A stretch of DNA of 34,811 nucleotides from Rhodospirillales bacterium (GTDB taxonomy: Bacteria; Pseudomonadota; Alphaproteobacteria; JAJFIK01), in contig JAJFIK010000095.1 in the NCBI GenBank assembly GCA_021775005.1, forward strand, positions 1 to 34,811, given 5' to 3'. Below are positions 1 through 34,811 of this stretch, one piece after another. The position numbers were made by a program, and so were the translations under genes. Below the pieces are notes generated by a model. The model was not told the origin of the DNA. It did no database searches and saw nothing but the letters and a program-made list of their open reading frames with translations. Each line of letters begins with the position of its first letter. Within the stretch, counting starts at the first letter, position 1.

Positions 1-673
1 GGCCCTTGTTCATCATGGTGGCCGAATCAACCGAGATTTTTTCACCCATAGACCAATTGGGGTGCGCGATCGCTTCCTTCGGCGTGACATGCACCATCTC
101 CTCCAGCGCCATGGTGCGAAATGGACCGCCCGAGGCCGTCAGGATAAGCTTTTCCACAGCGCCGCGATTGCGCTCTTCAAGCACCTGAAAGATGGCGTTG
201 TGTTCGCTATCAACCGGCAACAATTTTGTGCCTGATGCGCGCGCCGCGGCGATGATCAACTCACCAGCGCAAACCAGACATTCTTTGTTGGCAAGGGAGA
301 CCTCCGTGCCTTGGCCAATGGCGGCATAGGTTGGCGCAAGCCCCGCCGCACCTACAATTGCTGCCATGATCCAATCGGCTGGCCGCTCGGCCGCCTCGAT
401 CAGCGCAAACGCGCCACCGGCAGTATCGATGCCCGTCCCCGCAAGGCCGTCACGCAATTGCGGCAGTAGGGCCGCATTCCCGATCACAGCAATCCGTGGG
501 CGGAAGGTTTTTGCCTGGGCGACAAGATCGTCAACACGGGCGTTAGCGGTGAGCGCTTCAATGGGAAATGCATCGTCACCGGCGCGGCGGCGCGCATCTG
601 ATATGAGCGCTAATGTACTGGTGCCGACAGATCCGGTGGACCCCAAAATGCTCACGCGCTTTGAATAGTTCAT
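1..673 (-). CDS. dxr: 1-deoxy-D-xylulose 5-phosphate reductoisomerase, 5' part (runs off the left edge)
   Basis: Converts 1-deoxy-D-xylulose 5-phosphate to 2-C-methyl-D-erythritol 4-phosphate with NADPH, the committed step of the non-mevalonate isoprenoid pathway in the cytosol. About 224 N-terminal residues are visible. They show the NADPH-binding GSTGSVGTS near residue 10, the ANKECLVCAGE motif, the metal/substrate segment PVDSEHNAIFQ, ASGGPFR and the HPNWSMGEKI...DSATMMNKG block. All match the family in order; Cys in ANKEC where many homologues have Ser is a common variant. The ATG at 673 overlaps the cdsA stop by four bases (ATGA), so translation is probably coupled. The gene lies at the end of the rpsB-to-dxr cluster. 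The C-terminal half lies outside the window; nothing visible is broken. Confidence 0.95.
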   Translation of the reverse strand, partial: MNYSKRVSILGSTGSVGTSTLALISDARRRAGDDAFPIEALTANARVDDLVAQAKTFRPRIAVIGNAALLPQLRDGLAGTGIDTAGGAFALIEAAERPADWIMAAIVGAAGLAPTYAAIGQGTEVSLANKECLVCAGELIIAAARASGTKLLPVDSEHNAIFQVLEERNRGAVEKLILTASGGPFRTMALEEMVHVTPKEAIAHPNWSMGEKISVDSATMMNKG

Positions 674-1512
674 GGCAGCGACCAAAATGATGCGAGCAAA
701 ACCCAAAGCGCAATGACGGTGCTGGCCATCAGAAATCCATCAAGTCGATCCAAGACGCCCCCGTGGCCCGGAATGAGGGTACCAGAATCCTTAACCTCCA
801 CATGGCGCTTGAAGGCGCTTTCTGAAATGTCCCCCGCCTGTGCCGCAAGGGCGGCCAGCACCGTGGCAGGCACCCAAACCGTCAACACGTTGGTGTCGAA
901 GAGCAAGAACGCCGCCGCGACCCCCGCAAGGCATGCGGCGGTAAATCCACCGATAACCCCCGCCCATGTCTTGTTCGGTGAAACCGATGGTACAAATGAG
1001 GGGCCCCCAATAATCCGACCGACACCATAGGCCCCGGAGTCCGATGCCCACACCACGGCAAAGAGCCAGAGGATGATCAAACTGCCGTGGGGCATTTCTC
1101 GCAGCCAGATCGACGCAAGCGCTGGGACCCCGATGGCAAACACACCGGCAATGGCAAGACCCAAGGGTTGTTTTTCCACACGCGCGGCAATGCCCGCGCC
1201 GAGCGCGCCCAATCCCAACACTGCGATGGCGACGGCGGGATATCCAGCCGCTGCGAAGGCCGCTACTGCAATAATAACTGCCGATTGCAAAACAGCGGGC
1301 GGTGAGGTGCGAGAAAGGCCGGTCAAAGATTGCCATTCAAGCATCATAAGAACGCCGAGCACAGCAACACAAATAGCAAAGGCCCAACTGCCAATAAGCG
1401 TCACCACCAGCGCGCCCGCAATGAGCAGAAATGACGATGCCAATCGCAGCCCCAATGAGCTTGCTTTGGGCTTCCCAATTGTGCTCAGGCTTGGGCTATC
1501 CGGTGCGGTCAA
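670..1512 (-). CDS. cdsA: Phosphatidate cytidylyltransferase (CDP-diglyceride synthase)
   Basis: Integral inner-membrane enzyme that makes CDP-diacylglycerol from phosphatidate and CTP, the branch point for phospholipids. The C-terminal family signature is clear: GDISESAFKRHVEVKDSG followed by PGHGGVLDRLDG, with the upstream SPNKTWAG motif. Several hydrophobic helices precede it. The start is uncertain. The frame is open to a GTG at 1578 and an ATG at 1539, both deep inside uppS and with poor ribosome sites. A TTG at 1512 has AGGGGG six bases upstream and leaves only a 17-base overlap with uppS, so I chose it; the protein would be 280 residues, a normal length. It is co-transcribed between uppS and dxr, as in many alphaproteobacteria. 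Confidence 0.9.
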   Translation of the reverse strand: MTAPDSPSLSTIGKPKASSLGLRLASSFLLIAGALVVTLIGSWAFAICVAVLGVLMMLEWQSLTGLSRTSPPAVLQSAVIIAVAAFAAAGYPAVAIAVLGLGALGAGIAARVEKQPLGLAIAGVFAIGVPALASIWLREMPHGSLIILWLFAVVWASDSGAYGVGRIIGGPSFVPSVSPNKTWAGVIGGFTAACLAGVAAAFLLFDTNVLTVWVPATVLAALAAQAGDISESAFKRHVEVKDSGTLIPGHGGVLDRLDGFLMASTVIALWVLLASFWSLP

Positions 1513-2284
1513 TGCTGGCCCCCTGTGCGGGCTGATCATGGCGCCCGCCAAAGCGGCGATCGCGCGTCGCAAATGCACGAATGGCGCGGACCAAATGCCG
1601 CCGCTCGAAGTCAGGCCAAAAGACCTCCTCGAAATAGAGCTCCGTATAAGCGGCCTGCCAAAGCAAAAAGTTTGATAAACGCTTTTCGCCGCTGGTGCGG
1701 ATGAGCAAATCCAACTCCGGCAATTGAGCCGTATAGAGGTGGTGGGCCACTATCGCTTCATCAATGTCGTCTGCAGATAATTCCCCGGCGGCAACGCGCA
1801 CCGCGATCGCTTTCACCGCAGCAACAAGTTCCTGCCGTGAGCCATAATTGAATGCGATGGTAAGATTATATTCGCTGCAATCTTTTGTTTCGCGCTCAGC
1901 CCGTTCAATCAACTTGATGATGTCTGGTGCCAGGTCATCGCGTTCACCGATGATACGAACCCGCACGCCGCGTTTCGTAAGATCCTTCAAATCCGCATTG
2001 ATGTAACCGCGCAAGAGACCCATGAGGTCGTTAACCTCATCAACGGAGCGGTTCCAGTTCTCTGACGAAAACCCATAAAGCGTAAGATGTTGGAGGCCTA
2101 AGTCGCCGGCGGCTTCCACTGCTCGCCGCACGGTTTCAACGCCCTGTTCATGGCCGGCCCGGCGGGGCAGCCCGCGCGCAGCCGCCCAGCGGCCATTTCC
2201 ATCCATGATAATTGCCACATGCCGCGGGCGCGCCTCGAAAGGCACGTCCTCGATACTGCTATCTGGGTCTATGTGACCCGGCAT
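1496..2284 (-). CDS. uppS: Undecaprenyl (polyprenyl) diphosphate synthase
   Basis: cis-Prenyltransferase that condenses isopentenyl diphosphate onto farnesyl diphosphate to make the C55 lipid carrier for peptidoglycan and other wall polymers. The catalytic Asp lies in IIMDGNGRWA (Asp about residue 28), followed by RRAGHEQGVE. The C-terminal blocks IAFNYGSRQEL, LIRTSGEKRLSNFLLWQ and AYTELYFEEVFWPDF are typical. The frame is open to an ATG at 2320, but the ATG at 2284 has GAGGAG six bases upstream and gives 262 residues, close to the family norm. The C-terminal tail after RRFGG overlaps cdsA. It lies 58 bases after frr in the same transcription unit and supplies the isoprenoid chain that Dxr helps to start. 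Confidence 0.96.
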   Translation of the reverse strand: MPGHIDPDSSIEDVPFEARPRHVAIIMDGNGRWAAARGLPRRAGHEQGVETVRRAVEAAGDLGLQHLTLYGFSSENWNRSVDEVNDLMGLLRGYINADLKDLTKRGVRVRIIGERDDLAPDIIKLIERAERETKDCSEYNLTIAFNYGSRQELVAAVKAIAVRVAAGELSADDIDEAIVAHHLYTAQLPELDLLIRTSGEKRLSNFLLWQAAYTELYFEEVFWPDFERRHLVRAIRAFATRDRRFGGRHDQPAQGASIDRTG

Positions 2285-2342
2285 GTGCTTCTCCTCATGC
2301 GTTAACCGCCCCCGCATCAACGGGCGTCACGATCGCGGCACG

Positions 2343-2909
2343 TTAGATTTGCATAATCTCCGCTTCTTTGGCGGTTACCGCATCATCAATCTTTTTGATC
2401 GCAGCGTCGGTGAGGCTTTGCACCTGATCTGATAGCGTCTTTTGCTCATCTTCGCTGATGTCTTTGTCTTTTTGCGCCTTCTTGAGGTGCTGCATAGCGT
2501 CTTGGCGCACATTGCGCACGGCAACGCGGGCCTGCTCGCTATATTTGCTGGCAACTTTGGCAAGTTCGCGGCGGCGCTCCTCATTGAGCTCAGGAATGGT
2601 CAGCCGGATGGTCTGTCCTTCGGTGTTGGGGTTGAGCCCCAGCCCGGATTCGCGGATCGCCTTTTCGGTCGCGGCAACCAGCCCTTTATCCCAAACATTG
2701 ATCGCCAAGGTGCGCGGCTCAGGAACCGAGACCGTACCAATCTGGTTCATCGGCGTTTTGCTGCCATAGGCCTCCACCATGATGGGTTCCACTAAGCTGA
2801 CAGACGCGCGGCCCGTGCGCAGGCCAGAAAATTCATGCTTGAGGGTCTGAAGCGCACCGTCCATACGCCGTTCGATATCCTTAAAATCGACACCACCTTG
2901 TTCAGCCAT
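2343..2909 (-). CDS. frr: Ribosome recycling factor
   Basis: With EF-G, splits the post-termination ribosome into subunits in the cytosol. The protein has 188 residues, the normal size (about 185). It begins with a long helix ([20 protein letters not shown]), then RTGRAS and the domain II segment [20 protein letters not shown]. It ends with the helical block [35 protein letters not shown] and KDISEDE. This is the full family pattern. The ATG at 2909 has a strong GGAGG site. It sits 33 bases after pyrH in the rpsB-tsf-pyrH-frr order that is widely conserved in bacteria. Confidence 0.97.
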
Positions 2910-2942
2910 TGGAACCTCCAGTTAATATGTATGCAGACGGCT

Positions 2943-3680
2943 TTATGAAATCACCGTAGCTGGGCCCTGCCCCTGTAGTGTTTTTACGAATTGACCTTGC
3001 GTATGAATAGAGAAAACCACAATCGGAATATCGTTGTCACGGCAAAGAGAAATCGCCGAGGCGTCCATCACCCGCAAGTCACGGCTTAGGACATCCATGA
3101 ATGATAGCGCATCATAGCGCGTTGCATCTGAATTGGTTTTGGGGTCGGCACTATAAACGCCGTCCACTTGGGTTCCCTTTAGCAGGGCGTCACAATTCAT
3201 TTCAGCCGCGCGCAGGGCCGCAGCAGTATCAGTGGTAAAGAACGGGTTGCCGGTGCCCCCCGCAAAGATGACCACGCGGCCCTTATCCATATGCCGCATG
3301 GCGCGGCGGCGAATATACGGCTCGCTGACGGTGGTCATGGGAATGGCTGACTGCACCCGCGTATCAACGCCCATGCTTTCAAGGGTGGTTTGCACGGCGA
3401 GCGCATTCATTACCGTGGCAAGCATGCCCATATAGTCCGCGCTGGCCCGTTCCATGCCAGCAGCGGCCCCCGATAGGCCACGAAAAATGTTACCGCCGCC
3501 GATGACCAGGCAAACTTGCGTGCCGATCTCGGTGGCGTGTTTCACTTCACCAGCAATGCGTTGAACCATGGCGAGATCAATGCCGTAGGGTTGCTCCCCC
3601 ATCAGCGCTTCACCGGACACTTTCAAAAGAACACGAGCGTATTTCGGTTTACTGTCTTTTGAACCGTTCCCGTCGCTCAT
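2943..3680 (-). CDS. pyrH: UMP kinase
   Basis: Phosphorylates UMP to UDP with ATP in pyrimidine nucleotide synthesis; in bacteria it is a hexamer of the amino-acid-kinase fold, activated by GTP and inhibited by UTP (family knowledge). The 245-residue protein shows [14 protein letters not shown] near the N terminus, the nucleotide loop [10 protein letters not shown], the [17 protein letters not shown] motif and [15 protein letters not shown]. The first 14 residues ([10 protein letters not shown]...) are a polar extension. The ATG at 3680 has AAAGGA upstream. It lies between tsf and frr with short gaps (33 and 33 bases). Confidence 0.97.
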
Positions 3681-3713
3681 GCTCTTGTTCCTTTCGACCT
3701 CGCCTGCGCCCTC

Positions 3714-4640
3714 TTAAGACGCAACCGCTGCGGCCACTTCAGCCGCAAAGTCGGTTTCTTCTTTTTCGATACCTTCGCCAAGTGCGAATCGTTCAAAGCC
3801 TACAATTTCGATGGGTGCGCCAACATCAGCTTCCGCTTCTTTGATCGCTTTTTCCACCGTGACGTCAGGATTGATCACAAACGCCTGCTGCGTAAGCACA
3901 ACTTCTTGGTAGAATTTGCGAATGCGGCCGTCGACCATTTTTTCAATAATGTTGTCGGGCTTGCCGCTTTCCTTGGCTTCCGCAATCAGCGCTTCGCGCT
4001 CCTTGGCCACCACGGCGGGGTCCAGATCACTATCCTTGAGCGCCAAGGGCGAGGTTGCGGCCACATGCATGGCGATCTGCTTGCCCAAGGCGGCAAGTTT
4101 CTCTGCATCGCCATCAGATTTCAGCGCCACCAGGACGCCGATTTTGCCGAGGCCGTCGGCGGTTGCGTTGTGAATATAGCTCGCCACCACGCCAGGATTG
4201 GCGGTCAAGCCGACCGAACGACGGAAGCTCATGTTCTCGCCAATAGTGCCAACCATCTCGGTGACATGGGCCTCAATTGATTTGCCGGCCCCGGGAAACT
4301 CAGCTGACCGAACGGCCGCTTCATCACCGCCAAGGGAGACCGCAACTTGGGAAATTTTGCGGACGAGATTTTGAAAGATTTCGTTCCGCGCCACAAAATC
4401 AGTTTCTGAATTGACTTCTACAAGCGCGCCTTTGCCGCCATCAACCGCAACAGCAACAAGGCCTTCCGCCGCCACGCGATCAGCCTTCTTAGCGGCCTTT
4501 GACAATCCTTTGGTGCGCAACCAATCGATGGCTTGCGCCATATCGCCGCCATTTTCCATCAGCGCGGTCTTGCAATCCATCATGCCTGCACCAGTTTTCT
4601 GGCGCAGTTCCTTCACCATTGAGGCGGTGATGTTAGCCAT
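3714..4640 (-). CDS. tsf: Translation elongation factor Ts
   Basis: Nucleotide exchange factor that releases GDP from EF-Tu. The 308-residue protein opens with the UBA-like EF-Tu-binding domain ([19 protein letters not shown], residues 9-27). It contains the core motif [16 protein letters not shown] and the following FRR and IAMHVAA blocks. The C-terminal helical region includes [20 protein letters not shown] and a final acidic stretch. The ATG at 4640 has a GAGGAACG ribosome site. It follows rpsB by 51 bases, the classic S2-Ts pair, and they almost certainly share a transcript. Confidence 0.97.
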
Positions 4641-4691
4641 CTTCGTTCCTCGTCAATCGCTTTGTAAGTTCGTTCAAATCACAGATGCCGA

Positions 4692-5519
4692 TTACTCGGC
4701 GGCACCTGGCTGTTTGTCGCTATCCGTTGCCGGTGCAGCTTCTGCGGGCGCTTCTGCTTCTTGACTCACATCAGGCAGAATTTCGGGCGCAATCTCAGCG
4801 TCTTCACCAACATCACCACCAACATCAGCGCGACCGGCTGCAAGGCCATCGATCACCGCACGGGAGACCAGATCGCAATAGAAGTTCAGCGCGCGACTGG
4901 CGTCATCATTACCCGGAACCGGATAAGTAATGCCGTCGGGGTCTGAATTGGTATCGACAATGGCAACCACCGGAATACCAAGCTTGCGCGCTTCGTGAAT
5001 GGCGATGGCTTCTTTGTTGGTATCAATTACAAACAGAAGATCAGGCAGACCGCCCATTTCCTTGATGCCGCCCAGGGACTGTTCCAGCTTGTCGCGCTCG
5101 CGCGTCATCTGAAGCAATTCTTTTTTGGTCAAGCCGCTGCTGTCGCTTTCAAGCGTGCCTTCAAGCTCGCGCAAACGACGAATGGAATGCAGGATGGTTT
5201 TCCAATTGGTCATCGTGCCGCCAAGCCAGCGGTGATTGATATAATATTGCGCGCAACGCGCAGCAGCGTCTGCCACCGGCTTTTGGGCTTGACGCTTGGT
5301 GCCGACAAACAGGATACGTCCGCCGCCTGCGGCAACATCGCGAATAGCGACCAGGGCCTGGTGCAACATAGGCACCGACTTGGACAGATCTAGAATGTGG
5401 ATCGAGTTGCGATCACCAAAAATATATTCCCCCATTTTGGGGTTCCAGCGGTGGGTACGGTGACCAAAGTGTACGCCAGCTTCGAGCATTTGGCGCATGC
5501 TGAATTCAGGCAATGCCAT
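4692..5519 (-). CDS. rpsB: 30S ribosomal protein S2
   Basis: Binds late to the 30S subunit near S1 and the head-body hinge. The 275-residue protein begins with [20 protein letters not shown] and contains [45 protein letters not shown] and [14 protein letters not shown], all characteristic. After about residue 235 it has a low-complexity acidic/Ala tail (about 35 residues, EDAEIAPEI...), a common alphaproteobacterial extension. The ATG at 5519 is preceded by AAGGAG. It is first in its cluster, with a promoter and hairpin upstream, and may be autoregulated by S2 as in other bacteria (inference). Confidence 0.98.
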
Positions 5520-5557
5520 CGGATTTTCTCCTTTTCCGGTTCATCCTCCGCGCGCCT

Positions 5558-5578
5558 GTGGGGACAAAAGTGTCCCAC
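5558..5578 (-). promoter_or_regulatory. Hairpin in the rpsB 5' leader, possible S2 autoregulatory element
   Basis: In the roughly 120-base leader between the promoter and the rpsB start, arms GTGGGACA and TGTCCCCAC (minus-strand sense) pair around a four-base loop CTTT, with one bulged C. The hairpin ends about 39 bases before the start codon. There is no U run, so it is not an ordinary terminator. S2 autoregulation through its own leader is known in other bacteria; assigning that role here is inference. Confidence 0.5.
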
Positions 5579-5649
5579 CGGATGGACCAGGGTCTATGTC
5601 AAAAGTTGACCCTGTGCCCGAAAGCACGCGTGTGGTTTTGCGGGGCGGG

Positions 5650-5677
5650 TTATAGGTGAGCCTCCGCCGCGACGCAA
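5650..5677 (-). promoter_or_regulatory. Sigma-70-type promoter of the rpsB cluster
   Basis: On the minus strand, TTGCGT (5672-5677) and TATAAC (5650-5655) are separated by exactly 17 bases. Predicted transcription start is near 5642, giving a leader of about 120 bases before rpsB. It lies just downstream of the dnaE terminator hairpin's position, in the only long gap of this part of the window, and would drive rpsB through dxr. Confidence 0.6.
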
Positions 5678-5709
5678 GGCCTAACCTGAAAGCCATGAAA
5701 GGGTCGTTA

Positions 5710-5731
5710 AAACGGCAAAATCATGCCGTTT
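5710..5731 (-). terminator. Hairpin at the end of dnaE, probable intrinsic terminator
   Basis: Arms AAACGGCA and TGCCGTTT (8 bp) around a six-base loop, starting inside the dnaE stop codon on the minus strand and followed by a short T-rich end (GTTTTAA). The U tract is short, so termination may be partial. It separates the dnaE transcript from the rpsB promoter. Confidence 0.55.
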
Positions 5732-8700
5732 AGACCTCTTCCACATGGGCGACCCCGGTGAGGGATTTGAGCGCCTGACGGGTCGCAGGATCCACTTGAT
5801 GACGGCCAGGCAGATCCAGGTGTATTTCCCTCAGCCCCTCTTCCGCCGCCAACACCAATGTGACGATGCCTTTGCCGCGCGACTTAAGGCATTCCTGAAT
5901 GCCGGAATAAGCATCCACACCTGAGACAAATATCTTCAGCCCCGCGCCCGCGCTCGCCACCACTTTATCAATGGCCTCGACGCCTTGGATGATGGGGCGC
6001 ACATCATCATCTGCGCGCTCGACCGATACGGTGAAGACAACGGAGTTCCCCGGCTCCAAATGCTCCCGAGTGGCGTAGAGCACATCAGAAAATACCAGCG
6101 CTTCAAATTCGCCGGTCGGGTCAGACGCGCGCACATAGGCAAAGGGTCGGTCGCTCTTTTGCGACTTGCGATCCTGCCGTTCCATAATCGTGCCGGCGAT
6201 GCGAATGGATTTGCCATGCCGGCCCGCGCCGCCCAGAACCTCTGCATAAGTTGAAACCCGCGCCCGCTCCAGCGATTGGCGATAATCATCAAGGGGGTGG
6301 CCAGAGATATAGGAACCCACGGCTTCCATCTCAGCCGACAGACGCTCATTGGTGGTCCATTCCTCACTCAACGGCAATTTTGGCGGCGGTGCATCGATGG
6401 CGCCATCTCCAAACATACTTTCCTGGTTCGAGCTCGCCTCTGCCTTGGTAAGAGCCGCATAGTCCGTGAGCACGTCCGCAGCATGGAACACCTGTGCGCG
6501 GTTGGGGTGAATGGCATCAAAGGCCCCGGCCTTGGCCAAAGCTTCCAGTGATCTCTTATTGACCACTTGCGGATCGATGCGGCGGGCAAAATCGAAAATG
6601 TCCTTGTAAGGTCCGCTGGTCGCCCGCTCCTCTGCGATCGACGCCATGGCGTTGGCGCTAGCGTTCTTGATCGCCCCCAAGGCATAGGGAATAACCCAAT
6701 TGCCGTCCGGGTTCTGTTCAACCGTAAAGGCGGCCTCCGACCGATTTACATCCGGCGGCAGGACTTCAATGCCAAGGCGGCGGGCTTCCACCCGGAAAGT
6801 ATTGAGCCGGTCTGTACGCTCAATATCCAGCGTCATGGATGCGGCCAAAAACTCTACGGGGTAGTGCGCTTTCAGATAGGCGGTGTGGAAAGCCACCTGC
6901 GCATAGGCGGCGGCGTGACCCTTGTTAAAGCCATAGCCGGCAAATTTTGCTGCTTGCTCAAAAATGGCCCGCGCGATGGGCTCGGCAACGCCGCTCTTTT
7001 CCGCCCCTTCAATGAACCGCGCTTCATGCTTATCCATCTCGGACTTGATTTTCTTGCCCATGGCCCGGCGGAGCAGATCCGCGTCCCCCAGGGAATAGCC
7101 CGCCAGATCGCGCGCGATTTGCATGACGTCTTCCTGGTAGGTCATGACGCCAAAGGTCTCATCGAGAATGGGCTCAAGTTGCGGGGTGAGATATTTCGGC
7201 GCCTCGCGACCCCGCTTGCAGGCAATGTAGGTGGGGATGGAATCCATCGGCCCTGGGCGATAAAGCGCCACAAGGGCGATGAGGTCCTCAATCCGGTCAG
7301 GCTTCATCTGCCGCAGCAGATCGCGCATGCCGGAGCTTTCGAGCTGAAACACGCCGATTGAATCGCCCCGCGCCAGCATCTCAAAGGTCTTGTCGTCGGC
7401 AAGTTCCAGATCTTGGGTATTGATCTCAATGCCGCGCCGCGCCAGCAATTCTTCCGTGCGCGCGATCACGGTCAGCGTCTTGAGGCCAAGGAAGTCAAAC
7501 TTCACCAGCCCGGCTTCTTCCGCATCTTTGTAATGTAGCTGCGTGACCGGCATATCCGCGCGCGGATCGCGATACATGGGCACCAACTCATCAAGGGGGC
7601 GGTCGCCGATGACAAGCCCCGCTGCGTGGGTGGAGGCGTGGCGATAGAGCCCTTCAAGCCGCTTGGCGATTTCCATCAGCCGCGTGACGGAAGCATCCTC
7701 CTTAATCATCTGCTGCAGCCGCGGCTCACCATCGATGGCCTGGGTCAAGCTTAAGGGTTTGCCCGGGGGGTTCGGGATCATCTTGGAAATCCGATCCACC
7801 TGGCCATAGGGCATTTGCAACACCCGGCCCACATCACGCACGCAGGCGCGTGCTTGCAGGGTCCCGAAGGTGATGATCTGCGCTACTTGGTCGTGGCCGT
7901 ATTTTTCCTGCACATAGGCAATCACTTCACCGCGCCGGTCCTGGCAGAAGTCAATATCGAAATCCGGCATGGAAACACGCTCAGGATTCAAAAAGCGCTC
8001 AAACACCAAATCAAAGCGGAGCGGGTCGAGATTGGTGATGTCCAGGGCCCAGGCCACGATGGACGCCGCCCCGGACCCGCGCACGCCAATGGGAATGCCC
8101 TTTGCTCGCGCCCAGCGCATGAAGTCTGAGACAATCAGAAAATAGCCGGCAAAGCCCATGCGGCTGATGATGTCGAGCTCATAGGCAAGACGCTTGTCAT
8201 AAACCTCTCGGGTAGCATGAAGCCCGGAGACTTCAAGACGCTTGGCCAGGCCCTCGGCCGCCATACGGCGCATTTCATCGTCAGCAGAGAGCCCGCCGTC
8301 GACTTTGAAGTCCGGCAGGATGGGGTCACGCCGCGCAGGCGCAAAGGCGCAGCGCCGGGCGATCTCCACCGTGCTCTCAAGGGCTTCGGGCAAGTCGGCA
8401 AAGAGCGCCGCCATTTCGGCCTGGGTTTTGAAATAATGCTCCTGCGTCAGCTTGCGCCGATCGTCCTGCATGACATAGGCGCCGTCCTTGATGCAGATCA
8501 GCGCGTCATGAGCTTCATAGTCATCGCGGTCGCCGAAATATGGCTCGTTGGTGGCCACCAGCGGCACTTGATTGGCATAGGCCCAGTCGATCAGCGGGCC
8601 TTCCACGATGGTTTCACTTCGCCGCCCATGTCGTTGAAGTTCAACGTAAAATCGATCTCCGAAGATATCGTGGAATTGGGCGAGCAAGGCCTCAGCATCG

Positions 8701-9179
8701 CGTGCGCGATTGTTCAGGAAAAGCTTGTTGACGGGGCCATCGGGGCCTCCTGAAAGACAGATGAGGCCGTCGCTGAAGGTGGCCAAGTCAGTCATGTCAA
8801 CATGAGCGTCGTCTTGGGATTCAGTTTTAAAATAGCTCAAGGACGTGAGCTTCAGAAGGTTTTGATAGCCCGCCTCGTCCTTGGCCAGCAGCGCCAGGCG
8901 CGGCAAACGCTCACGATTGCGGCCGTGGCTATCGCCGTCAGTATCAAGCCTCAGAGGCAGCCCCAAACCGATGATGGGCTGGATGCCGCCCTTCTTCAGT
9001 GCTGCGGTCACCTCCATAGCGCCGAACATATTTGCCGTGTCGGTCACCCCCACAGCGGGCATGCCATGGCTCGCGCAAAGGCCGGGCAAATCCTTGGTGC
9101 GGATTGCGCCTTCTAAAAGCGAATAGGCAGTGTGAACGCGCAGATGCACGAAGCTCGGCGCAGAGGGTGAAGGCGTCAT
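5730..9179 (-). CDS. dnaE: DNA polymerase III alpha subunit
   Basis: Catalytic subunit of the replicative DNA polymerase. The 1149-residue protein has an N-terminal PHP domain (FVHLRVHTAYSLLEGA, then GVTDTANMFGAMEV). The C-family polymerase core carries catalytic Asp residues in SMPDFDIDFCQ (about 402-406) and KFDFLGLKTL (about 560), with RGSGAASIVAWALDIT before them and GYGFNKGHAAAYA after. A QESMF motif near residue 917 matches the internal beta-clamp-binding Q-x-x-M-F of DnaE. A tandem HhH region precedes it and an OB-fold region follows. The frame is open to 9269, but MTPSPSAPSFVHLRVH at 9179 fits homologues; no strong Shine-Dalgarno is visible there. Length matches the family. Confidence 0.97.
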   Translation of the reverse strand: MTPSPSAPSFVHLRVHTAYSLLEGAIRTKDLPGLCASHGMPAVGVTDTANMFGAMEVTAALKKGGIQPIIGLGLPLRLDTDGDSHGRNRERLPRLALLAKDEAGYQNLLKLTSLSYFKTESQDDAHVDMTDLATFSDGLICLSGGPDGPVNKLFLNNRARDAEALLAQFHDIFGDRFYVELQRHGRRSETIVEGPLIDWAYANQVPLVATNEPYFGDRDDYEAHDALICIKDGAYVMQDDRRKLTQEHYFKTQAEMAALFADLPEALESTVEIARRCAFAPARRDPILPDFKVDGGLSADDEMRRMAAEGLAKRLEVSGLHATREVYDKRLAYELDIISRMGFAGYFLIVSDFMRWARAKGIPIGVRGSGAASIVAWALDITNLDPLRFDLVFERFLNPERVSMPDFDIDFCQDRRGEVIAYVQEKYGHDQVAQIITFGTLQARACVRDVGRVLQMPYGQVDRISKMIPNPPGKPLSLTQAIDGEPRLQQMIKEDASVTRLMEIAKRLEGLYRHASTHAAGLVIGDRPLDELVPMYRDPRADMPVTQLHYKDAEEAGLVKFDFLGLKTLTVIARTEELLARRGIEINTQDLELADDKTFEMLARGDSIGVFQLESSGMRDLLRQMKPDRIEDLIALVALYRPGPMDSIPTYIACKRGREAPKYLTPQLEPILDETFGVMTYQEDVMQIARDLAGYSLGDADLLRRAMGKKIKSEMDKHEARFIEGAEKSGVAEPIARAIFEQAAKFAGYGFNKGHAAAYAQVAFHTAYLKAHYPVEFLAASMTLDIERTDRLNTFRVEARRLGIEVLPPDVNRSEAAFTVEQNPDGNWVIPYALGAIKNASANAMASIAEERATSGPYKDIFDFARRIDPQVVNKRSLEALAKAGAFDAIHPNRAQVFHAADVLTDYAALTKAEASSNQESMFGDGAIDAPPPKLPLSEEWTTNERLSAEMEAVGSYISGHPLDDYRQSLERARVSTYAEVLGGAGRHGKSIRIAGTIMERQDRKSQKSDRPFAYVRASDPTGEFEALVFSDVLYATREHLEPGNSVVFTVSVERADDDVRPIIQGVEAIDKVVASAGAGLKIFVSGVDAYSGIQECLKSRGKGIVTLVLAAEEGLREIHLDLPGRHQVDPATRQALKSLTGVAHVEEV

Positions 9180-9246
9180 GGAGCGCAGTCTCGGGCGATT
9201 CGGATGGACGGGGTGCGCCTGATTTAAGGCGCGACGACAATGATGC

Positions 9247-9348
9247 TCAGGTGAGCGCCGAGCCGACAATAGCTGACCACACCGTCACTGCCCATAGCAC
9301 ACCGACAACACTTGAGAGGGCGAGGAAGTCTTTCAGGAAATTGGTCAT
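9247..9348 (-). CDS. Candidate 33-residue single-pass membrane protein upstream of dnaE
   Basis: A short frame not overlapping dnaE or lolD. The ATG at 9348 has GGAG eight bases upstream. The peptide begins MTNFLKDFLALSS and continues as one uninterrupted hydrophobic helix of about 24 residues (roughly 8-31, rich in Val, Leu, Ala, Trp) ending SALT. A TTGACA promoter (9380-9408) places the transcript start just upstream of the ribosome site. An in-frame ATG at 9381 would lie inside the promoter's -10 box and has poor ribosome-site spacing, so I reject it. The stop is 67 bases before the dnaE start, so it may be a leader gene on the dnaE message. I do not recognise a family; function unknown. 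Confidence 0.5.
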   Translation of the reverse strand: MTNFLKDFLALSSVVGVLWAVTVWSAIVGSALT

Positions 9349-9379
9349 GGCGGGCACTCCATCTGGGTTGTGGGTAGCC

Positions 9380-9408
9380 ATGTTCCTGTTTTGTTCTCAT
9401 GATGTCAA
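9380..9408 (-). promoter_or_regulatory. Promoter before the small ORF and dnaE
   Basis: On the minus strand, a consensus TTGACA (9403-9408) is followed after 17 bases by GAACAT (9380-9385), a weak -10. Predicted start is near 9373-9374, leaving a short leader with GGAG before the 33-residue ORF. It probably serves dnaE as well. The perfect -35 is the main support. Confidence 0.5.
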
Positions 9409-9436
9409 GTGGCAATTTGGGTAGGCATTAACCCGC

Positions 9437-10204
9437 TTATTTCAGCTGTGGGCTTTGAGGGGCGGCAGTTGGCGCATGCGGTGCGGCGACCCCTTGCGGG
9501 GGTTGCGCGCCTTGAGCCCCCGCCTCCACCAGCTTGCCTTCGTGGAGCACCACGGCGCGATCCATGCGGGTGGCAAGGTCAAGGTTATGGGTGGCGACGA
9601 CGGCGGCAAGATTTTCGTGGCGCACCAGGCTGATGAGTTCATCAAACACCAGCTTGGCGGTTTTGGGGTCAAGATTGCCGGTGGGTTCATCCGCCAGCAA
9701 CAGTCGCGGCTTGTTTGCCAGCGCCCGTGCAATGGCTACACGCTGTTGCTCGCCACCGGAAAGCTCTGACGGCAAGTGCTTAAGGCGCGCGCCAAGGCCG
9801 AGCATGCTGAGAAGGCGGGTGGCTTCCTCAGACGCAGGTTTTTTGCCTACCCCGGCAATACGCTGGGGCAGTGCCACGTTCTCAAGGGCGGTAAACTCAG
9901 GCAGCAGATTGTGCGCCTGATAAACAAAGCCAAGCTCGGCGCGGCGGATTTTGGTGCGCTCCCGATCGCCAAGGTCAACGCAATCTTGTCCGCCGACTAC
10001 CACAAGGCCAGAGGCCGGACGCTCGAGCAGTCCCGCAATATGCAGCAGCGTAGATTTGCCCGCACCTGAGGGTCCGATGAGCGCAACAACTTCGCCGGGG
10101 CGCACAGTGAGCGACGCGCCGCGCAAGATGTGCAGCGCCACATCGCCTTGGGTGAAGGAATGGGAAAGCTCGCGTAGTTCCAAAATGGGGGCGACATTAT
10201 TCAT
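9437..10204 (-). CDS. lolD: Lipoprotein-releasing system ATP-binding protein LolD
   Basis: ATPase of the LolCDE (or LolFD) complex that extracts outer-membrane lipoproteins from the inner membrane and hands them to LolA. The 255-residue protein has Walker A GPSGAGKST (44-52), Q-loop Gln96, signature LSGGEQQR (148-155), Walker B LLLADEP (168-174) and switch His206. The segment VYQAHNLLPEFTALENV after the Q-loop is the LolD/MacB-type form. The C-terminal 30 residues are a Pro/Ala/Gln-rich tail unlike the compact end of E. coli LolD. The ATG at 10204 overlaps the permease stop by 8 bases and its GGAGG lies within the permease gene, indicating translational coupling. Confidence 0.95.
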   Translation of the reverse strand: MNNVAPILELRELSHSFTQGDVALHILRGASLTVRPGEVVALIGPSGAGKSTLLHIAGLLERPASGLVVVGGQDCVDLGDRERTKIRRAELGFVYQAHNLLPEFTALENVALPQRIAGVGKKPASEEATRLLSMLGLGARLKHLPSELSGGEQQRVAIARALANKPRLLLADEPTGNLDPKTAKLVFDELISLVRHENLAAVVATHNLDLATRMDRAVVLHEGKLVEAGAQGAQPPQGVAAPHAPTAAPQSPQLK

Positions 10205-11498
10205 AACGCAGCGCCTCCACTGGATCGAGGCGCGCCGCGCGCCAGGCGGGATAAAGCGGTGCCAGCAAGGAAAGCGTCAGCGCAACAATGACAACAGCCG
10301 CGACCTCGCCATTGTTCACCTCTGCCACCAGTTGCGAGAGGAAATAAATCTCAGGGTCAAAAATGGTTGCCCCGGTGACCCACATAACGAACTGGCGGAC
10401 ATATTCGATGTTCTCCGCCACCAAAATACCAAGCGCCACGCCGAGCACGGTGCCCATCACGCCGATGCGCGCGCCGGCGATTAAAAAGATGCGCATGACC
10501 ATGCCTTGGGTCGCGCCCATGGTGCGCAGAACGGCAATGCCGCGGCCTTTGTCTTTGGCCAGCATGATGAGGCCGGAAACCACATTCAAGGCGGCGACGA
10601 GAATGATCATGGTGAGGATAATGAACATCACCACGCGCTCGAGCTGCAGTGCGCCGACAAAGGCTGAGCGCAACTGCATCCAGTCCTCAACCCGTGCATC
10701 CACCCCGATCGCAACGGCGACGTCCTCGCGATAGCGCTGCACCTGATCGGGATTATCAACGCGCACTTCAATTTTGTTGATCCCATCTCTGGTACCAAAG
10801 AACAATTGCGCTTCAGCCAGCGGCATATAGACCAGGCTCGCGTCGTATTCGCTCATGCCAACTTCAAACACCATCGCGATGCGATAACTCTTAGTGCGCG
10901 GGGTCATGCCGAACGGGGTCACATCCCCTTGCGGGGAGATGAGTGTGAGCCGATCACCTGCGAGCAGGCCATGGGCACGAGCAAGGCGCGAGCCCACCGC
11001 AATGGCATGGCCGCCTTCAAACGCCGCCATGGAACCTTGTTGGATATTGTCAGCCACAAAGGAAAGTTGCGCGAGATCTTCGCGCCGCATGCCGCGCACC
11101 AGCGCGCCGCCCGTTGCGACATTTGACGATGCGAGCACTTGACCCTCCACCACCGGAGCTGCGCTAACGACGCCGGGCACAGCAGTGATGCGATCAATCC
11201 ACTCATCATATTCGTTGAGATTGCCAAACCTGGCTTCCACATAGATATGCCCATCAACACCGAGCAAGCGATTGAGAAGCTCCGCGCGAAACCCGTTCAT
11301 CACTCCCATCACAATAATCAGAACAGCGACGCCGAGCATGATGCCGAGCAGCGAGATGACGGAAATGGCGGAGACATAACTGTCGCGCCGCCGTGAGCCG
11401 AGGTAGCGCGCTGCCATCATCCACTCAAAGCCGGAAAACGCCCCCGCCCCTTTGTTTGAGCGTTGCGGCGTTGGAACAGCTGGATCTGCTGCAGTCAT
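10197..11498 (-). CDS. lolC: Lipoprotein-releasing ABC transporter permease (LolC/LolE family)
   Basis: Inner-membrane permease partner of LolD. The 433 residues show the family's start FEWMMAARYLGSRRRDSYVS, a first transmembrane helix at about 45-68, and a large periplasmic domain of about 220 residues. Three more helices follow: near 290-315 (VVMFIILTMIILVAALNV), 333-360 and 395-418. The protein ends with the FtsX-type LLAPLYPAWRAARLDPVEALRYE. Only one permease gene is present here; many alphaproteobacteria have a single hybrid permease (sometimes called LolF) forming a homodimer, so the LolC symbol is by convention. GGGAG precedes the ATG at 11498. No promoter was recognised in the upstream gap. 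Confidence 0.94.
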   Translation of the reverse strand: MTAADPAVPTPQRSNKGAGAFSGFEWMMAARYLGSRRRDSYVSAISVISLLGIMLGVAVLIIVMGVMNGFRAELLNRLLGVDGHIYVEARFGNLNEYDEWIDRITAVPGVVSAAPVVEGQVLASSNVATGGALVRGMRREDLAQLSFVADNIQQGSMAAFEGGHAIAVGSRLARAHGLLAGDRLTLISPQGDVTPFGMTPRTKSYRIAMVFEVGMSEYDASLVYMPLAEAQLFFGTRDGINKIEVRVDNPDQVQRYREDVAVAIGVDARVEDWMQLRSAFVGALQLERVVMFIILTMIILVAALNVVSGLIMLAKDKGRGIAVLRTMGATQGMVMRIFLIAGARIGVMGTVLGVALGILVAENIEYVRQFVMWVTGATIFDPEIYFLSQLVAEVNNGEVAAVVIVALTLSLLAPLYPAWRAARLDPVEALRYE

Positions 11499-11800
11499 AT
11501 TTGGTTGGCTCCCGAAAATCCTTTGAATTCAAGGTTTAGGTGATGCGCCGGGGCCTGACAACGGCGCAGTAATCACCAATGCGCGTCCTAGAGAGCGAAG
11601 GTGGCAAAAGCGGGACAGAGGGCATTCTCAGGCAAGCCAAACGCCATCGGCGGCGGAGCTCTTCTGGCCCGCGCCGCCGACAACCAACTAGCGATTTTAG
11701 ATATGAGAGGCGTCCCTCATGAAACGAAGGATAGCGGGCGCGCCAAAACATCCCGTTTAGGGAATAGATCGAATTGTTATTAACCCTGAAAGACCCCTCC
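11499..11800. other. Non-coding gap between lolC and the sRNA terminator
   Basis: About 300 bases without a convincing gene. Frames open here are Arg/Leu/Ser-rich and match nothing I recognise. Two structures are visible. One is an imperfect 18-base palindrome at 11703-11720 with ends ATGAG and CTCAT, operator-like. The other is an inverted repeat at 11649-11678 with GGCGGC and GCCGCC arms around an 18-base centre. Either could belong to the lolC control region. In many alphaproteobacteria proS lies in this position; no proS remnant was seen. Confidence 0.5.
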
Positions 11801-11830
11801 AAAAAAAGGCCGCCCGGGTAAGGGGCGGCC
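11801..11830 (-). terminator. Strong intrinsic terminator of the small RNA
   Basis: On the minus strand, GGCCGCCC (11823-11830) and GGGCGGCC (11808-11815) form a perfect 8-bp GC stem around a 7-base loop, followed directly by seven T residues (11801-11807). This is the clearest Rho-independent terminator in the window. It would end the sRNA and any read-through from DUF1467. Confidence 0.9.
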
Positions 11831-11884
11831 AAGTTCAGGGAGGAAACGCCATCAAGCGCACCCAGGGCCGATAGGACCCCGGTT
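11801..11884 (-). ncRNA. Candidate small regulatory RNA with an anti-Shine-Dalgarno motif
   Basis: A complete free-standing unit: promoter (11891-11919), about 84-base transcript beginning near A11884, intrinsic terminator. The 5' part can fold into a hairpin with arms ACCGGGG and CCCTGGGT, one bulged base on each side of possible pairings, and a loop containing TCCTATCGG. A likely single-stranded linker follows, containing TTTCCTCCC at about transcript positions 39-47, complementary to ribosome-binding sites. The terminator hairpin comes next. The architecture recalls alphaproteobacterial sRNAs carrying CCUCC motifs, such as the alpha-r14/suhB (NfeR1-like) class and related anti-SD RNAs; the family assignment is tentative, made from memory of its features. 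It sits 90 bases downstream of the DUF1467 stop on the same strand. Confidence 0.7.
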
Positions 11885-11890
11885 GATTCC

Positions 11891-11919
11891 AATATGAATA
11901 TGTTTATGGCGTTATGCAA
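11891..11919 (-). promoter_or_regulatory. Promoter of the small RNA
   Basis: Minus-strand TTGCAT (11914-11919), 17-base AT-rich spacer, CATATT (11891-11896). The predicted start at A11883-11884 gives an 84-base RNA ending at the terminator's T run. The -35 lies 55 bases after the DUF1467 stop, so the RNA does not depend on read-through. Confidence 0.65.
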
Positions 11920-11974
11920 GCCAAAAACGGAGATAAATTCCAATTACGACCTGTAATCCGTAATATCATGATGA

Positions 11975-12262
11975 TTATTCGTCACCTTCGGTGGCGGTCG
12001 GGGTCCCGATCTGCCACGGCGACCGATCAATAGAGATCAGATCAAAGGTTACGATGGTCCATGAAACGAGCCATATGATGACGGCGACCACGCTGGCAAT
12101 GAGCGCCTTTTTGCCCAAATGGTGCTCCACCGGCGCGCCGGGATCATTGCCTTCGATGACATCACCGTCCTCCCACTGACTGCGAATGCCCCACGGCAGA
12201 ACGATGAAAAACACCATCCACCAGGCACACATCAGGACCACAACGGAGCCGCCAATTCCCAT
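11975..12262 (-). CDS. DUF1467 family inner-membrane protein
   Basis: 95 residues with two hydrophobic segments (about 5-27, containing the family's WWMVFFIVLPWGIRSQ, and about 49-75). A polar loop between them reads GDVIEGNDPGAPVEHHLG, and a short acidic tail follows. This pattern, including the Pro-Trp-Gly at the end of helix 1 and the NDPGAP loop, is that of the DUF1467 family, an alphaproteobacterial membrane protein of unknown function. Its ATG overlaps the mce stop by one base (TGATG), so it is translated with mce; the family is commonly found beside mce. Function unknown. Confidence 0.88.
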   Translation of the reverse strand: MGIGGSVVVLMCAWWMVFFIVLPWGIRSQWEDGDVIEGNDPGAPVEHHLGKKALIASVVAVIIWLVSWTIVTFDLISIDRSPWQIGTPTATEGDE

Positions 12263-12678
12263 CAGCTGGTGACTTCCTCAAGTTCAATGAGGGCGCCGTG
12301 GCAATCCTTCGGGTGAAGAAAGATCACCGGATTGCCATGCGCGCCGATTTTAGGTTCGCCATCACCGGTAATGGTCACCCCCTGCCCGCGCAAGCGATCG
12401 CGCAAGGGGATCAGCTCATCCACTTCAAAGCCAATGTGATGGATACCGCCCTTGGGGTTCTTGGCCAAAAATCCCGCGATGGGTGAGTTTTCGCCTAAAG
12501 GCTCCAGCAATTCAATTTTGGTGTTGGGCAAATTCACGAACACAACAGTGACGCCGTGATCAGGTTCGGGCTGCGGTTCAGACACCTCAACATCATAGCG
12601 CTCTTGCCAAACTTTAGCGGCGGCCCGCACATCTGGTACCGCGATGGCGACCTGATTCAGAATTCCAAGTTTGCTCAT
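12262..12678 (-). CDS. mce: Methylmalonyl-CoA epimerase
   Basis: Interconverts (S)- and (R)-methylmalonyl-CoA between propionyl-CoA carboxylase and methylmalonyl-CoA mutase. The 138-residue VOC-fold protein has VVFVNLPNTKIELLEPLGE, NPKGGIHHIGFEVDEL, EPKIGAHGNPVIFLHPKD and GALIELEEV, closely matching alphaproteobacterial epimerases. Expected metal ligands are present at Glu56, His81 (or His80) and Glu132. The first ligand, normally His in LNHVAIAVPD, is Gln here (Gln9, codon CAG). The frame also has an ATG at 12684, but the ATG at 12678 has AAGGA seven bases upstream, so I chose it. It follows rnj by 10 bases. Confident about identity; activity with Gln9 is an open point. Confidence 0.93.
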   Translation of the reverse strand: MSKLGILNQVAIAVPDVRAAAKVWQERYDVEVSEPQPEPDHGVTVVFVNLPNTKIELLEPLGENSPIAGFLAKNPKGGIHHIGFEVDELIPLRDRLRGQGVTITGDGEPKIGAHGNPVIFLHPKDCHGALIELEEVTS

Positions 12679-12688
12679 GGTCATGTCC

Positions 12689-14362
12689 TTAGTCGGTTCT
12701 GATAATTTGAATATTCAGCAGGGGCTTTTTGCCCCAGACATCGCGTATAGGCACGCGCACCGCCCGGCGTACGGCTTCTTCCACAGCGATATCATCCTTA
12801 ACGCGCTTTGCAGACAGGCGGTCCACAGCTTCTTCTGCCGCAGTTGCAATCTCGTCGACAAAATCCGCTGATCGCTTAAGGGTCTCAAGCGGAACCCCGG
12901 TGAGCTGCACCGCTGCATCAGCGATCAAATCTCCGCGCTTGTCCAACACCATTGTTACGACCACATGCCCCAGATGAGAAATTTTACGCCGCACGCTGAG
13001 GGCAGGATCATGGCTCGGCACCAGCAATTTTCCATCGAGGTAAAGCCGGCCGCTCTCAACGCGATCAACAACCTCAACCGGCCCCGGTGCCAGGCGCAAC
13101 ATGGTCCCATTGGGGGCGACGTGGGCCTCTGGAACTTGTAGTGACTCTGCCAACCGCGCGTGTTCGAGCAAGTGCCGCATTTCACCATGCACCGGAATGG
13201 AGACCTCCGGCTTGACCCAGCCATACATGGTTGAAAGCTCATCCCGGCATGGGTGACCGGAGACATGCACATAGTGATCAGACTCGCCGATGATCTCAAT
13301 ACCGCGCTCTGCAAGACGGTTCTGCAATTCTGAAATACCAATCTCGTTTCCCGGAATAACGCGCGATGAGAAAATAACCGTGTCCCCGTCGGACAGGCTG
13401 ACATTGGGGTGGGCGCCATCAGCGATACGCCAAAGCGCCGCGCGCGATTCACCCTGACTACCGGTGCAGAGATAGAGTATTTTGTCCGCGGGCAAGTACC
13501 CCGCTTCTTCTTCTTCAACAAAGTCAGGGATATTGCTAAGGTAGCCGACCTTTTTCGCAGCCCCGGTGATGCGATGCATGGACCGCCCCACCAGGCAGAC
13601 ATGACGCCCATTGGCGCGGGCGGCATGAATGACACTCTCAAGGCGCGCCACGTTTGACGCAAAGCTTGTCACCGCGACGCGGTTCTTCAGGGTTGAGATA
13701 AGATCAACAAGGTTTTGCCGCACATCAGCTTCGGAACCAGAAATACCGGGCGAAAACACGTTGGTGGAATCGCACAGCATGGCAAGGACACCTTCCTCGC
13801 CAAATTTACGCAGGCATTCCTCGTCAGTCTTGTCGCCAATCAGGGGATGGGGGTCGATTTTCCAATCGCCGGTGTGCAGCAAATTACCCAACGGCGTGCG
13901 AATGGCGAGCGCATTGGGCTCAAGGATCGAATGGGTCAGCGTTACAAGCTCAACATCAAAGGGCCCAAGCTTGATGTGCCCGCCGAGTTCCACAATATGC
14001 AGCGGCACTTGGTCGAGCAGCCCCACTTCCGCCAATTTAGCCCGCACCAGCTCTGCGGTGAACGGCGTGGCATAAACCGGGCAGCCAAGACGTGACCAAA
14101 GTTGCGGCACGGCCCCGATGTGATCCTCGTGCCCATGGGTCAGCACGATGCCGAGGAGATCTTTCTTGCGTTTCTCAATGAAGGAAGGGTCAGGCATGAT
14201 CAGATCAATGCCCGGCGTGCGTTCGTCCCCAAACGTCACCCCTAAGTCCGCCATGATCCACTTGTGTTTCCCCGATGGCCCATAGCCAAACAGGTTGAGA
14301 TTCATCCCGATCTCACCGCAGCCGCCTAGGGGAAGAAAAACTAGTTCATCGTTCTTGGTCAC
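12689..14362 (-). CDS. rnj: Ribonuclease J
   Basis: Metallo-beta-lactamase/beta-CASP ribonuclease with 5'-3' exonuclease and endonuclease activity in mRNA decay and rRNA processing. The 557-residue protein has the zinc motif THGHEDHIGA (His76, His78, Asp80, His81), LLHTGDWKIDP, CDSTNVFSPG, the beta-CASP segment TGSQGESRAALWRIADG, VSGHPCRDEL and VPVHGEM-type SIPVHGEMRHL. A C-terminal domain of about 100 residues follows, as in the RNase J family. The ATG at 14362 overlaps the coaX stop by four bases (ATGA). RNase J beside coaX and mce is a usual alphaproteobacterial arrangement. Confidence 0.96.
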   Translation of the reverse strand: MTKNDELVFLPLGGCGEIGMNLNLFGYGPSGKHKWIMADLGVTFGDERTPGIDLIMPDPSFIEKRKKDLLGIVLTHGHEDHIGAVPQLWSRLGCPVYATPFTAELVRAKLAEVGLLDQVPLHIVELGGHIKLGPFDVELVTLTHSILEPNALAIRTPLGNLLHTGDWKIDPHPLIGDKTDEECLRKFGEEGVLAMLCDSTNVFSPGISGSEADVRQNLVDLISTLKNRVAVTSFASNVARLESVIHAARANGRHVCLVGRSMHRITGAAKKVGYLSNIPDFVEEEEAGYLPADKILYLCTGSQGESRAALWRIADGAHPNVSLSDGDTVIFSSRVIPGNEIGISELQNRLAERGIEIIGESDHYVHVSGHPCRDELSTMYGWVKPEVSIPVHGEMRHLLEHARLAESLQVPEAHVAPNGTMLRLAPGPVEVVDRVESGRLYLDGKLLVPSHDPALSVRRKISHLGHVVVTMVLDKRGDLIADAAVQLTGVPLETLKRSADFVDEIATAAEEAVDRLSAKRVKDDIAVEEAVRRAVRVPIRDVWGKKPLLNIQIIRTD

Positions 14363-15159
14363 ACGCGCTTTCCAGTATTACTGGTGAAGTTGGCAACGTT
14401 GAGGTCATAGAGAATTTTCAAGCCGCGAATGGTGAGGTCTTGATCTACATGATCAATGCACAACGCGCTATGTCGGAACAGGCTGGCAAGACCGCCGGTC
14501 GCGACAACGGTCATTGGTTTTTCGTATTCATTCTTGATGCGTTTCACCAGCCCATCAATCAAGCTGACATAGCCCCAATAAACGCCTGACTGCATAGCGG
14601 GCACGGTGTCTTTGCCAATCACCGCTTGTGGGCGTTCCACGGCAATGCGCGGCAATTTTGCGGCCGCCAGATTCAACGCCTCAAGGGACAAGTTAACACC
14701 CGGCGCAATAACCCCGCCGTCATAGTCACCATTTTCTGCCACTACATCGAACGTGGTCGCGGTACCGAAATCGATGACAATCAGCGCGCCTTTGAACGCG
14801 GCATGGGCTGCAACCGTGTTGACCACTCGGTCGGCCCCCACCGCACTTGGGCGATCCACATTGAGAGTGATGCCAAGATCAACAGCTGAGTCCCCCACCA
14901 CCATGGGGTGAGAGCAAAAATACTTTTCGCAAAGCTGGCGTAGCGGGAACAATGCCTGCGGTACCACCGTCGCAATGATCGCCCCTTCAATGTTGCTGGG
15001 CTTCAACCCTTGCAGCGCCATAAGTTGCGTCAGCCAGACAAGATATTCATCTGCCGTGCGCGAGGCCGAGGTTTCCGCACGCCATTGCGCCCGCACCGTG
15101 TCGCCATCAAAAATGGCAAACAACGTGTTGGTATTTCCTGCATCAATGGCTAGAAGCAC
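14359..15159 (-). CDS. coaX: Type III pantothenate kinase
   Basis: Phosphorylates pantothenate, the first step of coenzyme A synthesis; the type III enzyme has the ASKHA fold and uses a monovalent cation (family knowledge). The 266-residue protein begins MLLAIDAGNTNTLFAIFDGD, with the phosphate-binding DAGNTN at 6-11. It also contains GADRVVNTVAAHA, the second ASKHA motif VIDFGTATTFDVV and the adenosine-site VVATGGLASLF. The start is GTG at 15159, supported by GGAGG six bases upstream. It lies 26 bases after birA, and both genes serve cofactor metabolism. Confidence 0.95.
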   Translation of the reverse strand: MLLAIDAGNTNTLFAIFDGDTVRAQWRAETSASRTADEYLVWLTQLMALQGLKPSNIEGAIIATVVPQALFPLRQLCEKYFCSHPMVVGDSAVDLGITLNVDRPSAVGADRVVNTVAAHAAFKGALIVIDFGTATTFDVVAENGDYDGGVIAPGVNLSLEALNLAAAKLPRIAVERPQAVIGKDTVPAMQSGVYWGYVSLIDGLVKRIKNEYEKPMTVVATGGLASLFRHSALCIDHVDQDLTIRGLKILYDLNVANFTSNTGKRV

Positions 15160-15185
15160 AAGCGGCCTCCCCTGTATTGCGGGCG

Positions 15186-15938
15186 TTATGATCCAAAGAA
15201 GACCTCGCCTGCGGAAATTGTCCTTATCCCACCCTCTGTCTCTAGCAGAAGCGCGCCGCTTTCGTCGATGCCGCCCATACGCCCTTGCAGGGTGTCACGC
15301 GGCAAATTGACCGTAATGGGCTCCCCCAGTCCGCGGGCGCGGGAAAGCCAGGCGGCCCGGAGCGGCTTAAAGCCGTCGCGCTGCCAGATGTCATACCAGC
15401 GGGCAAATGACGCGGCGAGATGGGTTAATGCCAATTCAGGCGATGGCGCAGGCGCGGCCAATGCCTCTGCGAGCGAGGTCGAAACCGGCTCGCTGAGGTT
15501 CGGATGGTTGGCAAGGTTGATGCCAATGCCCACAGCTAGCCAGCTCACATTGCCATCAGGCCCTGCGGCGCTCTCAAGCAAGGTGCCGCAAATTTTCTTG
15601 CCATCAAGCTGCACATCATTGGGCCATTTTAGGCGCACGCGATGTTGCTCCACGAACGCATCCAGCGTCTCGGCGACAGCAAGGGCTGCGGCAAAAGACA
15701 AAAGTGCGGCGTTTGGTGCAGCTACATGGGGGCGCAGAAGAAGGGTGGCAAACATATTGCCCTTGGGCGAGACCCAATCGCGGCCTCGCCGCCCCCGGCC
15801 TGCCGTCTGAAGCCCGGCGCGAATCCAAACCGGGCCTTGGTGTCCCGCTTCGGCCAGGCGGCGTGCTTCTGAGTTCGTGCTATCGATCTCGTCAAAGGTG
15901 ACAAGATCATACCCCGCAGGCCAAACGGCGCTGGTCAT
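15186..15938 (-). CDS. birA: Biotin--[acetyl-CoA-carboxylase] ligase
   Basis: Activates biotin as biotinyl-AMP and attaches it to the carboxyl-carrier protein. The 250 residues include FDEIDSTNSEARRLAEAG, the adenylate loop QTAGRGRRGRDWVSPKGN, VRLKWPNDVQLDGKKICGTLLE and a C-terminal SH3-like domain with GALLLETEGG. There is no N-terminal helix-turn-helix, so this is a class I enzyme that does not regulate bio genes. The ATG at 15938 lies three bases after the nuoN stop, so it is part of the nuo transcript. Confidence 0.95.
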   Translation of the reverse strand: MTSAVWPAGYDLVTFDEIDSTNSEARRLAEAGHQGPVWIRAGLQTAGRGRRGRDWVSPKGNMFATLLLRPHVAAPNAALLSFAAALAVAETLDAFVEQHRVRLKWPNDVQLDGKKICGTLLESAAGPDGNVSWLAVGIGINLANHPNLSEPVSTSLAEALAAPAPSPELALTHLAASFARWYDIWQRDGFKPLRAAWLSRARGLGEPITVNLPRDTLQGRMGGIDESGALLLETEGGIRTISAGEVFFGS

Positions 15939-15941
15939 GGG

Positions 15942-17405
15942 TTATCCCATCAACGAGACGGCGGCGTGCTGCGCCATTGAAATGATGGGCCCACCAAATA
16001 CCGCAAACAACAGCACCAGCGCAGCACTGCCTGTAAGGATGAGCCGCATTTCCGTGCCAATGCCCCGCTCAAATACCGGCGCCGGTTCGTCGAAATACAT
16101 CACTTTGATAATGCGCAAATAATAGAACGCGCTCACCACGCTGGCGAGCAACCCGATCACGGCGAGCTGCCAAAGCCCCGCGTCCACAGCAGCAAAGAAG
16201 ACCAAAAATTTGCCAAAAAACCCAGCAAGGGGCGGAATGCCTGCCAGCGAAAACATGAAAATCGCTAATGCAAATGCCATCATGGGCCTGGTGCGCGAAA
16301 GCCCGGAAAGATCTGAGATTTCCTCCACCATGCCCTCTTTGCGCCGCATGGACAGGATGCAGACAAAGACACCAACATTGGTGACGAGATAAATCGCCAG
16401 ATAGACCAGCACCGATTGCACACCGGCCACCGTTCCGGCGGCAAGACCCACCAGCGCGTATCCCATGTGGCCAATGGTTGAATAGGCCATCAGGCGTTTG
16501 ATGTTGTTTTGCCCAATAGCGGCAAAGGCCCCAAGCACCATGGATGCCACGGAGATGAAGAAAATGATCTGCCGCCACTCATGAATGAGCGGCAGTAATG
16601 GATCGCCAAGCACGCGCATAAACAAGGCAAGCGCCGCCACTTTTGGGGCTGCGGCGAAAAACGCCGTCACCGGGGTGGGCGAGCCTTCATATACATCAGG
16701 GGTCCACATATGGAACGGCACAGCGGAAACTTTGAACGCTAACCCCGCGATAAGGAAGGTAACCCCAAAAATGAGCCCGATGTTCATCTCGCCGCCGGTG
16801 ACAACGGTGCCGAGCACTTCAAAGTTAGTGGTGCCGGTGAAGCCGTAAATCAGTGAGCAGCCATAGAGCAACATGCCAGACGACAGCGCCCCGAGGACAA
16901 AGTACTTGAGGCCGGCCTCAGTTGATCGCGCGCTATTGCGATTGAAAGACGCGAGCACATAGAGCGCCAGAGATTGCAGCTCGATACCCATATAGAGGGA
17001 GATGAGATCATTGGCTGAAATCATCATCATCATGCCAAGCGTTGCCAGCACGATGAGAACTGGAAACTCAAAGCGCTCAAGCTTTTCGTGATGGAGAAAG
17101 CCGCGTGACATTAGGATCGCCAACGCCGAACCGCAAAGCACCAGCACCTTCGCAAAGGACGCAAAGGCGTCAACCTTGAAGCTGCCGCCAAATGCCAATT
17201 TGGGCTCGCCGGTGGTCATCACAACAAAGGCCGCAACAGCAACCAACAACACGGCTGACAGGTTGGACACAAGACGCGAACGCGCGTCGCTTTGAAAAAC
17301 ACCAAGCATAAGCAATGCCATGGCGGCAACGGCCATGGTGATCTCAGGGGCGATGAGCCCCATGTCGCGCGCTATATCGATGGCGGGAAGCGTAACAGTT
17401 TCCAT
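15942..17405 (-). CDS. nuoN: NADH-quinone oxidoreductase subunit N
   Basis: One of three antiporter-like membrane subunits of complex I that pump protons. The 487-residue protein is hydrophobic almost throughout (about 14 helices). It carries the family's charged and structural residues in SLYMGIELQSLALYVLASF (the conserved Glu), GLAFKVSAVPFHMWTPDVYEG (conserved Lys and HxWxPD) and NIKRLMAYSTIGHMGYALVG. The ATG at 17405 overlaps the nuoM stop by one base (TAATG), with GGGGG upstream. It is the last nuo gene; birA follows within three bases. Confidence 0.97.
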   Translation of the reverse strand: METVTLPAIDIARDMGLIAPEITMAVAAMALLMLGVFQSDARSRLVSNLSAVLLVAVAAFVVMTTGEPKLAFGGSFKVDAFASFAKVLVLCGSALAILMSRGFLHHEKLERFEFPVLIVLATLGMMMMISANDLISLYMGIELQSLALYVLASFNRNSARSTEAGLKYFVLGALSSGMLLYGCSLIYGFTGTTNFEVLGTVVTGGEMNIGLIFGVTFLIAGLAFKVSAVPFHMWTPDVYEGSPTPVTAFFAAAPKVAALALFMRVLGDPLLPLIHEWRQIIFFISVASMVLGAFAAIGQNNIKRLMAYSTIGHMGYALVGLAAGTVAGVQSVLVYLAIYLVTNVGVFVCILSMRRKEGMVEEISDLSGLSRTRPMMAFALAIFMFSLAGIPPLAGFFGKFLVFFAAVDAGLWQLAVIGLLASVVSAFYYLRIIKVMYFDEPAPVFERGIGTEMRLILTGSAALVLLFAVFGGPIISMAQHAAVSLMG

Positions 17406-18958
17406 TAGTGGTCCCCCGCCACGTCGCTGGTGTCATCTTCTTCGGCATCCAATCCAAGGCTCTCGCGATGGACGTCCAAATCGTCTTCATACTCGGCGAT
17501 TAAATTTTCTACCGACACCGCAGTCACATCCAATATGGGCACAGGATAGACGCCGAAAAATATGGTCGCGGCCACGAGCGGACCCATGATCAGCATCTCC
17601 CGGCGATTCATATCTTTGATGGACTTAAGCGCGTCTTTCACAAGTTCGCCAAACATCACCCGGCGATAAAGCCAAAGCGCGTAGCCCGCCGACAGGATCA
17701 CGCCAAACATGGCAAAGAACGCGATCCACGTATTGACCTGGAAAATGCCAATGATGACAAGAAACTCACCCACAAATCCGCTTGTGCCCGGCAGGCCTAC
17801 ATTGGCCATGGTGAAGATCATGAAGATCAAAGCATAGAGCGGCATGCGATTCACAATGCCGCCGTAGTCGGCAATGGCGCGGGTGTGCATCCGATCGTAA
17901 ATCACCCCAACGGCTATAAAGAGCGCGCCGGAGATAAATCCGTGGCTGATCATCTGGAAAATCGCGCCCTGCACCCCTTGGGCGTTGGCGGCAAAAATCC
18001 CCATGGTGACAAATCCCATGTGGGCGACGGAGGAATAAGCGATCAGTTTTTTGATGTCCTCCTGCATCAACGCCACCAGCGAGGTGTAGACGATGGCAAT
18101 GACGGAGAGCACAAAGACAAACATGGCAAACATGTCGCTCGCCACCGGGAACATGGGCAGGGAGAAGCGCAAAAAGCCATAGCCGCCCATCTTAAGCAGG
18201 ATCGCCGCCAGGATGACCGAGCCCGCCGTGGGCGCTTCCACGTGGGCGTCTGGCAGCCATGTGTGCACCGGCCACATGGGCATCTTCACTGCGAAAGAGG
18301 CAAAGAACGCGAGCCAAAGCCAGGTCTGCAATGCGGCGGGAAATTCCGTCTCAGTCAACAACACGACAATGTCTGTGGTGCCGGCAAAGGCGTACATGGC
18401 AATCAACGCCACCAGCATCAACACCGAGCCGAGCAGCGTATAGAGGAAGAATTTGAAGCTGGCATAGATGCGCCGCGCGCCGCCCCACACTCCGATAATA
18501 AGAAACATGGGGATCAGCCCGGCTTCAAAGAATACATAGAACAACACCAGATCGAGGGCGACAAAGACCCCAATCATCATGGTCTCAAGCACAAGAAAGG
18601 CGATGAGATATTCTTTGACGCGGCTCTGAATTGACTCCCACCCCGCCAAAATAGCCAAGGGTGTAATAGCAGTGGTGAGAATGACAAACAGTACGGAAAT
18701 GCCGTCCACACCAACTTTATAATTGATACCGCCACCGAGCCATTCATATTGCTCAATAAATTGGAAATCGGCAGTGTTCTGATCGAACAAATAAACCAGC
18801 ACCAGCGAGAACGCGAACGTAAGACCCGAGCCCATCAAGGCCATGCGCCGTGCATTGTTCAGCTCGCTTTCGCCATCACCGCGAATGAGTAAAATAAAGA
18901 GCGCTGAGAGAAGCGGTAGCGCCAAGACCAAACTAATCAAGGGAGCATCAATATTCAT
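17405..18958 (-). CDS. nuoM: NADH-quinone oxidoreductase subunit M
   Basis: Antiporter-like proton-pumping subunit of complex I in the inner membrane. In its 517 residues it shows [21 protein letters not shown] (conserved Glu of helix 5), [20 protein letters not shown] (conserved Lys, HTWLPDAH motif), [20 protein letters not shown] and [16 protein letters not shown]. These define NuoM. A polar tail of about 50 residues follows the last helix ([15 protein letters not shown]...), longer than in E. coli NuoM. Its start overlaps the nuoL stop by four bases (ATGA). Confidence 0.97.
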
Positions 18959-21009
18959 TGGCCGCCCCCCTGGCTAAACATAAACCAGGTCACCAGTGCG
19001 GCAATGCCGAGCAACATGGCGAAAGCATAGTGGTAAAGGTAACCCGATTGGAGACGCACAACATTGCGCGTTATATCCAGCACGCGGGCGGAGACGCCAT
19101 CGGGGCCAAACCCATCGATGATCTTGCCGTCGCCGACTTTCCACAGGAACCGTCCAATGCGTTGCGCTGGTTTGACAAACAAAATGTCGTAGAGCTCATC
19201 AAAGTACCACTTGTTATAAAAGAAGCTGTAGATGAGCCCGTTTCGCGCGGCCATCTGCGCGGGCAGATGCGGTTTGGAAATGTAGTAGTACCAAGCCACC
19301 AGGAAGCCAAAGAGCGTTACAACGAGCGGCGAGAGCTTCACCCACAGGGGCACATGGTGCGCGGCTTCCAGGATACTCATGGCGCCGTCGTCATGTGCGG
19401 CAGCTTCTTCGCCATCGCTATCGGCAACGGCGTGGCCATCATCGGCGACAGCTTCATGAATCTCTATGGGCAATATTGAGCCGTTCCAGAACGCTTCTTG
19501 TCCATCGCCAATGAAACTGTTGGCAAACAGGCCACCGGCGAAAATCGCTCCCACGGCCAGCGCAATCAACGGCACCATCATGACCGCCGGGGCGTCATGG
19601 GCATGGGAAAGGACCTTTTCATCGGCGCGGGTTTGGCCATGGAAAGTCATGAACAAGACTCGGAACGAATAAAACGATGTCATGGCCGCGGCGATGATCG
19701 CCATCCAGAATGCATAAGGACCAAAGGTGCCGGGGCTCGCGAAGGCCACTTCAATGGCGGCATCTTTTGAGAAGAACCCTGCAAAGCCCAAGTTAGGCAG
19801 CGCGTCTGAGATCAAATGCAGCGGCAGACCAACGCCGGTCAGCGCCAACGTGCCCACCAGCATCAAGATCCAGGTCATGGGCAGCATTTTGTAAAGCCCG
19901 CCCATTTTGCGCATGTCTTGTTCATGATGCATGGCGTGGATCACCGCGCCTGCGCCCAGGAACAACAGTGCCTTGAAGAAGGCATGTGTGAAGAGGTGGA
20001 ACATCGCCACCTGGTAGGCTGAAACTCCGGCGGCGAAGAACATGTAGCCAAGCTGCGAGCAGGTGGAATAAGCAATGACGCGCTTGATGTCGTTCTGAAA
20101 CAACCCCACCGTAGCGGCGAAAAATGCTGTCGTCGCGCCAATGAATGTGACAAAGCCCAATGCCACCGGCGCCAGCTCAAACAACGGCGCGGCACGGCAA
20201 ACAAGGAACACGCCTGCTGTCACCATGGTTGCCGCATGAATAAGCGCAGACACCGGCGTGGGGCCTTCCATGGCGTCAGGCAGCCAGGTGTGAAGCAAGA
20301 ACTGAGCGGACTTACCCATGGCGCCCATGAAGAGCAGCAGGCAGATCACCGTCAGGGTGTCGAAGTCAGCACCAAGAAAGCTCATGGAATGGCCAACCAT
20401 CTCAGGCGCAGCGGCAAAGACTTCATCATAATTGAGCGTGCCAAAGGTGAAGTAGATCGCCGCAATGCCGAGGGCAAAACCAAAGTCCCCCACGCGATTG
20501 ACGATGAAGGCCTTCATGGCGGCGGCGTTGGCGGTTTCTTTCTTGTACCAGAACCCAATGAGCAAATATGACGCCAGCCCGACACCTTCCCAGCCAAAAA
20601 ACAGCTGCACAAAGTTGTCGCTGGTCACCAGCATCAGCATGGCGAACGTGAACAAGGAGAGATAGGCAAAGAACCGCGAGCGGTGCGGGTCATCATGCAT
20701 GTAGCCAATGGAATAGATGTGCACGAGTGACGAAACGCCGGTCACCACCACAAGCATCACAGCCGTTAGGGTGTCGATGCGGAGCGCCCAGTCAATGGAA
20801 AGGTCGCCGGATTCCATCCAGCGCAGCACCTGGATCGTCCCGGTCTCGTGGCCAAAACCAACATTGTAAAGAACAACGCAAGAGAGCAGCGCGCTCACGA
20901 CCAAGAAGCTGGAGGTTATGACCTCGCTCGAGCGCTCCCCAATGGCGCGGCCAAAGAGCCCGGCAATAAGGGCCCCCAGAAGCGGCAGAAAAACTATGAT
21001 CTGTGCCAT
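18955..21009 (-). CDS. nuoL: NADH-quinone oxidoreductase subunit L
   Basis: Distal antiporter-like subunit of complex I with the long lateral helix. The 684-residue protein includes [76 protein letters not shown] and [20 protein letters not shown], all canonical. A His/Asp/Glu-rich loop near residues 525-545 ([19 protein letters not shown]) precedes the final helices and is variable in the family. The C-terminal segment [19 protein letters not shown] belongs to the lateral helix region. The ATG at 21009 is seven bases after nuoK. Confidence 0.97.
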
Positions 21010-21016
21010 GCGCCGC

Positions 21017-21325
21017 TCAGCCCTTCATCATAGAGACGTCTTCGACGTCGATGGAGCCACGATTGCGGAAGAAGACCACAAGGATCGCCAGGCCGATGGC
21101 GGCCTCAGCGGCAGCGACGGTGAGCACAAAGAGGGCGAAGACCTGCCCCACCATGTCCCCCAGAAAGGATGAAAACGACACGAGGTTGATATTGACCGCG
21201 AGCAAGATCAGCTCGATGGACATCAAGATGATGATGACGTTTTTGCGGTTGAGAAAAATCCCAAAGATCCCAATGGTGAAAAGGATCGCTGCGACGGTCA
21301 GGTAATGTCCAAGTCCAATATCCAT
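21017..21325 (-). CDS. nuoK: NADH-quinone oxidoreductase subunit K
   Basis: Small three-helix subunit (102 residues) of the complex I membrane arm, equivalent to mitochondrial ND4L. It begins [23 protein letters not shown] and has [22 protein letters not shown] with the conserved membrane Glu used in the proton path. A second Glu lies in [20 protein letters not shown]. Length and motifs are normal. It follows nuoJ by 11 bases. Confidence 0.97.
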
Positions 21326-21336
21326 TGTTCTTCTTC

Positions 21337-21951
21337 TTAAATCCCTTGGCCTGGTTTTACTTTGACCACATCCATGGCGTCTTCCGGCTGGCGCGAGGAT
21401 TGTTCGGCAATGTTTTGGCGTTTGACGTGATCATGATGGCGCAAGGTCAACACGATGGCGCCGATCATGGCCACCAGCAGGATCAACCCTGCCGCCTGGA
21501 AAAGGTAGATGTAATCTGTGTAGAGAATGAGCCCCAGCGCTTCCACGTTGGAAATCTCATCAACCGCTGGCACCGGCACAGTGCGTACCGTTGCACTTTG
21601 CGGCACCGCCGCCATGGTGCCAAGCACGAGCACCAATTCCCCCAAGACAACGAGCCCGATGAGCGCGCCCATGGGCAAGTATTGCAGCGCGCCGCGTTTT
21701 AGCTCGGCAAAATCCACGTCCAGCATCATCACGACAAACAGGAACAACACCGCCACCGCGCCCACATAGACGACCACAAGAATCAGCGCGAGGAACTCCG
21801 CCCCCAGCAATACAAACAGCCCGGCGGCATTAAAGAACGTCAGGATCAGGAACAACACCGAGTGCACAGGATTGCGCGCGGCGATCACCGCAAACGCGGA
21901 TGCCACGGCCAGGCTGGCAAAGAGATAAAAAGCTAGTGCACTTAGCACCAT
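21337..21951 (-). CDS. nuoJ: NADH-quinone oxidoreductase subunit J
   Basis: Membrane subunit (ND6 equivalent) of complex I. The 204-residue protein has five predicted helices, with [42 protein letters not shown] (conserved pi-bulge helix 3 with Tyr/Gly) and [10 protein letters not shown]. The C-terminal tail after the last helix ([16 protein letters not shown]) is polar and basic. The ATG at 21951 has GAGGAACG upstream. It lies between nuoI and nuoK with gaps of 27 and 11 bases. Confidence 0.96.
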
Positions 21952-21978
21952 CGGTCGTTCCTCATTTTCGCGCGCGCC

Positions 21979-22470
21979 TCAGCGATAAGGCGCGTCGAGC
22001 TCCAAGTTCTGCGCGATCTCATATTCCCAACGATCGCCATTAGCGAGCAGCTTCTCTTTGTCATAAAGCAGCTCCTCACGGGTTTCGGTTGCATATTCAA
22101 AGTTCGGCCCTTCGACGATAGCGTCCACCGGGCAGGCTTCCTGGCAAAAGCCGCAATAGATGCATTTCACCATGTCGATGTCGTAGCGCGTGGTGCGCCG
22201 AGTGCCGTCACTTTGGCGCACTTCGGCTTCGATGGTGATGGCTTGGGCGGGGCAAATCGCTTCGCAAAGCTTGCACGCGATGCAGCGCTCTTCGCCATTG
22301 GGATAACGGCGCAGGGCATGCTCGCCGCGAAAACGCGGGGAAAGCGGCCCGCGCTCAAAGGGATAGTTCACCGTCGCCTTTGGTTTAAAGAAATAGCGCA
22401 TGGCAAGCCAAAAGCTCGACACGAACTCCCAAAGGAACGCTGATTTTAATCTCGACAAAATCCAGGACAT
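21979..22470 (-). CDS. nuoI: NADH-quinone oxidoreductase subunit I
   Basis: Peripheral-arm subunit carrying two [4Fe-4S] clusters (N6a, N6b) that pass electrons toward NuoB. In 163 residues, the two ferredoxin motifs are [12 protein letters not shown] (Cys63, 66, 69, 73) and [12 protein letters not shown] (Cys103, 106, 109, 113), with all eight ligands present. The N-terminal amphipathic segment ([20 protein letters not shown]) anchors it at the membrane. The alphaproteobacterial/mitochondrial type TYKUKY-like sequence [20 protein letters not shown] is well preserved. Its neighbours are nuoH and nuoJ. Confidence 0.98.
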
Positions 22471-22494
22471 GTCCCGATCTCTAATCCCTATACC

Positions 22495-23511
22495 CTAAAA
22501 CACCGCCATAAAGACGGCTTGTCCGAAAATCCAAAAGAGCGTGAACGGCAGGAAGATTTTCCAGCCAATGCGCATAAGTTGATCGTAGCGATAACGCGGC
22601 ACCATAGCTTTCGCCATGGCGAACATGAAAAAGAAGAACACCACTTTACCCAGGAACCAGAACACCCCATGCAGCCAGGTGAACGGCGCAATGTCGAATA
22701 ATGGATGCCAGCCGCCAAAGAAGAACAGCGTCATCAGCGCGCACATGAGCACGATGTTGGCGTATTCGGCGATCATGAAGAGCAGATACGGCGTGGAGCC
22801 ATATTCCACTTGATAGCCCGCCACGAGTTCTGATTCAGCCTCAGGCAGGTCAAACGGCGGGCGATTGGTTTCCGCCAGCGCTGAGATAAAGAACACCACA
22901 AAAACCGGGAACAGCTTCAGGAAATACCAATGATGCACACCGCCGGATTGCGCCATAACGATCTCGCTCAAATTAAGTGAATCCGCGAGCAGGAATACCG
23001 TGACGATGACGAAGCCCAGCGAGACTTCATAGGAGACCATTTGCGCGGCGGACCGGAGCGAGCCCAGGAACGGATACTTTGAGTTCGATGCCCAGCCCCC
23101 CATGATGATGCCGTAGACCCCGAGGGACGAGATCGCAAAAAGATAAAGCGCGCCGACGTTGATATTGGCCACGGCCCAGCCTTCATAGACCGGGATCACC
23201 GCCCAGGCGGCGAACGCCAGTACGAATGAAATGAGCGGCGCGAGCAAGAACACGGTTTTGTCGGCGCCTGCGGGGATCACTGGCTCCTTGGTGGCAAACT
23301 TGAAGAAGTCAGCAAAGCTTTGCAGTAACCCGAACGGACCCACCACATTGGGCCCTTTGCGCAATTGCACCGCTGCCCAAACCTTGCGGTCCATCAGCAA
23401 CAAGAACGCCAAGCCAATGAGAATGCCCACGGTGATCATGAGAATATGCGTCACCACGGCAACGAGATAACCCCATTCAAGGCCGAGGACAGATTGGAAA
23501 TAGTCGTACAT
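22495..23511 (-). CDS. nuoH: NADH-quinone oxidoreductase subunit H
   Basis: Membrane subunit (ND1 equivalent) forming much of the quinone-binding chamber. The 338 residues have eight predicted helices and the hallmarks [56 protein letters not shown] (conserved acidic loop lining the quinone site), YQVEYGS and a C-terminal [29 protein letters not shown] lies just before the ATG at 23511. It follows nuoG by nine bases. Confidence 0.98.
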
Positions 23512-23520
23512 CCTTGCCCC

Positions 23521-25599
23521 CTACTCCGCTGCAGCAGCGGTGCGCTGCGCGTTAAAGGTTTGACTGCACTCGGCCATAGTTTTCGACGCCCGCGAAATTA
23601 CGTTGGTGAGGTAGTAATCAGCCACCGGCAGCGCGAAGCCTGCATCGGCGATGGCGCCCGCTTGCCCAACTCCATCCAACGAACCACCGGCGGCACCCGG
23701 TGCCACGTTGAGGGATGCAAAACTCGAGTGCGCAGCAAATAGTTTGGCGCGCAATTCTTCCAAGGTATCAAAGGGCAGTTTCGCCCCGAGCGCTTCTGAC
23801 AGCGCGCGCAGGATGGCCCAGTCTTCTTTCGCCTCACCGGGCGGGAAGGCGGCGCGAGCCCCGCGCTGTACCCGGCCTTCGGTGTTCACCCAAAGGGCGT
23901 TCTTTTCCGTGTAGGCCGCGCCGGGGAGGATCACATCAGCTGCGTGGGCACCTGCATCGCCGTGATGGCCCTGATAGACCACGAAGGCATTTTTCAGCTT
24001 CGTGGTGTCGATGCCGTCGGCGTTGAGCAGATAAACAAAGTCAATCTCTCCGCTCTCGGCACTATCAAGGATGCCTTGAACATCCTTGCCGCCCTCGCCG
24101 GGTACAAAGCCCAAATCAAGCCCCGCGATCATGCCGGGGTCTGTGTGGAGCACATTGAACCCGTTCCATCCTTCGCCTGCCTTCGCAAGCTTGGCGCATT
24201 TGGCGAGGATCGCTGCGCCATCGTCGCGGGTCAGCGCGCCCTGGCCGAGGATGATCATGGGGCGTTCGGCGTTCCTGAGCACGTCGGCAAAAGCACCGAG
24301 ATTGCTCAGCGTGGCGGCACTGTCGCCCAGGTGGTCATAGTCATAGGTCAAGTCGTTCGCCGGGCCCACAACCGCGATGCCCTTAAAACCATTGTCGAGG
24401 TAGCGTTTACGAATGCGCGCATTCAAAACCGGCGTTTCTTTGCGCGGGTTGGAGCCCACGATGAGCAGCGCATCAGCCTCTTCAATCCCGGCAATGGTGG
24501 AGTTAAACAGATAGCCCGCGCGGTTGCCCGCCGTCAGCTTGGCACCGTTTTCGCGGGCGTCGAGATTAGCAACGCCCAATGTTGTCATCAGCTCTTTGAG
24601 CGCAAATTGGCTTTCGGAGCACGCCAGTTGCCCAGAAATGGCAGCGACCTTTTGCGGCGCGCTTTTCGGGAAGGCGCTTGCAACGGCATTGAGCGCTTCG
24701 TCCCATGTGGCGGGCTGCAATTTGCCATCTTTGCGCACAAAAGGCTTGTCGAGACGCTGGGATTTTAGACCGTCCCAGATGAAGCGGGATTTATCGGCGA
24801 GCCATTCCTCGTTCACGTCTTCATGGGTGCGCGGCATGATGCGCATCACTTCGCGGCCGCGGCAATCCACGCGAATGGCGGTGCCAACCGCATCCATCAC
24901 ATCAACGCTTTCGGTTTTGCGCAGCTCCCACGGGCGCGCATGAAAGGCGTAAGGTTTGGACGTGAGCGCGCCAACGGGGCAAAGGTCAATGACGTTGCCA
25001 GAAAGCTCACTGTCGAGAGCCTTCTCAAGATAGGTGGTGATCTCAGCGTTTTCGCCGCGGCCCAAAAGCCCCATGTCTTTAACGCCCGCCACTTCGGTGG
25101 AGAAACGCACACAGCGGGTGCAATGGATGCAGCGGGTCATGATCGTTTTGACCAGCGGACCCATGTTCTTGTCGTCCACCGCGCGTTTGTTTTCTTCAAA
25201 GCGTGAGCGGTCAGAGCCAAACGCCACCGCCTGGTCTTGCAAGTCGCACTCACCGCCTTGATCGCAAATGGGGCAGTCCAGCGGATGGTTGATGAGCAGG
25301 AACTCCATCACCCCTTCGCGGGCCTTTTTCACCACGGCAGAGTTTGTGTTGATCTTTGCCGGTGTGCCGTCGCGGTCCGGACGCAGATCGCCAACCCCTA
25401 GAGCACATGAGGCTTGGGGCTTCGGCGCGCCGACCCATTCCACCAGGCACATGCGGCAGTTGCCGGCTACGCTCAGGCGCTCATGATAACAAAAGCGCGG
25501 AATTTCGGCGCCCGCATCTTCGCAGGCTTGCATGAGAGACCAGCTACGCGGCACTTCGCGCTCTTCCCCGTCAATGATGACTTTCACGAGATCAGACAT
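23521..25599 (-). CDS. nuoG: NADH-quinone oxidoreductase subunit G
   Basis: Large Fe-S subunit of the NADH-oxidising arm. The 692 residues have an N-terminal [2Fe-2S] domain (Cys37, 48, 51, 65), then the His/Cys-ligated N5 cluster motif HPLDCPICDQGGECDLQ. The N4 cluster follows in CIHCTRCVRF, with LCPVGALTSKPYAF completing it. Then comes a molybdopterin-oxidoreductase-like domain without cofactor role. The [4Fe-4S] N7 motif of E. coli is not apparent, as usual for the alphaproteobacterial/mitochondrial type. The frame allows a GTG at 25602, but the ATG at 25599 has GGAGG seven bases upstream and overlaps the VOC gene stop by one base (TGATG), so nuoG is coupled to that gene. Confidence 0.97.
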   Translation of the reverse strand: MSDLVKVIIDGEEREVPRSWSLMQACEDAGAEIPRFCYHERLSVAGNCRMCLVEWVGAPKPQASCALGVGDLRPDRDGTPAKINTNSAVVKKAREGVMEFLLINHPLDCPICDQGGECDLQDQAVAFGSDRSRFEENKRAVDDKNMGPLVKTIMTRCIHCTRCVRFSTEVAGVKDMGLLGRGENAEITTYLEKALDSELSGNVIDLCPVGALTSKPYAFHARPWELRKTESVDVMDAVGTAIRVDCRGREVMRIMPRTHEDVNEEWLADKSRFIWDGLKSQRLDKPFVRKDGKLQPATWDEALNAVASAFPKSAPQKVAAISGQLACSESQFALKELMTTLGVANLDARENGAKLTAGNRAGYLFNSTIAGIEEADALLIVGSNPRKETPVLNARIRKRYLDNGFKGIAVVGPANDLTYDYDHLGDSAATLSNLGAFADVLRNAERPMIILGQGALTRDDGAAILAKCAKLAKAGEGWNGFNVLHTDPGMIAGLDLGFVPGEGGKDVQGILDSAESGEIDFVYLLNADGIDTTKLKNAFVVYQGHHGDAGAHAADVILPGAAYTEKNALWVNTEGRVQRGARAAFPPGEAKEDWAILRALSEALGAKLPFDTLEELRAKLFAAHSSFASLNVAPGAAGGSLDGVGQAGAIADAGFALPVADYYLTNVISRASKTMAECSQTFNAQRTAAAAE

Positions 25600-25961
25600 C
25601 ACGCGGCCTCCGCAATCGGCTCACCAAATTTCAGAAGGTTGCCGTCAAAGTCCTTCACGATGAATTCTCTCATGCCCCATTCCTGATCAGTCAAAGGCAC
25701 AACAATATAGTCGCCCACCTCGTCCTTGATGTTTTCAAACAGCTCGGCCACGCCGGTTACAAGAATATAAGCGCTGGATGCTTCAGCAATTTTCGGGTCA
25801 TCACACGCCCAAAAATGAATTTCGGCACCGCCGCATTGAACCAGTGCATAATCCCCATAATCGGCGACTTGCTCAAACCCAAGCCGATTGCAACAAAACT
25901 CAACCGAGCGCTGTACATTGGCTGACGGAAGAACTGGTGCGGCTCGTATGATCTTAATCAT
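25599..25961 (-). CDS. VOC (glyoxalase/bleomycin-resistance fold) protein inserted between nuoF and nuoG
   Basis: 120 residues with the paired beta-alpha-beta-beta-beta modules of the VOC superfamily. Visible segments are APVLPSANVQRSVEFCCNRLGF at the N terminus, YALVQCGGAEIHFWACDD, SAYILVTGVAELFENIKD and the C-terminal EFIVKDFDGNLLKFGEP. The pattern is closest to the bleomycin-resistance-like branch. Metal ligands of true glyoxalases are not obvious apart from His49 and the Glu/Asp near the end, so it may be a binding protein rather than an enzyme. It starts five bases after the nuoF stop (GGAG eight bases upstream) and shares a base with the nuoG start. It is therefore translated with complex I subunits, yet is not a known subunit. 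Function unknown. Confidence 0.85.
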   Translation of the reverse strand: MIKIIRAAPVLPSANVQRSVEFCCNRLGFEQVADYGDYALVQCGGAEIHFWACDDPKIAEASSAYILVTGVAELFENIKDEVGDYIVVPLTDQEWGMREFIVKDFDGNLLKFGEPIAEAA

Positions 25962-25966
25962 CGCCC

Positions 25967-27253
25967 CTACTCCGCCGCCGTTGCGTTGCGACGCGCATAG
26001 CCGTCGATGCGGTCTTCAATTTCATGGCGGAAGTGCCGAATAAGCCCTTGCACCGGCCACGCCGCCGCGTCCCCCAGCGCGCAGATGGTGTGACCTTCAA
26101 TTTCTGTTGAGACATCCAGAAGCTTGTCGATTTCTGCGTAGCTGCTTTCGCCGCGCACCATGCGCTCGAGCACGCGCCACATCCAGCCGGTGCCTTCGCG
26201 GCACGGGGTGCACTGGCCGCAGCTTTCGTGTTTGTAGAAGTATGCCAGCCGCGCGACCGCTTGGATCATGTCGGTGGATTTATCCATCACGATCACTGCC
26301 GCGGTACCCAGACCGGATTTAAGATCCCGCAGGGTATCGAAATCCATGTTGAGATCATCGCACAAGGGCGCGGGCAAACAGGGCACAGAAGACCCGCCGG
26401 GAATAACAGCCTTCAAGTTATCCCATCCCCCGCGCACACCGCCCGCATGGCGCTCAACAAGTTCGCGGAAGGGAATGCCCATTTCTTCTTCCACGTTGCA
26501 CGGATTGTTCACGTGGCCAGAAATACAAAAGAGCTTTGTGCCGGTGTTGTTGGGGCGACCAAGGCCTGCGAACCAATCCCCGCCGCGGCGCAAGATGGTT
26601 GGCGCAACGGCGATGCTTTCCACATTGTTCACCGTGGTGGGACAACCATAAAGGCCGACGTTCGCCGGAAAAGGCGGCTTCAGGCGCGGCTGGCCTTTTT
26701 TGCCCTCTAAGCTTTCAAGGAGCGCGGTTTCTTCGCCGCAAATATACGCCCCTGCGCCGTGATGCACATAGATGTCGCAATCCCAACCGAGAGAGTTGTT
26801 CTTGCCAATGAGTTTGGCCTCATAGGCCTCGTCTACTGCTGCTTGCAGGCGTTCCTTCTCGCGGATGTACTCGCCGCGAATGTAGATATAAACTTTATGG
26901 GCGCGCATGGAAAAGGCAGCCACAACGCAACCTTCAATGAAGAGGTGCGGATCGTTCCGCATAATCTCGCGATCTTTGCAGGTGCCGGGTTCAGACTCGT
27001 CGGCGTTGACAACCAGATAGTGCGGGCGGTCGCCCACTTCCTTGGGCATGAAGGACCACTTAAGCCCCGTGGGAAACCCAGCCCCGCCGCGGCCACGCAA
27101 GCCTGACTTCTTCATCTCATCGATGATGGCGTCTTGCCCGCGCTCCAATATTTGTTTGGTGCCGTCCCACGCGCCGCGCGATTTGGCAGCCGAAAGGCGC
27201 CAGTCATGCAGACCATAGAGATTGGTGAAGATGCGGTCCTTATCGCTCAGCAT
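25967..27253 (-). CDS. nuoF: NADH-quinone oxidoreductase subunit F
   Basis: NADH- and FMN-binding subunit where electrons enter complex I. The 428-residue protein starts [18 protein letters not shown] and has the FMN/NADH glycine-rich loop [13 protein letters not shown] (51-63), [16 protein letters not shown], and the segment [19 protein letters not shown] followed by [14 protein letters not shown]. Its [4Fe-4S] N3 ligands are SCGQCTPC (Cys345, 348, 351) and Cys391 in HTICALGDA. The frame is open to an ATG at 27268, but 27253 matches the conserved start of homologues. A repeat-bearing gap of about 157 bases separates it from nuoE. Confidence 0.97.
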
Positions 27254-27313
27254 AACGTTGCCCCGCATGTGTTTTGTACGTCACCCCCACCCGGCTCACC
27301 TAGTAGTTCGCCG

Positions 27314-27380
27314 ACCTCCCCCCTCAAGGGGGAGGTTTCAACGGAAACACATTCGTTCCTTCCCCCCTCGCGGGGGAAGG
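27314..27380. repeat. Pair of GC-rich palindromes (REP-like) between nuoE and nuoF
   Basis: Two near-identical hairpin-forming palindromes lie 21 bases apart. The first, 27314-27336, has arms ACCTCCCCC and GGGGGAGGT. The second, 27358-27380, has arms CCTTCCCCC and GGGGGAAGG. They are followed by a TTAGGATGGAGGGGAAA-type flank. This is the look of dispersed intergenic palindromic repeats of alphaproteobacteria. On the nuo mRNA they would form two strong hairpins that could stabilise the nuoA-E segment or reduce read-through. Confidence 0.75.
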
Positions 27381-27410
27381 TTAGGATGGAGGGGAAACGG
27401 AAGATCGCGC

Positions 27411-28010
27411 TCATTCCGCGCCCTCCGTCAAAGTCGTCAACTCGCCGGTCGGCTCAGATGTGGTGCGCCCGGACTGAGAACCAGCCTTTACGGGCTTGCC
27501 CGCTTTGAGATCATCAAGCAGCTTGGCAAAACTTTCCGCCGTCAGATCCTCATAATAATCATTGCCGATCTGTACCATGGGCGCGTTGCAACAGGCCCCA
27601 AGGCATTCCACCTCAGACCATGAGAATTTACCGTCAGAGCTGACCTCACCCGGCGCGCCAATCTTGTCGCGGCAAACGGTTTTCAATTCATCCGCCCCGC
27701 GCAACCAGCACGGCGTCGTGCCGCAAAGCTGCACAAAATGTTCGCCCACCGGCGCAAGATTGAACATGGAATAGAACGTCGCTACTTCCAGCACGCGAAT
27801 TTCCGGCATGTCCAAGAGCTTTGCCACTTCATCGATAGCGGGCTTGGAAAGCCAGCCCTCTTGTTCCTGCGCGCGCCATAGAAGTGAGATCACCGCCGAG
27901 GCCTGACGACCTTCGGGGTACTTTGCCATCTCGCTTTGCGTCCACGCCAAGTTTTCTGGCGTGAAAGCAAAACTAATGGGCTGTGTTTTACTTAAGCGGC
28001 GAGCGGCCAT
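27411..28010 (-). CDS. nuoE: NADH-quinone oxidoreductase subunit E
   Basis: [2Fe-2S] (N1a) subunit of the NADH-oxidising arm, thioredoxin-like fold. In 199 residues the ligands are Cys96 and Cys101 (CGTTPC) and Cys136 and Cys140 (CLGAC). The preceding helical part has [20 protein letters not shown] and [14 protein letters not shown], both typical. A C-terminal extension of about 25 residues rich in Ser, Thr and Gly ([12 protein letters not shown]...) is the variable tail seen in alphaproteobacteria. It lies 18 bases after nuoD. Confidence 0.97.
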
Positions 28011-28028
28011 GATCGTCTTTAACTCTGC

Positions 28029-29222
28029 TTATCTATCAATTTCACCGAACACGATGTCGAGACTGCCAAGCACGGCGGAAACATCCGCAAGCAGGTGCCC
28101 GCGCGTGATTTCATCCATGATGTGCAAATGCGGGAAACCCGGCGCGCGAATTTTGCAGCGATAAGGTTTGTTGGTGCCATCGGCCACCAGATAAACGCCA
28201 AACTCGCCCTTTGGCGCTTCGACGGCGGTATAAACCTCGCCTTCGGGAACCTTGAAGCCTTCGGTATAGAGCTTGAAGTGATGGATCAGCGCTTCCATAG
28301 ACCGCTTCATCTCTGCGCGGCGTGGCGGACGGACTTTGAAGTCCTCCGTCATCACTTCGCCTTCAGGCATCTTGGCGATGCACTGCTTCATGATCGAAAG
28401 CGACTGCACCATTTCTTCCATGCGCATGAGATAGCGATCATAACAATCGCCGTTCTTGCCCACAGGAATATCGAAATCGAGCTCGTTATAAACTTCATAG
28501 GGCTGCGCCTTGCGCAAATCCCACGCCAAACCGGTTGAGCGCAGCATGACACCGGAAAGGCCCCACTTGAGCGCCTGTTCCTGAGTGACAACGCCAATGC
28601 CCACATTGCGCTGCTTAAAGATGCGATTGCCCGTCACCAGAGCATGAAGGTCATCCATGATTTTGGGGAACTCGTCGCACCACGCCGCGATGTCATCGAT
28701 GAGGTCTTGCGGCAGGTCTTGATGCACACCGCCAACGCGGAAATAGGCCGCGTGAAGCCGAGCGCCGCAAGCGCGTTCATAGAACACCATGAGTTTTTCA
28801 CGTTCCTCAAAGCCCCAAAGCGGCGGCGTCAGCGCGCCCACGTCGAGCGCTTGCGTGGTGACATTGAGGATGTGATTGAGAATGCGGCCGATCTCGCTAT
28901 AGAGCACGCGGATGAACTGCGCCCGACGCGGCACTTCGATGCCCAGCAGCTTTTCCGCCGCCAAGCAGAAGCCATGCTCTTGATTCATCGTGCCGACATA
29001 ATCGAGCCGGTCAAAATACGGGATCGCCTGGGTGTAGGTTTTAGTCTCGATAAGTTTTTCCGTGCCGCGATGGAGCAACCCAATATGGGGGTCGATGCGA
29101 TCAACAATTTCGCCGTCAAGATCAAGCACCAGACGCAACACGCCGTGTGCCGCCGGGTGCTGCGGGCCAAAATTAATGGTGAACTTGCGCTCGTCTTGGG
29201 CGTGCGGCGTCATGTCGTTCAT
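28029..29222 (-). CDS. nuoD: NADH-quinone oxidoreductase subunit D
   Basis: 49-kDa-type subunit that, with NuoB, forms the quinone reduction site. The 397-residue protein shows [20 protein letters not shown] (with the conserved quinone-site His), [57 protein letters not shown] and the C-terminal DIVFGEIDR. NuoC and NuoD are separate genes, as in alphaproteobacteria and mitochondria, rather than fused as in E. coli. A palindromic repeat element lies just upstream in the gap to nuoC. Confidence 0.98.
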
Positions 29223-29244
29223 TCCGCGCCCTCAAACAAAAAGC

Positions 29245-29343
29245 CGTCATTCCGGGGCAGCGTAACGCGCTGAGCCCGGAATCTCGAACCGCAATCCCTT
29301 TGGCAAGATCCCGGGTTAAGGTTGCGCCTTCCCCGGGATGACG
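29245..29343. repeat. 99-bp MITE/REP-like palindromic element between nuoC and nuoD
   Basis: The element is bounded by near-perfect inverted ends: CGTCATTCCGGGG at 29245-29257 and CCCCGGGATGACG at 29331-29343 (one mismatch over 13 bases). Inside are further complementary stretches such as GAGCCCGGAATCT and AGATCCCGGGTT. Short dispersed elements of this GTCATTCCGGGG type are common in intergenic DNA of alphaproteobacterial genomes. It has no coding capacity. It fills most of the 139-base nuoC-nuoD gap, the rest of the operon being tightly packed. Confidence 0.8.
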
Positions 29344-29361
29344 AGAATGTAAGTGAGACAA

Positions 29362-29979
29362 TCATTCCGCGCCCTCCTCAGTTGCCTTCTCATCGCCGGG
29401 CAACAACTCGCCTGCGCCTTCCCAAGGGGAGAGAAAGTCAAAGCTGCGATACTCCTGGGTTAGCTTCACCGGCTCATAAACCACGCGCTTAACTTCATCG
29501 TCGTAGCGCACTTCCACAAAGCCGGTCACTGGAAAATCCTTGCGCAAAGGATGCCCTGAAAAGCCATAGTCCGTGAGGATGCGGCGCAAGTCAGGGTGAT
29601 CAGAAAAGCGGATGCCGTACATATCGAAGGCTTCTCGCTCGTACCAGTTGGCAACAGGAAACAAGTTCACAATGCTGGGCACAGCGGCGTTTTCATCAGT
29701 GGTGACTTTTACCCGCACGCGCTGGTTCTGATGCAGCGAAAGCAAGTGATAGACAATTTCAAAGCGCTGCGAACGACCGGGATAATCCACGCCGCAAATA
29801 TCGATGAGCTGTGAGAAACGACACGTAGGATCATCACGCAAGAACTTAATCAGCGGCTCAATGTGCTCCACATGGGCGGTGAGGGTCAGCTCCCCAAAGG
29901 CCACGCTGGCGCCGAGCACGACCTGCTCCATTTCGCCAGCGATATGTTCGCCAAGTTCAATAAGCGCGCTTTCATTCAT
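29362..29979 (-). CDS. nuoC: NADH-quinone oxidoreductase subunit C
   Basis: 30-kDa-type subunit of the complex I peripheral arm, packing against NuoD. The 205-residue protein has the family segment [20 protein letters not shown] followed by [19 protein letters not shown] and [20 protein letters not shown], which define it. The N-terminal part includes [17 protein letters not shown]. The C terminus is acidic ([14 protein letters not shown]). The start ATG at 29979 is 17 bases after nuoB. Confidence 0.97.
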
Positions 29980-29996
29980 TGGTCGCGAACTGCCTC

Positions 29997-30563
29997 TTAA
30001 CGCTCAATGGTGCCCGTCCGACGAATCTTCTTTTGCAAAAGAAGAACGCCATAGACGAGCGCTTCGGCGGTCGGGGGACAGCCGGGCACATAAATATCGA
30101 CGGGCACGATGCGATCACAGCCCCGCACAACAGAATAGGAATAGTGGTAATAACCGCCGCCATTGGCGCAGCTACCCATGGAAATCACATAGCGCGGCTC
30201 TGGCATCTGGTCATAGACCTTGCGCAGAGCCGGTGCCATTTTGTTGGTAAGCGTGCCAGCGACGATCATCACGTCGCTCTGGCGCGGCGAGGCGCGGGGG
30301 GCAAAGCCAAAGCGCTCCAGATCATAACGCGGCATAGAGGCTTGCATCATCTCAACCGCACAGCACGCCAAGCCAAATGTCATCCACATAAGCGAGCCGG
30401 TACGCGCCCAATTCACAATGTCTTCGGCGGAGGTGAGGATGTACCCCTTCTCCTGCAGGCGCTCATTGATGTGGGCGTAATAGGGTTCGTCATTTGAGAT
30501 CGCTGCGCCGCCTTCAACGCCGGTGCGCGCGGCAGCTCCCGCGGGGAGGTTTTCTATTCCCAT
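29997..30563 (-). CDS. nuoB: NADH-quinone oxidoreductase subunit B
   Basis: Carries [4Fe-4S] cluster N2, the last in the chain before quinone. In 188 residues the ligands are the tandem Cys67-Cys68 ([10 protein letters not shown]), Cys132 ([16 protein letters not shown]) and Cys162 ([10 protein letters not shown]). The start at 30563 is inside the end of nuoA and has GGGAG seven bases upstream; the frame remains open to an ATG at 30584 but that would overlap nuoA further without a better site. The 10-base overlap indicates translational coupling with nuoA. Confidence 0.97.
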
Positions 30564-30946
30564 TCCAGCGCTCCCTTTTTCCACTCATAGATAAAGCCCA
30601 CGGTGAGCACGATCAGGAAGGTGAACATGGAAAGCAGCCCCAGCGAGGTCAGCGCCTGCCAGCCGCTGCCCTCCACGAGCCGGTCAAACGCTACCGCCCA
30701 GGGAAACAGAAATGCCACTTCCAAGTCGAAGATAATAAAGAGAATCGCCACGAGATAGAATCGCACGTCGAACTTCATGCGCGCGTCATCAAAGGCGTTA
30801 AAGCCGCACTCATAGGCCGAGAGTTTTTCAGGGTCGGGATTGTTCGGCGCCAATACAAATGGCAGCCCCAAAAGCACCCCGCCAATAACAATGGCGATGC
30901 CGATGAAAATCAAAATAGGTAGGTAATCCAGCAGTAATTCTTGCAT
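30554..30946 (-). CDS. nuoA: NADH-quinone oxidoreductase subunit A
   Basis: Three-helix membrane subunit (ND3 equivalent) and first gene of the operon. The 130 residues have helix 1 at about 9-30, the flexible loop with [20 protein letters not shown] containing the conserved ECGF Cys near the quinone cavity, and then [20 protein letters not shown] with its conserved acidic residues. A third helix follows near 95-118. The ATG at 30946 has only a weak purine-rich ribosome site (GGGTAAG). Confidence 0.97.
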
Positions 30947-31077
30947 CGTTTCTTACCCTGCGACGCTCACGGGGGGTGACCCGCAAACAAGACATAGTTG
31001 GCGCGGCAGCCCCGGCGAGACCGGGAGGGGCAAAAGAATCAGCCAATAAGGCGCGTCCCCTGCCCGCGCGCGGGCGG

Positions 31078-31111
31078 AAACTAGGATGCTTTGCCTCATA
31101 TCGCAACGCAA
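31078..31111 (-). promoter_or_regulatory. Candidate promoter of the nuo operon
   Basis: In the 214-base gap between tRNA-Asp and nuoA, two overlapping sigma-70-like pairs are visible on the minus strand, each with a 17-base spacer. One is TTGCGA (31101-31106) with TAGTTT (31078-31083); the other is TTGCGT (31106-31111) with CATCCT (31083-31088). Neither -10 is strong. A GC hairpin with arms CCCGG and CCGGG lies further down the leader (about 31010-31026). The tRNA promoter could also contribute by read-through. Confidence 0.35.
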
Positions 31112-31160
31112 AATCAGCGCAAAATCGTCGCGCCGGATGACCTTTGAAATGTAGGAAAAA

Positions 31161-31237
31161 TGGCGGGAGTGACGGGACTCGAACCCGCGACCTCCGGCGT
31201 GACAGGCCGGCACTCTAACCAACTGAGCTACACCCCC
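31161..31237 (-). tRNA. tRNA-Asp (anticodon GTC)
   Basis: A 77-base cloverleaf on the minus strand. The acceptor arms GGGGGTG and CACTCCC pair with one G-T. The D arm reads GCTCAGTTGGTTAGAGT. The anticodon stem CCGGC/GCCGG encloses the loop CTGTCAC with anticodon GTC. The T arm is GCGGGTTCGAGTCCCGT, followed by discriminator G and an encoded CCA. The T loop and G73 identity match bacterial tRNA-Asp. Five T residues follow the CCA and may help end the transcript. Confidence 0.97.
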
Positions 31238-31284
31238 GCACAGGGTGGCTCGCAGAGGGAACGCCCCGCGCGAGCGAGGAGGTG

Positions 31285-31313
31285 GAGATACGGGAGCGGC
31301 CTAACCCTGTCAA
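31285..31313 (-). promoter_or_regulatory. Promoter of tRNA-Asp
   Basis: On the minus strand, a consensus TTGACA (31308-31313), a 17-base spacer, then TATCTC (31285-31290). The predicted start lies about 40 bases before the mature tRNA 5' end, leaving a GC-rich 5' leader for RNase P to remove. It is the best-matching sigma-70 promoter in the window. Confidence 0.75.
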
Positions 31314-31354
31314 GCGGATGTTTTGCCCCGGTTTCTGCCTAATGTCCCCCATTC

Positions 31355-31423
31355 GTTGACAACGTGTCAGCGCTGCCTCACGCTTTGACCCAAGGATCCC
31401 GCAGCCGGGGTTTGGCCCCGCTG
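31355..31423 (+). promoter_or_regulatory. Control region of the plus-strand ferritin-like/LLM pair
   Basis: A TTGACA at 31356-31361 sits inside an imperfect palindrome whose core is TGACA-ACG-TGTCA (31357-31369). This could be a -35 overlapped by an operator, but no good -10 is found 17 bases on. Downstream, 31402-31423 forms a hairpin with arms CAGCCGGGG and CCCCGCTG, ending 13 bases before the AGGAG ribosome site. It has no U tract, so it is a leader structure rather than a terminator. Confidence 0.35.
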
Positions 31424-31449
31424 GGCATGGACCCTCAGGAGTGACTTTG

Positions 31450-32493
31450 ATGCCGTCTCTGACCTATTCCTCAGACCAACTTTTGGCCAGTCATCCCTAC
31501 GCTAAATCCCACAGCGCCGCTGGATATAATCTCCATGGAGGCTTTGTGGCTGGTGGCAAGTACCAATCCCCTCGCACCCTCCACCGCTGGCCCGCCGTAC
31601 TAGCTTGGCAAGGGCAGCTTGCGGATCAGGGCTGGCCCCTGATTGATGCCAGCGCTGACCTCCTAAAACGCGGCAACTATCCCAACCTGGCGCAGCAGGC
31701 GTTGCTCTTAAAGCACGGCCTGGGCCAAAGTTTTTGGAATGCCCTGACCATCACCGGCGTTATCGAGGCCCAGGGCCAGGCCCTCTGCGACTACCCCGCC
31801 CCCCACTGGCAAGACGTGATTGTGCAGGACATCACTGAGACCTGCACCGGCCATCTGGAAAAGGGGCTTTTGTGGGCCCATGGCGCCGATGAGGGCGGCG
31901 ACCCCGATCACCCTGAAGTGGGCGCCCATGACGCCATGTGGTTTGCGGCCCGCGATCTCGCCTTCGGCAAGGACGCCTTTCCCTTGCCCGAGGTGCCTGA
32001 GAGCATCAGCCGCCCCCAGGAAGGGCCCCCCTTCCCCCATCTGCCTGATCAGTTTGGCGGGCTCTTGGCGCTTTTGATGAACGTTTTGATGATTGAAATT
32101 CGCGCTGAGGCCTTTTTCAGCTTCTCCATTGATCTGCTGCGCCATCCGGCAACGTTTCTTGATCACAAGAAGGACGCGGAACTGGCCGCCAGCATGATCG
32201 AGCGCATTCGCATCGATGAGGCCATCCACGTGGCCTATCTGCAGACCACCATTTCAGAAATGCGCAGCTTCACGTTCAAAACCCTCACAGGCGGTACTGT
32301 GCAAGGTGCTGAGATGATCGATCCGTTTTGGGCCGAGCTGGTACGTTGGCACGGCCAAACCCAATTTGACGAAAACGCCAAACGGGCCCGCGCCAATCTG
32401 GAGCCTCTAATTCTCGACCTCACCGAGGGCGGCCAAGTCTTGCGGGAATTCGATGCCCTAACTGACGGTGCCATCAGCGCCGGTGGGTCTTGA
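31450..32493 (+). CDS. Ferritin-like (probably dimetal) protein of unrecognised family
   Basis: A 347-residue soluble protein; the ATG at 31450 has AGGAG eight bases upstream (a GTG at 31441 in frame would overlap that site). Long helices carry potential metal ligands spaced as in a four-helix ferritin-like bundle. These are Glu106 (TGVIEAQ), Glu130 and His135 (DITETCTGH), Glu216/Glu220 (MIEIRAEAFF) and the ExxH pair Glu257-His260 (RIDEAIHVAYL). An acidic His/Asp segment near 146-160 (ADEGGDPDHPEVGAH) is also notable. It is followed 31 bases on by a luciferase-like monooxygenase gene, so the two probably act in one oxidative pathway. The diiron-oxygenase idea is inference; I do not recognise a named family. 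Confidence 0.75.
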   Translation: MPSLTYSSDQLLASHPYAKSHSAAGYNLHGGFVAGGKYQSPRTLHRWPAVLAWQGQLADQGWPLIDASADLLKRGNYPNLAQQALLLKHGLGQSFWNALTITGVIEAQGQALCDYPAPHWQDVIVQDITETCTGHLEKGLLWAHGADEGGDPDHPEVGAHDAMWFAARDLAFGKDAFPLPEVPESISRPQEGPPFPHLPDQFGGLLALLMNVLMIEIRAEAFFSFSIDLLRHPATFLDHKKDAELAASMIERIRIDEAIHVAYLQTTISEMRSFTFKTLTGGTVQGAEMIDPFWAELVRWHGQTQFDENAKRARANLEPLILDLTEGGQVLREFDALTDGAISAGGS

Positions 32494-32524
32494 ACAACAC
32501 ATCATCAGACAAAAGGCTGACGCT

Positions 32525-33814
32525 ATGAAATTCGGAATTTTTTATGAGCATCAACTGCCGCGCCCCTGGAATGATGGCGATGAGCTGAAACTCTTTCAGG
32601 ATGCGCTCGACCAGGTGGAGCTTGCCGACAAGTTGGGTATCGATTTTGCTTGGGAAGTGGAACACCACTTCCTGGAAGAGTATTCCCATTCCTCAGCGCC
32701 GGAGGTGTTTCTCGCCGCGTGCTCCCAGCGCACAACGCGCATTCGCTTGGGCCACGGCATTATGCTGATGCCGCCGAATTACAATCACCCCGCCCGCGCC
32801 GCAGAGCGCATTGCCACCCTGGATCTGGTCTCTAATGGCCGTGTGGAATGGGGCACCGGGGAAAGCTCCGCCGCGGCAGAGTTGGAAGCCTTTGACGTGC
32901 CGGTGGCAGAAAAGCGCGACCAGTGGGAAGAGACCGTGGAGCAATGCGCCAATATGCTCGCCATGGACCCCTACCCCGGCTTTGACGGCAAATACTTCAG
33001 CTTTCCCTGCCGCAACATTGTGCCCAAGCCGGTGCAAAAGCCCCACCCGCCCCTTTGGGTCGCGTGCTCAAACCGCGAGACCATCAAGATGGCGGCGCGG
33101 CGCGGCATTGGCGCGCTTACGTTTGCCTTTGTGGACCCCAGCGAGGCCAAGCAATGGGTGGAAGATTACTACCGCATCTTCAAAGAGGAATGCGTCCCCA
33201 TCGGGCATGCCGTGAATCCCAACATCTGCATGGTCACAGGGTTTTCTGTGCATGCTGATCAAGAAGAGGCAAAAGCGCGCGGCATGGACGGCTTCCGCTT
33301 CTTTGGCTACGGCCTGGCGCATCACTACATCTTTGGCGAACACACGCCGGGGCGCACGGACATCTGGGCCAAGTTTGAAGATGCGCGGCCGGACATGAAA
33401 GAAGAAGGCCCCAGCCGCGGCATCGGCACGCCGGATGACTTGCGGGCGCACCTGAAAGGTTTTGCCGATGCCGGCGTGGATCAAGTGGCGTTCATCCAGC
33501 AAGGTGGCCGCAACAAGCACGAACACATCTGCGAGGCGCTTGAATTGTTTGCGCGCGAGGTGATGCCGGAATTTCATGCGGGCGAGGAGGAACGCGAAGC
33601 CAAGAAGATGGCCGAGCTTGCGCCTTACATTGAAGCCGCCTTCAAGCGCAAAGAGCGCATGGCTGAGATTGCCGACGCTGACATCCCCACAATCGTTGCC
33701 TTGGGGCGCCGCATCGCAGAGGAAGATAAAGGCGTACTCCAGGATGGCAAGGGGTTTGCGAAATCGCAAAACATCCCCACCGAAGACCCGGCCAAGAAAG
33801 GCGCGGCGGAGTAG
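32525..33814 (+). CDS. LLM-class (luciferase-like) flavin-dependent monooxygenase
   Basis: Bacterial-luciferase-like TIM-barrel enzyme that would use reduced FMN and O2 to oxidise an organic substrate. The 429-residue protein begins MKFGIFYEHQLPRPW and has FAWEVEHHFLEEYSHSSAPE (the family's EHH motif), RIRLGHGIMLMPPNYNHPAR, LDLVSNGRVEWGTGES and HPPLWVACSNRETIKMAARR, in the usual order. The last 70 residues (helical, ending in a Lys/Ala tail) extend beyond the core barrel. The frame is open to 32468, but the ATG at 32525 matches homologues and lies 31 bases after the upstream gene with AAGG before it. Substrate unknown; a flavin reductase partner is not in the window. Confidence 0.9.
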   Translation: MKFGIFYEHQLPRPWNDGDELKLFQDALDQVELADKLGIDFAWEVEHHFLEEYSHSSAPEVFLAACSQRTTRIRLGHGIMLMPPNYNHPARAAERIATLDLVSNGRVEWGTGESSAAAELEAFDVPVAEKRDQWEETVEQCANMLAMDPYPGFDGKYFSFPCRNIVPKPVQKPHPPLWVACSNRETIKMAARRGIGALTFAFVDPSEAKQWVEDYYRIFKEECVPIGHAVNPNICMVTGFSVHADQEEAKARGMDGFRFFGYGLAHHYIFGEHTPGRTDIWAKFEDARPDMKEEGPSRGIGTPDDLRAHLKGFADAGVDQVAFIQQGGRNKHEHICEALELFAREVMPEFHAGEEEREAKKMAELAPYIEAAFKRKERMAEIADADIPTIVALGRRIAEEDKGVLQDGKGFAKSQNIPTEDPAKKGAAE

Positions 33815-33863
33815 AGTCAGTGAACCGTACGATGCCTTGCTTGAGGTGATATCGGAGGAACCG

Positions 33864-34811
33864 TTAGTCGTCCGCTTGCTCCGCAAGTTCCTGCGCGCGG
33901 CGACATAGCTCCTCGCATTGGCGTGCTAGACGAGCCCACTGATCTTCCAGATACTGTGTATCGCCTCCGTGCTCCATAAGCCGCGTAATTTCGTGCTGAA
34001 TCTCACGCGCCTCCCGCGCATTGTCCGCATAGTCGCGTTCCTGCAGCCAATTTTGGAGGTATTCATCCCCAAGGTAGCCGCGCCTGAGTGGCGTAAGCTG
34101 CAGTTGACGAATGGCGATCATGCCATAAGCCGCCTCAAGAACATTGAGAGTTGTGAAGATCTGAAATGTGGGCAACCCGATGCGGCCGGTGGTCCCGGCC
34201 AATACCATGGCACCGCCTTCTGCAAGGGTCTGAATGTAATATCCCGCCGCGGTCTGCTCAAAATCAATATCGTCATCTGACACGGCATCGGGATTAATGA
34301 TGCCAATGTCGCGCATGGCCCGGAACGCTTCAGTCAAGATGTGCGCATGGTGGCGTAAGTTCGCAAGGCACTCGTCACAGCGCCGCCGAGCATCAGTTGC
34401 GGCTTGCCGTTGGGTAGCGGCAGCAGTGATGGCAGCGCGGCGTGCATCCTCGCGCGCCGCCGCCGCCGCATTGTCAGCGGCTTGCTGAGCGGCGCGCGCC
34501 TGCCGGGCTAAACCAAGACACTCCAACTCTTTTGCGACCACGGCGTCTGCAGCCGCGTCAGCGCGAGTTCTGGCGGCTGTGGCAGCGGATCGTTTAGCGG
34601 CGGCATTTGCCCTTGCCGCCGTTGCGGCGGCCTGGCGTGCCGCGAGCGATCCGCGAACATTGAGGTAGAGCAGCTGGGCCTCCACGGCAGCATCATTGGC
34701 GGCATCCACCTGGCGCTGCGCCTCCTGGTAGCGCTGGGAGCCTGTCCCGTCCTCGTTAATTACACTTGAGCGGTTCTGCGCTACCGCCTCTAGTCGCCGC
34801 TGCGCGGCATC
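33864..34811 (-). CDS. Ala/Arg-rich coiled-coil protein, C-terminal part (runs off the right edge)
   Basis: 315 residues are visible and the frame stays open to the window's last base, so the true start is outside; an internal GTG at 34709 is not a credible start. The visible N-terminal half is heptad-like and rich in Ala, Arg, Gln and Glu (for example AAAREDARRAAITAAATQRQ), indicating a long coiled coil. Then comes CDECLANLRHHAHILTEAF with a CxxC, and a less polar segment (ALAGTTGRIGLPTFQ-like, about 100 residues before the end). A second helical region contains a Cys pair (QCEELC) near the C terminus and ends EQADD. It faces the LLM gene across 49 bases. I do not recognise the family; a structural or secretion-related role would be a guess. 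Confidence 0.7.
   Translation of the reverse strand, partial: DAAQRRLEAVAQNRSSVINEDGTGSQRYQEAQRQVDAANDAAVEAQLLYLNVRGSLAARQAAATAARANAAAKRSAATAARTRADAAADAVVAKELECLGLARQARAAQQAADNAAAAAREDARRAAITAAATQRQAATDARRRCDECLANLRHHAHILTEAFRAMRDIGIINPDAVSDDDIDFEQTAAGYYIQTLAEGGAMVLAGTTGRIGLPTFQIFTTLNVLEAAYGMIAIRQLQLTPLRRGYLGDEYLQNWLQERDYADNAREAREIQHEITRLMEHGGDTQYLEDQWARLARQCEELCRRAQELAEQADD

Follow-up and report, generated by a model that had tools for sequence, protein, structure and literature searches.

Results

A minus-strand unit without credible coding capacity lies between DUF1467 and lolC

The unit described here occupies positions 11801-11919 on the minus strand of the window, by which we mean the whole stretch of 34,811 nucleotides that was analysed. 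Upstream of it lies the gene for a DUF1467 protein (11975..12262, minus strand; PF07330, 4e-24), which is part of the kept neighbourhood and is preceded by the gene for an mce-like protein with a glyoxalase fold (12262..12684, minus strand; PF13669, 2.1e-20). Judged from its family and context, the latter is likely a methylmalonyl-CoA epimerase. Downstream lies the gene for a lolC-like permease (10197..11498, minus strand; PF12704 and PF02687). An earlier reading of this DNA, made from its letters alone (the sequence-only reading), had placed an sRNA gene between DUF1467 and lolC, and the matches to PF07330 and to LolC-type FtsX/MacB proteins bear out this location. It had also seen no credible coding capacity in the unit. 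An ORF that runs through it (11536-11943, minus strand; TTG-started, 135 aa) has no match in a Pfam search and no counterpart in the ORF list of the same-genus genome G001, and a protein-coding reading was rejected on these grounds.

The unit starts with a putative sigma-70-type promoter in which a -35 element TTGCAT (11914..11919, minus strand; CTTGCAT when counted from 11920) is separated by 17 bases from a -10 element CATATT (11891..11896, minus strand). A generic sigma-70 scan made no call at TTGCAT-17-CATATT, which is too weak for the scan; comparison with homologues supports this predicted promoter (see below). Transcription would start near 11884 and yield an RNA of ~84 nt. In the predicted fold, a 5' stem-loop of 8 bp (SL1; 11862..11882, minus strand), CCGGGGUC-CUAUC-GGCCCUGG, with the DNA arms CCGGGGTC/GGCCCTGG (11882-11862), is followed by a short stem-loop GCGCU-UGAU-GGCGU (SL2; 11846..11859, minus strand), a variant form of the αr8 hairpin discussed below. 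Directly 3' of SL2 is an exact copy of the αr8 anti-Shine-Dalgarno 10-mer UUUCCUCCCU (DNA: TTTCCTCCCT; 11837..11846, minus strand), referred to here as the seed, which is unpaired except for its first U, which closes SL2; the linker UUCCUCCCUGAACUU is single-stranded. A terminator scan detected an intrinsic terminator (11801..11830, minus strand) with a perfect, all-GC stem of 8 bp and a 7-nt loop (11830-11808) followed by seven T (11807-11801). The predicted RNA of three stems (SL1, SL2 and terminator) has a folding energy of -38.8 kcal/mol (z -2.8), and equal stability was reached by two of 200 shuffles. The promoter, the length, the 5' hairpin, the unpaired linker and the terminator are all where the sequence-only reading had put them on the minus strand; its account of the structure holds for the 5' hairpin and the terminator, while the second short hairpin (11859-11846) had been missed.

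The unit is a divergent member of the RF00519 family

A cmscan of the whole window against Rfam returned a match to RF00519, the αr8 family (suhB, since renamed mmgR), at 11866-11793 on the minus strand (42.1 bits, E 1.5e-5). This is barely above the gathering score of 41 bits. Matches to other Rfam families, among them Betaproteobacteria toxic sRNA, SorX, isrD and sX13, were all far under their cut-offs. SorX (RF02784) shares a CCUCCCU linker followed by a terminator; however, the unit's score of 22.9 bits lies well under the SorX gathering score of 46.6, and the hairpins are unlike. The seed and the RF00519 match agree with the proposal of a CCUCC-type sRNA gene in the sequence-only reading, which had left the choice between a divergent member of a family and a new family; because of the RF00519 match, the former stands and the latter falls. 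RF00519 is also the family against which that reading had advised a check.

Similarly to suhB/MmgR of Sinorhizobium meliloti, the unit has a short hairpin, then UUUCCUCCCU in single-stranded form and then an intrinsic (rho-independent) terminator that ends the RNA, and the sizes are similar (~84 nt versus 77 nt for MmgR). By contrast, the weak hairpin 5' of the 10-mer, although present, does not have the canonical GCCC/GGGC sequence and register: SL2 follows the pattern nCGCy-UnnU-GGCGw of the DUF1467-linked variant, while suhB/MmgR has GCCC-UUCUU-GGGC, and because of this variant sequence, the first seed U becomes part of the stem, unlike in suhB/MmgR. The locus also differs. While suhB/MmgR is beside the genes for N-formylglutamate amidohydrolase (FGase) and cpdR, the window copy follows DUF1467 and lacks the FGase linkage, which is common in most species and not strictly defining for RF00519. 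The TTTGTGC-type spacer found in many FGase-linked promoters is likewise absent from the window copy. The αR8 siblings SisA-D of Caulobacter crescentus have the family and the seed in common with the window copy; SisA, however, is linked to FGase, and four copies are present in Caulobacter, while one was found in the window genome.

The one copy found in the genome of origin and its ortholog in a same-genus genome

The RF00519 match in the window is the only one found in the genome of origin, and the 10-mer TTTCCTCCCT occurs only once when both strands of the 2.85-Mb assembly, which is 97.8% complete, are counted together. The usual αr8 locus beside FGase was not found in this genome. Its only FGase gene lies on another contig, and its score matches that of a distant paralogue in G001 rather than that of the αr8-linked FGase of G001; therefore, the canonical FGase-linked locus appears to have been lost or to lie in an assembly gap.

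The same-genus genome G001 has two good αr8 copies, one adjacent to FGase/cpdR (66.8 bits) and one between DUF1467 and lolC (47.1 bits). The latter is the ortholog of the window copy, with 23 identical bases through hairpin and seed; a GST-like gene sits between DUF1467 and the sRNA in G001. A second same-genus genome, G002, has kept the FGase gene, and no αr8 core was found in the surrounding 12 kb (C52, L163), which suggests that the RNA has been gained or lost among members of the genus; the contig of G002 stops right past DUF1467, where a DUF1467-linked copy would follow. Among the sampled genomes of the class, 171 of 289 have RF00519 matches, often several each. Tandem or multiple copies are present in many genomes; examples are G229, G149 and G034, where three copies are clustered, and G052, which has seven.

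Homologues share the gene order around DUF1467

When 385 genomes were screened with the shared pattern of hairpin and seed, with a tolerance of 3 mismatches, 18 of them had matches. By cmscan, 11 of the matches are αr8-like (31 to 55 bits), and five of these 11 are under the gathering score. The 11 loci, of which two are from near relatives, come from the window genome and ten more genomes and represent eight families. Because SL2 and the seed were part of the search pattern, the similarity in these two elements is in part a product of the selection; synteny, promoter and SL1 were outside the pattern and were not selected for. DUF1467 is within 1.4 kb of the sRNA in 10/11 loci, and in the eleventh (G165), the sRNA is inside the same block with DUF1467 ~5.5 kb away. 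Where the regions reach far enough, the gene order is rnj-mce-DUF1467-sRNA-lolC-lolD, with proS between the sRNA and lolC (proS was recognised by its sequence in two loci), and lolC is 3' of the sRNA in seven of the nine larger fetched loci as well as in G001. In the window (11498-11801) and in G001, proS is absent from this interval, unlike in other families. The sRNA of G001 is instead flanked by the GST-like gene and a 157-aa ORF.

Among 80 named mce loci searched for the same RNA past DUF1467, no clear match was found. The weak matches in L017, L046 and L035 resemble terminators with no relation to the sRNA and were rejected. In Alsobacter metallidurans, a stretch 3' of mce (L056, 6054-6139) has a degenerate αr8-like CTTCCTCCCAAGACTTGGACC and a stem, scores only 14.7 bits and is in the same syntenic place; it is possibly a decaying αr8 copy. 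Because the 80 mce loci gave only this weak, remnant-like match, the DUF1467-linked lineage is patchy.

The promoter signature is conserved at a fixed spacing

The signature CTTG-N20-(C/T)A(T/C) is upstream of all 11 homologues at exactly the spacing in the window and not at other spacings, although the motif was derived from the same 11 sequences in which it was counted; in shuffled sequences, 0.16 of 11 were expected to carry it, with a maximum of 2/11. The -10 versions among the homologues are CATnnT, CATATG, CATTTA, CACCCT or TATTTT. The signature is also present in 17/30 other αr8 loci, which are mostly FGase-linked. Because it is self-derived, because two of the 11 sequences are near relatives, and because these other loci share it, we regard the signature as a promoter of the family type and not as a mark of the lineage.

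In six of the 11 loci (L171, L178, L179, L180, L182 and L184), a dyad (A-tract)-GGCAAG-N-CTTGCC, whose right arm is the -35 sequence CTTGCC, is located ~70-110 bases 5' of the seed; it is absent from the window and G001. Read on the opposite strand, the dyad resembles an intrinsic terminator and could be one; it could also be an operator.

SL1, SL2 and the terminator as predicted across homologues

Conserved sequence, whose absence would have spoken against the sequence-only reading by that reading's own standard, was found between the -10 element and the terminator among the homologues, and UUCCUCC is nearly invariant in both alignments (A1 and A2). Because the whole-transcript MAFFT alignment A2 misaligned SL1 and the terminator, SL1 was judged by folding each sequence separately and no second covariance model was made. 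The SL1 segment, which is only partly covered by the Rfam model, varies in sequence, and the stem forms in nearly all 11 homologues (z -1.0 to -7.1) as well as in 16 other, mostly canonical αr8 loci (mean z -4.1). In SL2, 98% of the alignment cells are paired in the 11 homologues, and its closing pair is GU, AU or UA, i.e. it is compensated; the UA cases are two sequences with AUUCCUCCCU, in which the first U of the seed is replaced. From this pattern, it follows that the first seed U is probably paired and that the working seed of the DUF1467-linked lineage is UUCCUCCCU, while canonical members have the stem GCCC/GGGC with the 3' arm farther from the seed. The terminator stem has compensatory changes across the family.

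Discussion

Based on the data reported here, we consider it very probable that 11801-11919 is an αr8 sRNA gene in its own right (RF00519; suhB/MmgR/SisA), that its RNA of ~84 nt acts in trans and probably depends on Hfq, and that it belongs to a second lineage located after mce-DUF1467. Sequence analysis shows its family membership, predicted structure, promoter signature and synteny, while its transcription, use of Hfq, pairing by the seed and direction of regulation are inferred.

An alternative is that the RNA derives mainly from a 3'-UTR, i.e. that the mce-DUF1467 mRNA ends at the terminator and the sRNA is cut out of it, with the promoter being minor or unused. DUF1467 is on the same strand, its stop codon is ~55 nt from the -35 element with no terminator found between them, and the sRNA is close to DUF1467 in 10/11 genomes, as expected for such processing. 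However, the promoter signature is present at a fixed spacing in all 11 loci, and it is kept in G001, where the GST-like gene intervenes, and in G165 with its distant DUF1467, and we regard processing from the mRNA as unlikely. That the locus would be nothing but the terminator of the mce-DUF1467 operon, with CCUCCC upstream of it by chance, would account for the strong terminator; this is exceedingly improbable, given the RF00519 match, the 23 bases identical with G001 through hairpin and seed, and the conservation of the 5' stem and the promoter.

The sequence-only reading had also proposed kinship with αr14/NfeR1. Like the window unit, NfeR1/αr14 employs a CCUCC anti-Shine-Dalgarno strategy, and such motifs are present in both families; moreover, the Rfam output prints only the best of overlapping clan families, so that an ar14 match behind that of RF00519 would not be listed. 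Yet the best Rfam family at the locus is RF00519. NfeR1/αr14 RNAs have three hairpins with CCUCCUCCC in each, a length of 123 nt and function independently of Hfq (PMC10746234), while the unit has one UUUCCUCCCU, no CCUCCUCCC and ~84 nt. The kinship is not upheld because this defining motif is absent; we rejected an αr14-type sRNA on motif and length and consider it very unlikely here.

For the αr8 sRNA, we suggest the following model. Transcription would start near 11884 from the sRNA's own sigma-70-type promoter, and the RNA would fold into SL1, SL2 and the terminator, leaving UUCCUCCCU unpaired between SL2 and the terminator. UUCCUCCCU would then pair with GGGAGGAA-like Shine-Dalgarno regions of mRNAs and, by analogy with studied family members, Hfq-assisted occlusion of GGGAGG Shine-Dalgarno sites would block translation initiation. 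On the model of SisA and MmgR, functions in uptake or storage would probably be lowered. SisA is an Hfq-dependent repressor, for which pairing of the 10-mer upstream of the start codon was proved by compensatory mutations (PMC12559287), and deletion of the core of Sinorhizobium MmgR is reported to raise PHB and phasins (PMC8401924). The window genome contains hfq and two PhaC-type synthases, so that each of the two parts of the model has something to act on in this organism. In a pattern search, GGGAGGAA is 2-9 bases before an ATG at eight sites in the genome versus three for a reversed-pattern control. Five of the eight sites precede believable genes (for a GST, TrkA, a tryptophan halogenase, a DUF1761 protein and a FixP/CcoP cytochrome), and the genes at the other three are not convincing; as five is not clearly above the control of three, these genes are candidates only.

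Most species keep one αr8 copy beside FGase (PMC12559287), and the discovery paper described the motif without specific neighbours (PMC1273637); a description of a conserved second location was not found in the literature searched. We tentatively suggest that αr8 RNAs may comprise at least two anciently separate lineages, FGase-linked and DUF1467-linked, the latter with a hairpin register and a chromosomal niche of its own and with about half of its members under the Rfam cut-off. In some genomes, including the window genome, the DUF1467-linked copy would then be the only αr8 RNA and may have taken over the role of the family; its regulon might be connected with propionyl/methylmalonyl-CoA metabolism or with the cell envelope.

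The window sRNA is an ordinary addition to a known sRNA family, with good support, and an intergenic region that would otherwise be blank can now be clearly annotated. For the family, the second conserved location indicates that αr8 RNAs are not tied to FGase alone, and the Rfam model could be extended to include the variant hairpin as well as the 5' stem with its variable sequence. For analysing the role of the αr8 seed, a one-copy lineage with a shifted hairpin is also simpler to work with than Caulobacter and its four siblings.
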